The notes under the pieces: generated by a model
What the model was told of the DNA's origin: nothing
The model's database searches: none
What the model saw: the letters and a program-made list of their open reading frames with translations, nothing else
Shown here: in pieces, positions 1-64,000 of the stretch
How the letters are laid out: every line of letters starts with the position of its first letter
Position numbering within the stretch: position 1 is the first letter of the stretch
Translations under genes and position numbers: made by a program
Assembly: GCA_021371965.1 (NCBI GenBank)
Contig: JAJFVE010000111.1
Span: forward strand, 81,409 to 145,408
DNA: 64,000 nt
Direction: 5' to 3'
Source: Planctomycetaceae bacterium
Lineage (GTDB): Bacteria > Planctomycetota > Phycisphaerae > SM23-33

Positions 1-330
1 ATACGGCGCGACGGCCTTGGGGTCCTTGGCGTAGTCGATGACCAGCACGAGGTAGCCGTCCTTGAGCAAGTCGGCGATGATCGACTCATCGCTCTCGGTG
101 CCGGCGCGCTGTGAGGCAAGGTTCTTGAGGTAGAAGATTCCCGGCCGCCCGGCGCGCGACCGCTGCGGGGCGTCGTCGGCAGGGGCGTAGAGCGTGGTGG
201 CCAGGTCTTTGTTGAGCGATGGGCTTGTCCATGCGCCGGTCGCGGCGGCCTTAAGGGTGTCGGCCATTGCGGCCTCCGCGGCGCAGCACAAGCAGGCGCC
301 TGCTATTGCCAATGCAAAAGTACGATTCAT
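1..330 (-). CDS. secreted protein, possibly alpha/beta hydrolase (3' end cut)
   Basis: The first 110 codons are in the window; the C-terminal part lies beyond position 1. The N-terminus is a signal peptide (MNRTFALAIAGACLCC, cleavage likely after AEAAMA). The rest contains GIFYLKN and DGYLVLVIDYAKDPKA, which resemble the first strands of secreted alpha/beta hydrolases such as dienelactone-hydrolase or acetylxylan-esterase types, but the catalytic residues are outside the window. A Shine-Dalgarno AAGGAG lies just before the ATG. The space to cydA, transcribed away from it, is filled by an octamer hairpin. The secreted location is well supported; the enzyme class is a guess. Confidence 0.65.
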   Translation of the reverse strand, partial: MNRTFALAIAGACLCCAAEAAMADTLKAAATGAWTSPSLNKDLATTLYAPADDAPQRSRAGRPGIFYLKNLASQRAGTESDESIIADLLKDGYLVLVIDYAKDPKAVAPY

Positions 331-384
331 GATGGCTCCTTACAGTCTTACCGCATACTATAACCCGTGAGGAGGCGAGAAGTC

Positions 385-505
385 GTTAATTGGTTGACTC
401 GTTAACTCGCTAACCGGTTGACTGGGTATCAGCTCAATGCCAGCCCTTTCAACCAGTCGACCAATCAACCCGTGAACCAATTAACCAGTTATCCAGCCAA
501 CCAAC
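385..505. repeat. inverted octamer arrays (hairpin) before cydA
   Basis: The left arm (385-425) is a tandem of imperfect 8-base units, GTTAATTG GTTGACTC and so on. The right arm (450-505) carries the reverse complement form, AACCAGTC GACCAATC and so on. The arms can pair around a 24-base loop. The right arm runs directly into the ATG of cydA. Confidence 0.8.
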
Positions 506-1903
506 ATGGACGCCTTCTACAATCCACTGACGCTGTCGCGGATCCAGTTCGCCATTACGACGTCATTCCACATGTTCTGGCCGTTGCTGACGATCGGCCT
601 GGCATGGTGGCTGGTCGCCCTCGAGGCCGCCTGGCTGATCACGGGCAGAAACGCGTACTACCGCCACCGGCATTTCTGGGGCAAGCTGTTCCTGCTGGGG
701 TTTGGCGTGGGGGTGGCCAGCGGGCTGCCGCTGGAGTTCCAGTTCGGCACCAACTGGGCGCTGTTCTCGCGGGCGGGCGGCGGGTTCTTCGGAAACATCC
801 TGGGCTTCGAGGCCAGCATGGCCTTCATGCTTGAGGCCGCCTTCCTGGGCATCATGGTCTTCGGATGGAACCGCGTCTCGCGCGGGATGCACATCTTCGC
901 CACGATCATGGTCGCTTTCGGCTCGACGCTCTCGGCGTTCTGGATCATGTCGGCCAACGCGTGGATGCAGACGCCGGCGGGCACGATGATGGTCGACGGC
1001 CGCGCGGTCCCCGTGGACTACTTCGCGGCCATCTTCAATCCCGCGTGGTTCTATTCGTTCACGCACATGCTGGCCGCGTGCCTGGCGACGACGCTGTTCT
1101 TCATCGGCGGTATCTGCGCCTGGTTCGTCAGCAAGGGTCGCCAGAGCCAGGCGTTCCTCAAGGCCCTCAAGGGCGTGGTGCTGGCGGCCGCGGTTATTAC
1201 GCCGCTGCAGATCTACCTGGGCGACCTGTCGGGTCGCGGCGTGGCCAAGCACCAGCCCGCCAAGACCGCGGCCATGGAGGCCCACTGGCAGACCAACCCG
1301 CCGGGCACCGGGGCGTCGTGGGCGATTGCGGCCTGGCCGGATCTCGACCACGAGCGCAACGCGTGGGAAGTGCGCATCCCGCAGGGGCTGAGCCTGATGG
1401 TACACCACCAGCCGGACACGCAGGTGACGGGCCTGAAAGACTTCCCGCCGCAGGACCGCCCGCCCGTCGTCTTGCCGTTCTATGCCCTGCGCGGGATGGT
1501 GCTCATCGGCATGGCGATGTTCGCTCTGATGCTCTGGTCGCTGGTCAAATGGTTCCGTGGGCGGCTCAGCGCCGAGCACGCCGCCCAAAGCCGCTGGTTT
1601 CTGCGGGCGTGGATGTGGTCGATCCCGCTGGGGTTCATCGCCGCCGACCTCGGGTGGGCGGTGCGCGAGGTCGGCCGCCAGCCGTGGGTCATCTACAACG
1701 TGATGCGCACCGAGCACGGCGTCTCGAACATCTCGGCCGCCAACGCCGCCTGGACGCTGGCGGGCTACACCGCGATCTACGTCGCGATCCTCGTGGCGTT
1801 CATCGTGCTGGCGCGGCGCGTGATTCTGCGCGGGCCCGACGACACGCTCGAACTGTCGTACGGCGGCGGCCATGATGACGACGCCGCCGCGGAGGGCCGC
1901 TGA
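506..1903 (+). CDS. cydA: cytochrome bd ubiquinol oxidase subunit I
   Basis: Haem-bearing subunit of the bd quinol oxidase, which oxidises quinol and reduces O2 to water in the inner membrane without pumping protons. The 465-residue protein has the expected multi-helix pattern. Family residues are visible: His22 (haem b595 ligand position), GLPLEFQFGTNW near 73-84, Glu102 and Glu110 of the proton path, His187 in FTHML, and GRQPW before the C-terminal helices. The quinol-binding loop is of the short type. It overlaps cydB by one base. The start is unusual: no Shine-Dalgarno is visible because the octamer array reaches the ATG. The identification is secure. Confidence 0.96.
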   Translation: MDAFYNPLTLSRIQFAITTSFHMFWPLLTIGLAWWLVALEAAWLITGRNAYYRHRHFWGKLFLLGFGVGVASGLPLEFQFGTNWALFSRAGGGFFGNILGFEASMAFMLEAAFLGIMVFGWNRVSRGMHIFATIMVAFGSTLSAFWIMSANAWMQTPAGTMMVDGRAVPVDYFAAIFNPAWFYSFTHMLAACLATTLFFIGGICAWFVSKGRQSQAFLKALKGVVLAAAVITPLQIYLGDLSGRGVAKHQPAKTAAMEAHWQTNPPGTGASWAIAAWPDLDHERNAWEVRIPQGLSLMVHHQPDTQVTGLKDFPPQDRPPVVLPFYALRGMVLIGMAMFALMLWSLVKWFRGRLSAEHAAQSRWFLRAWMWSIPLGFIAADLGWAVREVGRQPWVIYNVMRTEHGVSNISAANAAWTLAGYTAIYVAILVAFIVLARRVILRGPDDTLELSYGGGHDDDAAAEGR

Positions 1904-2937
1904 TGGATCAGGTCACCGGCGCATACGTCTGGGCGGGCCTGATCGGCCTGATGCTGGCGCTGTACGTCATGCTGGACGGGTTCGACCTGGGCGTGGGGGT
2001 GCTGTCGCTGCTGACGCGGGACCGGCGGCTGCGCCCGCTGATGATGGCCAATATCGGCGCCATCTGGGACGCCAACGAGACGTGGCTGATCGTGGCCGGC
2101 GGGGCGCTGTTCGGAGCGTTCCCGCTGGCCTACAGCGTGGCCCTCAACGCGTTCTACATTCCCATCTCGATCATGATCTTCGGCCTGGCGTTTCGCGCGG
2201 TCTCGTTCGAGTTCGGCGCCCACTCGAGGCGCAAGGCGCTTTGGGAGCGGGCCTTCGGCGTCGGCAGCCTGATGGCCGTGCTGGGCCAGGGCTTCACCGT
2301 CGGGGGGCTGCTGGGCGGCGTGAAAGTCTCCGACGGCGCCTTTGCCGGCGGCGCCTGGGACTGGGCCAACGGCCTCTCGGCACTGATTGCCCTGGCCGTG
2401 ACGATGGCGTATGTCACCATCGGGGCGGCGTACCTGCAGACCCGCACCGCAGAGCACCTGGCCAAGCCCGTTCGGCGATGGCTCATCGCCGCGTCGATCA
2501 TGATGGCCGCAGCGGCGCTGGCCGCCACCGCCGTCATGCCTTTCCTGCAGCAGCGCGTACTCGAGAACTGGATCGCCCGCAAGACGCAGTACTTCCTGCC
2601 CGGCCTGGCCATCGGAGCGGTGTTCGGCTTTGCCATGCTGATCGTCACGACGGTCTTCCGCAGCCGCACGCACTGGCCGTTCTACCTGAGCCTGCTGGTG
2701 TTCCTGCTGACGCTGGCCGGCGGTATCGCCGTAATGTACCCCTACGCGATCCCGCCCTCGATCACCGTCCCCCAGGCCGCCGCCTCGCGCGAGACGCTGG
2801 TCTTCATGCTCATCGGCATCGGCCCGCTGGTCCCGGTGATGCTGCTGTACAACGCCTATCTCTACCGGGTCTTCCTGCGGCCGGAGAAGAGTGCGAAGTT
2901 CGAAGATCGAAGTTCGAAGCTTGAATCGGGAGAGTAG
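1903..2937 (+). CDS. cydB: cytochrome bd ubiquinol oxidase subunit II
   Basis: Partner of CydA in the bd oxidase. The 344-residue protein begins with the family motif YVMLDGFDLGVG (about 23-34) and IWDANETWLI (about 53-62), and is hydrophobic throughout. Its ATG overlaps the cydA stop codon (ATGA-type junction), so the two are translationally coupled. No cydX-like small subunit is seen. The last dozen or so residues (KFEDRSSKLESGE) are translated from a GTTCGAA tandem array and are unlike CydB, so the C-terminus appears to have been extended or replaced by repeat sequence. Confidence 0.96.
   Translation: MDQVTGAYVWAGLIGLMLALYVMLDGFDLGVGVLSLLTRDRRLRPLMMANIGAIWDANETWLIVAGGALFGAFPLAYSVALNAFYIPISIMIFGLAFRAVSFEFGAHSRRKALWERAFGVGSLMAVLGQGFTVGGLLGGVKVSDGAFAGGAWDWANGLSALIALAVTMAYVTIGAAYLQTRTAEHLAKPVRRWLIAASIMMAAAALAATAVMPFLQQRVLENWIARKTQYFLPGLAIGAVFGFAMLIVTTVFRSRTHWPFYLSLLVFLLTLAGGIAVMYPYAIPPSITVPQAAASRETLVFMLIGIGPLVPVMLLYNAYLYRVFLRPEKSAKFEDRSSKLESGE
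2898..2927. repeat. GTTCGAA heptamer array in the 3' end of cydB
   Basis: Four imperfect 7-base units (GTTCGAA, GATCGAA, GTTCGAA, GCTTGAA) form the last codons of cydB. The same units occur at 21740-21771, just upstream of mutS. Confidence 0.75.
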
Positions 2938-3011
2938 CCAAAAGCTAGCGGCGGGGCGCGCCGGACGCGTGCCGCATATAGCTTGTATTGTGCGTGGCAC
3001 CCGTTATCAAA

Positions 3012-3044
3012 ATGTTTTCTCTGAGTTCTCTGTGCCTCTGTGGC
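3012..3044. repeat. CTCTGTG-type array downstream of the GH51 gene
   Basis: A tandem of imperfect CTCTGAGTT / CTCTGTGCCT / CTCTGTGG units lies between cydB and the GH51 stop codon. The other strand reads CACAGAGGCACAGAG. Related arrays are near 21785, 61647 and 63608. No inverted partner is seen nearby, so this is a single arm. Confidence 0.7.
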
Positions 3045-3051
3045 CCAAAAA

Positions 3052-4563
3052 TTAAGCGTTCAATCGCAGCGTGGTCAGCGACGCCGGCGGCAGCGATAGA
3101 GAGACTGTGTCCGCCGGCGCGGGGGCGGGCAGATCGGCCGGGGTGACGGCGGTGGGGCGGTCGAAGGTGTTGCTGGCATCGAGGCCGGCGCCGCCGAGGC
3201 GACGCATCTGCTTGATGCTCCAGCGCGCGGCGTCGGGGATGGCGAGGTCCACCTTCATTTCCGCATCGGGGCTGAGGTTCAGCAGCGAAACCAGGATTCC
3301 CTCATCGCTCTTGGTGGCCGAGACAGATAGGGCGGCGCGAGTTTTACCCCCCGGCAGCGTCAGCGCCGGCTGGGAGTCAATGCGCGTCTGAATCACCTGC
3401 CCGCCGCGGTGGCCCTGGAGCATCTCGAAGACGTGGTAGCTGGGTGAGCAGTAGAACTTCTCGCCCTGCGTGTACACCAGCGAATGCAGCACGTTCATCG
3501 TCTGGGCCAGGTTGGCCATGGCCACCTTCTCGAAGCGGTGGAACACGTGCAGCACGGCCGCGGCAAAAAGGGCGTCGCACATGTCGGAGGGCTGACCGAG
3601 GCCGGCGGTGATGTCGGCTTCCTTGCGCCACAGGCCCCACTCGTCCACGGCAATGTCGACGCTGTGATAGTCGCGCGTGTACTTGACGGCGTATTCGGTG
3701 TAAAGCTTGAGGTTGGCCTCCATGCCATCGAGCGAGGCGATGAACTTGCGGTGCTTGTCGGCCGGCGGGTCGTCGGCGGTTGCATCGCCGCCGGCGTAGA
3801 AGTGGTACGCCAGCAGGTCGCAGAAGCACATGACGCTGTCGCGCTCGCCCTCGGGGATCGAGCCAAAGAACGGCTCGAGCCAACCGGGCATCAGCGCCAG
3901 TACGGTCTTGGCGTCGTTGATGTTCTTGCTCCAGGGCAACTGCGCCTGCGAGGCGAACATCTTGACGTACCCGGCGAACCGCCGCACGCTCAGGGCGTAC
4001 TGGGCAGCGCCCATCAGCCCGTCGAGGGCATAGTTGGCCTCGTTGCCCAGGCCCCAGAACATCACGTCGAACGGCGCGGGGTGTCCGTTGGCCGCGCGCT
4101 GGCGGGTGAGCGTGGTGTCCTTGGCGCAGTTGCAGTACTCAGCCCAGCTTCGGGCCTCTTCCACCGTGCCGGTGCCCAGGTTGCAGCAGAGGTACTTCTG
4201 CGTCGCCGGCCCGAGCAGTTCGCAGAACCGCATGAACTCGTGCGTGCCGAAGTGGTTGCTTTCCAGGGCGTTCCAGCCCAGGTTCTGCCGCACCGGCCGC
4301 CGATCGCGCGGGCCGATGCCGTCGGCCCAGTGGTAATTGTCCGCCCACTGCCCGCCCGGCCAGCGAACAACTGGCGGGGCGATCTTGCGCATGGCCTCAA
4401 GCGTGTCCAGCCGGATCCCGCCGTCGTTGGGGATATCCGAGCCCTCGCCGACCCAGATGCCGTCGTAAATGCAGCCGCCCAGGTGCTCGATGAACTGCCC
4501 GTCAATGTACGGGCTGATGCGGTGCTGGGTTTGCTTGGACAGCAATTCAATACGTGCGTTCAT
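3052..4563 (-). CDS. alpha-L-arabinofuranosidase, GH51 family
   Basis: Retaining glycoside hydrolase that removes terminal arabinofuranose from arabinoxylan or arabinan fragments. The 503-residue protein has the usual GH51 length and no signal peptide, so it probably acts on imported oligosaccharides. The acid/base glutamate is in LGNEANYAL, the nucleophile in VDEWGLW, and PGGQWADNYHW is a family substrate-site motif. I chose the ATG at 4563 (MNARIELL, preceded by AGAGG); an in-frame start further upstream would only add residues translated from a GTAGCC repeat array. It is transcribed alone, facing the NIF3-like gene across a hairpin repeat. Confidence 0.9.
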   Translation of the reverse strand: MNARIELLSKQTQHRISPYIDGQFIEHLGGCIYDGIWVGEGSDIPNDGGIRLDTLEAMRKIAPPVVRWPGGQWADNYHWADGIGPRDRRPVRQNLGWNALESNHFGTHEFMRFCELLGPATQKYLCCNLGTGTVEEARSWAEYCNCAKDTTLTRQRAANGHPAPFDVMFWGLGNEANYALDGLMGAAQYALSVRRFAGYVKMFASQAQLPWSKNINDAKTVLALMPGWLEPFFGSIPEGERDSVMCFCDLLAYHFYAGGDATADDPPADKHRKFIASLDGMEANLKLYTEYAVKYTRDYHSVDIAVDEWGLWRKEADITAGLGQPSDMCDALFAAAVLHVFHRFEKVAMANLAQTMNVLHSLVYTQGEKFYCSPSYHVFEMLQGHRGGQVIQTRIDSQPALTLPGGKTRAALSVSATKSDEGILVSLLNLSPDAEMKVDLAIPDAARWSIKQMRRLGGAGLDASNTFDRPTAVTPADLPAPAPADTVSLSLPPASLTTLRLNA

Positions 4564-4579
4564 GCGGGACCTCTGAGAA

Positions 4580-4653
4580 AGTAGCCAGTAGCCGGTATCC
4601 AGTAACAACAAGAAAGACTACCAGCTTTCACTGGCTACTGGCTACTGGCTACC
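4580..4653. repeat. inverted GTAGCC-type heptamer arrays
   Basis: The left arm (4580-4606) has 7-base units AGTAGCC AGTAGCC GGTATCC AGTAAC. The right arm (4629-4653) has TGGCTAC three times. The loop is about 22 bases. It lies in the divergent space between the GH51 gene and the NIF3-like gene. Confidence 0.8.
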
Positions 4654-4694
4654 AAACGCTGTACCATGCGCGCTCACAATGAAGGAATAGAAAC

Positions 4695-5489
4695 ATGAAG
4701 ATCAAAGACTTCCTGGAGCACTTCCTCGCCCAGGCCGACTGGGTCAATCGCGAGCATACCGTCGACCGCATTATCGCCGGCGACGGCGAGGCTGACGCCG
4801 ACCGCTGCCTGGTGACGTGGATGCCAAGCTTCGTCCACGTGCGCGAGGCGGCGCGCCAGGGCGTCAAGCTGCTGGTCGCCCACGAGCCGACGTTCTACTG
4901 CCATCACGACGACCGTCCCGAGATTCATCCGCCCGAGTACAAGATCGTCCAGGAGAAGCTGGCGTTCATCAAAGACAGCGGCCTCAATATCGTGCGCCTG
5001 CACGACACGTGGGACCGCTGGCCGGCGGTGGGCATTCCGTGGGCGTGGGGGCAGTTTCTGCAACTGGGCGACAAGCCCGTGGCTTTCGGGGCCGACGGAT
5101 ATCTGCATCGCCACGACATCACCCCGACGACGCTGGGCGCCTTTGCCGCCCGCGTGGCCAAGCGCTGTGCGACCATCGGCGAGCCCCGGGTGCAGGTCAC
5201 CGGCGACCTGCAGCAGACCGTCAGCAAGATCGGCGTGGGCACCGGCTGCGGGTGCGACATCAACACCTATCGCTCGATGGGTTGCGACTGCTCGGTCGTT
5301 TGCGACGACGGTTCGTGCTACTGGTCGGGCATCCAGATGGCCCGCGACGACGGCCATCCGGTCATCCGCGTCAACCACGGCACCAGCGAAGAGCCGGGCA
5401 TGGTCACGCTGACGCGGTGGATCAATGAGCACCTGCCCGTCAAAGCCACGCACCTGCCGCACGGGTGTATGTTCGAGCTGGTTGGTTGA
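4695..5489 (+). CDS. NIF3-like dinuclear-metal protein (DUF34), copy 1
   Basis: Member of the NIF3/DUF34 family of hexameric proteins with a two-metal centre; some members hydrolyse cyclic or modified nucleotides, but the role is not settled. The 264-residue protein shows the metal-site pattern VAHEPTFYCHHDD (about 57-69) and a late His in RVNHGTSEEPGM. GAAGGA precedes the ATG. A paralogue of the same length lies at 41542-42336 and shares HDxWDRxPxxGI and the C-terminal layout. The stop codon TGA is part of an octamer repeat array (GGTTGATT), so the natural 3' end has been altered or defined by the repeat. Confidence 0.85.
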   Translation: MKIKDFLEHFLAQADWVNREHTVDRIIAGDGEADADRCLVTWMPSFVHVREAARQGVKLLVAHEPTFYCHHDDRPEIHPPEYKIVQEKLAFIKDSGLNIVRLHDTWDRWPAVGIPWAWGQFLQLGDKPVAFGADGYLHRHDITPTTLGAFAARVAKRCATIGEPRVQVTGDLQQTVSKIGVGTGCGCDINTYRSMGCDCSVVCDDGSCYWSGIQMARDDGHPVIRVNHGTSEEPGMVTLTRWINEHLPVKATHLPHGCMFELVG

Positions 5490-5560
5490 TTGGTTAACTG
5501 GCTAATTGGTTAATGGGTCAACCAGCCGACCAGCCAACCAGTTAACGAGTTAACCAATCC
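5482..5560. repeat. inverted octamer arrays between NIF3-like gene and lysS
   Basis: The left arm has 8-base units GGTTGATT GGTTAACT GGCTAATT GGTTAATG. The right arm (from about 5518) has the complement, AACCAGCC GACCAGCC AACCAGTT AACGAGTT AACC. The arms are almost contiguous, so a long stem with a tiny loop can form. The first unit contains the stop codon of the NIF3-like gene. Confidence 0.85.
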
Positions 5561-5657
5561 ACCAGATACGCCCCGGCGCTTGACGCCGCGCGGGCGATGG
5601 GGGATCATGTATCATTCGTGTTGACGGATATCCGCGGGTCTTGTGGAAAGTCCATTC

Positions 5658-7118
5658 ATGCTGGAAAAAGTGCAGGCAGACAGGCAAGCGAACCTCGATA
5701 AGGTGCGCGAGCTGGGTATCGACCCTTACGGCTGGCGGTATGATACCGCTGCGCCCATCAGCACCGTGCTGGAAGGCTACAAGGAAGACGCCCAAGGTCA
5801 CGCCCTGGAAGGCCAGGCCGCCGACGTGGCGGGGCGGGTCATCCTCTTTCGTGACATGGGCAAGATGATCTTCGCCCACCTGCGCGACCAGAGCGGGCAG
5901 ATGCAAATCGCCCTGCGCAAGAATGATCTGGACGAGAAGTCCTGGGCCCTGGCCAAGCTGCTGGACCTGGGTGACATCGTGGCGGCCGCGGGCCCGCTGC
6001 AGCGCACCAAGACCGGCGAGATCACCGTCTGGGCCAAGCGCCTGACGCTGCTGTGCAAGAGCCTCGAGCCGATGCCCGAGAAGTTCCACGGCCTTACTGA
6101 CACGGAGACGCGCTACCGCCAGCGGTACCTCGACCTCGCGGCCAACCCCGACTCGATGGCCGTCTTCCAGAAGCGCGTGGCGATCATCAATCACATCCGA
6201 GCCAAGCTGGCTGCCCGCGGATACGCCGAGGTCGAGACGCCGATCCTGCAGCCGATCTACGGCGGCGGGGCGGCGCGGCCGTTTACGACGCACCACAATA
6301 CCCTCGACGCAGACCTGTTCCTGCGCATCAGCCCGGAGCTATACCTCAAGCGGCTGCTGGTGGGCGGGATGCAGCGGGTCTTCGAGATCGGCCGCAATTT
6401 CCGCAACGAAGGCATCGACACGCGGCACAATCCCGAGTTCACGATGATGGAACTCTACGAGGCCTACGCCGACTACGAGGTCATGATGGAGATTACCGAA
6501 GAGTTGATCTCCACCGCGGCCGAGAAGGTCGCCGGCGGGCTGAAGATCCCCTACGGCGAGATGGAACTGGACCTGACCCGCCCGTGGCCTCGGGCGACCT
6601 ACGGCGATCTGCTGGAAAAATACGCCGGCGTGAAGATGCGTGACGCGGCCGCCGTGCGCGCCAAAGCTCGCGAGCTGCAACTGCAGGAGTCCAACAAGGA
6701 CGACGCGGTGGTGATCAACGAGGTCTTCGAGGCCACCGTCGAGCCGGCGATGGCCAAGATGAACACGCCGCTGTTCGTGAAGGACTACCCGGCCGAGATC
6801 TGTCCGCTGACGCGCCGCAAGCCGGACGACCCGGGCATCGCCCTGCGATTCGAGGTGTTCATCGCGGGCATGGAGATCGGCAACGCCTACACCGAGCTCA
6901 ATGACCCGGCGATTCAGGAGGCCAACTTCCTCCAGCAGGTCAAGGGCGAAGGCGACGGCGCGGCCATGCGGCAGATGGACGAAGATTTCGTAACCGCCCT
7001 GCGTCACGGCATGCCCCCGGCAGGCGGACTGGGCATCGGCATAGATCGCGTGGTGATGCTGCTGACAAATCGGCAGAGTATCAGGGACGTCGTGTTGTTT
7101 CCGCTATTGAGGCAATAA
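5658..7118 (+). CDS. lysS: lysyl-tRNA synthetase, class II
   Basis: Charges tRNA-Lys with lysine using ATP. The 486-residue protein has an N-terminal OB-fold anticodon domain (roughly residues 55-145) and the class II core. Motif 2 reads FRNEGIDTRHNPEFTMME and motif 3 GGLGIGIDRVVMLL, both intact. I chose the ATG at 5658 because GGAAAG sits seven bases ahead; a GTG at 5643 is an alternative. The gene appears to stand alone. Its TAA stop codon is also the first three bases of a TAATCGG heptamer array. Confidence 0.96.
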   Translation: MLEKVQADRQANLDKVRELGIDPYGWRYDTAAPISTVLEGYKEDAQGHALEGQAADVAGRVILFRDMGKMIFAHLRDQSGQMQIALRKNDLDEKSWALAKLLDLGDIVAAAGPLQRTKTGEITVWAKRLTLLCKSLEPMPEKFHGLTDTETRYRQRYLDLAANPDSMAVFQKRVAIINHIRAKLAARGYAEVETPILQPIYGGGAARPFTTHHNTLDADLFLRISPELYLKRLLVGGMQRVFEIGRNFRNEGIDTRHNPEFTMMELYEAYADYEVMMEITEELISTAAEKVAGGLKIPYGEMELDLTRPWPRATYGDLLEKYAGVKMRDAAAVRAKARELQLQESNKDDAVVINEVFEATVEPAMAKMNTPLFVKDYPAEICPLTRRKPDDPGIALRFEVFIAGMEIGNAYTELNDPAIQEANFLQQVKGEGDGAAMRQMDEDFVTALRHGMPPAGGLGIGIDRVVMLLTNRQSIRDVVLFPLLRQ

Positions 7119-7195
7119 TCGGTAATCAGTAATCGGTAATCGGTAATCAGTAACCAGTAATCAGTAACGTAATCAGCAATCGGATCGGTAACCGA
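7116..7195. repeat. TAATCGG heptamer array, left arm
   Basis: About ten units of TAATCGG / TAATCAG / TAACCAG in tandem with a period of 7, beginning at the stop codon of lysS. The reverse complement array lies at 7608-7667, on the other side of the four-helix-bundle gene. Confidence 0.85.
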
Positions 7196-7226
7196 TGATC
7201 GATAGTCGCTTCTATGGGGTGAGGAT

Positions 7227-7610
7227 ATGGAAGAGAGAAGCCCGTTTGGGTTTGAAGATTTGGCGGTATACAGGAAGGCGAGGGAACTGCGGGGCAAAGC
7301 TTATGCGTTGGCTGGACGGTTGCCTGACTGTGAGAAATACGGCTTGGCACAGCAACTGCGAAGAGCTGCTGTTTCTGTGACAAACAATATTGCCGAAGGT
7401 CATGGACGGTACAGCTGGCAAGACAACACGAAGTTCTGCCGAACTTCTCGAGGCTCTGTGTGTGAAATAGTGGATGATCTCAATACCAGCGAAGATCGGA
7501 ATTATGCGGATAAGCCAAGCTTGGACGAGATCCGCAAGGTTGCTGCTGAGACGATGAAGCTCCTCAACGGATATATCACCTACCTTCAGAAGCAGAAGAC
7601 AGGCGACTGA
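7227..7610 (+). CDS. four helix bundle protein (23S rRNA IVS / S23 family)
   Basis: Small helical protein of the family first found encoded inside 23S rRNA intervening sequences. Family signatures are clear: FEDLAVYRKARELR at the start, CEKYGLAQQLRRAAVSVTNN and IAEGHGR in the middle, then a GSVCEIVDDL helix. Related proteins form pentameric four-helix bundles, and the Avd subunit of diversity-generating retroelements belongs to the same fold; no reverse transcriptase is present here. Length 127 residues is normal. GGTGAGG precedes the ATG. The base composition is more AT-rich than the flanking genes, and its stop codon TGA lies in the right-hand heptamer array. Molecular role unknown. Confidence 0.88.
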   Translation: MEERSPFGFEDLAVYRKARELRGKAYALAGRLPDCEKYGLAQQLRRAAVSVTNNIAEGHGRYSWQDNTKFCRTSRGSVCEIVDDLNTSEDRNYADKPSLDEIRKVAAETMKLLNGYITYLQKQKTGD

Positions 7611-7667
7611 TTACCGATACCGATTACGGTTTACCGATTACTGATTACTGATTACTGATTACTGTTT
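7608..7667. repeat. CGATTAC heptamer array, right arm
   Basis: Units ATTACCG, ATTACGG, TTTACCG and ATTACTG (the last four times), the reverse complement of the array at 7116-7195. It begins in the stop codon of the four-helix-bundle gene and ends a few bases before the ATG of the ABC permease. Confidence 0.85.
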
Positions 7668-7674
7668 TCAAGAA

Positions 7675-9702
7675 ATGTACAAACTCCACCTACTCCTGAC
7701 GTACCTGCGCAGCAAGGCCCTGGCGATCCTGGCGATGCTGGGCGTGTCGGCGTGCGTGTTTTTGATGCTCGTCAGCGTCAGCGTCATGAGCGGGTTTCTG
7801 TGGAAGATCGAGCGGGCGGCCAAGGGGCTTTTCGGCGACGTCGTCGTCGAGTCCGGCGGCGTCACCGGCATGGCGTACTACGACGAGTTCATCGCCGAGG
7901 TGACGAAGAAGGTGCCCGAGGTCAAGGCCGGCTCGCCCTTCATTCTCGCGTATGGCATCCTGCCGGTGCCGGGCACCGATTTTCGCCAGACGATCCAGAT
8001 CGCCGGCATCCGCCTGCCCCAGCGCGTGGACGTGTCCGACTTCGAGCAGGGGCTCTACTTCGAGGCCGGCGTGCCGCGACCCACGTTCGATCCGCCGGCA
8101 AAGCTGCTGCTGGAAAGGATCAAGCAGGACAATGACCAGGTGCTCTTGATCCGCCAGCGCGAGACGCTCAAGGTCTACGCCCTGCAGACCGACCGGGACA
8201 AGCTCCTGCCTATCCAGCGCCAGCGCCTGGACAAGCTGCTGGACTCGCCGCCGCCGGTCGGCGACGACGATATGGCCTGGCTCGCCGCGCTGCCGCAGAA
8301 GACGGCCGACGACCTGACCGACTCGCAGATGCGCGACATCCTGGCCTCGCAGGCGATCGCCGAGCGGATCCAGACGACGTTTGTCTTCCGGCGCCGCGCT
8401 CAGCGATGCATCCTCAACACGCAGAAGTACCGCCAACAGTGGACGGACCTCCGCAACGTGCTGGCACAGGCCCAGGACAAAGGCCCATCCGCATCGACCA
8501 CCGCCGCGCTGAGTCAGGCCTTGGTGCTGCTGGAGACGCTGGCGGCCGAGGATTTTCTGCGCACGAACAAGTCGGTCGAGGCGGCGCTGCCCGGTCTCAA
8601 AGACGAGCTCAAGCGGGCTCGCCAGGACCTGCCCACCGTCGAGACCGTCGACGCCCTGGACCGCTGCCTGGCCCTGACGCAGGAGTACCTGATGGGCGAT
8701 GCGGCGCACCGCGTCGTTCTGGGCCTGGGCATCGGCGGGCTGTCATTCCGTTCGCCCAAAGGCGAGACGATCCGCCACGTCGTGCCCGGCAACAAGATCT
8801 CGCTGCTGATGCTGCCGCTGGGCAAGGCGACCGGCACGTCCATGCCGCAGGTGCAGATGGCCGACTTCACCGTCATCGACGACAATCACAGCGACGTCTC
8901 CAGCATCGACTCGAAGTTCGTCTACATTCCCTTTGAGACGCTGCAGGCCATGAACAACATGGCCGCCGAGTACGACGCAGACGACTCCAAGCGGGTGGTC
9001 GTGCCGGCCCGCTGCTCGCAGATCCATTTCAAGGTGGACATCGACAAGTGGGTGCCCTCGGCGCGGCTCCTGGAAGGCGCCAAGGGGCAGTGGCTCCCGC
9101 ACCGGTATTCGGAAGAAGAGATTCTCCAGGATGTCTCGGGCAAGATTCAGGAACTCTGGAAGACCTTCGCGGCCGAGCCCAGCCACCGGGCCTCGGGCGA
9201 GGTCTCGATCGTGACGTGGCGGCAGTTGCAGCGGCACGTGATCGGGCCCATCCAGCAGCAGCGAACGCTGGCGATCGTGATGAACAGCATCATGTGGGGC
9301 GTGTCGGTGCTGCTGATCGTGGTGATCCTGTACGTGATCGTGGTGCAGAAGACCGCCGACATCGGGATCGTCAAGGCGGTGGGCGGTTCGTCCTGGGGCG
9401 TGGCGGGCATCTTCTTCGGCTACGGGGCGATCATCGGGCTGATCGGGTCGGTGCTGGGATCGGTGCTGGGATGGATCTTCGTCAGGAATATCAATGCCAT
9501 CCAGGACTTCACGGATGCGACAGTGGGTTTCCGCGTCTGGGACCCCGAGACGTTCATGTTCGAGAAGATCCCCAACGAGGTGGACTGGTCCGCGGCGGTG
9601 TGGATCATCGCCGGCGCCCTGGTGGCGGGGCTGATCGGGGCGATGATTCCGGCGGTCCGGGCGGCCCGCATGCAGCCGGTGGAGGCCCTTCGCTATGAAT
9701 GA
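7675..9702 (+). CDS. ABC transporter permease, FtsX/LolC-MacB type, with large periplasmic domain
   Basis: Inner-membrane permease of a lipoprotein- or lipid-extracting type ABC system. The 675-residue protein has one helix near residues 15-40, a long periplasmic region (about 45-530) and three helices at the C-terminus in the FtsX domain, including WGVSVLLIVVILYVIVVQ and the coupling segment ADIGIVKAVGGSSWG. It ends in AVRAARMQPVEALRYE, the normal FtsX-family tail. It is much longer than LolC (about 400 residues) because of the periplasmic part, which includes a helical stretch near 190-330. It overlaps the ATPase gene by eight bases. A link to lipoproteins or LPS is inferred from the lpxI neighbour. 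Confidence 0.88.
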   Translation: MYKLHLLLTYLRSKALAILAMLGVSACVFLMLVSVSVMSGFLWKIERAAKGLFGDVVVESGGVTGMAYYDEFIAEVTKKVPEVKAGSPFILAYGILPVPGTDFRQTIQIAGIRLPQRVDVSDFEQGLYFEAGVPRPTFDPPAKLLLERIKQDNDQVLLIRQRETLKVYALQTDRDKLLPIQRQRLDKLLDSPPPVGDDDMAWLAALPQKTADDLTDSQMRDILASQAIAERIQTTFVFRRRAQRCILNTQKYRQQWTDLRNVLAQAQDKGPSASTTAALSQALVLLETLAAEDFLRTNKSVEAALPGLKDELKRARQDLPTVETVDALDRCLALTQEYLMGDAAHRVVLGLGIGGLSFRSPKGETIRHVVPGNKISLLMLPLGKATGTSMPQVQMADFTVIDDNHSDVSSIDSKFVYIPFETLQAMNNMAAEYDADDSKRVVVPARCSQIHFKVDIDKWVPSARLLEGAKGQWLPHRYSEEEILQDVSGKIQELWKTFAAEPSHRASGEVSIVTWRQLQRHVIGPIQQQRTLAIVMNSIMWGVSVLLIVVILYVIVVQKTADIGIVKAVGGSSWGVAGIFFGYGAIIGLIGSVLGSVLGWIFVRNINAIQDFTDATVGFRVWDPETFMFEKIPNEVDWSAAVWIIAGALVAGLIGAMIPAVRAARMQPVEALRYE

Positions 9703-10390
9703 CCTGGCGATCAAGGCCCAAGGGCTGACCAAGAGCTACCACATGGGCAGCTCGACGCTGCGGGTGCTGCGCGGGGTGGACGTGCAGGTGCGCAAGGGCG
9801 AGTTCGCCGTGGTGGTCGGGGCCTCGGGCAGCGGCAAGAGCACCCTGCTGCACCTGGTGGGCCTGCTCGACAAGCCCGACGCCGGATCGGTCTGGCTCGA
9901 CGGCATCGACGCGTCGAAGCTGCCCGCCGCTAAGCGCAATCGGGTGCGATGCCGCGACGTGGGCTTCGTCTTCCAGTTCTACCACCTCGTGCCGGAGCTG
10001 GACATTATCGAAAACGTGCTGCTGCCGGTGAAGGTGGACAGCTCGGTCCTCGCCTGGTCGCGCCGCCGCGGGCCCGCCCGCAAACAGGCGGTCGAAATCC
10101 TCGAGTCGCTGAATCTCTCGCACCGCCTGGGCCACCGCCCGCGCGAGCTCTCAGGTGGCGAGCGACAGCGCGTCGCTATCGCCCGGGCGCTGATCAACAA
10201 TCCCAAGGTGCTGCTGGCCGACGAACCCACCGGAAACCTCGACAGCGTCACCGGCAAGCAGATCATCTCGGTGCTGCGAAGCTTCAACCAGCAGCGCGGC
10301 CAGACGATCCTCATGGTCACGCACGACAACAACCTCGCCCAGCAGGCCGATACCGTCTTTCGCCTCGCTGACGGACGGCTGGGCGGTTGA
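9695..10390 (+). CDS. ABC transporter ATP-binding protein, LolD/MacB type
   Basis: Cytoplasmic ATPase of the transporter encoded just upstream. The 231-residue protein has Walker A GASGSGKSTLLH (about 45-56), the signature LSGGERQRVAIARAL, Walker B VLLADEPTGNLDS and the switch His in MVTHDNN. FQFYHLVPELDIIENVLLP is typical of the LolD group. Its start lies inside the last codons of the permease gene, so the two are translated together. lpxI follows within a few bases, so all three probably form one operon. Confidence 0.93.
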   Translation: MNDLAIKAQGLTKSYHMGSSTLRVLRGVDVQVRKGEFAVVVGASGSGKSTLLHLVGLLDKPDAGSVWLDGIDASKLPAAKRNRVRCRDVGFVFQFYHLVPELDIIENVLLPVKVDSSVLAWSRRRGPARKQAVEILESLNLSHRLGHRPRELSGGERQRVAIARALINNPKVLLADEPTGNLDSVTGKQIISVLRSFNQQRGQTILMVTHDNNLAQQADTVFRLADGRLGG

Positions 10391-10398
10391 GGGCGGCG

Positions 10399-11286
10399 AT
10401 GGATATCGACCTCAAACGCGAGCCCGTGGGGCTGATCGCCGGCAGCGGACGCCTGCCGTTCCTGGTGGCCAATGGGATCATCGCCACCGGACGCCCGCTG
10501 ATCACGATCGGCTTTTCCAGCCTCGCTTCGGTTCGCCTCAAGGGGCTGTCGGATGATTTCAAGTGGGTGGGCATCGTGCGGGCCGGCCAGTGGATCCGCT
10601 TCTTCAAGAAGCATGGCGTGCACGAGGCCGTCATGGTCGGCGGCGTCAAGAAGCAGGCCATCTACACCCCGCTGAGGCTTTTACGATATGTTCCCGATAT
10701 CCGCTCCGCTAAGATATGGTATCTGCGGCTGCGGAAAGACAAGCGCGACAACGCCGTCCTGCTTTCAGTGGCCGACGAGCTGCGAAGCGAAGGGATCGAA
10801 CTGGTGTCGAGCGTGAAATACTGTCAGGAGCATCTGGCCGACGAAGGGCTGATGACGCACAAGCCGCTGCCCGGCGGCGTGGCGGCCGACGTGGATTTCG
10901 GCTGGTACATCGCCCGCGCCAGCGCGGACCTGGACATCGGCCAGAGCATCGCCGTCAAGGAGCGCGACATCATCGCCGTCGAGGCGATGGAGGGCACCGA
11001 CGCGATGATCCGCCGCGCGGGGCGCGTCTGCCGCAAGGGCAAGTGGATCATGGTCAAGGTTGCCCGCCCCAAGCAGGACATGCGCTTCGACGTGCCCACC
11101 GTCGGGCCCAGCACCATCCGAAATCTCAAAGACGCCAAGTGCGCCTGCCTGGTCGTCGAGGCCGGCAAGACGCTGATCGTCGACAAGCCCGCAACGCTGG
11201 CGCTGGCGGACAAGCTGGGAATCGCCGTGGTCGGCAAGGGCGTTGCCCCGACGTCGCAAAAGACTACGACGTGCCGGCCTGACTGA
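10399..11286 (+). CDS. lpxI: UDP-2,3-diacylglucosamine pyrophosphatase LpxI
   Basis: Hydrolyses UDP-2,3-diacylglucosamine to lipid X and UMP, the fourth step of lipid A synthesis, in organisms lacking LpxH. The protein (295 residues from the ATG at 10399; a TTG at 10387 is an alternative) has the N-terminal LIAGSGRLPFLVANGI and the C-terminal signature VEAMEGTDAMIRRAG. Family length is normal. It follows the Lol-type ATPase by eight bases, which places lipid A synthesis beside an envelope transporter. Together with lpxA, lptB and kdsB elsewhere here, it shows that the organism makes a lipopolysaccharide outer membrane. Confidence 0.93.
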   Translation: MDIDLKREPVGLIAGSGRLPFLVANGIIATGRPLITIGFSSLASVRLKGLSDDFKWVGIVRAGQWIRFFKKHGVHEAVMVGGVKKQAIYTPLRLLRYVPDIRSAKIWYLRLRKDKRDNAVLLSVADELRSEGIELVSSVKYCQEHLADEGLMTHKPLPGGVAADVDFGWYIARASADLDIGQSIAVKERDIIAVEAMEGTDAMIRRAGRVCRKGKWIMVKVARPKQDMRFDVPTVGPSTIRNLKDAKCACLVVEAGKTLIVDKPATLALADKLGIAVVGKGVAPTSQKTTTCRPD

Positions 11287-11482
11287 GGCGCCCCAGATTG
11301 GTGGCGTGAAGGCTGGCGGCGGTGAGAATGTGTCGAAGCCTCTCAATGCTGATATCGGCCAGGAAGTCGTCGGTGAAATCCATCTCAAAATCGCATCGGA
11401 TGGCCCGCAGCAGGCGGACGAGCTCCGGGCGGTCCAGCGTCTGCAGGGCAGCGACAAACTTTATTGCATGCTTCGGGGGCAT
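11264..11482 (-). CDS. small hypothetical protein, 72 residues
   Basis: A short reading frame convergent with lpxI and overlapping its last 23 bases. It starts at ATG 11482 with GAGGA seven bases ahead, and the codon choice looks like its neighbours (G or C in most third positions). The product is charged and helical, beginning PPKHAIKFVAALQTLDRPEL, with no signal peptide, Cys or known motif that I recognise. The region is otherwise unexplained. No function can be assigned. Confidence 0.55.
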   Translation of the reverse strand: MPPKHAIKFVAALQTLDRPELVRLLRAIRCDFEMDFTDDFLADISIERLRHILTAASLHATNLGRLSQAGTS

Positions 11483-11682
11483 CGGGTTCCTCGCCAAAAG
11501 GCACTTACTCTTTATCGGAAGGCCGGGGCAATGGCTGTGAACAATTTGTGCATAACCCTTGTACTAAGGCGGTAACTTACTACAGAAGAACAAGTTGCTT
11601 TAAGATTGACCTTTGCGTGAACTGTTAGGAAAATCGGAAAATGATAGGAGAAAGCACCTAGGAGATCGTAGGTAACTTCCCT

Positions 11683-12753
11683 GTGGACACGCCTTGCACA
11701 AGTGATTTTGACTACGCTCTGCCTGCCGGGTTGATCGCGCAGTTCCCCTCGCCGCAGAGGGGGCAGTCGCGGCTGATGGTTCTCGATCGCCCTGGCGGTG
11801 TCGTCAGCCACCGCACCTTTGCCGATCTGCCACAGTTCCTGCGCCGCGGCGACGTGCTGGTGGTCAACGACACGCGAGTCCTGCCAGCCCGCTTCGTCTG
11901 CCGTCGCGCCTCGGGCGGACGCATCGAAGGCCTCTTCCTTCACCAGGCCCCGCCGCGCCAGTGGCAAGTCCTCCTCAAAGGCGCCGGGCGGTGCAAAGCC
12001 GGCGAAACGCTCGTCATGGAGCGAGCCCAGGACGTCTCGCTGATCCTGGAGCGAAATCTCGGACAAGGCTGCTGGCTCGTGAACGGTTCGGCGCTGGAAC
12101 CGGCTGCCGCCATCCTTGCCCGCGCCGGCACGATTCCCCTGCCACCGTACATCCGCCGCGATCCCCAGGCCGGCGACGAACAGGACCGCCGGCGATACCA
12201 GACCGTCTACGCTGCCTGCGACGGCGCCGTGGCCGCCCCGACGGCCGGGCTGCACTTCACACAGGAACTGCTGGCGCAACTGGCCGACATGGGCGTCGAG
12301 CAGGTCAGCGTAACGCTGCACGTGGGAGTCGGCACGTTCGCACCGGTCAAGGCCGAGCGCCTGGCGGACCACCTGATGCACAGCGAATGGTACGAGCTCT
12401 CAGTCCCCGCGGCCGCCAGACTAAACGCCGCCCGCGCTGCCGGCAGGCGCATCGTGGCCGTCGGCACCACGTCGGTGCGCGTTCTGGAGACGCTCGCCGC
12501 CAGACAAGGTTCAACGCTCGCTGCGGATAGCGGCTGGACCGATATCTTCATCTATCCCCCCGCGCACTTCCGCTGCGTCGATGCGCTGATTACGAACTTT
12601 CACCTGCCCAGGAGCACGCTGCTGATGCTGGTAGCCGCCTTCGCCAGCCCCGGTTCGACCAAAGGCGTCAAGACGATCCTGGACGCCTACGCCCAAGCCG
12701 TAGCCGAGAAATACCGCTTCTTCTCCTACGGCGACGCCATGCTGATTCTATAG
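11683..12753 (+). CDS. queA: S-adenosylmethionine:tRNA ribosyltransferase-isomerase
   Basis: Transfers and isomerises the ribose of SAM onto 7-aminomethyl-7-deazaguanine in tRNA to make epoxyqueuosine. The 356-residue protein has family stretches FDYALPAGLIAQFP, DVLVVNDTRVLPAR (about 65-78), GTVAAPTAGLHFT-like AVAAPTAGLHFTQEL, and PRSTLLMLVAAFA near the C-terminus. The start is a GTG at 11683; no in-frame ATG fits. The upstream 180 bases are AT-rich for this genome and contain a DnaA-box-like TGTGCATAA at 11547-11555. It is followed by a GTTGGCGG-type hairpin repeat and then the convergent dxs. Confidence 0.95.
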   Translation: MDTPCTSDFDYALPAGLIAQFPSPQRGQSRLMVLDRPGGVVSHRTFADLPQFLRRGDVLVVNDTRVLPARFVCRRASGGRIEGLFLHQAPPRQWQVLLKGAGRCKAGETLVMERAQDVSLILERNLGQGCWLVNGSALEPAAAILARAGTIPLPPYIRRDPQAGDEQDRRRYQTVYAACDGAVAAPTAGLHFTQELLAQLADMGVEQVSVTLHVGVGTFAPVKAERLADHLMHSEWYELSVPAAARLNAARAAGRRIVAVGTTSVRVLETLAARQGSTLAADSGWTDIFIYPPAHFRCVDALITNFHLPRSTLLMLVAAFASPGSTKGVKTILDAYAQAVAEKYRFFSYGDAMLIL

Positions 12754-12772
12754 AAAGATGCCAGCAGCGAAA

Positions 12773-12861
12773 GTTGGCGGCGGGGCTTGCCCCACGCGGC
12801 GGTCGAGCAGGAGAAACCGCGTCGAGCAAGTCGCAGATCCCCTGGGGGCTCGACCGCTAAC
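12773..12861. repeat. GTTAGCGG-type inverted repeat between queA and dxs
   Basis: One end reads GTTGGCGGCGGGGCTTGCCC (12773-12792), the other CTCGACCGCTAAC (12849-12861). The ends are complementary (GTTAGCGG / CCGCTAAC), and the middle contains GTCGAG and GCAAG motifs. A second copy with the same ends is at 41411-41484. On the minus strand the element provides the TAG stop codon of dxs. Confidence 0.7.
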
Positions 12862-14752
12862 TTCTGTTGGTTGCATTCTTCCTGAGCATTTCGCGCATGG
12901 TCGCGGCCAGGTGCGTGCCGTCGAGGCCGACTCGCCCTAGCTGCTCGCTGCGCGAGGCGTGCGAGATGAACTTATCGGGCAGGCCCGCCAGGCGGACGTT
13001 GGAGGCGTCGAGCCCTTTTTGTGCGGCCAGTTCCAGCACGGCTGAGCCCAGCCCGCCGACGACGGCGTGGTCTTCCACCACCAGCAGCGGGCGGCGGCTG
13101 GCGATCAGGGTTGCGAGGGTCGCCGCGTCGAGCGGCTTGGCGAATCGGGCGCTGTAGACAGCCGTCTCGATGCCGTTGCCGGCCAATTCCCCCGCGGCGT
13201 CGAGGGCCTGCTCGACCATCGCGCCGTAGGCGAAGATGGCCGCGTCGGCGCCTTCGCGCACGCAGCGGCTCTTGCCCAGCTCGAACGGCGGGCATGGGCC
13301 TTGCAGCGGCGGGGGAATCTCGTCGCGCGGGTAGCGGATGGCCACAGGACCCTCCAGCGACAGCGCAAAGGTCATCGCGGCCCGCAGTTCTTCGGCGTCG
13401 CCGGGGGCCATCAGCACCATGCCCGGCACGGCGCGGAACATCGCGATGTCCATGAAGCCCTGGTGCACGGCACCGTCCGAGCCGACCAGGCCCGCGCGGT
13501 CCATGCACAGCAGCGCCGGCAGCTTTTGCAGCGCCAGTTCCTGGAAGACCTGGTCCACCGCGCGCTGCATGAAGGTCGAATAGATCGCCACGACCGGCCG
13601 CAGCCCCGCGCGCGACAGCCCGGCCGCCATCGCCACCGCGTGCGACTCGCTGATGCCCACGTCGACGAATCGGCCCGGATATGCCGCGCGGAACTCCGAC
13701 AGTCCCGTCCCGTCGGGCATGGCAGCCGTGATGGCCATGATGCGTTCATCCGCCGCGGCCAGGTCCACCAGGATCTCCGAGAACGCCGCCGTCCAGGAGG
13801 GGTTCTCGGTCTTGGCGAAGACGGCCTTGCCTTCCTCGATGACGTACGCCGGCGGGCTGTGGAACCGGCAGGGGTCTTCGACGGCGTATTGGCAGCCGCG
13901 GCCCTTTTGCGTGTGAACGTGCAGGACGACGGGCTGGTTGACGGCCGCCAGGCGGCCCAGGATGTGCACCAGGGCGTGGATGTTGTGCCCGTCGACGGGG
14001 CCGAAATACGCGATGCCCAGCGACTCGAAGAAGCTGCCCCCGTGCAGCGTGGTCCGCAGGCCGGCCTTGATCTGGCGGAGGGCTTCAGAAATTTCCTCGC
14101 CCAGCGGCAGGCGCTGGAGCATGGTCTCGGTCGACTGCTTGATGTCGCTGTACGTGTGCGAGGTGCGGACGCGGTCCAACATGCCCGCCAGGGCGCCCTG
14201 CGAGGGGTCGATCGACATCGAGTTATCATTGAGCACGATCAGGAACTGCCGTTTGAGCAGCGCCGCGTTGTTGAGCCCCTCCAGCGACAGGCCGTTGACG
14301 ATGCTCCCATCGCCCACCACCGCCACCACGCGCGTGTCGCGCCCGGCGATCTGGTCGGCCCAGGCCATCCCCGCCGCCGTCGATATCGCCGTGCCGGCGT
14401 GGCCGGTGGCGAACAGGTCGTACAGGCTCTCGGACGGGGCGGGAAAGCCGCTGATGCCCCCGGCCTGGCGCAGCGTGGAGAACCGTTCGCCGCGCCCCGT
14501 CAGCAGCTTGTGGGCGTAGCACTGGTGGCCGACGTCCCAGAGCAGCCGGTCGTGCGAGAAATCGAAGACGTTGTGCAGCGCGACGGTCAACTCCGCGATG
14601 CCCAGGTTGCTGGCCAGGTGCCCGCCGTTGCTCGAGACGACCTCGATGATCCGCTGCCGCAACTCGTCGGCGACCTGCACGAGCTGCTCCTCGCTGAGGC
14701 GGCGCAACTGGTGCGGCGTGACGATCCTGTCGAGCAACCGTTGCTGTGGCAT
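12857..14752 (-). CDS. dxs: 1-deoxy-D-xylulose-5-phosphate synthase
   Basis: First enzyme of the non-mevalonate isoprenoid pathway: condenses pyruvate and glyceraldehyde 3-phosphate with thiamine diphosphate. The 631-residue protein has the usual length. The N-terminal half carries the thiamine-binding GDGSIVNGLSLEGLNNA, the middle domain DRAGLVGSDGAVHQG, and a C-terminal transketolase domain follows. GGAAG precedes the ATG at 14752. ispA lies directly upstream on the same strand, so the two form an isoprenoid operon (ispA then dxs). The last residues AATNRS-like end and the TAG stop abut the GTTAGCGG repeat. Confidence 0.96.
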   Translation of the reverse strand: MPQQRLLDRIVTPHQLRRLSEEQLVQVADELRQRIIEVVSSNGGHLASNLGIAELTVALHNVFDFSHDRLLWDVGHQCYAHKLLTGRGERFSTLRQAGGISGFPAPSESLYDLFATGHAGTAISTAAGMAWADQIAGRDTRVVAVVGDGSIVNGLSLEGLNNAALLKRQFLIVLNDNSMSIDPSQGALAGMLDRVRTSHTYSDIKQSTETMLQRLPLGEEISEALRQIKAGLRTTLHGGSFFESLGIAYFGPVDGHNIHALVHILGRLAAVNQPVVLHVHTQKGRGCQYAVEDPCRFHSPPAYVIEEGKAVFAKTENPSWTAAFSEILVDLAAADERIMAITAAMPDGTGLSEFRAAYPGRFVDVGISESHAVAMAAGLSRAGLRPVVAIYSTFMQRAVDQVFQELALQKLPALLCMDRAGLVGSDGAVHQGFMDIAMFRAVPGMVLMAPGDAEELRAAMTFALSLEGPVAIRYPRDEIPPPLQGPCPPFELGKSRCVREGADAAIFAYGAMVEQALDAAGELAGNGIETAVYSARFAKPLDAATLATLIASRRPLLVVEDHAVVGGLGSAVLELAAQKGLDASNVRLAGLPDKFISHASRSEQLGRVGLDGTHLAATMREMLRKNATNRS

Positions 14753-14771
14753 CAATTCTTCCTCAAGCCTG

Positions 14772-14814
14772 CACGGGCGAGACGCCCGTGTGACTCATGG
14801 GCAAGATGCCCATG
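14772..14814. repeat. two tandem perfect hairpins with AGA loops between ispA and dxs
   Basis: CACGGGCG-AGA-CGCCCGTG (14772-14790) is followed after five bases by CATGGGCA-AGA-TGCCCATG (14796-14814). Both stems are perfect 8-base pairs with the same loop. A related hairpin (CGCGGGC...GCCCGCG) lies after lptB near 60681-60700. They sit inside the ispA-dxs operon. Confidence 0.8.
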
Positions 14815-14819
14815 CTACT

Positions 14820-15713
14820 TTAGTTTGTCCGCCGCGTCAGCAGGTCCGCCAAGTCCGCCAGGTCTGCGCCGCGCGGCCCCAGCGGGGCCAAGGCTGCGAC
14901 CGCCTTTGCGGCAAGTGCATCCGCCAGTTCGGCCGCGCCCTGCATGCCCAGTTCTGTCACGGCGGTCCGCTTGGCCTGGCGGCTGTCCTTGCCGGGCGTC
15001 TTGCCCAGCTCGCCGGCGCTGCCAGTGACATCCAGGATGTCGTCGACGACCTGAAACGCCAGGCCCAGCATCTGCCCGTAGGCCCGCAGGGATTCCACTA
15101 TTGTATCGGCTGCACCGCCGCAGATACCCCCCAGAACTGTGGCGGCCGCTATCAGGGCGGCGGTCTTGCGCTGGTGAATGCGCTGCAGGCCCTCGATTCC
15201 CTTTTCTACGGCGCAGAGATTCATGTCGGCCACTTGCCCGGCGATGAGCGCCGCCCCGCCGGCCGCGCCGGCCAGTTCGCTCACCAGTTGCCCCGCGCGG
15301 GGCCCGCCGCCGAGCAGGCCAAACGCCCGCGTCAGCAGCGCGTCGCCGACGAGAATCGCCATCGCCTCGCCGAACTTGACGTGAGCGGTGGGGCGCCCCC
15401 GCCGCAGCGCGTCGTCGTCCATCGCCGGCAGATCGTCATGCACGAGGCTGTAGCAGTGGATCAACTCCACCGCTGCGGCGCAGCGCCCGACGAGTTCCGC
15501 CTGCGGCGCAGTGTCGCCGCCGACGGCCGTGGCTGAAAGGTACACCAGCGACGGGCGCAATCGCTTACCGCCTTCGGTGCAGTATCGCATCGCCGCCGCC
15601 AGCGACTCGGGCGTGCCCGGCTCGACCAGCCACTTCGCCAGGTCACCCTCAAATCGCCGCCCGCACGGGCCCAGCAGATCATGGAGCGTGCGTGTTGTTC
15701 TTTCCTGAGTCAT
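14820..15713 (-). CDS. ispA: farnesyl/geranylgeranyl diphosphate synthase
   Basis: Chain-elongating trans-prenyltransferase that condenses IPP with allylic diphosphates. The 297-residue protein has the first aspartate motif DDLPAMDDDALRRG (about 91-104) and the second in QVVDDILDVTG, plus EGGKRLRP near residue 50. The small residues before the first motif match bacterial IspA (C15 product), but chain length cannot be read reliably. I chose the ATG at 15713 over a TTG nine bases earlier. It is upstream of dxs on the same strand, separated by two small hairpins. Confidence 0.92.
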   Translation of the reverse strand: MTQERTTRTLHDLLGPCGRRFEGDLAKWLVEPGTPESLAAAMRYCTEGGKRLRPSLVYLSATAVGGDTAPQAELVGRCAAAVELIHCYSLVHDDLPAMDDDALRRGRPTAHVKFGEAMAILVGDALLTRAFGLLGGGPRAGQLVSELAGAAGGAALIAGQVADMNLCAVEKGIEGLQRIHQRKTAALIAAATVLGGICGGAADTIVESLRAYGQMLGLAFQVVDDILDVTGSAGELGKTPGKDSRQAKRTAVTELGMQGAAELADALAAKAVAALAPLGPRGADLADLADLLTRRTN

Positions 15714-15743
15714 GGAATGCAACTGGAGATTATACCCAGAAAA

Positions 15744-15838
15744 ACCAGTAGCCGGTAGCCGGTAGCCAGTAACGGGGATTAATGCGAATCTGACTGGCTA
15801 CGGGCTACTGGCTACTGGCTACCATACCGGCTACTAGC
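15744..15838. repeat. inverted GTAGCCG heptamer arrays between ispA and lpxA
   Basis: The left arm (15744-15773) has CAGTAGC CGGTAGC CGGTAGC CAGTAAC. The right arm (15792-15838) has GACTGGCTAC, GGGCTAC and TGGCTAC units. The spacer is about 18 bases. It lies in the divergent space, so it may be transcribed as part of one or both leaders. Confidence 0.8.
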
Positions 15839-15905
15839 TTTTCCGCCGCAATCTGTGATAATGTGCGGCCTTGTTGCGCGGGCCAGGCCCGCAGGAGTTT
15901 TGGCA

Positions 15906-16733
15906 ATGTCGAAAATACATCCCACCGCCATCGTGGACGCCGGGGCCCAACTGGGCGATGACGTGGAAATCGGTCCCTACTGCATCGTCGAAGACGGTGT
16001 CACCCTCGGGGCCGGCACGGTCCTGCGCTCGGGCGTGGTGATCCGTCGCTACACCACGATGGGCCAAGGCAACTTCGTCGACAGCCACACCGTCATCGGC
16101 GGCGACCCGCAGGACTTCAAGTTCGACCCCAAGCAGGTCAGCTACGTTCGCATCGGCGACCATAACATCATCCGCGAGTACGTCACCATCTCTCGCGCCA
16201 CCGGCGAGGGCAACACGACGGTCGTCGGCAACAACACGATGTGGATGGCCAGTGCCCATGCCGGGCACAACGCCGTCATCGAAGACAACGTCATCCTCGT
16301 CAACGGCTCGGCTGTCGGCGGCCACGCCACCGTCGGCACCGGCGCGATCCTGTCAGCCCACGCCCTGGTGCACCAGTTCTGCTGGATCGGTCGCAACGTC
16401 ATGACGCAGGGGCAGAGCGGCTTCAGCACGCATGTGGCGCCCTTCACGCTCTGCGCAAACATCAACTGCTGCGTCGGTCTCAACGCCATCGGCCTGCGGC
16501 GAAACCCCAAGGTCACCGAGAAAGATCGCGCCGAGGTGAAGGAAGCCTTCAAGCTGGTCTATCGCCGGCACCTGTCGGCCAAGGAGTCACTCGCCGCGAT
16601 GGACGCCCATACCGAGTGGGGGTGGGCGGCATCGGAGTTCCGCCAGTTCATCCGCAACGTGCGCGAGGCGCGCAAGCCCCACAATCGCGGCCTGTGCCCG
16701 CTGCGCCGCCGCGTCATGACCGGCGAGGAGTAA
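15906..16733 (+). CDS. lpxA: UDP-N-acetylglucosamine acyltransferase LpxA
   Basis: First step of lipid A synthesis: adds a 3-hydroxyacyl chain from ACP to UDP-GlcNAc. The 275-residue protein has the left-handed beta-helix hexapeptide repeats from residue 1 to about 190 and a helical C-terminus. The catalytic His is in ASAHAGHNAVIE, and LVHQFCWIG matches the family core. CAGGAG precedes the ATG at 15906. The next gene overlaps its stop codon by one base, an unusual coupling of lipid A synthesis to a uronate-isomerase-like enzyme. Usual neighbours lpxB, fabZ and lpxD are absent from this window. Confidence 0.95.
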   Translation: MSKIHPTAIVDAGAQLGDDVEIGPYCIVEDGVTLGAGTVLRSGVVIRRYTTMGQGNFVDSHTVIGGDPQDFKFDPKQVSYVRIGDHNIIREYVTISRATGEGNTTVVGNNTMWMASAHAGHNAVIEDNVILVNGSAVGGHATVGTGAILSAHALVHQFCWIGRNVMTQGQSGFSTHVAPFTLCANINCCVGLNAIGLRRNPKVTEKDRAEVKEAFKLVYRRHLSAKESLAAMDAHTEWGWAASEFRQFIRNVREARKPHNRGLCPLRRRVMTGEE

Positions 16734-17998
16734 TGACAATGGCCGCGCTGATTGATACCGCTTCGCTGCAGCAGGCCGTCCGCCGCTGTATCGCGTCGAC
16801 CCCCATCACCGACATCCATACGCACCTCTTCCCGCCCTCGCACGGGGGACTGATGCTATGGGGTATCGACGACCTGCTGACGTACCACTACCTGGTTGCG
16901 GAACTGTTCATGGTAGCCCCGCGGTCGCTGACTCCGGAAAAGTTCTGGGCCATGCCCAAGGCCGCCCAGGCCGACCTGGTCTGGAAGCACGTGTTCATCG
17001 AGGGCGGGGCAATGAGCGAAGTGGCCGGCGGCGTGGTGACCACCCTCAACCTGCTGGGCATCGACGCCGGCCCACGCGACCTGAGCAGCATCCGCAAGTG
17101 GTACGCGGCGCAAACGGCCGAGGATTATCTCGCCCGCGTCTTCGAGCAGACGCACATCGACTACGCCGTGATGACCAACGACCCGTTCAAGGCCGAAGAG
17201 GTCAAGTGCTGGAAGGCCAAGCCCGTACGGCCGGTGCCGGCGTTCCTCAAGACCGCCCTGCGCATCGACACTCTGATTGTGGATTGGCCCGGAGCCTGCC
17301 GGCTGTTGCAGACCCAGGGCTACGACGCCCAGCCCGCCGGCGGCAGCGTCAGCTTCGCAGAGGCCCGCAGGTTCCTTCTCGATTGGGCGAAGATTCTCAA
17401 GCCGACGTACCTGGCGGCCTCGCTGCCGCCGACGTTCGTGTATCCCGAAGGCACGACCGCACCGCAGGTGGTGCAGAATGTCGTCGTGCCGGTGGCGATG
17501 GAGTTGGGCGTGCCGCTGGCGATGATGATCGGCGTGCGCCGCGGCGTGAACCCGCCGCTGCGCGACGGCGGCGACGGCCTGGGCGTGGCCGACGTGCGGG
17601 CGGTGGAAAATCTCTGCCGCGAGTTCCCCTCCGCCAAGTTCATCGTGACGATGCTCGCCCGGGCGAACCAGCACGAGTTGACGGTGCTCGGCCGCAAGTT
17701 CCGCAATCTGCACATCGAGGGCTGCTGGTGGTTCTGCAACAACGCCAGCATCATCGAAGAGATGACCCGCATGCGCCTGGAGCTGCTGGGGACGGCCTTC
17801 ACGCTCCAGCACAGCGACGCGCGCGTGGTCGACCAGGTGATCTACAAATGGGCCCACGCCAAGCGCATCGCTGAGAAAGTGCTCGTCGAGCGCTACACGA
17901 AACTCTTCAACGACGGCTGGCGGCCGACCGAGCCCGAGATCGCCCGCGACATTCGCAACCTCTTCGGCGGTGCATTTAAGGCGTTCCTGGCGAAGTGA
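16733..17998 (+). CDS. glucuronate-isomerase-like amidohydrolase
   Basis: Amidohydrolase-superfamily barrel related to uronate isomerase UxaC. The 421-residue protein has the metal-site start ITDIHTHLFPP (about 23-33) and a C-terminal block very like UxaC: CWWFCNNASIIEEMTRMRLE followed by LQHSDARVVDQVIYKWAHAK. It is somewhat shorter than typical UxaC (about 470), and UxaC substrate residues cannot be fully checked by eye, so isomerisation of glucuronate or galacturonate is likely but not certain. Its ATG overlaps the lpxA stop, so it is translated with lpxA. Downstream is a CACGAATGT hairpin repeat. Confidence 0.82.
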   Translation: MTMAALIDTASLQQAVRRCIASTPITDIHTHLFPPSHGGLMLWGIDDLLTYHYLVAELFMVAPRSLTPEKFWAMPKAAQADLVWKHVFIEGGAMSEVAGGVVTTLNLLGIDAGPRDLSSIRKWYAAQTAEDYLARVFEQTHIDYAVMTNDPFKAEEVKCWKAKPVRPVPAFLKTALRIDTLIVDWPGACRLLQTQGYDAQPAGGSVSFAEARRFLLDWAKILKPTYLAASLPPTFVYPEGTTAPQVVQNVVVPVAMELGVPLAMMIGVRRGVNPPLRDGGDGLGVADVRAVENLCREFPSAKFIVTMLARANQHELTVLGRKFRNLHIEGCWWFCNNASIIEEMTRMRLELLGTAFTLQHSDARVVDQVIYKWAHAKRIAEKVLVERYTKLFNDGWRPTEPEIARDIRNLFGGAFKAFLAK

Positions 17999-18010
17999 TC
18001 TTCCGCGTTC

Positions 18011-18129
18011 TGGAAGAGAGCACGAATGTCACGAATGAAGCTAATGCAGAAATAAGGAACGGCATAGAAGCGCGCACATCAGTTTTGTTGTTTCTTCTAT
18101 TCGCCCCATTCGTGACATTCGTGTTCTCT
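18011..18129. repeat. inverted CACGAATGT (9-base) arrays
   Basis: The left arm GAAGAGAGCACGAATGTCACG (18013-18036 with the following AATG) pairs with CATTCGTGACATTCGTGTTC plus TCTT at 18108-18129. Between them are about 70 bases without a gene. It lies between the convergent uronate-isomerase-like gene and proC. The same 9-base unit is used at 63568-63737. Confidence 0.8.
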
Positions 18130-18153
18130 TTGGGCGACGCAGGATTCTCGCGG

Positions 18154-18966
18154 TTATTTCTTTTTGCCCAGCTCGCGGCTGCGATCGGCGGCGGCGGCGA
18201 TAGCTTTGACCAACTTCTCTTTGACCTTCGCGCCGTCGAGGACTTTGATAGCCGCTTCGGTCGTGCCGTGGGGACTGGTGACTTTGGCGCGCAGGGCTTG
18301 GGGAGATTGGGTGCCGGCGGCCAGGAGCTTGGCGGCCCCGGCGCAGGTCTGCGTGGCCAGGAGCAGGGCGGTGCTTTCGGGCAGGCCTTCGGCCACGCCG
18401 GCCTCGATCATCGCCTCTATGAGGTAGAAGAAGTATGCCGGACCCGAGCCCGAGACGGCTGTCACGGCGTCCATCATGTCTTCTTCCACGCGGACAGTCT
18501 TGCCCCGGAAGGCGAAGAACTCCTCCGCCTGGCGCATGTCGCCTTCGCTGGCGCGCGGGCCGGCGCACAGGGCGCTCATGCCCTCGCCCACCAGCAGCGG
18601 CGTGTTGGGCATCACGCGGATGATGCGTCCCTTGCCGCCCAGCCCGCGGTCGATGGCGGCCGTGGTGATTCCCGCGGCGATGGAGATGACGAGCGTGCCG
18701 TCGGTGACGGCGGCGTTGATGCCCGTCAGCACGTCCGTCATCGTCTGGGGTTTGACCGCCAGCACGACGCAGGGACACGCGGCGGGAATGAGATTATCTG
18801 TCACGGCCTCGGCGCCGATGGCCGTCATCAATTCGCGGCGGTCCGATACCGGATCGGACACCACGACATTGGACGCCTGCACGCGCGGGCTGTTGTTGAC
18901 GATGCCCCGGACCAGGGCCTCGGCCATGTTGCCCCCGCCGATGATACCTAGCGTGTAGTTCTGCAT
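18154..18966 (-). CDS. proC: pyrroline-5-carboxylate reductase
   Basis: Last step of proline synthesis: reduces pyrroline-5-carboxylate with NAD(P)H. The 270-residue protein has the dinucleotide-binding GIIGGGNMAEALVRG (8-22), MPNTPLLVGEGMSAL and the substrate-site stretch AVSGSGPAYFFYLIEAM (about 160-176). Length is normal. It is a single gene, convergent with the uronate-isomerase-like gene; mutS follows downstream on the same strand direction after an octamer hairpin. Confidence 0.95.
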   Translation of the reverse strand: MQNYTLGIIGGGNMAEALVRGIVNNSPRVQASNVVVSDPVSDRRELMTAIGAEAVTDNLIPAACPCVVLAVKPQTMTDVLTGINAAVTDGTLVISIAAGITTAAIDRGLGGKGRIIRVMPNTPLLVGEGMSALCAGPRASEGDMRQAEEFFAFRGKTVRVEEDMMDAVTAVSGSGPAYFFYLIEAMIEAGVAEGLPESTALLLATQTCAGAAKLLAAGTQSPQALRAKVTSPHGTTEAAIKVLDGAKVKEKLVKAIAAAADRSRELGKKK

Positions 18967-18978
18967 GCATGCACTCCG

Positions 18979-19070
18979 TTAGCTGGTTGACTCGTTGACC
19001 GGTTAACTCGTTAACTGGAGATGCCCAATTTACCATTAACCAGTCAACCAGTTAACCCAGTCAACCAACT
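18979..19070. repeat. inverted octamer arrays between mutS and proC
   Basis: The left arm (18979-19018) has GTTAGCTG GTTGACTC GTTGACCG GTTAACTC GTTAACTG. The right arm (19033-19070) has AACCAGTC AACCAGTT AACCCAGTC AACC. The loop is about 14 bases. It begins next to the mutS stop codon and ends before the proC start, so it may act in the proC leader. Confidence 0.85.
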
Positions 19071-21718
19071 CACAGTTCACTCTTAAGCCTCTTGAGCGTG
19101 TTCATCGCCTCCAGCGGCGTCAGGTTGTTCAGGTCCAGGCCCTTGAGTTCGCGGGCGATCCGCGCGGGGGCGTCGGCGAAGAGGTTGAGCTGCGCCGCGG
19201 CCTGGCGGGCGCGCTCGGCCAACTCGGGCATGTCGAGGCCTTCGGCCAGGTGTGCCTGGAGCTGGGGCAGGATTTCCCGCGCCCGCTCGATGACCTCGCG
19301 CGGCACGCCGGCCAGCCGCGCCACGTGCACGCCGTAGCTGCGGTCAGTTCCGCCGGTGGTGATCTTGTGCAGGAAGATCACTTCGTCCGCCCACTCGCGC
19401 ACGGCCACATTGAGGTTCTTCGTGCCGTCGAGGAGGCTCTCGAGCTCCGTCAATTCATGGTAGTGCGTGGCGAACAGCGCGCGGCACTTCACGCGCAGCG
19501 CCAGGTGCTCGCTGATCGCCCACGCCAGCGCCAGCCCGTCGTACGTGCTGGTTCCGCGGCCGACTTCGTCCAGAATCACCAGCGAGCGGCTGGTGGCGTT
19601 GTTGAGGATGTTGGCCGTTTCGACCATCTCGAGCATGAAGGTGCTCAGCCCGCGCGTCAGCTCATCGGCCGCCCCAACGCGGGTGAAGATGCGGTCGGCC
19701 AGGCCGATCATCGCCTCGTCGGCCGGGATGAAGCTGCCCGTCTGCGCCAGCAGCACCAGCAGCGCTACCTGGCGGATGTACGTGCTTTTGCCGGCCATGT
19801 TCGGGCCGGTGATGATCAGCAGGCGGTTGTCCTTGGCGTCCATGACGACGTCGTTAGGCACGAACTGCTCGCGGAGCTGCTCGGCCAGCACCGGGTGGCG
19901 CCCGCCGATGATCCGCAGGACGTTGTCCTGCGTGATTTTCGGTCGCTTGTATCCCCGATGCCGCGCGAGCTGCGCCAGCGAGCCCAGCACGTCCAGTGTC
20001 GCCAGCGCCTCGGCCGCCGCCTGGAATGCAGCCAGATGCGTCGCCAGCGCCAGGCGGAGCTTCTCGAAGATGTCCGCCTCGAGCGCGCGGGCCCGCTCCT
20101 CGGCCGTAAGCACTTCGCTTTCGTACTGCTTGAGCGGCCCGGTGACGTATCGCTCGGCGTTCTTGAGCGTCTGCTTGCGGATGTAGTCCGGCGGGGCCTT
20201 GTCGGCCGTCAGGTGCGAAAGCTCGATGTAGAACCCGAAGACGCGGTTGAAGCCGACCTTGAGGTTGGGCACGCCGATGCGCTGGGCCTCGGCCGCCTGG
20301 TACTCGGCCAGCCACCGCTGGCCGTCGTGGCCGATGGACCGCAGGCGGTCGAGCTCGAGGTCGTACCCTGCCGCGATCACGCCGCCCTCGCGCAAGATGT
20401 TTGGGCAGTCGGGATCGATCGCCCCGGCGATGAGCTGGGCTGGAGCATCCAGCCCCGTCAGGTGCGGGGCCAGCTCGGTGACCAGCTCGCTGGCGATGCC
20501 TTCGAGCATGGCCGCCAGTTTGGGCAGCATCGTCAGCGTCTGACCCAGGGCCACGACCTCGCGCGGGCGCACGCGCGCCAGGGCGATGTTGGCCGCGATC
20601 CGGTCGATCTGCGAGGCGCTCTTGAGCAGCTCGCGCAGGGCGTGCAGGCGGCGCGGATCTTCGGCGAGTTCTTCGATGGCGTCCTGGCGTGCGACGATCT
20701 GGCTGTAGTTGGTCAGCGGAAAGGTCACCCAGCGCTCCAGCAGCCGAGCGCCCATGCCCGTGCACGTCTGGTCGATGCACGCCAGCAGGCTGCCCGCACG
20801 CTGATTGCTGCGCAGCGTGCGGTGAACCTCCAGGCAGCGCAGCGTGTTGCCGTCGATGGCCATGTGGCTGGTGCGCTGGAACTTCCGAAGCTGCGCGATG
20901 TGCGCCAAGGCCGTCTTCTGCGTCTCCCGCAGGTACTCGATCAATGCCCCGGCGGCCGACAGCGAAGGCTCGTAAGCGTCGAAGCCGAAGCCCTCGAGCG
21001 TGTGTACGTGAAAATGTTCCCGAAGCTGCTGCATGGCGGTGTGCATGTCGAACGCCCAGGCACCGCGCGACGTAACGGCGGCGTTTGTACACTGGCGGAT
21101 CGACGCGCGATACGACTGCTCGTCATGCGCTGAACCTTCGGCGATCAGCACCTCGGCCGGTGCGATGCGGACCAGTTCATCCAGCAAGTGCTCGCAAGGC
21201 ACGAGCATGGTCCAGAACGCCCCGCTGGAAAGCTCGACCCAGGCCAGTCCCGCCTGCGGCTTGGCGTCTTTCTTTTCGCCGTCGCCGCCTTCGCCTGTGG
21301 CGCCACCCGGCGCAAAGATAGCGGCGAGATAATTCCCCTCATTGCGGTCCAGCAGCGTCTCGTCGGTCAGCGTCCCGGGCGTGATCAGCCGCGTGACGTC
21401 GCGCTTCACCACGCCGACGGCTTCCTTGGGATCCTCAACCTGCTCGCAGATGGCGACGCGATGCCCCGCCTTCACCAGCCGCGCGAGGTAGCTATCGAGC
21501 GCGTGGTAAGGAATCCCCGCCAGCGGCACGGCCGAGGCGCCTTTGCTGCGACTGGTCAGCGCCAGCCCCAACTCCCGCGAGGCAATCTTGGCGTCTTCAT
21601 GGAACATCTCATAGAAGTCGCCCATGCGGAACATCAGGATGTACTCGGGGTACTGGTCCTTGAAGACCCTGTACTGCCGCATGGCCGGGGTGTCAAAGTT
21701 GCTGTCCGCTTGCGTCAC
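19070..21718 (-). CDS. mutS: DNA mismatch repair protein MutS
   Basis: Recognises mismatches and small loops and starts repair as an ATP-driven clamp. The 882-residue protein has the mismatch-binding segment MGDFYEMFHEDAK (about 35-47), the ATPase Walker A GPNMAGKSTYIRQ, and DEVGRGTSTYDGLALAWAIS. All MutS domains appear present. No good ATG fits: I chose the GTG at 21718 (VTQADSNFDTPAMRQY) because sequence further upstream is translated repeat (GTTCGAA array). No mutL is nearby. Confidence 0.95.
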   Translation of the reverse strand: MTQADSNFDTPAMRQYRVFKDQYPEYILMFRMGDFYEMFHEDAKIASRELGLALTSRSKGASAVPLAGIPYHALDSYLARLVKAGHRVAICEQVEDPKEAVGVVKRDVTRLITPGTLTDETLLDRNEGNYLAAIFAPGGATGEGGDGEKKDAKPQAGLAWVELSSGAFWTMLVPCEHLLDELVRIAPAEVLIAEGSAHDEQSYRASIRQCTNAAVTSRGAWAFDMHTAMQQLREHFHVHTLEGFGFDAYEPSLSAAGALIEYLRETQKTALAHIAQLRKFQRTSHMAIDGNTLRCLEVHRTLRSNQRAGSLLACIDQTCTGMGARLLERWVTFPLTNYSQIVARQDAIEELAEDPRRLHALRELLKSASQIDRIAANIALARVRPREVVALGQTLTMLPKLAAMLEGIASELVTELAPHLTGLDAPAQLIAGAIDPDCPNILREGGVIAAGYDLELDRLRSIGHDGQRWLAEYQAAEAQRIGVPNLKVGFNRVFGFYIELSHLTADKAPPDYIRKQTLKNAERYVTGPLKQYESEVLTAEERARALEADIFEKLRLALATHLAAFQAAAEALATLDVLGSLAQLARHRGYKRPKITQDNVLRIIGGRHPVLAEQLREQFVPNDVVMDAKDNRLLIITGPNMAGKSTYIRQVALLVLLAQTGSFIPADEAMIGLADRIFTRVGAADELTRGLSTFMLEMVETANILNNATSRSLVILDEVGRGTSTYDGLALAWAISEHLALRVKCRALFATHYHELTELESLLDGTKNLNVAVREWADEVIFLHKITTGGTDRSYGVHVARLAGVPREVIERAREILPQLQAHLAEGLDMPELAERARQAAAQLNLFADAPARIARELKGLDLNNLTPLEAMNTLKRLKSEL

Positions 21719-21739
21719 GAGGGCGATGATAGCAGGAAT

Positions 21740-21815
21740 AGTTCGAAGATCGAAGATCGAAGTTCGAAGAACGGCAGCGCGGACTACCACAGAGAGGCAG
21801 AGAGAAACGAGAGTA
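21740..21815. repeat. GTTCGAA array followed by CACAGAG-type array upstream of mutS
   Basis: Units GTTCGAA GATCGAA GATCGAA GTTCGAA GAAC (about 21740-21772) are followed by CCACAGAGAGGCAGAGAG (about 21787-21804). The same two unit types occur near each other at the cydB/GH51 junction (2898-3044), in a different relative orientation. No inverted partner is seen within 200 bases. These arrays occupy the mutS leader. Confidence 0.7.
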
Positions 21816-21922
21816 GCAAAGGCGTACTAGAAAAAAAGGACGCCAAAGCGCCGCGCGTTAGCGGCGGAGCTTTTTCGCGCGAGGTTCCTGTCTGTCTTGG
21901 TACCTCTTTATCCCAAGACGTC

Positions 21923-22906
21923 CTACTTCGATGGCGGCGGCAGGGTCGGGGGCGCGGGCGGCTGGCCAGGGGGCGAGGGGGAGATCACGGAAAAGCCCGC
22001 CGTGAGGGGCTCGCTCACGATGTTGTAGCCGGGGCCGAATTGTTGAACGAAATAGAGGGAATAGGCCCGCAGGAAGATGTGCAGTGGCAGCGTCAGGACG
22101 GCGCTCAGGTATGGCAGAAAGCCCAGGCAACAGGTGAAGCATCCGGCCAGCACCGAGATGATCCCGACCGCTATCGCCAAGGCGATCTTCATTAGGAAGA
22201 AGAGCACGATCGCCCCGGCGTTGCCCGGGAGCAACGTGAGGCGGAACTCCCGCCACGCCGCCAAAGTGCTCGAGCGACGCAGGTACATCAGAGGGACAAC
22301 GAAGTTGCTCGTGCAGGCCGAGATCACCGCGACGATGAAAAAGACAGACAGGAGAAGCACGAAGCCGACGAGGATCGCGACGATGGCCGAGCCCCCGAAT
22401 TCGCGCCGGTGGATGTCCGGGAGAGAGATCAAAAAGCAGAGCGCGGTGATGACCAGCACGGCCGCCGTTGCGATGAGTCCCAGGCACAGCCAGAAGAGGA
22501 ACAGGCTGTTGCCCTGGGCGCGGAATGCCCGCCATGGCCGGGCGATCTGTGTCGGGTTGTGGTTGCAGGCGATGTTGTCGATGAACATGAACGTCGCCCG
22601 GCTCTTGAGCCAGGAAATCGCCAGGCCGATTGCCAGAATCAAGACCACTGCAACCGCGGCCAGTACGATGACCAATGTCAGGTTGGCCGAGATCCAGTTG
22701 CCGACATCGTCAAATGCTGTCCCGCCTCCACCGCCACCCCGGTCGCCGGGGTTGGAGAAGTTGAAGTTGACGCCGCCTTCTCCCAGGGCTGACAGCCAGG
22801 CGACAAAGCCCAGCGCGAACCAACGGGAGATATCGAACGGCTGAAACGTCATGAGTCGGGCCCGATCGATGGCCTGCCCGACTGGACCCGTGACGGAAAT
22901 GGACAT
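21923..22906 (-). CDS. multi-spanning membrane protein of unknown function
   Basis: A 327-residue protein beginning MSISVTGPVGQAIDRARLM, then FDISRWFALGFVAWLSALGE, a glycine-rich patch (GGGGGG near 58-63), and about six hydrophobic segments, for example LTLVIVLAAVAVVLILAIGL and AIVAILVGFVLLLSVFFIVA. The C-terminal tail is proline-rich (SPSPPGQPPAPPTLPPPSK). GAGGAG precedes the ATG. The layout resembles a family of membrane proteins common in archaea and planctomycetes with no assigned role. It lies between mutS and the NagB/PIG-L gene on the same strand, with a large repeat-bearing gap upstream. Confidence 0.75.
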   Translation of the reverse strand: MSISVTGPVGQAIDRARLMTFQPFDISRWFALGFVAWLSALGEGGVNFNFSNPGDRGGGGGGTAFDDVGNWISANLTLVIVLAAVAVVLILAIGLAISWLKSRATFMFIDNIACNHNPTQIARPWRAFRAQGNSLFLFWLCLGLIATAAVLVITALCFLISLPDIHRREFGGSAIVAILVGFVLLLSVFFIVAVISACTSNFVVPLMYLRRSSTLAAWREFRLTLLPGNAGAIVLFFLMKIALAIAVGIISVLAGCFTCCLGFLPYLSAVLTLPLHIFLRAYSLYFVQQFGPGYNIVSEPLTAGFSVISPSPPGQPPAPPTLPPPSK

Positions 22907-23243
22907 CGCGTTGCTCCTCTACGCCGAAATCATCCTCAGACCGGCAGGGACTCGACATTGAACCAGAAGTCGATGGCGTGATTATCGGTCTGAATGACAC
23001 TGATAGGCAATCTGATTCTGCCTTCTCGGGCGATTAGGGCCCCAGGGCCAGGTCTAGGGTTGAGGTCCCCCCGTCGCGAGCCATGAAAGGGCGCCACACG
23101 ATGATGTTTCGCCCCTTCAGGGCTCAGAACATATGGGCACCATGCTACCCAGGGCGGCGCTGCGCTGTGCCCTGGGCTGACGAATATTCGCCCTTTAGGC
23201 GAAAGAGCGCCTCTGTGTCGAATAGCCCTGGCGGCCGCAGCGG
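22907..23243. other. 337-base intergenic region with hairpin repeats
   Basis: No reading frame here looks coding and no tRNA fold is visible. The part near 23090-23203 contains several hairpins, described separately. The rest has no pattern that I recognise. Confidence 0.6.
23090..23203. repeat. composite hairpin repeat (CCCAGGGC / TTCGCC stems)
   Basis: It contains CGCCCCTTCAGGGC, CCCAGGGC...GCCCTGGG (23148-23176) with a GGCGCTGCGCTGT loop region, and TTCGCC-CTTTA-GGCGAA (23187-23203). This string of small GC hairpins resembles a repeat type I associate with planctomycete genomes (recollection only). It lies downstream of the NagB/PIG-L gene. Confidence 0.55.
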
Positions 23244-25133
23244 TTACTCTTCCACGCACCGCTGCGCAGGCTGCCGCGCGGGGTGGCGGGCGAAGGCTTC
23301 TATCGCGTGGTATTCGGGCAGGCCCAGGGCGTCGTAGGTTTTGGCGGTGGACATATTGCGGTCTTCGGCCCTCTGCCAGAACTCGCGGCTGTCGTAGGGG
23401 CCCGGGAACATGGCGCGGTCTTTCTGGCTCTGGTGGCGGAAGATCGTGAAGCGTTTGTGGCGCAGCTCGTCGGGCGAGAGCGGCACGGCCATGTCGATCT
23501 GGTCGATGGCCCACTCCTGCCAGGCCCCGCGATAGAGCCAGATTTCCGGGTCGCCCTTGCCGGCGGCTTTGTAGCGGCCCAGGGCCTCCATTGCCGCGTC
23601 CAGGCACAGGCGGTGCGTCCCGTGCGGGTCGGACAAGTCGCCGGCCGCGAAGACCATGTCGGGGCGAACCTTCTCGATGATATCCTGCACGGCGGCGATG
23701 TCCTCGGGCGAGACCTCGAGTTTCTGCACGCGGCCGGTGTTGTAGAAGGGCATGTTCAGGAAGTGGATGTTGCGGTCGGCCAGGCCGCAGAATCGTGCGG
23801 CGTCGATGGCCTCGCCTTGGCGGATGAGTCCCTTGATCTGCTGGATCTCGGGGCTGTCGACCTGCCCGGGCTTCTTGCGAAGCAGGAACTGCTCGATGTG
23901 CTCCTCGATAACGGACGTCTGCTCGGGCGTGAGGCCGAAGATCTTGTTGAAGCCGCGCACGAACTCGGCGTAGCGGGCCACGTCGTGGTCGAACACGCTG
24001 AGGAACCCGCTGACCATGTACGCGGTATGCACCTCGTGGCCCTGCTCGACGAAGCGGGCCATCGTGCCGCCCATCGAGATCACGTCGTCGTCGGGGTGTG
24101 GGCTCAGGATCAGCACGCGGCGCTTGCGGTTCTTGCCGCCGGGCCAGCCGGTGATCGTGGCCATCAGGTGGCGGAAAACCTCAAGGTTGATCTTGTACGC
24201 GCCGCCGCCGCTGCGGACGAGCTCGGCCAGGCCGTTCTCGGCGTAGTCCTCTTCCACCAGGCGCAGGATCGGCTTGTCCAGCTTGGTCGCCAGCCAGACC
24301 ACCGCGCGGTGCGTGAGTTGGGCGTCCCACTGGCAGTGTCCCAGCTTCCACGGGCTGGCGACGCGCGTCAGCTCGGCGGCCGCCGCCTGGTCGATGTAGA
24401 CGACCGACGAGGGATGGTCCTGCAGGAAGCTGGCGGCCACGTCGATGGAGACTTCCTCTTCGACGGCGCGGCGGATCATTGGGGCCTTGTGCTCGCCGAA
24501 GGCCAGCATGGCGATCTCGCGGGCTTCGAGGATCGAGCCCACTCCCATGGTGATGGCGAACTCGGGGACGTGCTCTTCGCCGAAGAAGTCGCCGGCGGCG
24601 TCTTTGCGGGTGATGGCGTCGAGGTGGATGCGGCGCGTGCGGCTGTCGCGGTGGCTGCCGGGCTCGTTGAAGCCGATGTGGCCGCTGCGCCCGATGCCCA
24701 GGACCTGGAAGTCGATCCCGCCGGCGTCGGCGATGGCCTGTTCGTACTGGCGGCAGAACTCGTCGAGCTTGTCCTCGGCCACTTCGCCCGAGGGGATGTG
24801 GATGTTTTCGGACTTGATGTTGACGTGGTCGAGCAGGTTTTCGTGCATCCAGCGGTGGTAGCTCTGGAGGGCGCTATGCGGGATGGGCCAGTACTCGTCG
24901 AGGTTGAACGTGACGACGCGCGAGAAGTCCAGGCCCTCCTCCTTGTGCAGGCGGATCAGTTCGCGATAGACGTTGACGGGCGTGTGTCCGGTGGCCAGGC
25001 CCAGCACCGTGCTCTGCCCGCGGGCGTTCTTCTCGCCGATGACGCGGGCGATGCGTGCGGCGACGGCCTTGCTGGCCGATTTGCTGTCGCGGAAGATGCG
25101 GACGGTGAGGCGCTCGATTCCCTTCGGTTCCAT
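23244..25133 (-). CDS. glucosamine-6-phosphate deaminase domain fused to PIG-L deacetylase domain
   Basis: Two enzymes in one 629-residue chain. The N-terminal half is NagB-like: GLATGHTPVNVYRELIR, FNLDEYWPI (active-site Asp-Glu) and GIGRSGHIGFNEPGS. The C-terminal half (from about 340) is a PIG-L type zinc deacetylase: ILSPHPDDDVISMGGTMARF gives the zinc motif HPDDD, with DPHGTHRLC supplying the later His. The fusion would deacetylate an amino sugar and then deaminate glucosamine 6-phosphate, or use a related pair of reactions. I chose the ATG at 25133 (MEPKGIERL), preceded by AAGGA. Similar fusions are known in Bacteroidetes. No nagA is nearby. Confidence 0.9.
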   Translation of the reverse strand: MEPKGIERLTVRIFRDSKSASKAVAARIARVIGEKNARGQSTVLGLATGHTPVNVYRELIRLHKEEGLDFSRVVTFNLDEYWPIPHSALQSYHRWMHENLLDHVNIKSENIHIPSGEVAEDKLDEFCRQYEQAIADAGGIDFQVLGIGRSGHIGFNEPGSHRDSRTRRIHLDAITRKDAAGDFFGEEHVPEFAITMGVGSILEAREIAMLAFGEHKAPMIRRAVEEEVSIDVAASFLQDHPSSVVYIDQAAAAELTRVASPWKLGHCQWDAQLTHRAVVWLATKLDKPILRLVEEDYAENGLAELVRSGGGAYKINLEVFRHLMATITGWPGGKNRKRRVLILSPHPDDDVISMGGTMARFVEQGHEVHTAYMVSGFLSVFDHDVARYAEFVRGFNKIFGLTPEQTSVIEEHIEQFLLRKKPGQVDSPEIQQIKGLIRQGEAIDAARFCGLADRNIHFLNMPFYNTGRVQKLEVSPEDIAAVQDIIEKVRPDMVFAAGDLSDPHGTHRLCLDAAMEALGRYKAAGKGDPEIWLYRGAWQEWAIDQIDMAVPLSPDELRHKRFTIFRHQSQKDRAMFPGPYDSREFWQRAEDRNMSTAKTYDALGLPEYHAIEAFARHPARQPAQRCVEE

Positions 25134-25231
25134 GTTGGCATCCTTGGTTAATACACGGGCGTGCGCTGACGTGCATGGAATACTCCACTGAACCTGGAAA
25201 TGCAAGAGCCACGCCAGGTATACTGGCGGCC

Positions 25232-25816
25232 GTGCCGTCGCTCATTGGACATAGCCTGGTGGGTCTGGGTGTCGCGCAGGGGCTGTTCGGCTTCAGATCG
25301 AAGCAGGTGCTCGCCGGGGCAATCATCTGTGCGGGGCTGGCGGATCTGGATGTGATCGGGGTGGCCTGGAAGATTCCATACGAGAGTTTCTTCGGGCACC
25401 GTGGCTTCTTCCACTCCATCTTCTTTGCGTTGGTGCTGGCGACGACGATGATGCCGATCGGCTTTCGCGGACTTTCGCCACGGCGGGGCAGATGGTGGGC
25501 CATCTGGGGCCTGTTCGCGTTTCTGGCCTGCTCGCACGGCGTGCTGGATACGATGACGCACGGGTACGGCGGCCCGGCGGGGCACGGGGTCGCGCTGCTG
25601 AGTCCGTTAGACTCCACCCGATATTGGATGAGTTGGCAACCGATTGTCATTGCCCCAGGCGGCCTGCGCGAGTTCTTTGACGGCGGGAAAATGACAGACT
25701 GGGGCAAGGCCGTGCTGGTGAGCGAGGCGTTGTATCTTTACTTGCCAACGGTGGCTCTGGTGGTCGTCGGCGCCTTGGTCAGACGGTGGCGACAGCGTCG
25801 CCTGGGCTGTCTATAA
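25232..25816 (+). CDS. membrane-bound metal-dependent hydrolase (YdjM/DUF457 family)
   Basis: A 194-residue membrane protein with the family motifs IGHSLVGL at the N-terminus, GLADLDVIG (metal Asp), GHRGFFHSIFFALVL and CSHGVLDTMTHG. These His and Asp residues form the presumed metal site; several helices follow. The function of the family is not settled. The start is uncertain: I chose the GTG at 25232 because the family begins near this point, but an in-frame ATG at 25175 is possible. TATACT at about 25218-25223 could be a -10 box close to the GTG. It is divergent from the NagB/PIG-L gene. Confidence 0.75.
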   Translation: MPSLIGHSLVGLGVAQGLFGFRSKQVLAGAIICAGLADLDVIGVAWKIPYESFFGHRGFFHSIFFALVLATTMMPIGFRGLSPRRGRWWAIWGLFAFLACSHGVLDTMTHGYGGPAGHGVALLSPLDSTRYWMSWQPIVIAPGGLREFFDGGKMTDWGKAVLVSEALYLYLPTVALVVVGALVRRWRQRRLGCL

Positions 25817-25894
25817 TAAGTCTGCACCCATCGCCGCCAGCCAAGGGTTACACGTACTGCGGCAGATGCCGCGATAAACACGAAGGAGAGACTA

Positions 25895-26761
25895 ATGCGA
25901 ACAGTGATGATCGGGTGTGCGGTGGTGATGGTGTGGGCGTTTCTGGCCATCTCGGCGGCCCCGGCGGCCGAGCTTACGGTCGAGGCCGTGCGGGATGTCA
26001 AAGGCGACGGCCCCGACGGCAAGGGCAACTCCATTGACGACACTTGGGGCTTCTGGTTTGAATTGGTCCAGGCCAAGGAGTACCGCCGCCTGGATCTGGC
26101 GACGGCGAACCTCAGCGCCGACCAACGCGCCAACGGGATTCGCGACCCCAAGGCCCGCAGAGGCCACCAGGGTAAAGTCCGCGGACCCATCGGGGCCTAC
26201 CTGCCCAACAAAGACGCCACCGAAGGCTGGATCTATCACAGCGACTGGGATGGCCGCTTTGAAGGCGTCTGGGGCGACACCAAGGCCAAGCAGATCATCG
26301 CCCATCCGTACACCGAGAAGACCAATGCCGCCGGCGTGGGCGTGACATACAAGGCGCCCGCCGACGGGCTGTACACCATCAGCGGCAAGGTGACGGACAT
26401 GCAGGTCACCAAGATGGCCAATGCCATGATCGATGGGATCACCGTCGTGATCAGCATTGCCGAAAACGATGCGGCCCAGATCAAGCCGGTCAAGGTCGTC
26501 GGCAAGACCGAGCCGATCGGCGATACCGTCGGGCCCGAGTCGCGCGAGTTCAAGTTCGAGAAGGTCGCTCTCAAGAAGGGCCAGCTTGTCCTGCTGAACA
26601 TCGACCCCAACAAGGGCTGGGGCGCCGACATGACGCGCATCGACAGCTTCAAGATCGAGCCGGTCACGGCGGCCTCGGCAAGCTGGAATACGCCCGCCTT
26701 GGCGGCGGCGCTGCTGGCGGCGGCTGGCACAGCCGGCCTGCTGGTCCGCAGAATGTTCTGA
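25895..26761 (+). CDS. secreted protein with C-terminal membrane anchor
   Basis: A 288-residue protein with a signal peptide (ending ISAAPAAE) and a C-terminal helix followed by Arg-Arg (AALLAAAGTAGLLVRRMF). That tail looks like the anchor of sorted surface proteins of the PEP-CTERM kind, though no Pro-Glu-Pro motif precedes it. The body mentions a beta-rich ectodomain (TYKAPADGLYTISGKV; INIDP-like NIDPNKGWGADMTRIDSF) like planctomycete PEP-CTERM proteins with a carbohydrate-binding-like fold. GAAGGAGAG precedes the ATG. It stands alone and is followed by a strong hairpin terminator. No function can be assigned. Confidence 0.75.
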   Translation: MRTVMIGCAVVMVWAFLAISAAPAAELTVEAVRDVKGDGPDGKGNSIDDTWGFWFELVQAKEYRRLDLATANLSADQRANGIRDPKARRGHQGKVRGPIGAYLPNKDATEGWIYHSDWDGRFEGVWGDTKAKQIIAHPYTEKTNAAGVGVTYKAPADGLYTISGKVTDMQVTKMANAMIDGITVVISIAENDAAQIKPVKVVGKTEPIGDTVGPESREFKFEKVALKKGQLVLLNIDPNKGWGADMTRIDSFKIEPVTAASASWNTPALAAALLAAAGTAGLLVRRMF

Positions 26762-26789
26762 CCGACTGCTGAACAGGATTCAGACACGA

Positions 26790-26815
26790 GCGGCCGTCCC
26801 ATCCGGGGCGGCCGC
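26790..26815. terminator. bidirectional hairpin terminator
   Basis: GCGGCCGTCCC (26790-26800) and GGGGCGGCCGC (26805-26815) form a GC-rich stem with a four-base loop. It lies between the convergent secreted-protein and VWA genes. The following TTGCGTTT is only weakly T-rich. Confidence 0.7.
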
Positions 26816-26841
26816 TTGCGTTTGGTCGCATGCCGTGTGGG

Positions 26842-27969
26842 TCAATACTTGAGGTTCTTCTTGGCGGCCTGCTCGCGCAGGGTCTCGACGACCTTGGCGT
26901 CGAAGGACGCCGCTTTCGGGGCTGAGGCGGCGGCCTTGGCCGTCTCGGCTTTGATGTGTGCATCGCGCCGGGCCGAGACCTCAGCGATCTGCTTGAGTAT
27001 CTCCTGGCGCTGCGTGTTCTGCCGGTCGATGTACTCCTTCTGCTGCTGGGGCGTCATCTTCTGCATAGTCTCGGGCAGTTGGGCCTTGTCGAGCTTGGCC
27101 AGATCGGTCTTGTTCTTGACGACCTCCTCGACCAGGTCGTTGCCGGCGGCCTTGCCCGAGCCCAGGGAAAACGATGCGCGATCGGCCGCCGACGCGACGG
27201 GCATGGCCTTGGCGGCTTCATTGAGATGCGCCTGTTTCTCGCGCGTCTTGCTGTCGCCATAGGGCACAGCCGTCGCGACGAGCTTCTCGTTCAGTTCGGC
27301 CAGCCTGGCGTCGTGGGGCGTGGCCACTACCTGCACGCCGCCGCTTTGCTGGAGGGCGATAAACGTGCCCTCGGCCTTCTTGGCGATTTCCTGCCAGACG
27401 GCGCGCGCCTCGTCGTTGCCGCCGCACAGGACGGTGTTGATGTAGACGCCTTTTTCGATGGCGGCCTTGGCGGTCTTGTCATAGGTGGGCACGTCGGTGT
27501 ACTCGTTGTGGGGCGGATAGTCGCCGACGAGGTAGATGATCTTGAGGGTCTTGGGGTCGGTGCTCCAGGCGATCTTGTGCACGGCGTCATGGAGCGCCTG
27601 GTTGACGTTTTCGGGCCCATCGCCGCCGCCGTCGGCCCTGAAGCTCATCAAGTCGGTGTAGACCTGGTCGATGTTGTCGGTCAGGTCGAAGACCTTCGTC
27701 ACGTACGCGTCGCCCTTGTCGCGGTAGGGCACCAGGCCCATCTTCACGACGGGTTTGGGCTTGCCCAGCACGATCTGGTTGGCGATCGACCAGATCTTGG
27801 CCTTGGCCCCGGCGATCAGGCCGCCCATCGAGCCGGTGGTGTCGACGACGAAGACCACCTCCACGCGCGGCTGATCCTGCCCGGGGGCCGCAGGAGCTTT
27901 GCCCGCTTCCGCGGCCGCCAGGACGCTAGCACAGGTAAACAACGCGGTCAGACTTGTCAGCGTTTTCAT
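26842..27969 (-). CDS. secreted von Willebrand factor A domain protein
   Basis: A 375-residue protein with a signal peptide (MKTLTSLTALFTCASVLAAA) and a VWA domain from about residue 36 to 210. The metal-ion adhesion site starts VVDTTGSMGGL (DxTxS) and continues with VGDYPPHNEYTDVP. The C-terminal third is charged and helical, with glutamine-rich QKMTPQQQKEYID, suggesting a coiled coil. It probably binds a protein partner in the periplasm or outside. I chose the ATG at 27969, with AAAGGAT upstream; the in-frame stretch before it shows no protein-like pattern. Confidence 0.85.
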   Translation of the reverse strand: MKTLTSLTALFTCASVLAAAEAGKAPAAPGQDQPRVEVVFVVDTTGSMGGLIAGAKAKIWSIANQIVLGKPKPVVKMGLVPYRDKGDAYVTKVFDLTDNIDQVYTDLMSFRADGGGDGPENVNQALHDAVHKIAWSTDPKTLKIIYLVGDYPPHNEYTDVPTYDKTAKAAIEKGVYINTVLCGGNDEARAVWQEIAKKAEGTFIALQQSGGVQVVATPHDARLAELNEKLVATAVPYGDSKTREKQAHLNEAAKAMPVASAADRASFSLGSGKAAGNDLVEEVVKNKTDLAKLDKAQLPETMQKMTPQQQKEYIDRQNTQRQEILKQIAEVSARRDAHIKAETAKAAASAPKAASFDAKVVETLREQAAKKNLKY

Positions 27970-28201
27970 GGCGTTGATCCTTTGGGTTAGGTGCCATTGC
28001 GTCAGACGCTCGATGCGGCCTCCGGTTCCCCAAAAAAGCGGGGGCGGGCCGCAAAGCCTGTCCCTACTGCGGCCAAACCTGGGCAGAGTGTTCCTCCAGA
28101 CTGACCTCCAACCCTTTGGGATGCTGAACCTTCTCTTGGCAGCGAGGATCTTGGTATTATTCAAAGGGCTTTCCAATGGGACCTTTTTGACACTTAAGTC
28201 C

Positions 28202-28229
28202 TTGACTCGATTTCTAACGGGGATATCAT
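28202..28229 (+). promoter_or_regulatory. possible promoter of the AraC-type regulator
   Basis: TTGACT (28202-28207) and TATCAT (28224-28229) are 16 bases apart, and the ATG follows nine bases after the -10. A TTGACA at 28187-28192 is a second -35-like match without a good -10. If correct, the mRNA has almost no leader. Confidence 0.4.
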
Positions 28230-28237
28230 CTCCCTCC

Positions 28238-29413
28238 ATGAGCTCTCCATCGCAAACCAAAGCCACGCGCGTGCTGCTGTTGGGGATTACGGCCGGCGTC
28301 AGGGACGCCGCATATGAGTACGGTCGCGATGCCGGGTGGGTCATGACGGCCTCAGATTGGGACAACGCCCACCAGCGGGCGTCCGACTACGCCCGCCGAT
28401 GGGACTGCCGGGGGATCATCTCGTCGCTGCCGTTTGCCCCCAACGGCGCAGACTCGATGCCCGGCTGGGCCGACAGCCCCGTGCCGGTCGTCGAGACGTC
28501 CATGACGCAACCGGCGCTGAAGGTGCCTCGCGTGCTGTGCGACAACCGCTCGGCCGGCGCCGTGGCGGCAAGGCACCTGATCGAGCGAGGCTTTCGTTCG
28601 ATCGCGTATTGCTGGCTGGGCTCGGTATGGATCCTCAACGAACAGGAAGCCGGCATTGCCGAGACCTCCAATGCGGCGGGAGTGTCGTACACGCGGATGG
28701 ACTTCCCGCTGCGCGGGGCGGCCAAGTTCGGATGGCAGGCCGCCGCGTTCCGCCGCTGGCTGGGCCAGGAGATGGAGGCTTTGCCCAAGCCCTCGGGGGT
28801 GATCTTCGACAGCGGCTGGATCGCCCTGGAGGCCATCGAGGCCTGCCAGGAGCAGGGCATCATCGTCCCCTCGCAGATCGCCGTGGTGACGTGCGTGGAC
28901 GAACCGGCCCTGTGCGAGAACGCCACGGTTCCCATCACCGGCGTGCCGCTCAACCAGGCGAGGCAGATCCACGAGGCCGCCGCGCTGCTCGACCGTCTGA
29001 TGAAGGGCCGGCCCGCCCCGGCAGAGCCGATCATGATCGCCCCCGAGCCGGCGATTGTCCGTGCCAGCAGCGACATCCTGGCCACGCCCGACGAACGCCT
29101 GGCCCGCGCGCTGAGGCTGATCTGGGGCGGGTTCACCAGCCCGCGGCTGGGCCTGCCGCAACTGGCGGCCGAGGCGGGGCTGTCCGTCACCGGGCTGAAC
29201 ATCCTCTGCCACAAACACCTCGACTGCACCGCCGGGAGCCTGCTGCGGCGAAAGCGTCTCGAACGAGCGATGGAATTGTTGGCCTCGTCGCAGATGAGCG
29301 TGGCCGAAGTGGCGGCCGCCAGCGGCTACGCCACGGAAAAACAGATGCGTCGCAGCATCGAGGCCCGCACCGGCCAAACGCCCCGCGCGTGGAGCAAGGC
29401 GCAGAAGCAGTAA
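28238..29413 (+). CDS. AraC-family transcriptional regulator with LacI-type sensor domain (XylR-like)
   Basis: DNA-binding regulator of 391 residues. Residues about 10-275 form a periplasmic-binding-protein-like sensor, with VLCDNRSAGAVAARHLIERG and FRSIAYCWLG typical of LacI/XylR sensors; the C-terminal 110 residues are an AraC-type double helix-turn-helix (LPQLAAEAGLSVTGLNILCH and SQMSVAEVAAASGYATEKQM). This arrangement matches XylR of the arabinose/xylose type, so a sugar ligand is likely. No sugar operon adjoins; the GH51 gene is 24 kb away. The TAA stop lies in a GTAGCC repeat shared with the convergent gene. Confidence 0.88.
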   Translation: MSSPSQTKATRVLLLGITAGVRDAAYEYGRDAGWVMTASDWDNAHQRASDYARRWDCRGIISSLPFAPNGADSMPGWADSPVPVVETSMTQPALKVPRVLCDNRSAGAVAARHLIERGFRSIAYCWLGSVWILNEQEAGIAETSNAAGVSYTRMDFPLRGAAKFGWQAAAFRRWLGQEMEALPKPSGVIFDSGWIALEAIEACQEQGIIVPSQIAVVTCVDEPALCENATVPITGVPLNQARQIHEAAALLDRLMKGRPAPAEPIMIAPEPAIVRASSDILATPDERLARALRLIWGGFTSPRLGLPQLAAEAGLSVTGLNILCHKHLDCTAGSLLRRKRLERAMELLASSQMSVAEVAAASGYATEKQMRRSIEARTGQTPRAWSKAQKQ

Positions 29414-29462
29414 CAGGTAGCCGGTAGCCGGGAAGATCTCTTGTTGTCACGGGCTACCGATT
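29411..29462. repeat. inverted GTAGCC-type arrays shared by two convergent genes
   Basis: CAGTAACAGGTAGCCGGTAG (from 29409) and CCGGG on the left face CGGGCTACCGATTACT on the right. The left arm contains the TAA stop codon of the AraC-type gene (29411-29413), the right arm the TAG stop codon of the LTA-synthase-like gene (29454-29456). The whole intergenic space is the hairpin. Confidence 0.8.
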
Positions 29463-31406
29463 ACTAAGCTTTTTGTGCTCAATCAGCCATGCGGCGGACT
29501 GGTAATAGCTGACGGTATTCTGCAGGAGTTGCTTGGACATCGCGCCGGCTTCGTGCTGGCCTTGGGCATCATAGGTGTACGAAACAGCGCCCTTTTTCGG
29601 GAGCAGGAGCAGGAACTCGTTGCCTTGGAGCAGGCCGACCTTCTGGTAATTCCCCAACATCGCTCGGCCGGGGCCTGGCCGCAGCACGTCGCGGCCGAAG
29701 AACTTGCTCTGGTACGACCAGTTCATCAGACCCAGCAGCGTGGGGGCTACGTCCATCTGCCCGGCCAGTTTGCTCACGCGCTGGGGTTTGACGAGTTTGG
29801 GCGCGTAGATCAGCAGTGGAATGCGGTGATGATCAATGGGCACCGCCATCTTGCCGGCGCTGCTGGCGCAGTGGTCGGCCACGATGACGAAGATCGTATT
29901 GTCGAACCAGTTCTTGCCCCGGGCGCGTTCAATGAACTGGCCTATGGCATAGTCGGCATACGCCACGCCGCCTTCGCGCTCGTGCTGGGGGGCTGTCACC
30001 TTGCCCTTGGGAAACGTGAAGGGCCGATGGTTCGACGTGCTCATCACGATGCTCAGGAACGGCTTGCCTGCAGCAACGGAGCGGTCGCCCTCGGCCAGCA
30101 CGCGGTTGAACAGGTCTTCGTCGCAGACGCCCCAGGCGTTGGTGAAGTTCACTTCTTCCTTGGGCATGTTCGCGCGGTCGATGGTCGTAAATCCGTTGCC
30201 GGCGTAGAAGGCGTTCATGTTGTCGAAGTAGCCGTAGCCGCCATAGATGAACTTCGTGTCGTACTGGCGCGACTGGAAGACGCTGCCCAGCGAGAACATC
30301 CCGCCATTGTCGGGGCGCTTGACCAGCGACTGCCCCGGCGTGGGCGGCAGCGAGAGCGTGACGGCCTCAAGCCCGCGCACGGTGCGCGTCCCGGTGGCAT
30401 AGAAGTTGTCGAAGACCATCGCGTGCTGCGATAGCTCGTCCAGGCGCGGCGTGAGGTCTTCCTTGCCGCCCATAGATTTCATGAAGTCGGCGCTGAGGCT
30501 CTCGATGATCAGGATGACGACGTTGGGGCGGCTCTCCAGACCCGCAGCGGTGATCTGGCGAGTGATGTCGGCCGGATCGTCGCTGACGAACCGGGCGTTG
30601 TCCTGGGCGAGCAGGCCGCGCAAATTTTTCAACGCGGCCTGGTTGTCGATGCTGATGTAGAACTGATCGTAGTCGATGACGTTGTGAAAGAACGCCTCGA
30701 CGAAACTGTACGCGCCATTCCTGGCCAGTTCGTTGTTGTACTCGTTGGGCGTCACCTTGGACCAGTCGGAGTCGACCGCCAGCAGCGAGGCCGCCGCCAT
30801 CGCCAGCATGACCCCGCCCGTCCGCAGGCGCCGGCGCATCGGATTGGGCACGGTGAAGGCCCGCGCCAGGCTGCGGGTGCAGATCCACGTGATCACGCCG
30901 CCCAGCACGCCGATGCAGGTGAGGATCGTGCCGGTGGGGTACGACTCCCAGACGTTGTCCGTCAGTTCCTGCGTGTAGATGAGGTAGTCGATGGCCACGA
31001 AGTTGAAGCGGGCGCTGAACTCCTGCCAGAAGAACCACTCGGCCATCAGGTCGAACAGCAGCACGCAGATCGTGACAAAGAACATGGCGACGGCCGGCAC
31101 CAGCCAGACTTTCCTTCGCCACAGGGACTGCGGCAGGAACACGCAGAACAGCACTCCCGGCAAGACCACCACCGAGAACGTCGCCGCGTCGAAAACCAGC
31201 CCGACGGCGAAGGTCTTCGCCAGCGACCACGCGTCGGTTTCGGCCTGGTCCCAGCAATCGCTCAGCAGCGCCGCCCGCAGCAGCAGCGAGGCCGCCAGGA
31301 AGATGGCGGCGAAGACGTACAGGTTGCCGAACCGGCTGGTCAGCCAGCCGCCGGCGCCCGGTGAAGCGGCCACAGCAGAAGCGTCTGTGCTGGATGATTG
31401 CGTCAT
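29454..31406 (-). CDS. LTA-synthase-like phosphatidylglycerol/phosphoethanolamine transferase (sulfatase fold)
   Basis: Membrane enzyme of the alkaline-phosphatase superfamily. The 650-residue protein has about five N-terminal helices (residues 20-210) and a periplasmic sulfatase-type domain. The metal site begins LIIESLSADFM (Glu), the nucleophile Thr is in YATGTRTVRGLEA, and VIVADHCAS supplies the later Asp-His. Relatives transfer glycerophosphate in lipoteichoic acid or membrane-derived oligosaccharide synthesis; in this LPS-bearing organism the acceptor is unknown. The last three residues (SNR) and the stop are read from a repeat. Confidence 0.88.
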   Translation of the reverse strand: MTQSSSTDASAVAASPGAGGWLTSRFGNLYVFAAIFLAASLLLRAALLSDCWDQAETDAWSLAKTFAVGLVFDAATFSVVVLPGVLFCVFLPQSLWRRKVWLVPAVAMFFVTICVLLFDLMAEWFFWQEFSARFNFVAIDYLIYTQELTDNVWESYPTGTILTCIGVLGGVITWICTRSLARAFTVPNPMRRRLRTGGVMLAMAAASLLAVDSDWSKVTPNEYNNELARNGAYSFVEAFFHNVIDYDQFYISIDNQAALKNLRGLLAQDNARFVSDDPADITRQITAAGLESRPNVVILIIESLSADFMKSMGGKEDLTPRLDELSQHAMVFDNFYATGTRTVRGLEAVTLSLPPTPGQSLVKRPDNGGMFSLGSVFQSRQYDTKFIYGGYGYFDNMNAFYAGNGFTTIDRANMPKEEVNFTNAWGVCDEDLFNRVLAEGDRSVAAGKPFLSIVMSTSNHRPFTFPKGKVTAPQHEREGGVAYADYAIGQFIERARGKNWFDNTIFVIVADHCASSAGKMAVPIDHHRIPLLIYAPKLVKPQRVSKLAGQMDVAPTLLGLMNWSYQSKFFGRDVLRPGPGRAMLGNYQKVGLLQGNEFLLLLPKKGAVSYTYDAQGQHEAGAMSKQLLQNTVSYYQSAAWLIEHKKLSNR

Positions 31407-31512
31407 TTACTGATTCCTGTTGGCAGGCCCATCCGTGCTGCCCCCGATAGTATCGACGATCAGCTTAGCACATCATGAAGCGTTGTGGAATGCGCCTGGA
31501 CCAGAGGGGTGC

Positions 31513-31535
31513 CACGCACAACTCCGTTGTGCGTG
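31513..31535. terminator. perfect hairpin downstream of priA
   Basis: CACGCACAAC-TCC-GTTGTGCGTG forms a perfect 10-base stem with a three-base loop. It may end priA transcription, although no T-run follows. GTGTGCGTGGCAC-like half-sites near 2989-3001 suggest it belongs to a repeat family. Confidence 0.55.
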
Positions 31536-31593
31536 TCCCTGATCGTTCAGGTTCGGGATGCATGGGCGAGACCTGTCCCTTGGCCCATGCCGC

Positions 31594-33843
31594 TTACAGG
31601 AGGTTCACCGGGTCGACGTCGGCGACGACTTCGGCGGGGATGTCGCGACAGAGTTCGCCCAGGCGGCCGGCGATGGCGTCCTGGATCATTCCCGCTCGCG
31701 GGGCCGTCAACAGGATGTGGAACCGCATCTCGTTCTTGATCTTCTTGATCTCGGCCGCTTGAGGGCCAATGATCGTCACGGCCGCGGGCAGGATCTTTCG
31801 CAATCGCCCGGCCAGCAGTTCGCCGCCTTGCTGGGCCTTGAGGCCGTCGCCGTGGCGGATCAATATCCGCACCATGCGCGTGAACGGCGGCAGGTGAGTC
31901 TCCTGGCGCTGGGGCAGTTCATTGGCCGCGAAGCCCTCGTAGTCGTGAGTGGCCGCCAGCTTGATGGCAGGTTCTTCCGGGTGCAGCGTCTGGACGATAA
32001 CCTTGCCGCCCAAGTCCGCCCGCCCTGCGCGTCCGGCGACCTGCACGATGAGTTGAAACGTGCGCTCGGAGGAGCGGAAGTCCGAAATCGCCAGCGACGT
32101 GTCGGCCGACACCACGCCCACCAGCGAGACGCCGGGAAAGTCCAGCCCCTTGCCGACCATCTGCGTGCCCAGCAGGATGTCCAGCTCGCGCGCGGAGAAG
32201 GCGTCGAAAACCTTCTGGAACTGGCTGGCCGAGGTCATCGTATCGCTATCCATGCGGGCGGTGCGGGCGGCGGGGAACTTGCGCGCCAGCTCATCCTCGA
32301 TGCGCTGGATCCCCAGCCCGAACAGCAGCAGCTTGCCCGAGCACGCCGGGCAGTGATGCGGCAGGGCCGCGGTGTGCTGGCAGTAGTGGCACAGCACGGT
32401 ATCGGTGGCCTGGTGGAAGACCATCGCCCGCGAGCAGTGGTCGCATTCCATGATCCATCCGCAGGCGGGCTTGGGGCAGAAGACGTAGCTGGCATACCCG
32501 CGGCGGTTCATCAGCAGGATAATCTGCTCGCGGCGGTCCAGCGCCGTCGCCATCGCGTGCGTGAGCGTCTTGCCCAGCAGTTCGATGCGCCCCGGCGTCA
32601 TCTCCTGCCGAAGCGAGACGATCTGCAGCGCCGGCATCGGCAGCCCGCGCACGCGCCGCGGAAGACGCAGCAGCGCGTAGCGGCCCTGGTTGGCGTTGTG
32701 CATGCTCTCAAGGCTGGGCGTCGCCGAGCCGAGGATCACCGGCACGGCCGCCAGCGAGCCGCGCATGACGGCCGTGTCGCGCCCGTGATATCGCGGGGCG
32801 GTGTCCTGCTTGTACGTGGGCTCGTGCTCCTCGTCGACGATGATGAGCCCGAGCTTGCGGCAGGGGGCAAAGATGGCGCTGCGCGGGCCGACGACCACCG
32901 TCGCGTGCCCGTCGCGAATCTGTTGATAGTAATGTGCCCGCTGGGCGTCGGTCAGGCCGCTGTGCAGTACCGCGACTCGCGGAAGGCGGGCGACCAGGCG
33001 CGCCAGCGTCTGCGTCGCCAGGGCGATCTCCGGCACCAGCAGAATCGCCTGCCTCCCCGCGGCCGCAACCTGCCGGATCGCCCGGACGTACACCTCGGTC
33101 TTGCCGCTGCCGGTGACGCCGTGCAGCAGTGAGACGGAGAACCCGCCGGCGAGCTTGCCCTCCAGCGCCGCCAGGGCGGCGGCCTGATCTTCATTGAGAT
33201 CAAACGGAGGCGTTGCGTCCTGGCCGGACGGTTCGCCCAGGCGCACCTCGCGGGCCTCCGTTCGCACCAGTCCGCGATGCACGAGGCTGCTGAGCGTCTG
33301 GCGATTCGAGCCGCTGTGCGTCAGAAGCTGCTCGACGGTCAGCGGCTCGATGCCCTGCTTGCGGGCCTCGAGCAGTTCGTCGAGGATGCGCCTCTGCCGC
33401 GAGCCTAGGCCGCTAGGCCAGTCGTGCGGCTCGCACGCCAGGAACGCCACCGCCTCGCTGCGCGGAGCGTGGCGTCCTACGGCCGAAGGCACCATCGCCG
33501 TCAGCACCATCCCCGGCGGCGTCATGTAGTAGTGGCTGATCCAGGCGCCGAGTTTCCACAGCACTTCGTCAAACTGCGGCTCTTGGTCCAGCACAGCCGC
33601 GACGGCTTTGAGATTCGCCCGAGCGCCCGGGGCTCGATCAGGCTCGACGACGACGCCGGTAATCTTGCGGTTGCCCTTGCCAAAGGGCGCCTGCACGCGC
33701 TGCCCAAGGAACGGTTCGCCCAGCGCCGCCGGCCAGGCATAGTCGAACGTGCCCCAGACATTGGCGCCGACGACAAGCCCGACGACGCGCCCCTGCGCCG
33801 TCGCCGCCTGCTGATCCAGAGGTTGTTCAAACAGTTGCTGCAT
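31594..33843 (-). CDS. priA: primosomal protein N' (replication restart helicase PriA)
   Basis: DNA helicase that reloads the replisome at stalled forks. The 749-residue protein has the N-terminal DNA-binding domain, Walker A GVTGSGKTEVYVRAI (about 215-229), DEEH box in IIVDEEHEPTYKQD, and eight zinc-binding cysteines within CPKPACGWIMECDHC and CHYCQHTA..CPAC. QVAGRAGRADLGGKV marks the last helicase motif. Length is normal. It stands alone, with a hairpin downstream. Confidence 0.95.
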   Translation of the reverse strand: MQQLFEQPLDQQAATAQGRVVGLVVGANVWGTFDYAWPAALGEPFLGQRVQAPFGKGNRKITGVVVEPDRAPGARANLKAVAAVLDQEPQFDEVLWKLGAWISHYYMTPPGMVLTAMVPSAVGRHAPRSEAVAFLACEPHDWPSGLGSRQRRILDELLEARKQGIEPLTVEQLLTHSGSNRQTLSSLVHRGLVRTEAREVRLGEPSGQDATPPFDLNEDQAAALAALEGKLAGGFSVSLLHGVTGSGKTEVYVRAIRQVAAAGRQAILLVPEIALATQTLARLVARLPRVAVLHSGLTDAQRAHYYQQIRDGHATVVVGPRSAIFAPCRKLGLIIVDEEHEPTYKQDTAPRYHGRDTAVMRGSLAAVPVILGSATPSLESMHNANQGRYALLRLPRRVRGLPMPALQIVSLRQEMTPGRIELLGKTLTHAMATALDRREQIILLMNRRGYASYVFCPKPACGWIMECDHCSRAMVFHQATDTVLCHYCQHTAALPHHCPACSGKLLLFGLGIQRIEDELARKFPAARTARMDSDTMTSASQFQKVFDAFSARELDILLGTQMVGKGLDFPGVSLVGVVSADTSLAISDFRSSERTFQLIVQVAGRAGRADLGGKVIVQTLHPEEPAIKLAATHDYEGFAANELPQRQETHLPPFTRMVRILIRHGDGLKAQQGGELLAGRLRKILPAAVTIIGPQAAEIKKIKNEMRFHILLTAPRAGMIQDAIAGRLGELCRDIPAEVVADVDPVNLL

Positions 33844-33917
33844 TGGCTGCCATTATGGGAAACGAAATGAACAAATGCAAAGGCGCTACGTGCAGGTCCG
33901 TTGTCAGGGTCATAATT

Positions 33918-34406
33918 CTACTTGCGCAGTTTCACCATGAACTCAAGCAACTCGACTTTGAAGAGGCTGAGCGTTTCTTCCCACGAATGTACCAGAGGCG
34001 CCATCTTCTGCCAGTTCAGATCCACGACGGAAGAATACCGGGCATAATGCCTGAAGTTGAGATAATCCCTCAACGCCTGGTGCAGGGCGGGGGATATCAC
34101 CGGAGGACGGGCGGGCGTCGGGTGCTGCATCGACTCCAGAAGATTCCGGTGCCAGCTCTCTTGGTCGTGAATGATGTCATTCATGGCCTTGGCTATGGTT
34201 TTGAAGACCTCTTCGATGTCCGAGTAGGACGACTGCAACATGAAGGCTAAGGCGGAGAGTTCAATGTCGTCCGGTGCATTTCCAAGTTTAGCCTTCTTTA
34301 GCACGGGCTGGAGCTTGACGACATTGTTGTCCAGCCGCTTAAGCCGGTACTCAACTTGTCTGCGAAGGTCATCCCACACGTTTGAGAGTTCCCGATCTTC
34401 GGACAT
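33918..34406 (-). CDS. HepT-like HEPN-domain ribonuclease toxin
   Basis: Predicted toxin of a HEPN/MNT pair. The 162-residue, mostly helical protein has ALRDYLNFRHYARYSSVVDL near the C-terminus, where RDYLNFRH gives the RX6H motif of HEPN ribonucleases and FRHYARY is typical of the HepT-like group. I chose the ATG at 34406 (MSEDRELSNVW). It overlaps the 3' end of the MNT gene by 38 bases in another frame, as expected for such pairs. The base composition is more AT-rich than its neighbours, suggesting acquisition by transfer. Confidence 0.8.
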   Translation of the reverse strand: MSEDRELSNVWDDLRRQVEYRLKRLDNNVVKLQPVLKKAKLGNAPDDIELSALAFMLQSSYSDIEEVFKTIAKAMNDIIHDQESWHRNLLESMQHPTPARPPVISPALHQALRDYLNFRHYARYSSVVDLNWQKMAPLVHSWEETLSLFKVELLEFMVKLRK

Positions 34407-34653
34407 AGTCCGAAATACCGGCCGCCGCGTCGAGATCGAGCAGGTCAACGGGACGTCCGACAATGTCGGACACCTCAGCCATGACGCGAAAAAAGAGATC
34501 CTGTCTCAGGCCGGAAACGGCGATGTCCACATCCGAATCGTCTCGCATTTCCTCCGTGAGAACCGATCCGAGGATATAGATTTCCTTCGCACCCGCTGCG
34601 CGGAGTAGTGGAACGGCCTTTCGGATTCTCTCGATAAGAACATCCATAGTCAT
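34369..34653 (-). CDS. MNT-type nucleotidyltransferase antitoxin
   Basis: Small nucleotidyltransferase-fold protein of 94 residues, partner of the HEPN toxin downstream. ILGSVLTEEMRDDSDVDIAV contains the GS motif and the DxD metal-binding pair of the fold. In characterised HEPN/MNT systems the MNT protein neutralises the toxin, in some cases by AMPylating or polyadenylating it at a Tyr near the HEPN motif; the toxin here has tyrosines at that place (FRHYARYSS). The start can be the ATG at 34653 or 34647. Confidence 0.82.
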   Translation of the reverse strand: MTMDVLIERIRKAVPLLRAAGAKEIYILGSVLTEEMRDDSDVDIAVSGLRQDLFFRVMAEVSDIVGRPVDLLDLDAAAGISDYVRRSGTLKRVG

Positions 34654-34712
34654 ATTAATTGTATCGGATGGATTCCTTTGCAGCCATAGCCCGACAGTGA
34701 TACAAAGATGCC

Positions 34713-36071
34713 ATGCAGGAGAGATGGAAGAAATACCTGCTGCTGGACAACCGCGTGGTGGCGTCGTGCCGCGGGGTGCGGCTGGCGGTGGGGCGGGTGG
34801 TCAAGCACGCGGGCAATCCGCTGTTCGTCCAGGACAAGGCCTGGGAACCGCGGTTCGACAATGGGTATCCCAACATCATCTATGACCAGCAGGAGCAGAT
34901 ATACAAGTGCTGGTACACGACGTTCGTGATTGACAAGGCGCAGCAGATGACGCCGCGGGCGAAGCGCCGTCGGGGCGGGTACTTTGCCGTCGCCCGCACA
35001 CTGGATAAGTCCGAGCCGTGGCGAGTGGTGGGCCTGTGCTATGCCACCTCGCGCGACGGGCTGCGCTGGACCAAACCATGCCTCGACGTGTGCTCATGGA
35101 ACGGTAAACCCAGCAGCGTCCTGGGCGTGGGGCCGCACGGGGCAGGGGTCGTGAAGGATCTCTCGGATGCCGACCCCGGCCGACGCTATAAGATGTTCAT
35201 GCTCGACGACCGCATACCCGGCATGGCGGTGGCGTTCTCGGCCGACGGCGTGCACTGGTCGGCCTCGCATGCCTGCCCGGAGATGTCCGCCCGCGGCGAC
35301 GCGCACAACAACGCCCTGTGGGTGAGCGAGCTGCAACGATGGGTGGGCATCACGCGCACCTGGGACAACGTGGCCCGCCAGCGTCTGGTCGCCCGCACCG
35401 AGAGCCAGGACTTTCTGCACTGGACGCCAGCCGTCGAGATCCTGCGCGGCGAAGGCACGCGGCAGATCTATTCGATGTGCGTCTTCCCATACGCCGGCGT
35501 GTACCTGGGGCTGATGATGATCTTCGACACGGCCAGCGACCGCGTGAACGTCGAATTGGCATGGAGCCCGGACACGATCGCCTGGCAGCGCATCGATCCA
35601 GGGACGCCGCTGATTGCCAACGCAAAGCGCCGCGGCGCCTACGACTGGGGGACAGTCTATGCTGCCGCCTGTCCCGTCGACTGCGGCGACAACATCCGCC
35701 TGTACTACATCGGCGGCGACGGCTGCCACACCGACTGGCGTGACGGATGCCTGGCGCTGGCGACGCTGAGGCCTGACGGTTTTGCCGGGTATGAACCCAC
35801 CGCCGCGCAAGGTCAGATCACGACCCACCCGCTGCGGTGGGGCGGGGCGCTGCGCGTCTGGGCCGACGTCGGTCGCGGCGGATTGCTTACCGCTTCGGTG
35901 CTGCTCAACGGCCGCGAAGTCGCCCACAGCGAAGCCCTCGCCCGCAGTGGCAGCGGCGCCCTGCTGCGATGGGCCGATAAAGAGCGCCTCGGAGCCTTGA
36001 CCGGCAAAAGCGTTCAACTGAAGTTCCATCTTCGCGCGGCGAAGCTCTATTCATTTGAAAGGAGCTATTAA
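34713..36071 (+). CDS. predicted beta-propeller glycosidase-like protein
   Basis: A 452-residue cytoplasmic-looking protein (no signal peptide) with repeated patterns of the five-bladed propeller glycosidase group: YATSRDGLRWTKP, VAFSADGVHWSAS and RTESQDFLHWTP, each a strand pair ending in a 'DGxxW' turn, plus YIGGDGCHTDWRDGCLALAT. Comparable proteins are GH43/GH130-like, often of unknown substrate, and catalytic acids cannot be assigned here. The C-terminal 100 residues form a separate beta domain. The last two codons and the TAA stop are in an AGCTATC repeat array. Confidence 0.65.
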   Translation: MQERWKKYLLLDNRVVASCRGVRLAVGRVVKHAGNPLFVQDKAWEPRFDNGYPNIIYDQQEQIYKCWYTTFVIDKAQQMTPRAKRRRGGYFAVARTLDKSEPWRVVGLCYATSRDGLRWTKPCLDVCSWNGKPSSVLGVGPHGAGVVKDLSDADPGRRYKMFMLDDRIPGMAVAFSADGVHWSASHACPEMSARGDAHNNALWVSELQRWVGITRTWDNVARQRLVARTESQDFLHWTPAVEILRGEGTRQIYSMCVFPYAGVYLGLMMIFDTASDRVNVELAWSPDTIAWQRIDPGTPLIANAKRRGAYDWGTVYAAACPVDCGDNIRLYYIGGDGCHTDWRDGCLALATLRPDGFAGYEPTAAQGQITTHPLRWGGALRVWADVGRGGLLTASVLLNGREVAHSEALARSGSGALLRWADKERLGALTGKSVQLKFHLRAAKLYSFERSY

Positions 36072-36127
36072 CTGTCAGCTATCAGCTCGGGAATTGTGGT
36101 AGCTGAAAGCCGAGAGCTGATAGCTTT
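36063..36127. repeat. inverted AGCTATC-type heptamer arrays
   Basis: GAGCTATTAACTGTCAGCTA followed by TCAGCTCGGG (36063-36091) faces AGCTGAAAGCCGAGAGCTGA followed by TAGCT (36101-36125). The stop codon of the propeller gene is in the left arm. It separates that gene from the response-regulator gene. Confidence 0.75.
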
Positions 36128-36223
36128 TGCCCGCCTCTAATTCCATATTGCTATTGGCCGGTCACGCCGATAATCTGAGATGCTGCGCTGTTTGTCATGC
36201 GCGGGCGGATGAGGAGCGTTTTT

Positions 36224-36718
36224 ATGTCACAAACACCGGCTGATTCCATCGGCGAAGCCTCCGACGAGCAGGTCTTCGCCGGCAGCAAGGTGCTGGTCGT
36301 CGATGATAACGAGCAGAACCTCGAGCTCTTGGCCGCTTATTTGGAAGCCCTCAAGTGCAAGGTGATCATGGCTGCCGACGGCATGACCGCCCTGGCCAAA
36401 GTGGCTGAGGATCTGCCGGACCTGATCCTGCTGGACGTGATGATGCCTCGCATGAGCGGGTTCGAAGTCTGCCGCAAGCTCAAGGCCGACCCCCGCAGCC
36501 GCGACATCCCGATCATCATGGTGACCGCGCTGAACGAGATGGGCGACATCGAACGCGGCGTCGAGTGCGGCACCGACGATTTCGTCTCAAAGCCCGTCAA
36601 CCGCCTGGAGCTCATCACGCGCGTCAAAAGCCTGCTGCGCGTCAGCCACCTCAAAGGCGAGCTGGACCGGACGCTGGCCTACCTCAGCGACGTGGAAGTC
36701 CGCGGTAAAACCGAGTAG
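36224..36718 (+). CDS. single-domain response regulator (REC) with C-terminal helix
   Basis: A 164-residue protein made of one receiver domain (about 20-145): acidic pair VVDDNEQN (27-28), phosphoacceptor Asp71 in LILLDVMMPRMSGFE, and the conserved Lys in FVSKPVNRLEL. A short helical tail follows (LRVSHLKGELDRTLAYLS), which resembles the linker that joins such domains to GGDEF or phosphatase outputs, but no output domain is present. GAGGAG precedes the ATG at 36224. No histidine kinase is nearby, so the partner is encoded elsewhere. Its TAG stop begins a GTAGCCCG repeat. Confidence 0.9.
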   Translation: MSQTPADSIGEASDEQVFAGSKVLVVDDNEQNLELLAAYLEALKCKVIMAADGMTALAKVAEDLPDLILLDVMMPRMSGFEVCRKLKADPRSRDIPIIMVTALNEMGDIERGVECGTDDFVSKPVNRLELITRVKSLLRVSHLKGELDRTLAYLSDVEVRGKTE

Positions 36719-36762
36719 CCCGTAGCACGGGCGTCCCCACGGGACGGATCTCGCCCATGCAT
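36715..36762. repeat. GTAGCCCGTAGC / CACGGGCG hairpin-type repeat
   Basis: GAGTAGCCCGTAGCACGGGC followed by GTCCCC, then GGGACGGATCTCGCCCATG. It contains the response-regulator stop codon and lies in the leader of the M16 gene. The GGGCG/CGCCC core is shared with the hairpins at 14772-14814. Confidence 0.6.
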
Positions 36763-36809
36763 ATCGCCGCGATGACCAACGGGAAGACCTCACAGACATA
36801 GGGAACGCT

Positions 36810-39761
36810 ATGAGCAAGAAGATATTGATCGCGTTGACATCTCTGGGTCTGGCGCTGGCGGCCGTCGGCTGCAGCAAAGCCTCGAAAACCCCCAGCACAC
36901 AACCCGGCGCCGCACCTGTGACCATCGAACCACTGACCGTGCCGGCAGAACCGCCGGCGACGACGGCCCCGGCGGCGGTGGCACAGGCTTTACAGCCTGT
37001 GGCGTCTCTGCCACCGAGTTCACAGCCTGGAAAGGCTGTGCCACCAGCGGCCTCACAGCCAGGAAAGGCGGTGTCACAAGCCAGTACACAGCCTGGGGAT
37101 GATGCCGCGGCGCCGGTGACGGTGGTCGAGCAGATCGACGCCGGCAAGGGCACTACCGTCGCCCGCCTGAGCAACGGCTTGACGGTCATTATCAAGCCCT
37201 TCAACGCCGCCCCGGTGGTGTGCGTGAAGGCGTATGTGCATACCGGCGGAATGTACGAAGGCAAGTGGCTCGGCAGCGGCCTGAGCCACCTGACCGAGCA
37301 CCTGGTGGCCGAAGACGCCACGCATGACGGTGCCACCCCCAAGAATCAGGGCGAGCGGGCCCAGCCGGCCAATCGCGTCACGGCCATCGGGGGGCAGTCC
37401 AACGCCAGCACGTCCATCGACTGGACGCAGTATTACATCGAGGCCTCGGCCACGCGGGCCAATGATTGCATCGACCTGGTGGCCGACTGGATGGCGCGGC
37501 CGAACATCGGGCAAGTCGAGTTCGACCGCGAGCACGGCGTCGTGCAGCGCGAACTGGAGATGGGGTTGGACGAGCCCAGCCGCCAGCTTTACCAGGCGCA
37601 CATGGCCGCGGCGTATCGCGATCACCCGGCGGCCGTGCCGGTGATCGGCTACAAACCCCCGCTCCAGAAGCTCACCATCGACGACGTGCGGGCGTACATC
37701 CACCAGATGTACGTGCCGCAGAACATGGTCTTTTGCGTCGTGGGCGACGTGGACGCGGCGGCAGCGCTGGCCCGTGTGTGCCGCGCCTTTGCGGGCTTTC
37801 GTGAGGGCCTGATGCCCAGTCACGACCTGCCGGACGTCGAGCCCATCGCGGGCGTTCGCCGCTCGCTACTGACGAACAAGGACCTCAAGCAGACGATGGA
37901 GATGCTCAGTTTCCAGAGCATTCCGCTGCTGCACGAGGACCTCTACGCCCTGGATGTACTCAGCTACGTCCTGACGGAAGGACCTTCCAGCCGCCTGGTG
38001 CGCCTGTTGCGCGAGACGCAGAAGGTCACGAGCATTTCCAGTTCGTCCTGGACGCCGGCCTGGGGCAAAGGCGAGTTCATATTCTCGCTTCGCTGCGACA
38101 AGGCCAAGGCCGACGCGGCCGAGGAAGCCCTGCTGGCGGAACTGAAGAACGTGATCGCCAAGGGCGTCACGGCGGACGAAGTTGCCCGCGCCAAGCGGCA
38201 GAAGATCGCCGACTACGTCTTCTCGCAGCAGACGGCGTCCTCCATCGCCGACACGCTGGCCACGGACTTCATGACCACCGGCGACGTGGCGTTCTCACGC
38301 AGCTACACCGACCGCATCCAGTCCGTCACGCCCGAGCAGGTGCAGCAGGCCGCGCGGAAGTATTTCACGCCTGACCAGATGGTGATCACCCGCATCGAGC
38401 CGCAGGCGCCCCGGAGCGTTCCAGCCGCGGCCGCCCCGGCCATCGCGCCTTCAAATGGGCGTTCCAAGCCCGAGGTCTTCAAGCTGCCCAACGGAACTGA
38501 CGTGGTGCTGCAGAAGGTCGACGTGGGTCTGGTGTCGATGACCTACGTCACGTACGGCGGCCTGCTGGTCGAGACCGACGCGACCAACGGTCTGGGCGCG
38601 GTGATGACGGAGCTGTCCACCCGCGGCGCGGGCAAGCGTAGCGCCGAAGAGATCTCGCGATTCTTCGACGCCGCCGGCGGGAGCGTCTCGGGCAACTGCG
38701 GCAGCAACACGCTCTACTGGCAGGCGTCGGTGCTCGACGACAGCTTTGCCCAGGCGCTGGACATCTTCTCCGACGTGATCCTGCGGCCGACGTTTCCAGC
38801 GAGCGAACTGGACGTTGTCCGCCCGCTGGCGCTGGACGCCATCCGCCGCCAGGACGAGGATAACCAGTCGCAACTAAGCAAGTACTGGCGAAGCAAGTTC
38901 TTTGCCGGCGGTCCGTACAGCCGCACGACCGCCGGGCGCGAGAGCGTGGTCGAAAAGGCCACCGTCGACGATATCCGCCGCTACCACCAGCAGCACGTGC
39001 TGGGCAGCGCGGGCGTGCTGGCAATCTATGGGAACTTCGATGTCGCCAAGACACGCAAGGCTATCGAGGCGCTTTTTGAAACGGCCAAGCCGCAAGCGGC
39101 GACATCGCAGCCCGCAAGCACGCAGCGGACGGTGAACCCCGCCGGCGAGCAGTTCGTGATGAAGACCACCAACGAGGTGGCCGGCGTCATCGTGGCTGTG
39201 CCCGGCATGACGATGTTTAACGAAGACCGCTTCGCCATCACGGTGCTCGACACGATCATCAGCGGCTACGAGTTGCCCAGCGGATGGCTGCACAACGAGC
39301 TGCGCGGCAAGCGGTTGGTATACGCGGTTCACGCGACAAACTGGGCGGGCATCGAGCCCGGGGCGTTCCTGGTCGAGGCCACCTGCCTGGGCGAGAAGGT
39401 GCCGGAGGTCGTCGACATCATCCGCGCGAACCTTGCCAAGGCCACCAAGTACGAGTTCACGCAGGGGCAGGTCGATGAGGCCGTGAATGTCATCCTTACC
39501 GCCACGATGCTCGACAACCAGTCGATGTCCGAGTTGTCCATGGACGCGGCGCTGAACCAGCTTTACGGCTTCGGCTACGACTACCGCACCAAACTCGAGG
39601 GCCTCTACCGCAAGGTGACGCCGGCCGACGTGAAGCGAGTGGCCGTCAAGTACCTCCAGCGCCCGCAGGTGATCGTCGTGACCACGCCCAAGCCGCAAGT
39701 GCTCAAGTGGACCGGCGCCGTGGTCGAAGATCCCGGTGCGTCGGGGGAAAAAGGTAAGTAG
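36810..39761 (+). CDS. M16-family zinc peptidase, predicted lipoprotein
   Basis: Large peptidase of the pitrilysin/processing-peptidase family. The 983-residue chain has a lipobox (LAAVGC, Cys21), so it is probably tethered to a membrane. The first M16 domain carries the inverted zinc motif HLTEH at 160-164; the second (from about 550) lacks it and is the usual inactive half. Residues about 56-97 form a Pro/Gln/Ala-rich linker whose DNA consists of CACAGGCT/AGCCTGTG hairpin repeats in frame. A helix-rich stretch SQPGKAV occurs twice. It is followed by dapF after 24 bases and may share its transcript. Confidence 0.9.
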   Translation: MSKKILIALTSLGLALAAVGCSKASKTPSTQPGAAPVTIEPLTVPAEPPATTAPAAVAQALQPVASLPPSSQPGKAVPPAASQPGKAVSQASTQPGDDAAAPVTVVEQIDAGKGTTVARLSNGLTVIIKPFNAAPVVCVKAYVHTGGMYEGKWLGSGLSHLTEHLVAEDATHDGATPKNQGERAQPANRVTAIGGQSNASTSIDWTQYYIEASATRANDCIDLVADWMARPNIGQVEFDREHGVVQRELEMGLDEPSRQLYQAHMAAAYRDHPAAVPVIGYKPPLQKLTIDDVRAYIHQMYVPQNMVFCVVGDVDAAAALARVCRAFAGFREGLMPSHDLPDVEPIAGVRRSLLTNKDLKQTMEMLSFQSIPLLHEDLYALDVLSYVLTEGPSSRLVRLLRETQKVTSISSSSWTPAWGKGEFIFSLRCDKAKADAAEEALLAELKNVIAKGVTADEVARAKRQKIADYVFSQQTASSIADTLATDFMTTGDVAFSRSYTDRIQSVTPEQVQQAARKYFTPDQMVITRIEPQAPRSVPAAAAPAIAPSNGRSKPEVFKLPNGTDVVLQKVDVGLVSMTYVTYGGLLVETDATNGLGAVMTELSTRGAGKRSAEEISRFFDAAGGSVSGNCGSNTLYWQASVLDDSFAQALDIFSDVILRPTFPASELDVVRPLALDAIRRQDEDNQSQLSKYWRSKFFAGGPYSRTTAGRESVVEKATVDDIRRYHQQHVLGSAGVLAIYGNFDVAKTRKAIEALFETAKPQAATSQPASTQRTVNPAGEQFVMKTTNEVAGVIVAVPGMTMFNEDRFAITVLDTIISGYELPSGWLHNELRGKRLVYAVHATNWAGIEPGAFLVEATCLGEKVPEVVDIIRANLAKATKYEFTQGQVDEAVNVILTATMLDNQSMSELSMDAALNQLYGFGYDYRTKLEGLYRKVTPADVKRVAVKYLQRPQVIVVTTPKPQVLKWTGAVVEDPGASGEKGK
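36982..37040. repeat. CACAGGCT hairpin repeats inside the M16 coding region
   Basis: CACAGGCT-TTAC-AGCCTGTG (36982-37001) and CACAGCCT-GGAA-AGGCTGTG (37021-37040) are perfect 8-base stems. Variants continue to about 37095. They are translated as the linker after the lipobox, so an apparently intergenic repeat type has entered a gene without breaking it. Confidence 0.75.
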
Positions 39762-39785
39762 CCCAGGGGCGGGAAAGGCCGGATT

Positions 39786-40625
39786 ATGCGATTTACGAAG
39801 ATGCACGGCATCGGTAACGACTACGTCTACGTCGACTGCTTCGATCAGCGCGTCGACGACCCGGCGGCGCTGGCCGTCAAAGTCAGCGACCGGCATTTCG
39901 GCATCGGCGGCGACGGGCTGATTCTCGTGCTGCCCTGCGACACCGCCGACGTGCGGATGCGCATGTTCAACGCCGACGGCAGCGAGTCGCAGATGTGCGG
40001 CAACGGCGTGCGGTGCGTCGCCAAGTATGCCTACGATCACGGCCGCACGCGGGCCAACCCCATGCGCGTGGCGACCAACGCGGGCATCAAGACCATCTCG
40101 CTGGCGCTGGACGGCGCGGGCAAAGTGGCGACGGCCACCGTCGACATGGGCGAGCCAATCCTGCGCGGGCGGGCGATCCCGGTGGCCATCGATGCCGAGC
40201 CGGTCGTCGACGCGGCGATCACGGCCGCTGGCGAAACGTACAAGATGACCTGCGTGTCGATGGGCAACCCGCACGCGGTGATTTTTGTGGAGGCCGCAGC
40301 GGCGGTGGACTTGGATCGCATCGGCCCGGCGATCGAGAACCACGCGCTCTTCCCGCAGCGTGTGAACGTGCATTTCGTGCAGGTGCGGACGCCCAACGAA
40401 GTGACGATGCGCACGTGGGAACGCGGCAGCGGCGTGACGCTGGCCTGCGGCACCGGCGCCTGCGCCGTGTGCGTGGCCGGCGTGCTCACCAGCCGCACCG
40501 CCCGCAACATCACCGCCCACCTGCCTGGCGGCGACCTGAAGCTCGATTGGCATATGGCCGACAGTCACGTCTATATGACCGGCCCGGCCACAGAAGTGTT
40601 CAGTGGTGAAACGAGTGATTTCTAG
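39786..40625 (+). CDS. dapF: diaminopimelate epimerase
   Basis: Converts LL- to meso-diaminopimelate for lysine and peptidoglycan synthesis. The 279-residue protein has the N-terminal MHGIGNDYVYVDCF and both catalytic cysteines: the first in SQMCGNGVRCVAKYAY (about 75) and the second in TLACGTGACAVCVAG (about 220). Length is normal. The next gene starts inside its last codons. Meso-DAP use supports a conventional peptidoglycan-bearing diderm. Confidence 0.96.
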   Translation: MRFTKMHGIGNDYVYVDCFDQRVDDPAALAVKVSDRHFGIGGDGLILVLPCDTADVRMRMFNADGSESQMCGNGVRCVAKYAYDHGRTRANPMRVATNAGIKTISLALDGAGKVATATVDMGEPILRGRAIPVAIDAEPVVDAAITAAGETYKMTCVSMGNPHAVIFVEAAAAVDLDRIGPAIENHALFPQRVNVHFVQVRTPNEVTMRTWERGSGVTLACGTGACAVCVAGVLTSRTARNITAHLPGGDLKLDWHMADSHVYMTGPATEVFSGETSDF

Positions 40626-41415
40626 CCCAAAGGGTAAATCCGGAGTCACCTTGCCACCGGGCAGCATTGAAGTTGAACTGGGCGTGCCGATCCCCGGCGT
40701 GATTTTGCCGCCGGAGCAATGGACGCCCTCGGCCCTGAAGCAATGGCCCGCGGGCAAGGTGGACTGGCGCGAGCTGTTCGGCCGCGATGCCCCTGTCGTG
40801 CTCGACCTGGGCTGCGGCAACGGGCGCTCCGTGCTGCTCGGTGCTATCGCGAGGCCGCAGTGCGACTTCCTGGGGGCCGACGACCTGCCGGTGGTGATCC
40901 GCTACGCCCGCAAACGCGCCCGACAGCGCGGACTGGCCAATGTGCGCTTCGCCGTCGGCGACGCACGCGACATCGTCGCCCGCCGCATAGCCGCCGCTTC
41001 GGTGGCCGAGGTGCACATCTACCACCCCCAGCCGTATTACGAGCGCCGGGAGGTCCACCGCCGCCTGATCACTCCGCGATTCCTCATGCAGGTCCACAGT
41101 GCGCTGGCCCCCGGCGGCGTCCTCGTGCTGCAGACGGACAACCCGGCGTATTGGAAATACATGCAGCAAGTCGTGCCGGGGTTCTTTGAGTTTACCGAAC
41201 ACCCCGACCCATGGCCCGACGCCCCGCAAGGCCGCACGCGCCGCGAGATCATCGCCCTGTCGCGCGGGCTTCCGATCTTCCGCGCCGTCTGCCACGCCCG
41301 CACTGATCTTGACCTTCAGGAGGCTGTGAAGGTCGCCGCCGCGCTGCCTCCGCCCGTCTTCAACGCCGACCGGCGATTGATGGAACTGGACAAACTGGAA
41401 CGCGACAAAAGTTAG
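40603..41415 (+). CDS. trmB: TrmB-like tRNA (guanine-N7-)-methyltransferase
   Basis: Rossmann-fold methyltransferase with the SAM motif VLDLGCGNGRSVLLG (about 66-80). The stretch EVHIYHPQPYYERREVHRRL replaces the standard TrmB motif 'PDPWPKKRHHKRRL', and LVLQTDNPAYWKYM matches the TrmB 'TD..Y' segment, so tRNA G46 methylation is likely but the altered motif leaves doubt. The start is a GTG at 40603 (or 40606), overlapping dapF by 23 bases. Its TAG stop codon is in a GTTAGCGG repeat. Confidence 0.75.
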   Translation: MVKRVISSPKGKSGVTLPPGSIEVELGVPIPGVILPPEQWTPSALKQWPAGKVDWRELFGRDAPVVLDLGCGNGRSVLLGAIARPQCDFLGADDLPVVIRYARKRARQRGLANVRFAVGDARDIVARRIAAASVAEVHIYHPQPYYERREVHRRLITPRFLMQVHSALAPGGVLVLQTDNPAYWKYMQQVVPGFFEFTEHPDPWPDAPQGRTRREIIALSRGLPIFRAVCHARTDLDLQEAVKVAAALPPPVFNADRRLMELDKLERDKS

Positions 41416-41484
41416 CGGCGGGGCTTGCCCCGCGCGCCACGTCGAGTAAGTCGAGGATACGCCGTGCCGGGCTTGACCGCTAAC
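41411..41484. repeat. GTTAGCGG-type inverted repeat after trmB
   Basis: GTTAGCGGCGGGGCTTGCCC (41411-41430) and GGGCTTGACCGCTAAC (41469-41484) are the two ends, matching the copy at 12773-12861. The middle contains GTCGAGTAAGTCGAG. The TAG of trmB is in the left end. Confidence 0.75.
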
Positions 41485-41497
41485 AAAGCAAGATTGA

Positions 41498-41534
41498 CGT
41501 TCTTCGTCCTCGTCCTTGTCGTCGGTTCTTTCTT
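41498..41534. repeat. CGTCCTCGTC array, left of NIF3-like copy 2
   Basis: TTCGTCCTCGTCCTTGTCGT followed by CGGTT. The reverse complement (AACCGACGACGAGGACGAGG) is at 42391-42410, on the other side of the NIF3-like gene. The unit is about 6 bases (CGTCCT). Confidence 0.75.
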
Positions 41535-41541
41535 CTATTCC

Positions 41542-42336
41542 CTACATCACGACCGCGTACGCGCATGTTTGCGGGATGTGAAAGACTTCAAGCTGCGGAA
41601 ACGCCACTGCCAGGTACCGCGCCAGGTTTACTACGCCCCATTCTTCGCTGACGCCGTGGTTGACGGTGATGGTTGGGAAGTCCAACTCGCGTGCGTGGGT
41701 GCCCATGCGGACGAAGCAGTAGTAGTCGTCGGTGATGATTCCCACATCCGCCCCGGCGTCGATCATGGCGATCGGGTCGACCGTTACGCCGGCGCCAGTG
41801 GCCACGCGGCGTACGATCTTGTCGCCGTCGCCGGCCAGCAGCAGGCCGTTCTGCCCTAGCGGGCGGATCTTCGTCAGCACGTGCTGCGCTAGCGTGGCCG
41901 CACGTATCGGCGCGATCTCCGTCACCAACAGGCTGCCAACCTCGTTGACGATCTTGCCGCCCAATTCCAGCCCGCGCTGCCACGTGTCCCGGATGCCGAT
42001 CTTCGGGAAGCGGTCCCACAGGTCGTGGCAACGGTAGACGACCAGGCCGCTCTGTTCGAGCCAGTCGAACTTGGGCTTCTCACTGGGCAGAGCCGAGACC
42101 GATTCCGGTTGCGTCGAGTTGTTCGATGCGCAAACGCAGATCGACTCGTGCGAGATGAACAGCTCCGCCCCGCGCGCGTGGGCTTCCTTCAAGGCCGCCC
42201 ATGAGGCCTTCCATGCCACGGCCACTGTCGTCACGGCGCGGCCGCTGTCGCCGGCCTTGAATGTATCGGCCGTCGATTCCCAGTTCACCCACGGTCCCTG
42301 GGTCTTGAGATGATCGTGAATGTCGCGGCAGATCAT
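41542..42336 (-). CDS. NIF3-like dinuclear-metal protein (DUF34), copy 2
   Basis: Paralogue of the gene at 4695-5489, also 264 residues. It keeps FISHESICV (in place of VAHEPTFY), HDLWDRFPKIGIRDTW and, near the end, TVNHGVSEEWGVVNLARYL. The first metal motif differs (SHES for AHEP), so metal binding or substrate may differ. The gene is alone on the minus strand and is enclosed by inverted CGTCCT / AGGACG arrays. The role of the family is not settled; two copies in 40 kb is uncommon. Confidence 0.8.
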   Translation of the reverse strand: MICRDIHDHLKTQGPWVNWESTADTFKAGDSGRAVTTVAVAWKASWAALKEAHARGAELFISHESICVCASNNSTQPESVSALPSEKPKFDWLEQSGLVVYRCHDLWDRFPKIGIRDTWQRGLELGGKIVNEVGSLLVTEIAPIRAATLAQHVLTKIRPLGQNGLLLAGDGDKIVRRVATGAGVTVDPIAMIDAGADVGIITDDYYCFVRMGTHARELDFPTITVNHGVSEEWGVVNLARYLAVAFPQLEVFHIPQTCAYAVVM

Positions 42337-42381
42337 TGAGGAGTCCTTTCGCCGGACATGCTACACGTCTGTTCCCTCATC

Positions 42382-42417
42382 AAGAACCAAAAACCGACGA
42401 CGAGGACGAGGACGAAC
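42382..42417. repeat. GACGAGGAC array, right of NIF3-like copy 2
   Basis: AAGAACCAAAAACCGACGAC followed by GAGGACGAGGACGAAC, the reverse complement of the array at 41498-41534. The same unit type occurs at 57630-57775. Confidence 0.75.
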
Positions 42418-42505
42418 ATCCATCCATCCATCCATCCATCCATCCATCCATCCGTCTCTACTCTTTCTTCCTCCGCGTCCTCTGCGGGCTCTGCGGTGAA
42501 TCCTC
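42417..42505. repeat. CATC tandem run and CTCTGCGG array in the 3' end of uvrC
   Basis: About nine copies of CATC (42417-42453) are followed by CTCTACTCTTTCTTCCTCCG and CGTCCTCTGCGGGCTCTGCG (to about 42500). Read on the minus strand the array is CCGCAGAGCCCGCAGAGGAC and forms the last codons of uvrC. Confidence 0.8.
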
Positions 42506-43834
42506 CTCCAGCGTCTTCTTGCGGCGCAGGATATGGTGGTACACCTGCACGAAGCGGTGGGCTTCGTCGCGGACGGCCTGGAGCAATTGCAGCGCCGGGT
42601 CGTGGCGCGAGAGCTTGAGCGGTTCGTCGCGGCCGAGGACGAAGAGCGTCTCTTCCTTCTTGGCCAGCGCCACCATCATCGGCGGCGTGAAGGCCATGTC
42701 CTCAAACGCCGACAGCGCGGCGTTGAGCTGGCCGCGGCCGCCGTCGATCAGGATGATGTCGGGGAACAGTTCGGCTTCCATGCCGGCGTACTTGTACCGC
42801 CGCCAGACGACCTCGCGGATGCACGCGTAGTCGTCGTTGCCGGCGACGGTCTTGATGCGGTAGCGGCGATAGGAGTTCTTGAACGGCCGCGCGTCGATGA
42901 AGCACACCATGGCCCCGCACATTTCCTGCCCGTCGAGATGGGCGATGTCAATGCCCTCGATCGTGCGCGGGGGCGTGGCCAGGTGCAGCACCTCGCCCAG
43001 CCGCGCCAGGCCGGCGGCCTGGTCTACGTAGAATACTTCCGGCTGCATGTGATCGCTGGCCAGTCCGCGCTCCTGGAGGCCTTCCATCGCCCGCAGTTCG
43101 TCGCGGATGTTTGCGGCCTGCTCGAAGTCGAGCCGCTCTGCGGCCGCCTGCATTTCGGCGGTGAGCTTGCGACGCAGCGGGGCAGCCTTGGAGTCCATGA
43201 ACTGCATGAAGTCTTTGATGCGGCGCAGGTAGTCTTCGCGGCTGATCATGGCTGCGCACGGGGCCGAGCACTGCTTGATGCTGTGCAGGATGCACGGGCG
43301 GTAACGCTTGCGATCAGGGCTGTCGTCGAAGTCCAGGTGGCAGGTGCAGAACTTGAAGACGCGTTGCATCAGCGGCAGGGCTGCCCGCAGGTCGGCTGGC
43401 GAGACGAAGGGGCCGTACAGTTTGACGCCCTTATGGCGCGGCTGGCGGGTGACCGAGACGCGGGGGAAATCTTCGCCGGTGGTGATCTGCAGATACGGGA
43501 AGCTCTTGTCGTCCTTCTGCATGGCGTTGAAGCGTGGCTGCGTGTCCTTGATCAGGCGGCTCTCGTGCAGGAGGGCGTCGACTTCGCTGTCGCACTCGAG
43601 GTACTCGACGTCGGTCACCAGGTCAGCCACCATGCGAGCGATGTCGGGCCCGCGACTGGCCAGCAGATTCGCGGCGGGCTGGAAATAGCTCGCCACCCGC
43701 GACCGCAGGCTCTTGGCCTTGCCGATGTAGATGACCACGCCGGCAGCGTCCTTGAACAGGTACACCCCCGGCCCGATCGGGAACTGGCCGATCTTGCCGC
43801 GGATGGCGTCCAGGATTTCCTGCCGGGTGGACAT
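42458..43834 (-). CDS. uvrC: excinuclease subunit UvrC, lacking the C-terminal HhH domain
   Basis: Nuclease that cuts on both sides of UvrB-bound lesions. The 458-residue protein has the N-terminal GIY-YIG domain (GVYLFKDAAGVVIYIGKAKS), a Cys cluster (FCTCHLDF...CILHSIKQCSAPC), the UVR motif that binds UvrB, and the RNase-H-like nuclease (DIILIDGGRGQLNAAL; VRDEAHRF). It then stops at ILRRKKTLEE followed by DSPQSPQRTRRKKE, a tail translated from repeat DNA. The helix-hairpin-helix domain normally following here is absent; usual length is about 600. I chose the ATG at 43834 because a TATAAT overlaps an upstream ATG. Confidence 0.9.
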   Translation of the reverse strand: MSTRQEILDAIRGKIGQFPIGPGVYLFKDAAGVVIYIGKAKSLRSRVASYFQPAANLLASRGPDIARMVADLVTDVEYLECDSEVDALLHESRLIKDTQPRFNAMQKDDKSFPYLQITTGEDFPRVSVTRQPRHKGVKLYGPFVSPADLRAALPLMQRVFKFCTCHLDFDDSPDRKRYRPCILHSIKQCSAPCAAMISREDYLRRIKDFMQFMDSKAAPLRRKLTAEMQAAAERLDFEQAANIRDELRAMEGLQERGLASDHMQPEVFYVDQAAGLARLGEVLHLATPPRTIEGIDIAHLDGQEMCGAMVCFIDARPFKNSYRRYRIKTVAGNDDYACIREVVWRRYKYAGMEAELFPDIILIDGGRGQLNAALSAFEDMAFTPPMMVALAKKEETLFVLGRDEPLKLSRHDPALQLLQAVRDEAHRFVQVYHHILRRKKTLEEDSPQSPQRTRRKKE

Positions 43835-43841
43835 CGCACAC

Positions 43842-43847
43842 ATTATA
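43842..43847 (-). promoter_or_regulatory. -10 box of uvrC
   Basis: TATAAT on the minus strand, about seven bases before the ATG at 43834, so the transcript would start at or just before the start codon (leaderless or nearly so). No good -35 is seen 17 bases upstream (GATCCA). Confidence 0.5.
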
Positions 43848-43864
43848 CGTTCAAAAGAAGATCC

Positions 43865-43902
43865 TGGATCCCTGACCTAGGACCTAGGATCGAGGATCTG
43901 TT
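43865..43902. repeat. GATCCTG heptamer palindrome between uvrC and isomerase gene
   Basis: Units GATCCTG GATCCCT GACCTAG GACCTAG GATCGAG GATC with a period of 7; the left half is nearly the reverse complement of the right half. It lies in the 75-base divergent space, where both promoters must be. Confidence 0.75.
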
Positions 43903-43919
43903 TTTGGTACCTTCGCCAC

Positions 43920-44723
43920 ATGAGCCAACCCAAGAAGTTCTCCATGTGGACGAGTTTCCTCTGGGACATCCCCATTGAGGACGCGCTGCGCGAGCAGGCG
44001 GCTGCGGGGTGGATGTTCGCGGAGCTTTCCGACGAGCATAGCATCGAGCTGATCCAGCGTGGGCGCGGGTCGGGAACGGCTTTGCGAAAAGTCGCAGGCG
44101 ACCTGGGCGTGAGCGTCGAGCAGGGACACCTGGACCTGCCTGCCGATATCGCCTCCAGCGATCCTATCGAAAGCATGATCGTTTCAGTCAAGCGGCGGAT
44201 CGACCTGTTCGCCGAGGTAGGCATCACGGCAGCAGTCATTCACCCCGGCGGCGGCAAGATCAGCGATCCGCGCGAACGGTTCGATCGCCAGCTCGAGGGC
44301 CTGCACCTGCTGACCACCCACGCGCAGGGCACAGGCGTGGTGATGTGCCTGGAGCCTTGCTGCAGCGGCTGGGAGCTCACGCCGCTGCTGCGGGCGACGG
44401 CGCCGGCGCAGGTCGGCGTCTGCCTTGACACCGGCCACGTGAACCTCACCGACGAGAGCCAGGGCGACCTGATTCGCTCGTGGGGCCCGCGGCTTCGCGG
44501 GCTGCACATCGCCGACAACGACGGCAAGACGGACCTGCACCTGTTCCCGCGCCAGCCGCGTGGGATCATCAACTGGTGGCCGATCATCGCGGCGCTGGAA
44601 GAGATCGGTTACGCAGGCCTGTACAACTTTGAACTGCCTGGCGAAAACCGCGTTTCGCTGGACGAGCGACGAGCGAAGCTGCGACAGTTCATCGCGGCCG
44701 CCCGCGAGATGTTTGGGAACTGA
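43920..44723 (+). CDS. sugar phosphate isomerase/epimerase-like TIM barrel
   Basis: A 267-residue xylose-isomerase-like barrel. Metal-binding residues typical of the family are visible: Glu in GVVMCLEPCC, Asp and His in VCLDTGHVN, His in LHIADNDGKTD and the Glu near the end in YNFELPGE. Members include myo-inosose dehydratase, epimerases and hydroxypyruvate isomerase; the substrate cannot be read from sequence. No signal peptide. A strong hairpin terminator follows. Confidence 0.85.
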   Translation: MSQPKKFSMWTSFLWDIPIEDALREQAAAGWMFAELSDEHSIELIQRGRGSGTALRKVAGDLGVSVEQGHLDLPADIASSDPIESMIVSVKRRIDLFAEVGITAAVIHPGGGKISDPRERFDRQLEGLHLLTTHAQGTGVVMCLEPCCSGWELTPLLRATAPAQVGVCLDTGHVNLTDESQGDLIRSWGPRLRGLHIADNDGKTDLHLFPRQPRGIINWWPIIAALEEIGYAGLYNFELPGENRVSLDERRAKLRQFIAAAREMFGN

Positions 44724-44744
44724 CGAGTCTTGAGGCAATGATCA

Positions 44745-44775
44745 GGGGGGCGCCGCAGGTCATGCGGCGCCCCCC
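44745..44775. terminator. strong bidirectional hairpin
   Basis: GGGGGGCGCCGCA (44745-44757) and TGCGGCGCCCCCC (44763-44775) form a perfect 13-base stem with a five-base loop. It lies between convergent genes and can serve both. No clear T-run follows on either strand. Confidence 0.75.
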
Positions 44776-44801
44776 GCGTTCCGACCTTGTATGGTCGGGG
44801 G

Positions 44802-46301
44802 TTAGCGTTTGGGCTCTTTGCTCTTCTGCGTCGCCGGAGCGGCCGCCTGGGTCTTTACCGTGATAGTGGATTGGCTCGTTGTCGGCGCGCCTTCGTTGGC
44901 GGTGACAACGGCTTTGATCGTGTAGGTTCCGCCGCGCTGGGCGCGGAGATGGTAGGTAACGTCGCGCGACGCCCCCGGCGCCAGCGTGCCTACGTCGATC
45001 GAGGTCTTGGCGGAGCCCTCCAGCGTCAGGCCCTCCGGCAGCGTCTCCTGGACGCGAACGCCGGTCAATTCGCTTTCGCCGCTGTTCGTCACGGACACTG
45101 TGGCCGTAAAGGCCTTGCCTGTGACGGCCGGTTCGCTCCGCTGGGTCACTTTCACCCGCGCTTGGCTGACGACTGTCGTTGCGCATGATTCGCCGGAAAG
45201 ACCCCGGGCGGCTGTCACTTGCCCGCAGTTCTTGAATGAGCCCCCTCGGGTTGCCTTGACGCGCACGTTGAGCGTTCGCGTCGCGCCGCCGTTGAGGCTG
45301 CCGAGGTTCCACGAGAGGTTCTGCCCGCTGACGTTGGCCTCAGGGTCGCTCGAAACGAACTTGATGCCCTCGCCCAGCGCGTCGGCAACGATCACGCTCT
45401 GGGCTTCCACTTGCGAGGGATTGCTCACCACGATGGTGTACGTGAACTCCTGATTCAACTTTGCCTGCGCCGGAGCGTTCTTGGTGATGGCGATCTTCGC
45501 CCCGATCCACTGCACGCGGGTCGAGCCGGTCACGAGCGGGATTTCGGGTCTGGCGCCCTTTTCGCCTGCCGGCCGCATGATGTCGACAGAGATCTCGTTG
45601 GCGCCTTCGACAGCCTTGGCCTGCTTGATCGTGCACTGGGCCTGGCCGTGCTCGTCGGTGCGGACGGAGGCGGTCTTGCCTGCGCCGTTGAGCGTGGCCT
45701 CGGGGCCCGAGACGATCCGGTACTCCACGGTGTAGCCGCTCAGCGGCGCGCCGTCGGAGTGACGCCTCACGCGCGTGAGCATGCTGTGGCCGTCGCCGGC
45801 GGGGCTGACGCCGTCGCGCGGCAGATCCCATTTCACGTCGTACCAGAGCTCGACGGCGAAGACCTTGTGCCGGTTCCAATCTCTGATTCCCGGAGCGTAG
45901 GCGACGACGTTCGTCGCCCCTTCGACGGGCGAGGTGACGACGGCCCAGGTCTGCCCGGCCGACAACCGCACGTCGTCGGCGGGATCGTCGTTGCCGCGAG
46001 TCAGCACCTTCGGGCAGGCGCCGGTGTGCGTCACAGCATATTGGCCGGTGACCTTTGAACCATCCACTTCCACCAGCGTTCCCATGCTGCCTTCGGGAAT
46101 GATCCATTCAACGCGTTGGCCCGCCAGCGGGCAGCCGGAACTGTCCTTGACCGTGGCAACCAGGACGTGCTGGGTCATGATCGGATTGACCGCCTTGCGC
46201 GGGCTCAGTTCGATTGTGACAGCCTCGCCGACGCCGCAGCCGCCCGCGACCGGAATCGCCACCATGCAGACCCACAAGACAATCCCGCCCTTGCCGCTCA
46301 T
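44802..46301 (-). CDS. DUF11/CARDB-type repeat lipoprotein
   Basis: A 499-residue predicted lipoprotein (MSGKGGIVLW..., lipobox VAGGC). After an N-terminal beta domain it has Ig-like repeats of the DUF11 kind: ITKNAPAQAKLNQEFTYTIV with ALGEGIKFVSSDPEA, and a second unit VKVTQRSEPAVTGKAFTATV with TLPEGLTLEGSA. The end is Thr/Ala/Lys-rich. Such proteins are extracytoplasmic and may bind other envelope parts; no enzyme motif is seen. GGAG precedes the ATG at 46301. It is alone on this strand. Confidence 0.82.
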   Translation of the reverse strand: MSGKGGIVLWVCMVAIPVAGGCGVGEAVTIELSPRKAVNPIMTQHVLVATVKDSSGCPLAGQRVEWIIPEGSMGTLVEVDGSKVTGQYAVTHTGACPKVLTRGNDDPADDVRLSAGQTWAVVTSPVEGATNVVAYAPGIRDWNRHKVFAVELWYDVKWDLPRDGVSPAGDGHSMLTRVRRHSDGAPLSGYTVEYRIVSGPEATLNGAGKTASVRTDEHGQAQCTIKQAKAVEGANEISVDIMRPAGEKGARPEIPLVTGSTRVQWIGAKIAITKNAPAQAKLNQEFTYTIVVSNPSQVEAQSVIVADALGEGIKFVSSDPEANVSGQNLSWNLGSLNGGATRTLNVRVKATRGGSFKNCGQVTAARGLSGESCATTVVSQARVKVTQRSEPAVTGKAFTATVSVTNSGESELTGVRVQETLPEGLTLEGSAKTSIDVGTLAPGASRDVTYHLRAQRGGTYTIKAVVTANEGAPTTSQSTITVKTQAAAPATQKSKEPKR

Positions 46302-46454
46302 CGTCAACTCCTTTAGCGATCCTGCCCGGATAAGCTGAAGCCCCATGCCCCGATACACAAGATCAGTGCGAAACGCAGAGACTCGTGGCGATTGATTATA
46401 TGTTCCTTGGATTGGCCCTTGCCGGATGAAAGTGAAAGAAAAGTTGCCGTGCGA

Positions 46455-47735
46455 TTACGCCGGGCTGTGTTGGAGCACGTCCTGCACGCGGGCGTCCATG
46501 GCGACCTGATCGGCGTTGAAGGAGTTCCATCCTGCCAGGTTCATCAGGCTGTCCAGGCCGACAACGCCATCCTCAAGCAGGTCGCGCCAATGCTCCAGGT
46601 TCGGAATCTTGCCTTCATCCGCGCTGGTCTGGCGCTGGGCCCGCGTCCACTCCGGCAGAACATCGCCGCAGCCATGTCGGCCCAGAAACGCCACCAGGTC
46701 CCCGGGCGTGAAGGTATCGAGGTTCTCCTTGTCCAGCGCGTGCAGGCATTCGACCAGCCGATCATCCACGTCCCACAGCGTGTGCAGAGCGGCCGTTCGC
46801 TCGTCGACGCCACGAGCCAGGGCCGGATCGTATTGCCGGGCCGTACAGTCCTGAAGGTCGGCGCCCTTCAATCCCAGCGCGAGGAAATCCTTGGCGACCT
46901 TGGGCGGTATGGTCATGACGTCCAGGCCGGCCAGGTCGCGCACCTGCCTGCCGTCGCGAAAGCTCGCGCCGATCTGGCGAGTCGTGATCCCGAGCTCCTC
47001 CCGCAGGCCGCGCAGTTGGGCCTGCGAGGCCAGCGTGGCCTTTTCACCCACGTACGTTCCTTCACCGAGCTTGTTCTGGGCGACGAAGCTGTTCAGGCGT
47101 CCCAGGAACACGTTGACGAACGCCGGCCTGCCCAAGCGGGCGACCAGATAGTTCTGCCGCGCCGAAAAGCCCAGCGTGTGATTGACGGCGATGCCCTCGT
47201 TTGCGCACCGGCGCGTGGCCAACACGCCTGCGGCCGAAAGCGGGATCTTCACATAGAACCGCTGCGGGCATATCTCGTGATAACGCCGCGCGTACGCCAG
47301 GGCGGCAGGCAGGTCGTCCGACAGGTCGGTGTGCTCTTCGACCGAGACATACGCGTCGAACGTCTCGACCAGCCGCAGGGCGTGGCGGGCGTTGAGGATA
47401 AAGGCCAGCTCCAGCTTGCGCTGCTGGCCGGAGAGCGGAAACTCCTCCAGCAGCCGCGACGCCTGCACGATCAGGTCGTCGTAGATGCCCTTCTGCACCT
47501 GCTGGTTGAGCAGCGTGTTGTTGGTGGTCAGGGCGGTGAACTCGCGGGTCCAGCATTCGCCGACCTCGTCGACATCGCCGCTGTCGAGCCATAGCTCACT
47601 GCCGCATTCGCTGAGCCGCTGCCACAGCGGGTGCGACGCAAACGTCGGCCGCACCTGCCCCAGCCGAGGCGAAAAGTCTTCCAGAACGAAGTCGCGCACG
47701 CGGTTGCTGAGTGTGGAACCATGTCCGGCGTCCAT
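46455..47735 (-). CDS. transaldolase-family protein
   Basis: A 426-residue barrel enzyme related to transaldolase. Residues LWLDSGDVDEVGECW, TALTTNNTLLNQQVQKG and FYVKIPLSAAGVLATRRC match the family; the Lys in VKIP is the Schiff-base residue. AVNHTLGFSARQNYLVARLG and VNVFLGRL are the later family motifs. The protein is longer than usual (transaldolase 220-380), with a C-terminal extension of about 120 residues of unknown role. The substrate may be the usual sugar phosphates or a fructose-6-phosphate aldolase-type reaction. Confidence 0.85.
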   Translation of the reverse strand: MDAGHGSTLSNRVRDFVLEDFSPRLGQVRPTFASHPLWQRLSECGSELWLDSGDVDEVGECWTREFTALTTNNTLLNQQVQKGIYDDLIVQASRLLEEFPLSGQQRKLELAFILNARHALRLVETFDAYVSVEEHTDLSDDLPAALAYARRYHEICPQRFYVKIPLSAAGVLATRRCANEGIAVNHTLGFSARQNYLVARLGRPAFVNVFLGRLNSFVAQNKLGEGTYVGEKATLASQAQLRGLREELGITTRQIGASFRDGRQVRDLAGLDVMTIPPKVAKDFLALGLKGADLQDCTARQYDPALARGVDERTAALHTLWDVDDRLVECLHALDKENLDTFTPGDLVAFLGRHGCGDVLPEWTRAQRQTSADEGKIPNLEHWRDLLEDGVVGLDSLMNLAGWNSFNADQVAMDARVQDVLQHSPA

Positions 47736-47764
47736 CGCAATGCTCCTTCACATGACACACCAGT

Positions 47765-47828
47765 GTAGCAGGCCACTGAATGTGCCGCGGGCTCCCTCCA
47801 AGCCCGCGACGCGCCAGCGGCCTGCTAC
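47765..47828. terminator. long two-part hairpin between CBS and transaldolase-like genes
   Basis: The outer stem GTAGCAGGCC / GGCCTGCTAC (47765-47774 and 47819-47828) encloses GCGGGCTC...AAGCCCGC. It lies upstream of the transaldolase-like gene and downstream of the CBS gene, so it may end the CBS transcript. Confidence 0.6.
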
Positions 47829-47861
47829 GGTTACTCCCCCACAGGTTCCGAAAGCCTGCGT

Positions 47862-48275
47862 CTAGTGCTTGCAGACTTCCTCGAGCACGTCTTCAGCCAC
47901 GTCTGCGTCGCGGCTTTCGGCAATATCCCCCAGCGAAAGGACGCCGACGGGCTGGTCGCTATCGTCGAGCACCAGCAAGCGGCGGATCTTCTTGCTCTTC
48001 ATCCGCCGGCCGGCATCAGCGATGTTCTCGTCGCTGTGACAGGTGAAGATTTCCTCGGTCATGATTTCACCAACGGTGGTCGACGCCGGGTCCATGTCGG
48101 CCGCGACGGCGCGAATCACGATGTCGCGGTCGCTGACGACTCCGGCGGCCTTGCCGCTGCGCGTCACGGGCAGATATCCCACGTCATGGCTCTTCATGAC
48201 GGTAGCCGCCTCCGTCAGCGATGCGCTGGCGTCGACCGACTTCACGCTGGGCGTCATGGCATCTCGTACACGCAT
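47862..48275 (-). CDS. tandem CBS domain protein
   Basis: A 137-residue protein consisting of one CBS pair: VRDAMTPSVKSVDASASLTE with GVVSDRDIVIRAV, then TVGEIMTEEIFTCHSDENI with PVGVLSLGDIAE. CBS pairs bind adenosine nucleotides and signal energy state. No effector domain is attached, so it may regulate another protein or act as a stand-alone stress protein. AAGGAG precedes the ATG. Confidence 0.9.
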   Translation of the reverse strand: MRVRDAMTPSVKSVDASASLTEAATVMKSHDVGYLPVTRSGKAAGVVSDRDIVIRAVAADMDPASTTVGEIMTEEIFTCHSDENIADAGRRMKSKKIRRLLVLDDSDQPVGVLSLGDIAESRDADVAEDVLEEVCKH

Positions 48276-48423
48276 GGCAATCTCCTTCCTGTAGTGCCCG
48301 GCCCTTCAATGCTAGAAGCGCCGCTTCGTCCGGCGCATCGGGGCTGAGCCCGTTTTGCATGGCGGGTTCCACCGTCCGCGACTAGGGCAAAGCTGGATGG
48401 AGTGGCTCGCCCGGGCGGCAAAC

Positions 48424-48429
48424 TATAAT
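48424..48429 (+). promoter_or_regulatory. -10 box of polX
   Basis: TATAAT ten bases before the polX ATG, so the transcript begins four to five bases before the start codon. There is no Shine-Dalgarno. No -35 hexamer close to consensus is seen. Confidence 0.5.
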
Positions 48430-48439
48430 TCTTGCAGCC

Positions 48440-50155
48440 ATGGAAAACGCACTGGTTGCCGACATGTTCGACGAGATCGCCGACCTGCTCGATCTGCAGG
48501 AGGAGGACGCCTTTCGCATCCGTTCCTACCGAAACGCCGCCCGCACGGTGCGAAATCTCTCGCAGCGCCTCGAAGACATGGCCGCCGAGGGCAAGGACTT
48601 TGCCGAGCTGCCCAACATCGGCAAGAGCACGGCCGCCAAAGTGTCCGAGATGCTGGCAACCGGCACGTGCAAACGCCTGGAAGAATTACGTGCGGCCGTG
48701 CCCGCCGACCTGCCCATGCTGATGCGTCTTCCGGGCATCGGTCCGCGCAAGGCGATGCAACTGCACAAGCAACTGGGCATCTCGGCGGCGGCGGATCTCG
48801 AGGCCGCCTGCCGCGAAGGCCGGGTGCGGGTGCTGGCCGGCATGGGCGCCAAGACCGAGCAGAAGATACTCGAAGGCCTGGCGATGCTGGACAAGACCTC
48901 CGGGCGCATCCTGAACCACGCAGCTGCTGGGTACGCGGCGGCGATGCAGCGGCATCTGGAGCGGATCAAGGACATCGAGCGATGGGAGATCGCCGGCAGC
49001 TTCCGCCGCCACTGCGAAACGGTGGGGGATCTGGACATCCTCGTTCAGGCGCGCGATCGGAGCAAGGCCGCCGGGGCGATCATCGCCTTCGACGAAATCG
49101 AACGCGTGCTGGCGCGTGGGCCCGAGCGGGTATCGGTCGTGCTCCAGGGCGGCTTGCAGGTAGACTTTCGCTTCTTCAACGCCGAGGCGTTCGGGGCGGC
49201 GCTGATGTACTTCACAGGGTCCAAGGCCCATAACATCGCCCTGCGCCGCCGCGCCATCGAGGGCGGGCACAAACTCAACGAATACGGCCTGTTCAAGGGC
49301 CGACGGGCGGTGGCGGGGCGCAGCGAAGAGGAAGTCTACAAGCGATTAGGCCTGGCATGGGTTCCTCCGGAGCTCCGCGAGGACCGCGGCGAGATAGACG
49401 CCGCGGCGGCGGGGACGCTGCCGGCGCTGATCGAGCCTAGCCAGGTGCGCGGCGACCTGCAGTCGCACACGACGGCGACCGACGGCATGCATACGGTTGA
49501 GGAGATGGCACAAGCGGCCGCCGAGATGGGCTACCAGTATTTGGCCATCACCGATCACTCCAAGGCCATCGCCATGTCGCGCGGGCTGGACGAGGCCGCC
49601 CTGCGACGCCACGCCGATCACATTCGCTCCGTCGACGCGACGTTCAAGAACCTCTGGCTGCTGGCCGGCGTCGAGGTGGACATCCTCAAGGACGGGCAAC
49701 TGGACCTGGACGAGAAGGTGCTGGCCGAAATGGACTGGATCCTCGCGGCAGTGCATTCGCACTTCAATCTCGACGAGAAGGCGATGACGCAGCGTCTGCT
49801 GGCGGCCGTAAACAGCGGCGTGGTGCACGGCATCGCCCACCCCTGCGGCCGGATCATCGGCCGGCGCGAGCCGATCGCCTTCGACGCCGACAAGCTCTTC
49901 GAGGCGTGCAGCCGCCGCGGGGTACGACTGGAGATCAACGCCCAGAGCGACCGCCTGGACCTGCCCGACACGTACTGCCGCCGCGCGAAGGATGCGGGCG
50001 TTAAATTTACGCTGGGCACCGACGCGCACAAGACCGAAGACCTGAGCCTCATGCCCCAGGGCGTGTACGTAGCCCGCCGCGGATGGCTAGAGCGCAGCGA
50101 CGTGCTCAACACCCGCACGGCGGGGCAACTTCGCAAAGAGCTGAAACGGAAATGA
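48440..50155 (+). CDS. polX: DNA polymerase/3'-5' exonuclease PolX
   Basis: Family X polymerase with a PHP nuclease domain, for gap filling in base-excision repair. The 571-residue protein has N-terminal HhH motifs (LPNIGKSTAAKVSEML), a beta-type catalytic centre IAGSFRRHCETVGDLDILVQ, and a PHP domain (about 335-571) beginning GDLQSHTTATDGMHTVEEMA with ITDHSKAIAMSRGLD. All metal-binding His and Asp motifs look intact. It appears to be transcribed alone from a near-leaderless promoter. Confidence 0.95.
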   Translation: MENALVADMFDEIADLLDLQEEDAFRIRSYRNAARTVRNLSQRLEDMAAEGKDFAELPNIGKSTAAKVSEMLATGTCKRLEELRAAVPADLPMLMRLPGIGPRKAMQLHKQLGISAAADLEAACREGRVRVLAGMGAKTEQKILEGLAMLDKTSGRILNHAAAGYAAAMQRHLERIKDIERWEIAGSFRRHCETVGDLDILVQARDRSKAAGAIIAFDEIERVLARGPERVSVVLQGGLQVDFRFFNAEAFGAALMYFTGSKAHNIALRRRAIEGGHKLNEYGLFKGRRAVAGRSEEEVYKRLGLAWVPPELREDRGEIDAAAAGTLPALIEPSQVRGDLQSHTTATDGMHTVEEMAQAAAEMGYQYLAITDHSKAIAMSRGLDEAALRRHADHIRSVDATFKNLWLLAGVEVDILKDGQLDLDEKVLAEMDWILAAVHSHFNLDEKAMTQRLLAAVNSGVVHGIAHPCGRIIGRREPIAFDADKLFEACSRRGVRLEINAQSDRLDLPDTYCRRAKDAGVKFTLGTDAHKTEDLSLMPQGVYVARRGWLERSDVLNTRTAGQLRKELKRK

Positions 50156-50174
50156 GGAATTGCTGATCTATGAT

Positions 50175-50250
50175 GTTGCATTGCGGATTGGGGGAGGGAG
50201 CGGCAAAACGACGATGATCTTTAATCCGCAATCCAAAATCCCCAATGAGT
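50175..50250. repeat. inverted GGATTGC-type arrays downstream of polX
   Basis: GTTGCATTGCGGATTGGGG (about 50175-50194) faces AATCCGCAATCCAAAATCCC followed by CAATG (50223-50247). It lies between convergent polX and the WD40-CAP gene and directly precedes the latter's stop. Confidence 0.7.
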
Positions 50251-50251
50251 G

Positions 50252-51865
50252 TCATTTCATTCCGCCGGCGTAATCGATCACGCACATGGTGCCGTAGTGC
50301 GAATGCGGGGCGATGGCGACGCCGGCGAGCTTGAAGCCCTTCTCGTAGATGTTGAGCCGGTGGCCGCGGCTGGGGACGCCGTCGTCGATGATGAGCTGCA
50401 GCACGATCTCACGCGCGGTGGTCGGGCCGTAGGAAATGTTCTCGCCGCTGCAGTGCTGGGGCTTTCCGTGGCGAGAGATGCGCTGCTTGGCGCTGCTGCC
50501 GTCGGTGCCGGTATGGCCTGTCATGCCCTTGGGGCCGGTGTCCTTGGCGTGTTCCGTCGCCGCCAACGCCAACGCCTGCGAGGGCGCCAGCGGCGGGGCC
50601 TTGGTCACCTTCTCCAGGTATGCGATGGTTTCATCCAGCACCGCCACGCCTTCCTTGGTGCGGATCTTGTGCCCCTCGGCCGAGATGAAGATGTTGCCCC
50701 TCATGCGCGCCCTGAAGCCTTTGACGAGCTGCGCGTAGAACAGCGGATCCGTGCGCGCCAGGTTCATCTCGGCGATCACCGCCCGCTCCATTGCCGTCAA
50801 ATACGATGCCGTGACCGGCTGCAGACGCGCGTCCGTCACTGGGGCGGTTACGGGTTTGGGAGTCTCGCTGACGCTGACGGGGCGCACGCCCGAGACCAGC
50901 GCCACACGGTCCAGCCGCCAGATCATCAGCCCGCCACGGCTGCCGCTCAATCCGCAGGCCAAGTATCGCCCGTCGGCACTGAGCGCCATGGCCGCGAGAG
51001 GCTGCTGCAGGTTCATCTTGTGCATCACGCCGTACTTGAGCCCGCCGCGCAGCACGATGGTGCCATCGGCGGCTGCCGAGGCGAGGATCGCCCCGCTGGC
51101 GCTGGCGGCCAAGGACACCACGCGCCCTGCGTGCTCGGAGGGCGTGCGGGCGGCGCCGGGGCTCTCCAGATCCCAGACCGTCAGAGATGCGCCCTCGCCG
51201 GCGCCGATAAGCCGATGGCCCTCGCCCATGAATACCATCGCCGCCACCTCGCCCGGCGCCCCGCTGAGCTTGCGAGCGGGCGACGGGTCGGGCAAATTCC
51301 ACAACAACCCGCCGGTGAGCGTGGCCGCGGCGATTTGCTTGCTGTCCGGCGAGAATCTCGCTGCACGCATTGCGCTGCCTGTGGACGTCAGCGGCCGACA
51401 CTTGTCCAGGTCCATCGCGTTGAAGAGCCGCGCCTGAAGATCGCTGCCCAACGTCACCCACCATTTACCGTCAGGACTGCCGGCCAGAGAGACAATCTCG
51501 CCGATGGTGTCTGCAGAGCGATGCAGCACTCGCCCGTCGGCGGCGTCGAGAATTGCCAGGCCCAGGGCGGATGCGACGGCCAGGCGCTCGCCGGCGGGAT
51601 CGAAGCACAGCGCGTTGACGGCGCGGCTGGGGGAGGGCAGGGCGCGTATTGCCTTGCCGGTGGCCGAATCGAGCAGATGAATCTTGCCGTCGGCGCCCGT
51701 CAACGCCAGCGTCTTGCCGTCGGGGCTGAAGGCCAGAACCTTCACGCAGCCATAGTCGGTGGTGTCGAGAACCGTTGCGACGGGCTCGGCCGCCGCTGCA
51801 GACAGCGCAGCGGACAGGCAGGCAGCGCCGATTGCAGCGAAGGCGCGTCGCGGGGCGAAGATCAT
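50252..51865 (-). CDS. secreted WD40-repeat protein with C-terminal CAP domain
   Basis: A 537-residue secreted protein (signal peptide ending SAALSAAAAE). Residues about 35-330 are WD40-type propeller repeats, with VKVLAFSPDGKTLALTGADG, VNALCFDPAGERLAVASALG and MALSADGRYLACGLSGSRGG. The last 170 residues are a CAP (SCP-like) domain: HTGTDGSSAKQRISRHG, ENISYGPTTAREIVLQLIID and the end GHRLNIYEKGFKLAGVAIAP. Bacterial CAP proteins are found in stress and envelope contexts; WD40 plus CAP in one chain is uncommon. No Cys pattern for a lipoprotein is seen. Confidence 0.85.
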   Translation of the reverse strand: MIFAPRRAFAAIGAACLSAALSAAAAEPVATVLDTTDYGCVKVLAFSPDGKTLALTGADGKIHLLDSATGKAIRALPSPSRAVNALCFDPAGERLAVASALGLAILDAADGRVLHRSADTIGEIVSLAGSPDGKWWVTLGSDLQARLFNAMDLDKCRPLTSTGSAMRAARFSPDSKQIAAATLTGGLLWNLPDPSPARKLSGAPGEVAAMVFMGEGHRLIGAGEGASLTVWDLESPGAARTPSEHAGRVVSLAASASGAILASAAADGTIVLRGGLKYGVMHKMNLQQPLAAMALSADGRYLACGLSGSRGGLMIWRLDRVALVSGVRPVSVSETPKPVTAPVTDARLQPVTASYLTAMERAVIAEMNLARTDPLFYAQLVKGFRARMRGNIFISAEGHKIRTKEGVAVLDETIAYLEKVTKAPPLAPSQALALAATEHAKDTGPKGMTGHTGTDGSSAKQRISRHGKPQHCSGENISYGPTTAREIVLQLIIDDGVPSRGHRLNIYEKGFKLAGVAIAPHSHYGTMCVIDYAGGMK

Positions 51866-52080
51866 GCGGGGCCGCTCCTTTCTCCATCCTCACTATCGCA
51901 AAAAACACGCCCGGGAACAAGCAAAGTTGCTTGCCGCGTCATTTCGTATCCCACCGTACCGGCATGGAATGAAGAAGCAATTCAACCAACAAATGTCTCT
52001 TTCATTTAGTGCCTCCGCCGCGACGTTCCCCGCTCATTCGGCCATTCCATCACGCCCGCAGCGCTGTTAAAGTGGTTTGC

Positions 52081-52584
52081 ATGACAGAAACGCCCGCCAA
52101 CACGAATCACGCCGGAGGCGCCATCGAGAGCATCGCCCGCAATGAGCTGGGCCAGGTAGTCGTGCGCGTGAGCGGCCGGGCCGAGGCGGTCGTCGATGCC
52201 CGCGTGTCTCGCTGCTTTCCATGGTCGCTGCCCGATCAGTACATCTCCATCCGCGACAAGGACGGCAACGAAGTCGTCCTGCTCAAGTCGCTCGATGGCC
52301 TTGCCGACGACGGGCGAGAGATGGTGATGGAGGAATTACGGGACAAGGCCTTCAACCCGCAGATCCAGAAAGTGCTCAGCCACAAGACCGAGTTCGGCGT
52401 CACGTCCATCACGGCGATGACCGACCGCGGCGAGGTGATCTTTCATATCCGCAGCCGCGACGACGTGCGCGTCCTCTCGTCCACCCAGGCGCTCTTTCGT
52501 GACGCCGATGGGAACACGTATGAACTGGCCGACCTGAACTCGCTGGACAAGGCCAGTCGCCGCCATCTCGGGCAATATTTCTAG
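52081..52584 (+). CDS. DUF1854 domain protein
   Basis: A 167-residue cytoplasmic protein. VSRCFPWSLPDQYISIRDKD followed by GNEVVLLKSLDGLADDGREM and ITAMTDRGEVIFHIRSRDDV are the DUF1854 signatures. In other genomes DUF1854 sits next to ABC transporters or cyanophycin synthetase genes; neither is near here. I chose the ATG at 52081. A strong terminator for the opposite gene follows. Confidence 0.8.
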   Translation: MTETPANTNHAGGAIESIARNELGQVVVRVSGRAEAVVDARVSRCFPWSLPDQYISIRDKDGNEVVLLKSLDGLADDGREMVMEELRDKAFNPQIQKVLSHKTEFGVTSITAMTDRGEVIFHIRSRDDVRVLSSTQALFRDADGNTYELADLNSLDKASRRHLGQYF

Positions 52585-52612
52585 GCCCACGGCCGACTCC
52601 CGCTATCGGGCC

Positions 52613-52645
52613 AAAAAAAGCCCGCAGGCTTGTGGGCCTGCGGGC
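52613..52645 (-). terminator. rho-independent terminator of OmpA-like gene 1
   Basis: GCCCGCAGGC (52620-52629) and GCCTGCGGGC (52636-52645) form a perfect stem, followed on the minus strand by seven T (52613-52619). Confidence 0.9.
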
Positions 52646-52669
52646 GGGGATGGTCGCTGCAAGGTCGCG

Positions 52670-53389
52670 TTACTGAATGGCGATCTCGACGCGGCGGTTC
52701 CTGGCCTTGTCGGCCTTGCTCTTTTCAGGGCTGACCAGCGGGCGGTCGAATCCGACGCCCTGGGTCTCGACGCTGGTCGCGACGATGCCGTGGCTGACGA
52801 GGTACTGCTTGACGGCCTGGGCTCGGGCGTTGGAGAGTTCGTAGTTGTCCTTCCACTTGCTCTTGCTGATGGGGTCGCCGTCGGAGTGCCCGATCACCTG
52901 GACGCGGGCGCCGGCGTGCTTGCTCTTGAGCGTGGCGACGATTCGGTCAAGCTCGGCGCTGCGGGTCGTCGACAAGGTAGCCTTGCCGGGCCCGAAGAGG
53001 ACGTCGCCGGCCACTTCGCCGATGACCTGCCGCCCGTTGCGGCTTGAACGGGCGCGAGAGCCGCCGCTGGCGGGCTCGCGATACGTCCGGTCGGTGACGT
53101 CGCCGGCGTAGGTCGCGGCGGGCTTGCCGACCGAGGCTTCCAGTTCAATCACCCGGGCGCGGGCGGCCTTGAGCTCGACTTCCTTGGCGTCGATGGCCTC
53201 GGTGGCCTTGGCGTACTGCGCGCGGGCGGTCTCGAGTTCCTTGGTCAATTCTTCCTTCTGGCGGACCAGTTCGGCGCGGTCGCGAGTCAGGACGCCGATC
53301 TGCTTGTCTTTGCCCTGGACATCGCAGCCGACGGCAAAGAACAGTCCCAAGGCCGACACTACCGCCAGAGAAATCGTTCGCGTACTCAT
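52670..53389 (-). CDS. OmpA-domain lipoprotein 1
   Basis: A 239-residue lipoprotein (lipobox FFAVGC) with a coiled-coil stretch (about 30-85, ELVRQKEELTKELETARAQY) and an OmpA peptidoglycan-binding domain at the C-terminus (VIGHSDGDPISKSKWKDNYE; LSNARAQAVKQYLVSHG; RNRRVEIAI). It anchors the outer membrane to peptidoglycan. I chose the ATG at 53389, since AAGGATGACCTCA lies ahead of it with proper spacing. It is followed by its own terminator. Two paralogues are directly upstream. Confidence 0.9.
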   Translation of the reverse strand: MSTRTISLAVVSALGLFFAVGCDVQGKDKQIGVLTRDRAELVRQKEELTKELETARAQYAKATEAIDAKEVELKAARARVIELEASVGKPAATYAGDVTDRTYREPASGGSRARSSRNGRQVIGEVAGDVLFGPGKATLSTTRSAELDRIVATLKSKHAGARVQVIGHSDGDPISKSKWKDNYELSNARAQAVKQYLVSHGIVATSVETQGVGFDRPLVSPEKSKADKARNRRVEIAIQ

Positions 53390-53537
53390 TGAGGTCATCC
53401 TTTAATAAGCTGCCCGCCGCCTATGCGGGGGGCGAAAGATCACTACACAATCATTCCCGGCCCGCCGGGTCAAGAAAAATGTGCTGCACCGGGTACGGGG
53501 TACGGGGGAAAGTCGCGACGGAGGCGACGTCGCGGCA

Positions 53538-54203
53538 TCATCGCGTGGCTTCGGCCGTCTGCCTCACCAGAATGTAGATCTCCACGCGGCGGTTCTGCGC
53601 CTTTCCGGTGCGCGTGGCATTGCTGGTGACGGGCTTGTCGGGGCCCATGCCGGCGGTCTCGATGGCTGCGCCGTCGAGCCCGCGGCTGACGAGGTACTGC
53701 TTGACCGCCATCGCCCGGGCGTTGGACAGGTCGTAGTTGTCGCGCCAGATCCTGGCGGTCTGCACGATCGGGTCGCTGTCGGTGTGCCCGATGATGCGGA
53801 TGGCCTGGCCCTTATTCTTCAGGACATCGACGATGCGGTCGAGTTCGGCGACGCGCTGCGTACTGAGAGTGGCCTTGCCGGCTAAAAAGAGCACGTCGCC
53901 GGCAACCACCCACGTGGGCTTTCCCGGAGGGGGCAGGGGGGGCTGGCCGATGAGTCCTTCCAGTTCAGTGATCTTCTGCCGTGTGGTGACGAGTTCCGCA
54001 TCCTTGGCGGCCAGTTCGGCGGTGGATTTTTCCATCTGGTCATTGGCGGCCTTGATGTCCTTGCGAAGCTGTTCGTTCTGGTCGGTCAGAATGGTCTTGT
54101 CGCGAGCGAGGATGCGCAATTGCGTGTCTTTTTCGTTGCACCCGACCAGCGGCAACACGGCGAGAATCGAAGCGGCGGTCACGATCACGGTCCTGGCGTT
54201 CAT
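53538..54203 (-). CDS. OmpA-domain lipoprotein 2
   Basis: A 221-residue paralogue with a lipobox (LPLVGC), coiled-coil start (ARDKTILTDQNEQLRKDIKA), a Pro-rich piece (LIGQPPLPPPGKP), and an OmpA domain: RIIGHTDSDPIVQTARIWRD, LSNARAMAVKQYLVSRG and NRRVEIYIL. The same arrangement as its two neighbours suggests tandem duplication. A hairpin CGCGACG...CGTCGCG follows the stop, without a clear T-run. Confidence 0.9.
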   Translation of the reverse strand: MNARTVIVTAASILAVLPLVGCNEKDTQLRILARDKTILTDQNEQLRKDIKAANDQMEKSTAELAAKDAELVTTRQKITELEGLIGQPPLPPPGKPTWVVAGDVLFLAGKATLSTQRVAELDRIVDVLKNKGQAIRIIGHTDSDPIVQTARIWRDNYDLSNARAMAVKQYLVSRGLDGAAIETAGMGPDKPVTSNATRTGKAQNRRVEIYILVRQTAEATR

Positions 54204-54303
54204 GGCGTTACCCTTTCTTCAGATGGCCCCGTATCCATACGAGTTTGTCTTTCCATCAGACATCAATCTTTATCCTCGACACCCCGCCGCTGCGCAAAAA
54301 AAC

Positions 54304-54333
54304 AGCCCGCAAGCGATGATCTCGCTGCGGGCT
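54304..54333 (-). terminator. rho-independent terminator of OmpA-like gene 3
   Basis: AGCCCGCAAGCGA (54304-54316) and TCGCTGCGGGCT (54322-54333) form a stem; on the minus strand it is followed by TGTTTTTTT (54295-54303). Confidence 0.85.
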
Positions 54334-54385
54334 GGTTGTGCATCGTGAGACGGAGCGGGACCAGCCCGCAGCCGCACCGGTTGCG

Positions 54386-55060
54386 TCAGCGGACGACTTT
54401 GATCTCGACCCGGCGGTTCTGCCTCTTGCCGGTCGAGCTGGTGTTGGAGGCTACCGGCTGATCGGGACCCATGCCCAGCGTCTCGATATCGGCGGAGACG
54501 CCGCGGCTGACGAGGTACTGCTTGACGGCCTGGGCGCGGGCCATCGACAGGTCATAGTTGCTGGCCCAATGGCTCTTCTTGATCGGGTCGCTGTCGGTGT
54601 GTCCGACGACCTGGATGCGGCTGGCGCCGCGCAGGCGCGAGACGACGCTGTCCAGTTCGCGGCTGCGGCCGGAGAGGGTGGCCTTGCCGGAGGCGAAGAG
54701 CACGTCGCCCTCGACGGTTGCGCGTCCGCCGACGGGAATCTGGCCTTCATCGGACCGGCCGCCGCCGACGGGGCCGGCCACCTGTCGCTTGTCCAGTTCG
54801 AGCTGGAGGCGTCGGGCTTCGGCCTGGGCGGCAGCGAGTTGAGTCTGGGCATCCTTGGCCGAATCGGCCTGGGCCTGCAGTTCGGCCTGCTTGGCCTGCG
54901 ATTCGGACAACTGCTTGCTCAGTTCGTCTTTCTGTTGAGTCAGGAGCTGCTTGTCGCGGAACAGCGCCTTGATCTGGGCGTCTTTCTTGTTATCGCAACC
55001 GGCTGCAAGGGCGACAAAAATCGATACGGCGATGACGCTGATCATTTTGGCATGACTCAT
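54386..55060 (-). CDS. OmpA-domain lipoprotein 3
   Basis: A 224-residue paralogue, first of the three. Lipobox VALAAGC, then a coiled coil rich in Gln and Ala (LTQQKDELSKQLSESQAKQA), a Gly-rich hinge (VAGPVGGGRSDEG) and the OmpA domain (VVGHTDSDPIKKSHWASNYD; LSMARAQAVKQYLVSRG; NRRVEIKVV). GAAAGGA precedes the ATG at 55060. Each gene of the trio has its own terminator or hairpin, so they can be made in different amounts. Confidence 0.9.
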   Translation of the reverse strand: MSHAKMISVIAVSIFVALAAGCDNKKDAQIKALFRDKQLLTQQKDELSKQLSESQAKQAELQAQADSAKDAQTQLAAAQAEARRLQLELDKRQVAGPVGGGRSDEGQIPVGGRATVEGDVLFASGKATLSGRSRELDSVVSRLRGASRIQVVGHTDSDPIKKSHWASNYDLSMARAQAVKQYLVSRGVSADIETLGMGPDQPVASNTSSTGKRQNRRVEIKVVR

Positions 55061-55320
55061 GGCGTTTCCTTTCGTGATTCCGGGCACTTTCGGGCCGGGG
55101 TCAATAGTTTATGCCGCAGCGGGGTTGTTTGTCAGAAAAATCGACCACCAACCCCACCTGCAAATTTTGTGCAGGGATTGTACATGGCCGGCAAGGGGTT
55201 ATGCAAGAATTTCTGCATTTGGAATTGGCGCACCTCTCCATGTCATCCACCGCCTCTCAACAGCTTATCAACAAGAGGTTAGAAGTAGACGTTGCCGGCA
55301 TCCTCTCACCTTTCACCTTA

Positions 55321-55575
55321 TCATGCCTGTGGCGGGGCCGAGGCGCGCAGCAGACGCACAGCGTGCCGCAGCAGGCGCACCATCAGCCAGATCACCACGC
55401 CGCCGATGGCCGAAAAAAGGACCAGCAGCAGCGTGTTGACGTCGACGGCCGGGCCGTACGCAGTAATGCGCGAACGATTTCCCCACTGTAGCAGCACGAA
55501 CAGCACCGCCGCGGCCAGCACCAGTACGCTGATGGACATGTACACATATCCTTTGATCGAATCGACCGACTTCAT
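55321..55575 (-). CDS. small membrane protein, 84 residues
   Basis: Two hydrophobic segments (YVYMSISVLVLAAAVLFVLL and NTLLLVLFSAIGGVVIWLMV) separated by a short polar loop (QWGNRSRITAYGPAVD), with a basic tail (RLLRHAVRLLR). The layout resembles LapA/DUF1049-type proteins of LPS assembly, but the similarity is only in topology. It begins 16 bases after the prepilin peptidase stop, with AAGGGA before the ATG, so the two are co-transcribed. Confidence 0.7.
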   Translation of the reverse strand: MKSVDSIKGYVYMSISVLVLAAAVLFVLLQWGNRSRITAYGPAVDVNTLLLVLFSAIGGVVIWLMVRLLRHAVRLLRASAPPQA

Positions 55576-55591
55576 GACGTTTCCCTTCTTT

Positions 55592-56818
55592 CTATCGCGC
55601 GCCTGAGAAGATGCGTCCGTACGGTTCGAGCAGTTGCATGAACCAATCATAGAAGATGATCACCACAAACGTCGCCATGGCCAGCCACGGACCGTACGGC
55701 AACTCGCGCTGGCGGCGACCCAGCCACAGCCTCGCCGCCCAGGCCAGCCCGAAGACCGGCGCCACGAAAAAGGCAATGAGCGGAACCTTCCAGCCGCACA
55801 CGGCCCCGACCATAGCAAGGATATGCACGTCACCGAGCCCCATCGCTTCTTTTCCAAACGCCAGTGTTCCAAAAATGCGGATGCCCCAGACCATTGCCCC
55901 GCCAAGCAGATATCCGAAAATGGCCGCCTCGAAGGCGCTGAAGCGCGGGGCGAATGCCGCGCCGCTGATGCCGCTGTCGCTCAGGCCGCTCCACCAGGCT
56001 TTGGCCGCAGGCACGTGCGCGACGATGAACCAGGCCACCGTGGCAAACACGATCGCCGGTCCCAGGAACAGAACCTCGCGAAGGATTTCCTTTCGCGGGT
56101 TGACGCCGGCGCTCTTGGTGACAGCCGCCGCCGTGCGGGGCTGACCCGCCGCCGGGGCGGGCACGTCGGCAGCGTCGACAAAGGACGGCTGGATCAGCCC
56201 GCGCTTCTGCAGGATGATCGCCAGGATCAGACCCAGCAACGCTGCGACGGACATCGCCCCCAACATCGGATGCACGGGCGGCATGAACGGCGCCAGCGGC
56301 GGTTTGATCGTCGCGATGGCGACTCCGGCGGCCGACACGAACCAGCAGACCTCCAAGGGCACGATCCAGCTTTCGATATCGACGGCCGAGCAGACTAACA
56401 GGCCGCCCAGCAAGATGGCGTAGGCGGCGAACGTGGGCCACGTGTGTGCGGGCAGATACCTTCTGTAATCGGCGGGGGAGTAGCCCAGATCGCGGATCAG
56501 ATGATCCGGGATATCGCGGAGTTCCAGAACGTAGAAGCAGACGTACAGCCCCACGACCAGCGCAGCGGTGAGAACCTCGATCATCAGATACCGCGGCGAG
56601 ATCGGCTCTTTGCAGAATCGGCATTTGCCCCGCAGCAGCAGCCAACTGGCCAGCGGAACGTTGTCATACCATTTGATCGCCCGCCCGCAGTTGGGGCAGT
56701 GGCTGCCGGGAAAGACAATGCTCTCCCCGCGCGGGAGGCGGTAGATGACGACGTTGAGAAAGCTGCCCACGCACGCCGCCAGGGCAAACAAGAAGATGAT
56801 CACGACTACATGCACCAT
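55592..56818 (-). CDS. prepilin peptidase (type IV leader peptidase)
   Basis: Membrane aspartyl protease that cleaves type IV pilin or type II secretion pseudopilin leaders. The 408-residue protein has the N-terminal zinc Cys pairs (CPNCGRAIKWYD and CRFCKEPIS), GSFLNVVIYRLPRGESIVFP, and the catalytic Asp in SAVDIESWIVPLEVC and in the GxGD motif GLGDVHILAMV. It is longer than usual (about 270) because of an extra region (about 190-300) between the two catalytic Asp. I chose the ATG at 56818; AGGGAG precedes it. Pilin genes are not in this window. Confidence 0.9.
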   Translation of the reverse strand: MVHVVVIIFLFALAACVGSFLNVVIYRLPRGESIVFPGSHCPNCGRAIKWYDNVPLASWLLLRGKCRFCKEPISPRYLMIEVLTAALVVGLYVCFYVLELRDIPDHLIRDLGYSPADYRRYLPAHTWPTFAAYAILLGGLLVCSAVDIESWIVPLEVCWFVSAAGVAIATIKPPLAPFMPPVHPMLGAMSVAALLGLILAIILQKRGLIQPSFVDAADVPAPAAGQPRTAAAVTKSAGVNPRKEILREVLFLGPAIVFATVAWFIVAHVPAAKAWWSGLSDSGISGAAFAPRFSAFEAAIFGYLLGGAMVWGIRIFGTLAFGKEAMGLGDVHILAMVGAVCGWKVPLIAFFVAPVFGLAWAARLWLGRRQRELPYGPWLAMATFVVIIFYDWFMQLLEPYGRIFSGAR

Positions 56819-56892
56819 CCATGGGCTCCCTAAAGCTGCCCAAACACTACCACTGCCGCAGGCGGGAATCAATAGCGGGGCAAGAGAGAAGA

Positions 56893-57048
56893 GATCGATC
56901 CTCGGTCCTCAATCCTGGGGGGAACACAATGAGCCGCTGAGGTCGCTGAGGACGCTGAGGAGGGATATGGAATAAGAGCTTCTGCCAAAGACCGGATGCC
57001 CGGGCAATGCTGGCGAAGTTTCTATTTTGCGATCCAGGACCGAGGATC
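56893..57048. repeat. inverted GATCCTC arrays upstream of prepilin peptidase
   Basis: GATCGATCCTCGGTCCTCAA followed by TCCTGG (56893-56918) and GATCCAGGACCGAGGATC (57031-57048). Between them is a CGCTGAGGA tandem (about 56933-56965), CCGCTGAGGTCGCTGAGGAC. It lies between prepilin peptidase and pyrE. Confidence 0.7.
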
Positions 57049-57057
57049 TTTTTCTCC

Positions 57058-57573
57058 TCAGATCCCCATGTCTTCCTTGGTCAGGATCGCATGGAACTCG
57101 TAACCGGCGGCTTCGACGTTGGCTCGGGCGCCTTGCAGGCGGTCGATGGCAAAAACCATGCGAAGGATCTTGGCCCCGGCGGCCGTGACGGTCTTGGCGG
57201 CGTCGAGCGCGGCGCCGGCGGTGGTTCCGATGTCTTCCACCAGCAGGACCTTCCGGCCCTTGACGTCGGGTCCTTCGATGAGCTTGCTGGTGGCATAGTC
57301 CTTGGCGGCCTTGCGAACGATGGCGAAGGGCTTGTCGGCGGCGATAGCCGTGGCGGCGGCGAGGCTGACGGCCCCGAGCTCGGGTCCGACGATCATGTCG
57401 GCGTCGGCGGCAAACTCGGCCAGGCGGCGGCCGAGCTCGGCGAGGATGTCCGGCTGGGCTTCAAAGAGGTACTTGTCGAGGTAATACTTGCTGCGCTGCC
57501 CGCTGCGCAAAACGAAGTCGCCTTCGAGATACGCCACGTCCTTGATTCGCTTGGCCAGATGGGCTTTGTCCAT
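57058..57573 (-). CDS. pyrE: orotate phosphoribosyltransferase
   Basis: Makes orotidine 5'-phosphate from orotate and PRPP in pyrimidine synthesis. The 171-residue protein has FVLRSGQRSKYYLDKYLFE (about 20-38), and the PRPP-binding motif KVLLVEDIGTTAGA (about 112-125). I chose the ATG at 57573 (MDKAHLAKRI), with CAGGAG before it; further upstream the frame is translated GACGAG repeat. The length is a little short but complete for the bacterial type. It is divergent from lepB across a GACGAG hairpin. Confidence 0.93.
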   Translation of the reverse strand: MDKAHLAKRIKDVAYLEGDFVLRSGQRSKYYLDKYLFEAQPDILAELGRRLAEFAADADMIVGPELGAVSLAAATAIAADKPFAIVRKAAKDYATSKLIEGPDVKGRKVLLVEDIGTTAGAALDAAKTVTAAGAKILRMVFAIDRLQGARANVEAAGYEFHAILTKEDMGI

Positions 57574-57629
57574 TGCTTTGCTCCTGTGGCGGGAGTAGAC
57601 ACCAACAGAGGGCAGACGATCAAGAATAA

Positions 57630-57775
57630 AACCGAGGACGACGACGAGGACGACGACGATTACGATGTCATTTCGCGCTTCTATTTTCGCCACAAGGATG
57701 GACGCGTAAGTTGGCTCCACATGTTGGATAGTGCCTCCTCGTTCTCGTCGTCGTCCTCGTCCTCGTCGTCGGTTG
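57630..57775. repeat. inverted GACGAGGAC arrays between pyrE and lepB
   Basis: ACCGAGGACGACGACGAGGA then CGACGACG (57631-57658) and CGTTCTCGTCGTCGTCCTCG then TCCTCGTCGTCGGTT (57736-57770). The same unit type surrounds NIF3-like copy 2. It occupies the divergent promoter region. Confidence 0.8.
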
Positions 57776-57839
57776 TACCTTTCTTATCCGCAGTTTTGAT
57801 TTGCCTGCTTTGGCGCAAACCACTATCGTCTAGCGTTCC

Positions 57840-59579
57840 ATGGCGTCGGACCCCAACAAAGATCTGCACTCCGTGCGCGACACGGTCGAGAGCATCTGGG
57901 TGGCCATCATCCTGGCGTTCGTGCTGCGCGCGTTCATGGTTGAGGCGTTTGTGATTCCCACCGGCTCGATGGCCCCGCGGCTGATGGGCGAGCACTGGGA
58001 CCTGCGGTGTCCCTCGTGCGGCCTGGAGTACGCCTTCGGCTATAACGAGTATTCCTACGGCGGCCCGCCGCGTCGCGGGCAGGAATATACGCCGATGAAC
58101 GCGGCGTGCCCGAGTTGCCGCCGCGAGTACACCCACCGCGACCTGGTCAACAACGGCGACCGCGTGCTGGTGCTCAAGTATGTCTACCCCTTCCGCTCGC
58201 CCCAACCCTTCGACGTAGTGGTGTTCCACAATCCCCAGAGCAACGAAGACAACTACATCAAGCGGCTCATCGGCCTGCCCGGCGAGACGATCGAGCTGGT
58301 CCACGGCGACGTGTTCGTCAACACCAAGCCCCGAAATGATCCGGAATTTGCCTCCGGATGGCAGATCCGCCGCAAGCCGCCACGCGCCCAGGAGGCGATG
58401 TGGCAGGTGCTCTTCGACAACGATTACCGGCCCGACCCGCAGTGGATCAAAGACGCTCCGCAGTGCCCGCGATGGGTCGTCGCCGGGGCCTCCGCGGCCG
58501 AGGCGCGGCGATGGAACGCCGGCCCCGAGGGGCGGATCGATTCGCGCACGTTCTCCTTCGCCGGCGGGGCCGAGCAGGCGGTGAGCCTGTCGACCACCCG
58601 CGGCCACTTCAAGCCCATCTACGGCTACAATCCCCAATCGCAGGGCGATGCCTATGACCTGTACGGCGATGCCGACGTCAATGGCGACTTGCGGCTCTCG
58701 ACCGTGCTGATGAGCGGCGGGGGCCACTCACAGGTGTCGCTGACGATCATGGGCATCTCGCAGGAATTCCGCGCAGTGGTCGACACCGGCGGGTCGGTCG
58801 AGCTCTTTCGCCGCCCGCGCGGCGCCGACTCCTGGGGCCAGCCCTGGCAGCGAGCGACGATCGAGCCGATCGGCAAGGGCAAAGGCTGCGAGATTTCCCT
58901 CGCCCACGCCGACTACACCGTCACCGTCAGCGTCGCCGGAAGGGCGGTCATCAACCAGCCCTACGAAGCTTCATACCATCGCCTCATGGAGCGGCTGGCC
59001 CAGGTGCAGAAGGTCTCGGCCGATGCCCAGACGCTGTTCCCCACGCCGCAGGTTTCGATCGCAGGCTCGGGCGAGGCGTTTGAACTTCTGCACGTGCGGG
59101 TGGACCGCGACGTCTATTACATCTCGCGCAGTTTCGAGTTGGAAGACCTCGCGGAAATGGCCAATAATCCCGTGCTGATGCAGTATGCTCTCAGCGAGCC
59201 GATCCGCAGGCAGATCGAGGCCTTTCCCGCACCCAGCGGCAGGGGGTACCTTGGGTGGGGCGTTACCGGCAGGCCCATCACCCTCAACAAAAATCCCGAC
59301 AACCCGGACCTGGACTCCTTTTTCGTTCTGGGCGACAATAGTCCCGCCAGCCTCGACGGCCGCGCGTGGGTCAAGGCTGCTCCGACCCTCAAGCTGTGGA
59401 AGGACCCCCAGAATCCAAATGTCGGCGGCCGCACTCCGCTGTACCAACTGGGCACGGTTCCGCGATACAACATGATCGGCAAGGCGATATATGTATACTG
59501 GCCGGCAGGATTCCGCCCGCCCGGCGCGCCCTCCTTGCCAATCCTGCCCAATGTAGGTAAAATGCGGCTGATCTATTGA
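57840..59579 (+). CDS. lepB: signal peptidase I with Cys4 insert and long internal domain
   Basis: Membrane serine protease removing signal peptides. The 579-residue protein has a TM helix (about 19-35), nucleophile Ser43 in IPTGSMAPRLMG and the general base Lys141 in NYIKRLIGLPGE; the late family motif is FFVLGDNSPASLDGR. Two insertions are unusual: a Cys4 zinc-ribbon-like module (CPSC at 57-60 and 90-93) between the Ser and Lys segments, and about 320 extra residues between the Lys segment and the late motif. Family length is 200-320. It is divergent from pyrE, and lptB follows after 319 bases. Confidence 0.9.
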   Translation: MASDPNKDLHSVRDTVESIWVAIILAFVLRAFMVEAFVIPTGSMAPRLMGEHWDLRCPSCGLEYAFGYNEYSYGGPPRRGQEYTPMNAACPSCRREYTHRDLVNNGDRVLVLKYVYPFRSPQPFDVVVFHNPQSNEDNYIKRLIGLPGETIELVHGDVFVNTKPRNDPEFASGWQIRRKPPRAQEAMWQVLFDNDYRPDPQWIKDAPQCPRWVVAGASAAEARRWNAGPEGRIDSRTFSFAGGAEQAVSLSTTRGHFKPIYGYNPQSQGDAYDLYGDADVNGDLRLSTVLMSGGGHSQVSLTIMGISQEFRAVVDTGGSVELFRRPRGADSWGQPWQRATIEPIGKGKGCEISLAHADYTVTVSVAGRAVINQPYEASYHRLMERLAQVQKVSADAQTLFPTPQVSIAGSGEAFELLHVRVDRDVYYISRSFELEDLAEMANNPVLMQYALSEPIRRQIEAFPAPSGRGYLGWGVTGRPITLNKNPDNPDLDSFFVLGDNSPASLDGRAWVKAAPTLKLWKDPQNPNVGGRTPLYQLGTVPRYNMIGKAIYVYWPAGFRPPGAPSLPILPNVGKMRLIY

Positions 59580-59898
59580 CCGGTATGTTATGCACAAGCG
59601 CACGCAGAGGCTGCAAGCCATCGGGCGTGTTCGGAGAGATGCAAATGTTTGTGCATCGCTGCAATAGTGCATGGCAGGCGTGGGTGGGGCCCTGACGTAC
59701 GGAATTGCAGTAAAGAATGATTTTAAAATGACTTACGCTCCTTGTCAGAATCATTGACGGATTTGGCTCGGTCGGCATGATGGTTGCACGGATGGCCACG
59801 AATTTGTGGCTGCGAACTGAGTGTTTCTGTCCGGACAGGTTTTTGCACAGCTTATCCACACCGGATGCGTCCATAGTGGATATTACAGGAATTGCCGA
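59580..59898. other. 319-base intergenic region with DnaA-box-like sites
   Basis: No gene is seen. It is AT-rich for this genome and contains TTATGCACA (59588-59596) and TTATCCACA (59852-59860), both matching the DnaA box TTATNCACA. ATGCACAA / TTGTGCAT (59591-59598 and 59648-59655) form a small inverted repeat. It leads into lptB. Confidence 0.45.
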
Positions 59899-60636
59899 AT
59901 GGTGTTGCTTGAAGCCAAAGGGCTTGTGAAACGGTACGGCGGACGGGCCGTGGTCAACCACGTCTCCATCCGCGTCAACCAGGGCGAGATCGTCGGTCTG
60001 CTCGGCCGAAACGGCGCCGGCAAGACCACGACCTTCCGAATGGTCGTCGGCATGATCAGCCCGACGGCCGGGGCCGTCAGCTTCGACGGCGTCAATATCA
60101 CGCGCATGCCCATGTTCAAACGCGCCCGCCGCGGGATGGGCTACCTCTCCCAGGAACCCAGCATCTTCCAGCGCCTCTCAGTGCGCGACAACCTGATGGC
60201 CGTCATGGAAACGATGAACCTCTCGCGGGCCGCACGCGATGAACGCTCCGAGCACCTGCTTGAGCAGTTCGGCCTGACGCACGTGGCGACACAACTGGCC
60301 CGCACGCTCTCCGGCGGCGAGCGCCGCAAGCTCGAGATCGCCCGGGCTCTGGTGACCAACCCGGTGATGATCCTGCTGGACGAGCCGTTCTCCGGCGTGG
60401 ACCCCATCGCCGTGCAGGATCTCCAGAAAGAAATCATCGCCCTGCGCGAGCGGGGCATCAGCATCCTGCTGACCGACCACAACGTGCGCGAGACCCTCAC
60501 CGTCACCGACCGCACGTATATCATCGACAACGGCAAAGTCCTCCGCGAAGGCCCCCCGGGCGACCTGATCAATGACGAACTGGTTCGCCGCACCTACCTC
60601 GGCAATTCGTTCCGAGGCGACGAGTTTGAAGAGTAA
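59899..60636 (+). CDS. lptB: LPS export ABC transporter ATP-binding protein
   Basis: Cytoplasmic ATPase driving LPS extraction with LptFG and LptC. The 245-residue protein has Walker A GRNGAGKTTTFRMVVG (about 38-53), the LptB-type YLSQEPSIFQRLSVRDNL, signature LSGGERRKLEIARAL, and Walker B MILLDEPFSGVDPIAV. I chose the ATG at 59899; the 5' leader is the AT-rich region with DnaA-box-like sites. The usual neighbours lptA, lptC and kdsC are absent. Confidence 0.93.
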   Translation: MVLLEAKGLVKRYGGRAVVNHVSIRVNQGEIVGLLGRNGAGKTTTFRMVVGMISPTAGAVSFDGVNITRMPMFKRARRGMGYLSQEPSIFQRLSVRDNLMAVMETMNLSRAARDERSEHLLEQFGLTHVATQLARTLSGGERRKLEIARALVTNPVMILLDEPFSGVDPIAVQDLQKEIIALRERGISILLTDHNVRETLTVTDRTYIIDNGKVLREGPPGDLINDELVRRTYLGNSFRGDEFEE

Positions 60637-60708
60637 CTCGGCTCCATGGCGGCCGTTGTTCAGCCGCCATGTCCTGAACCCTGCGCGGGCCAGACGCCCG
60701 CGACACGT

Positions 60709-61011
60709 CTAGTAGCCCCGATACGGTCCCAGCGACTCCCGCGGCGGCGTGGCGGGGTTTCCCGGAGGATTTTCCCAACGCCCGGACATCCACACGTACT
60801 GGTGTCCGTCCCACTGCCAATATCCCGGCGACCACTGATACCGGAAACCGGGGCTGGGCGGGGGCGTCTCGGCCAGTGGTTCCATCGGCACCGGAGGCCG
60901 CTCATAAGTCGGCGATGCCGAGGATTGGACCGCCTCATTGGAGCATCCCGAAAGCAGCATCATTACAGCCGCGCTCGCCGCCGCAATCAGAAGTGCCTTT
61001 GATATAGACAC
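60709..61011 (-). CDS. YXWGXW-repeat lipoprotein 1
   Basis: A 100-residue lipoprotein (MSISKALLIA..., lipobox LLSGC) with aromatic repeats YQWSPGYWQWDGHQYVWMSG, a variant of the YXWGXW repeat. These small proteins are common near the envelope; the role is unknown. The TAG stop is close to a hairpin repeat (CGCGGGC...GCCCGCG, near 60681-60700). Its neighbour upstream is of the same class. Confidence 0.8.
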   Translation of the reverse strand: MSISKALLIAAASAAVMMLLSGCSNEAVQSSASPTYERPPVPMEPLAETPPPSPGFRYQWSPGYWQWDGHQYVWMSGRWENPPGNPATPPRESLGPYRGY

Positions 61012-61139
61012 GCCAGTACCCTCCCACGTTTGACAAGTCCCCGGTCATCCTTTGCATCTAATTCTAGCACGACAGCGCCTCATCGTGTCGCGGGCCCGCC
61101 GCGGCGCCAGGGCGGCACCGTGATCCCCAGCCACGCCGC

Positions 61140-61550
61140 CTAATGATGTTCGTGCCGCTCGTGCCGCTCGTGCCGCTCGTGGCGATCATGGCCGCGGTCG
61201 TAGTCGCGGTCGTGCCCGTAGCTCCAGTACCCGCGGTAGTAATGGCGGCTTTCGTACCGCGGCGCGATCCAGATGGTCGTCCCGGTGGGCGGCACGGCCC
61301 AGTAGCCCCTCACCCAGACATACTGGCTGCCGTTCCAGTCCCAGTACCCGTTTACCCAGGTGTAGTCTGGGCCGGGAGAGGGTGTGGGCGCTTCGTACAG
61401 CGGCGCCGGTGGGGCGGGCTCTTCGGCGTAATAGTATGTCGGCGAAGGCGTGGTGCGATAGACCCGCACGGAGGTATCGCACCCCTGCAGCGCCAGCGTC
61501 AAGACAACCAGCCCGCCAGCCGCTGCCAAAATTGGAATGGCCCTTTTCAT
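61140..61550 (-). CDS. YXWGXW-repeat lipoprotein 2 with His-rich tail
   Basis: A 136-residue lipoprotein (lipobox ALQGC) with YTWVNGYWDWNGSQYVWVRG and RYESRHYYRGYWSYGHDRDY. The end is HERHERHERHEHH, translated from tandem CGTGCCGCT-type repeats on the plus strand; it may bind metal. It lies in the same orientation as the smaller YXWGXW gene, 128 bases apart, suggesting duplication. Confidence 0.8.
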   Translation of the reverse strand: MKRAIPILAAAGGLVVLTLALQGCDTSVRVYRTTPSPTYYYAEEPAPPAPLYEAPTPSPGPDYTWVNGYWDWNGSQYVWVRGYWAVPPTGTTIWIAPRYESRHYYRGYWSYGHDRDYDRGHDRHERHERHERHEHH

Positions 61551-61646
61551 GAGGCTCTCCTTATGTCGCTACATGTTCATGACGCCCCATTGTAGGAAGA
61601 GCCAATTACGATTGGCGGCGGTGGGCAGGAGCTTGGGACAAAGAGT

Positions 61647-61745
61647 TGGGCCACAGAGACACAGAGAAAAACGAGAAGATGGCTATGAGAAACCAGATTC
61701 GTCTTAACTTTGCCCGGCTCTGTGAGTTCTGTGTCTTTGTGGCCC
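61647..61745. repeat. inverted CACAGAG-type arrays downstream of pyrG
   Basis: TTGGGCCACAGAGACACAGA (61647-61666) and CTCTGTGAGTTCTGTGTCTT followed by TGTGGCCC (61718-61745) pair around a 50-base loop. It follows the pyrG stop by about 30 bases. Confidence 0.8.
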
Positions 61746-61775
61746 ACAACCGCCTGATGGTATAAACCTCAGCGG

Positions 61776-63503
61776 CTAATTCTGTTTTCGTCGCTCCAGC
61801 GCGGCGGCGACGAGGCCTACGAACATCGGCTGGGGGTATAGCGGGCGGCTGGTCAACTCGGGGTGGAACTGGGCGGCCACGAAGTACGGGTGCACGTCGC
61901 GGGGCAGCTCGAGGATCTGCATGATGGGATGTTGGCCGTGGCGGCCGGAGAACTTCAGCCCGGCGGCCTCGATCTGATCGATGTATTTGGGGTCGACCTC
62001 GTAGCGGTGGCGGAATCGCTGGCGGATGCGCTTGGCGTTGCCGTACAGGCCCGCGGCGATCGTGCCTGGAGTGATCTCCACATCCTGGCCGCCCAGGCGC
62101 ATGTTGCCGCCCAGACCCTCGATCTTCTTCTGGTCGGGCAGAATGTCGATCACCGCATGGGCGCACTGCGGGTCGATCTCGGAGCTGTCGGCGCCCTTGA
62201 GGCCGCAGACGTTGCGGGCGTATTCGATCACGGCCATCTGGAACCCCAGGCAGATGCCCAGGTAGGGTATGCGGTTCTCGCGGACGTATTTCACGCAGGC
62301 GATCTTTCCGCTGGTGCCGCGCACGCCGAAACCGCCCGGGACGATGATCCCATCCACGTCGCCCAGCGCTGCCGCGACGTTGTCATCATTAATATCGGTG
62401 GTGTCGATCCACTTGATCTGCACCTCGGCCGCGTTGGCCACGCCGGCGTGCTCGAGGGCCTTGAGGATGCTGGCGTAGCTGTCGCGCAGGGCGGTGTACT
62501 TGCCCGTGATGCCGATGGTGGTCTTGTGGCCGGGGTTTTCCAAGGCCGCGCAGAACGTGCGCCATTTCTGGGCCGCGCGGGCGTCGGCCATCGAGTTGAC
62601 CTTGCCGCCGAGGTTCAGAAGTTGCACGACCTCGCTGTCGAGCCCGGCTTCGCGCATCGTCTCGGGCAACAGGTAGATGCTCTTGAGGTCGTGCATCGAG
62701 AAGACGCGCCGCATCGGGACGTTGGTGTAGACGGAGATCTTCTGGCGCACCTTGTCGACGACGGGCTGCTCGGCCCGGCAGGCGATGATGTCGGGGTGGA
62801 TGCCGTACTCCATCAGGCGCTTGATGCCCAGTTGGGCGGCCTTGGACTTCTGCTCGCCCAGCGCCGGCGGGCTCAGCACGTACGTCAGCGCCACGAAGAG
62901 CACCGAACCCTCGCCCTCCTCGTAGCTCAGCTCGCGCAGGGCCTCGATGAAGAACGCGTTCTCGATGTCGCCGACGGTGCCGCCGACTTCGACGAAGATC
63001 ACGTCGGCCTTGCTCGCCACCGCCAGCTCGCGCAGGCGCAGCTTCACTTCGCCGGTGACGTGGGGGATCATCTGCACGTCGCGCCCGAGATAGCTGCCGG
63101 CCCGCTCCTTATCGAGCACCGCGCGGAAGATCTGTCCGCTGGTGGCGAAATTGGCGGCCGTGAGGTTCTGGTTGAGCATCCGCTCGTAGGTGCCCAGGTC
63201 CATGTCGGTTTCCATGCCGTCGTCGAGCACGAAGACCTCGCCATGGCGATAGGGATTGAGCGTGCCCGAGTCGATATTGAGATAGCCTTCCAGCTTGATC
63301 GGCGCGACGGCCAGGCCCTTGTCCTTGAGCAGCTTGGCCAGCGAAGAGGAGAAGATCCCCTTGCCCAGCCCGCTCATGACGGTGCCGAAGACGGCTACGT
63401 ACTTGGTGGAGCCCAACCGATAACCGTCGGGCAAAGGCGTGTAGAATTCCGTTTCGTCGGTGCGATCCTTGACGGACCGCAGCAAATCCATGGCGTCGCT
63501 CAT
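61776..63503 (-). CDS. pyrG: CTP synthase with divergent N-terminal motifs
   Basis: Aminates UTP to CTP with glutamine. The 575-residue protein has a synthetase domain and a class-I amidotransferase domain with nucleophile Cys in GICLGFQMAVIEYA and His-Glu in QFHPELTSRP. The synthetase half keeps the metal Asp/Glu segments (DDGMETDMDLGTYERM; VEVGGTVGDIEN). Two normally invariant stretches differ: GTVMSGLGKG for GGVVSSLGKG, and KLEGYLNIDSGTLNPYRHGE in place of K-x-DPY-x-NVDPGTM. kdsB, which uses CTP, is next upstream on the same strand. Confidence 0.93.
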   Translation of the reverse strand: MSDAMDLLRSVKDRTDETEFYTPLPDGYRLGSTKYVAVFGTVMSGLGKGIFSSSLAKLLKDKGLAVAPIKLEGYLNIDSGTLNPYRHGEVFVLDDGMETDMDLGTYERMLNQNLTAANFATSGQIFRAVLDKERAGSYLGRDVQMIPHVTGEVKLRLRELAVASKADVIFVEVGGTVGDIENAFFIEALRELSYEEGEGSVLFVALTYVLSPPALGEQKSKAAQLGIKRLMEYGIHPDIIACRAEQPVVDKVRQKISVYTNVPMRRVFSMHDLKSIYLLPETMREAGLDSEVVQLLNLGGKVNSMADARAAQKWRTFCAALENPGHKTTIGITGKYTALRDSYASILKALEHAGVANAAEVQIKWIDTTDINDDNVAAALGDVDGIIVPGGFGVRGTSGKIACVKYVRENRIPYLGICLGFQMAVIEYARNVCGLKGADSSEIDPQCAHAVIDILPDQKKIEGLGGNMRLGGQDVEITPGTIAAGLYGNAKRIRQRFRHRYEVDPKYIDQIEAAGLKFSGRHGQHPIMQILELPRDVHPYFVAAQFHPELTSRPLYPQPMFVGLVAAALERRKQN

Positions 63504-63567
63504 GGAACCGGACTGTACAGCAGCGCGCTATCGAAGGCAAGGGCGGCCGAAGAAAAAAACGTTACAT

Positions 63568-63737
63568 CCACGAATGTCACGAATGACACGAGTGGGGGAA
63601 GAAACTTACCACAGAGGCACAGAGGGCGCTGAGAAGAGAAACAAAACGTGTTGAGAGTTCATTCCTTCTCCGTCCTCTCTGAGTCTCTGTGGTAGTTGCC
63701 GTTGTTTCCCCATTCGTGTCATTCTTGACATTCGTGG
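63568..63737. repeat. nested inverted arrays between kdsB and pyrG
   Basis: The outer pair, CCACGAATGTCACGAATGAC (63568-63587) continued by ACGAGTGGGG, faces CCCCATTCGTGTCATTCTTG (63708-63727) continued by ACATTCGTGG. The inner pair, ACCACAGAGGCACAGAGGGC (63608-63627), faces CGTCCTCTCTGAGTCTCTGT (63671-63690). The loop is about 25 bases. Two array types are thus nested in one long hairpin. Confidence 0.85.
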
Positions 63738-63740
63738 ACG

Positions 63741-64000
63741 TCAACTCTTTCCCCGGACCCGTGCCACGAACGCCGCGTAATCCTCCGGCGTGTCGATGCC
63801 GCTGCCGTGGTAGTCAACCACTGCGGCCATGATCGTGAATCCATGCTCGAGGGCGCGGAGTTGCTCGAGCTTTTCCGCCTGCTCGGCCGGCGTCGGGGGC
63901 AGTTTGGCGAACTGCTTGAGGAACCCGACGCGGTATCCGTAGATGCCCAGGTGCAGCAGGTAATTCACGCCGCCTTTTTTGTCGCGGTCGAAGGGGATCT
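63741..64000 (-). CDS. kdsB: 3-deoxy-manno-octulosonate cytidylyltransferase (5' end cut)
   Basis: Activates Kdo with CTP for lipopolysaccharide core synthesis. The last 86 codons are in the window; the reading frame is open to the edge. IPFDRDKKGGVNYLLHLGIY, GYRVGFLKQFAKLPPTPAEQ and EKLEQLRALEHGFTIM match KdsB, and the C-terminus IDTPEDYAAFVARVR is typical. The stop is followed within a few bases by the CACGAATGT hairpin. Confidence 0.9.
   Translation of the reverse strand, partial: IPFDRDKKGGVNYLLHLGIYGYRVGFLKQFAKLPPTPAEQAEKLEQLRALEHGFTIMAAVVDYHGSGIDTPEDYAAFVARVRGKS

Follow-up and report, generated by a model that had tools for sequence, protein, structure and literature searches.

In the window (the whole 64,000-nucleotide stretch of DNA analysed), a small gene enclosed by two inverted arrays of short repeats separates lysS from a gene for a LolC/E-like permease (lolC below), and gene-less hairpins built of short units lie elsewhere in the window. 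The nearest relative of the window is the genome G195, in which lysS is 96% and lolC 84% identical, and its state is given below where it bears on a feature.

7116..7667, + strand: whole element (arm, gene and arm) at the lysS-lolC junction, its ends set by analogy to relatives known from two sites
7116..7195, + strand: left arm, TAATCGG/TAATCAG array with about 9.7 copies up to 7181-7183 and degenerate units after that
7227..7610, + strand: PF05635/TIGR02436 four-helix-bundle (Avd-like) gene, 127 aa, GC3 0.56
7606..7667, - strand: right arm, inverted array CTGATTA/CCGATTA, starting within the 3' end of the gene
385..505, + strand: gene-less hairpin of GTTGACTSG/GTTAACTSG units; in G195 only a 16-nt remnant, CGTTAATTGGTTAACT
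4580..4656, + strand: gene-less hairpin of GTAGCCAGTAGCCGG units; a different hairpin in G195 (4560-4660)
5479..5558, + strand: gene-less hairpin of GGTTAACT units; a different, degenerate array in G195
15740..15826, + strand: gene-less hairpin of GTAGCCGG units, as at 4580
18980..19070, + strand: gene-less hairpin of GTTGACTCGTTAACTGG units, as at 385

lysS spans 5643-7118, and its stop codon is supplied by the first repeat unit of the left arm; the right arm ends 7 nt before the lolC-like gene (7675-9702), which is followed by a LolD-like ATPase gene. Both arrays have a period of 7, the left with 9.7 copies from 7116 to 7181/7183 (consensus TAATCAG) and the right with 8.6 copies from 7606 to 7664 (consensus ACTGATT), and the longest ungapped inverted pair joins 7117-7169 to 7615-7667 (53 nt, 83% complementary). 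A first-pass annotation had described an IVS-type gene between a TAATCGG array and its reverse complement, between lysS and an ABC operon, and this description is confirmed here (PF05635, inverted period-7 arrays, lysS/lolC). Its limits for the left arm also hold, but the right arm, which it began at 7608, starts at 7606. Because this is in the last codons of the gene, the right arm overlaps the gene. The deviant base composition claimed for the gene is likewise found, with a GC3 of 0.559 versus 0.862 for lysS and 0.910 for lolC; overall GC is 0.508 in the gene and 0.40 and 0.35 in the arms.

The window protein matches PF05635 (23S_rRNA_IVP) over all 106 profile positions (E 1.1e-28, 100 bits versus a cut-off of 33.8), and TIGR02436 (four helix bundle protein) at 1.7e-26 (92.5 bits versus a cut-off of 24). 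Its AF2 model (pLDDT 96.1) has the four-helix-bundle fold of S23 proteins. When the model was compared with pdb structures, the best of the 50 fold matches listed were members of the S23 family, 2GSC (TM by target 0.93-0.95) and 2RLD (0.70-0.90), followed by the Avd protein of diversity-generating retroelements (4DWL) and chains of their ribonucleoprotein (8UB7/8UBB), with TM by query of 0.70-0.78 and a probability of 1.00. By sequence, 2GSC is the sole PDB match at E 0.01. No nuclease or transposase turned up in the profile search or among the 50 fold matches listed. Residues Q43, S50, N54, E57, G58, and E80 are invariant across all 35 rows of alignment A1. The median dN/dS is 0.092 (over the 23 pairs, out of 120, that are unsaturated; the pairs are non-independent). 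Judged by this ratio, the PF05635 protein is under purifying selection, which argues for a maintained function and against captured cargo. To our knowledge, no role has been assigned to this family beyond 23S rRNA intervening sequences and the retroelement Avd.

The arrangement of the window gene is shared by most of the homologues sampled. Scored by the local complementarity of a gene's two flanks, with a threshold of 28, 102 of 124 testable distinct PF05635 copies have arms, compared with 10 of 332 control ORFs from the same loci; the other 22 copies score below 28, and the same 124 flank pairs reach 28 in direct orientation in 10 cases. The window arms score 70, above the maximum of 68 among the controls, and a chance origin of the arm pairing is ruled out by the control ORFs. 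The first-pass annotation had proposed this comparison, and the counts do not bear out the main outcome that it named against its own reading, namely that close homologues lack arrays. Two of the ten control ORFs with arms are themselves PF05635 genes, four are nuoA, nuoD (twice), and cysD as read from their translations, and four are others. The sample comprised 80 loci related to the window protein by construction, the 30 best genome-search copies, and 22 chosen lower-scoring copies (41-98 bits); six rows were removed as duplicates, among them L111_94175, which is actually a separate copy, L068 was removed as well, and 124 of the resulting 126 were testable. Other settings give 33/79 PF05635 copies versus 4/319 controls (narrower flanks, at the controls' 99th percentile) and 87/130 versus 10/338 (threshold 30).

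The 80 loci, kept from 93 confirmed in a species-genome scan for relatives of the window protein, come mostly from Verrucomicrobia, Planctomycetes/Phycisphaerae, Ignavibacteria, and Bacteroidetes. The family, which is multi-copy in many genomes, is present in 101/118 genomes of one order and in 0/14 control genomes, and 20 genomes picked for holding a locus have between 2 and 26 matches each, some of them fragments or interrupted by stops. Lacipirellula limnantheis, a cultured carrier, has two matches. In G195, 6 of 10 scored copies reach 28 (three sub-threshold matches were left out). The arm period, determined for 100 elements, is 7 in 43, 8 in 42, 9 in five, 6 in one, and unclear in nine; repeat units differ from element to element, and the left and right arms match within each. 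G exceeds C in the 5' arm of 91/102 elements and falls short of it in 9/102. Both neighbours lie on the strand of the gene in 71 of 102 elements and on the opposite strand in nine, with 17 mixed and five having a single neighbour; these strands were taken from the longest open frames and are approximate.

In relatives of the window element, the two arms and the gene are found together at more than one site. L017 lies at nuoB-nuoC, and L030 and L051 lie at nuoD-nuoI (gene names from translations), yet L017 shares 82.9% identity with L030 and 84.6% with L051 over the 560 columns that span both arms and the gene, versus 33-40% in the flanks. A second case is found within one genome, G018, where two copies (about 1303-1946 and 4680-5261 of L273) lie 3.4 kb apart and are 94.8% identical over 458 nt, with an additional left piece 86.7% identical over 113 columns. 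Each G018 copy starts just past a stop codon, that of a different gene in each case, and finishes at the right arm; one of them is broken near its start. Other same-genome pairs compared are 67-73% identical. As read from these alignments, arms and gene have common boundaries and are found jointly at different junctions. An element that keeps its defined ends when present at different sites, as expected of transposable elements, is thus seen among relatives and not for the window copy itself, and it is from the relatives that we infer movement. When occupied and empty sdhA-sdhB junctions were compared by eye, no target-site duplication could be made out.

Across 100 of the 102 scoring elements (those with no stop codon and at least 70 aa), protein distance correlates with arm 4-mer distance (Mantel r 0.427), a value reached in 0/2000 permutations, and in 0/2000 when permuting within host groups, which were assigned by hand using record titles and the source genomes of the loci. 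Group by group, the count is 0/2000 in three groups and 57/2000 in the smallest, of eight Bacteroidetes-type elements. The correlation persists among the 4778 pairs that differ in both site and, as far as assigned, genome (r 0.408, 0/1000). The window element provides an example: its arm similarity to L001, at a different site and with 54% protein identity, is 0.79, whereas to L027 and L033, at the same lysS-lolC site and with 48 and 47% protein identity, it is 0.0. The unit is TAATCGG in the window element and L001, and TTGACTGG in L027. In the protein tree, in which 35 of 97 inner branches are unresolved, the window protein shares a group with L001, L028, and L036 (SH-aLRT 91, no starred set), and a separate clade (95) contains L027/L033; two lineages have therefore occupied one junction.

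The association does not arise from the genome, since 47 same-genome pairs with distant proteins (distance of at least 0.65) have arm similarities of 0.090-0.096, which is background, and an arm unit set by the host genome is ruled out. The window versus L027/L033 comparison likewise rules out a unit set by site alone, with an exception for close same-site pairs: at protein distances below 0.25, mean arm similarity is 0.81 for 34 same-site pairs versus 0.40 for 11 different-site pairs, and part of the signal is therefore vertical inheritance at a site. At distances of 0.35-0.45, the values are 0.26 and 0.25. At 0.45-0.60, arm similarity is still 0.191, compared with 0.082 at the largest distances; the leader that separates arm from gene is already down to background (0.175 versus 0.184). 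On these comparisons, the arm unit goes with protein lineage more than with site. Such a lineage-linked unit would fit a protein that binds or propagates its arms, and would follow equally from joint travel of gene and arms.

The histories of individual junctions bear on a different explanation, that the hairpins originate in place. Here slippage would make the arrays and template switching would mirror them, leaving a hairpin native to its site, perhaps with a regulatory or mRNA-stabilising role for the host, and a gene that is a passenger. We surveyed the lysS-lolC junction in the best 30 loci of 298 genomes searched, and both genes are visible in 24 of them. Two of the 24 have a PF05635 gene, 57 and 50% identical to that of the window (the second is L033), with other arm units; eight have gene-less short-period hairpins, the unit being different in each by eye; one (L194) combines another hairpin with short arms built of the L033 unit; and the remaining 13 do not reach 28. 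G195 has an AAATTCG hairpin with no gene at this junction, which is not a clean empty site. The eight gene-less junctions, each with another unit, are what an origin in place would give, as are the differences of G195 from the window at lysS-lolC and at the three hairpin sites at 385, 4580, and 5479, and the finding that the most similar arms occur in close same-site pairs.

Several observations argue against such an origin. The arms of the window element and of L027/L033 are not alike despite their common site, homologous gene-carrying arms are found at two sites, and the 47 same-genome pairs with distant proteins are at background similarity. Empty junctions also occur. At sdhA-sdhB in one family, for which 30 junctions were fetched and 29 read, eight are gene-bearing, seven are empty (gap -4 to 8), and 14 are other, among which L239 and L245 have short-period arms. 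Across relatives, the lysS-lolC and sdhA-sdhB gaps come in short, hairpin-only, and gene-bearing states. In the nuo operons of the Verrucomicrobia to which L017, L030, and L051 belong, moreover, gene-less hairpins at other junctions repeat one order of unit variants by eye (GTTAAA, GTTAAA, GTTACAA, GTTAAA). On balance, we regard an origin in place as unlikely.

At the junction that follows nuoD, the gene is missing in L021 and L073 but present in L030 and L051. Relatives thus show the gene-bearing form with its arms at different sites, and adjacent junctions of one operon also hold hairpins with this kind of unit that lack the gene. In the window itself, the first-pass annotation had noted gene-less hairpins with the same kind of arms, and five short-period ones are indeed present, but their units differ from TAATCGG. 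Those at 385, 5479, and 18980 are similar to arms found around PF05635 genes at other loci, a similarity equalled by 22, 10, and 8 of 500 random units, respectively; those at 4580 and 15740 show no resemblance to the collected arms, which 237 and 255 of 500 random units match equally well. With crude gene calls, 4 of 32 window spacers have inverted arms, three of them short-period, versus one after shuffling, and 9 of 25 G195 spacers have inverted arms, four of them short-period, versus none after shuffling. A census at score 14 found three gene-less hairpins in 300 kb of PF05635-rich genomes, none in 297 kb of genomes without PF05635, and five in the 64-kb window; at score 16, none was found in either genome set. 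In genomes without PF05635, rich genomes, and the window, the direct-orientation controls number 2, 2, and 1 and the tandem stretches 28, 67, and 30. These counts (3 in 300 kb versus 0 in 297 kb) are too weak to tie gene-less hairpins to the gene across genomes, and 8 of 24 lysS-lolC junctions hold short-period hairpins without it; the gene-bearing form as the autonomous one, which the first-pass annotation suggested, and an action of the protein on gene-less hairpins are no more than candidate readings.

An insertion inside an operon could be tolerated if it acted as an intervening sequence at the transcript level. The arms would pair in the polycistronic mRNA, RNase III would cut the stem, and the insert would be excised, leaving the operon unharmed; such excision could explain the tolerated insertion and is compatible with mobility. 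The protein family is that of the ORF of 23S intervening sequences, and in PMC4990558 the Coxiella burnetii IVS is described as an S23 ORF between terminal inverted repeats that is cleaved by RNase III in vitro. The transcript of the window element is predicted to fold with both arms paired (MFE -203.8, z -5.76, with 0/100 shuffles as low), and the excess of elements with both neighbours on the gene's strand (71/102) over those with both opposite (9/102) also agrees with excision from a transcript. However, arm mismatches across the 102 elements are G-U compatible in 123 cases and A-C in 121 (p 0.95), and this parity therefore gives no sign of pairing maintained on the transcribed strand. We consider excision from the transcript possible, though improbable as the main explanation. 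The analogy with 23S rRNA intervening sequences drawn in the first-pass annotation thus holds for the protein family and the overall plan, and fails for the location and for the wobble signature of an RNA stem.

Alternatively, the hairpins could be mobile in their own right, REPIN-like or through another transposase, with PF05635 genes caught between arms by chance as cargo. The window has more gene-less hairpins than gene-bearing ones (a single one), an unrelated second family, PF13366, shows the same plan, and Y1 transposase matches occur in 20/20 genomes with at least eight PF05635 matches versus 10/17 genomes without PF05635. Arms around just 10 of 332 control genes (arms having been examined for two families) and a median dN/dS of 0.09, which points to maintained function, speak against chance capture. 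Moreover, where the flanks of Y1 transposase genes pair (9/20), they do so, in our own reading, as REP-type palindromes and not as short-period arrays, and RAYT-type arms were rejected as the same thing as PF05635 arms. We therefore give cargo capture little credence. RVT_1 matches were found in 10/20 genomes with at least eight PF05635 matches and in 5/17 without PF05635, and not in G018, the carrier of the 94.8% pair, although these assemblies may be incomplete; with the same reservation, the need for a resident reverse transcriptase was rejected on these counts.

Taken together, we favour as the probable explanation that a mobile hairpin element with a protein-coding gene has one of its copies at 7116-7667, and that the Avd-like product of this gene would recognise the element's own arms while the chemistry is provided in trans. 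The element would consist of a short-period array, the Avd-like (PF05635) gene, and an inverted array, the arms being the ends of the element and inherited with the gene. It would land between operon genes, often immediately after a stop codon and in most cases co-oriented with transcription, and would therefore be transcribed by the host operon. The Avd-like protein, with its S23/Avd bundle fold, would probably be what recognises the arms. Because profile search and the 50 fold matches listed gave no nuclease or transposase, we suggest that cutting or copying is carried out by a host enzyme or one acting in trans. Gene-less hairpins may be non-autonomous or decayed copies.

An element of this kind would share features with several known systems. 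Like the 23S rRNA intervening sequences, as presented in PMC4990558, it is a single-gene hairpin with a PF05635-family ORF in terminal inverted repeats, a sporadic spread, and a deviant GC content, and those sequences have likewise been proposed to be selfish or formerly mobile elements. Unlike them, it lies in an operon junction (lysS/lolC-like) and not inside a 23S rRNA gene, and its arms are arrays of mostly 7-8-nt units that are lineage-specific and have no wobble bias. PF05635 is related to Avd according to PMC10053308, and the modelled fold of the window protein resembles Avd of diversity-generating retroelements, but the three scanned neighbours are lysS, lolC-like, and lolD-like, with no reverse transcriptase among them.

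REPIN-RAYT systems comprise intergenic hairpins in gene-bearing and gene-less forms, with a hairpin sequence tied to the protein lineage. The elements described here are similar in all of these respects, but the window gene has no Y1/HUH match and its arms are tandem 7-nt arrays rather than a REP palindrome. MITEs and insertion sequences have terminal inverted repeats, move as a unit, and have gene-less relatives. These properties are also shared, whereas the window element has no transposase domain, its repeats are tandem arrays that vary between members, and no target duplication was read. No description of such an element was found among the full texts of one open-access library. The presence of most PF05635 copies examined in hairpin elements with lineage-specific arms suggests a testable role for the family and a way to account for many intergenic hairpins. 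It also makes the spread of intervening sequences, a long-standing question, accessible to direct test.

The plan extends beyond PF05635. Among GxxExxY genes (PF13366, PDDEXK_3), for which 20 copies were fetched from 26 match rows (with a match in 9/10 genomes), 15 of 19 scored copies reach an arm score of 28. Their best period is 9 in seven of the 15 armed copies, 8 in three, 10 in two, and unclear in three, and their units include CACAGAGGA and GGATTAACA. In one case reported in PMC8934634, a GxxExxY gene adjoins a reverse transcriptase. We put forward, as a tentative generalisation that we hold at somewhat less than even chances, that hairpin elements with array arms form a new class of mobile DNA without a transposase. 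In each, a small protein (PF05635 and, separately, GxxExxY/PDDEXK_3) would recognise arms of short tandem units, one unit per lineage, and the elements and their gene-less derivatives would keep colonising operon junctions of many phyla and replacing each other there; the 23S rRNA intervening sequences would be the special case of a landing in rRNA. The window itself has arms at 61596 and near 63600 that resemble PF13366 arm units, a resemblance equalled by 4 and 20 of 500 random units, respectively.

Inverted short-period arms also flank genes of the GxxExxY / PDDEXK_3 family (PF13366; loci L205-L223 from other genomes), where 15 of the 19 scored copies reached a flank complementarity of at least 28, our threshold for arms, and where the arm unit is frequently 9 nt long. 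A natural contrast to such short-period arms is provided by the Y1 transposase genes (L288-L307), whose flanks pair in 9 of 20 cases and there look like REP-like palindromes. The window holds the following arrays:

2889-2928, TTCGAAGATCGAAG array, no obvious partner
18021-18123, hairpin arms of CACGAATGT units
21738-21775, TTCGAAGATCGAAG array, no obvious partner
57620-57774, inverted arms built from CGAGGACGA and TCGTCCTCG units
61596-61862, hairpin arms of CCACAGAG units
63566-63738, hairpin arms, inner part of CCACAGAG units and outer part of CACGAATGT units

The CCACAGAG-unit arms are of the kind that flanks GxxExxY genes in other loci. For the CACGAATGT units, the closest arms among the compared loci were those of L003, a locus of the four-helix-bundle family PF05635, in the opposite orientation and as a weak match, a likeness (18021-18123; outer 63566-63738) equalled by 69/500 and 23/500 random units.

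By unit comparison, the TTCGAAGATCGAAG array at 2889-2928 resembles the arms of locus L088, and it is also kept in G195, the genome of the nearest relative. One PF05635 copy in G195 (L230) has arms of the same kind as those at 57620-57774. In relatives, the sdhA-sdhB junction (L240-L262) also holds other interchangeable palindromic inserts, of GTCATCCCGAGCGCAGCGAGGGA and GGGTAGCGCACGCGTCTCGCGTGCTGG types.
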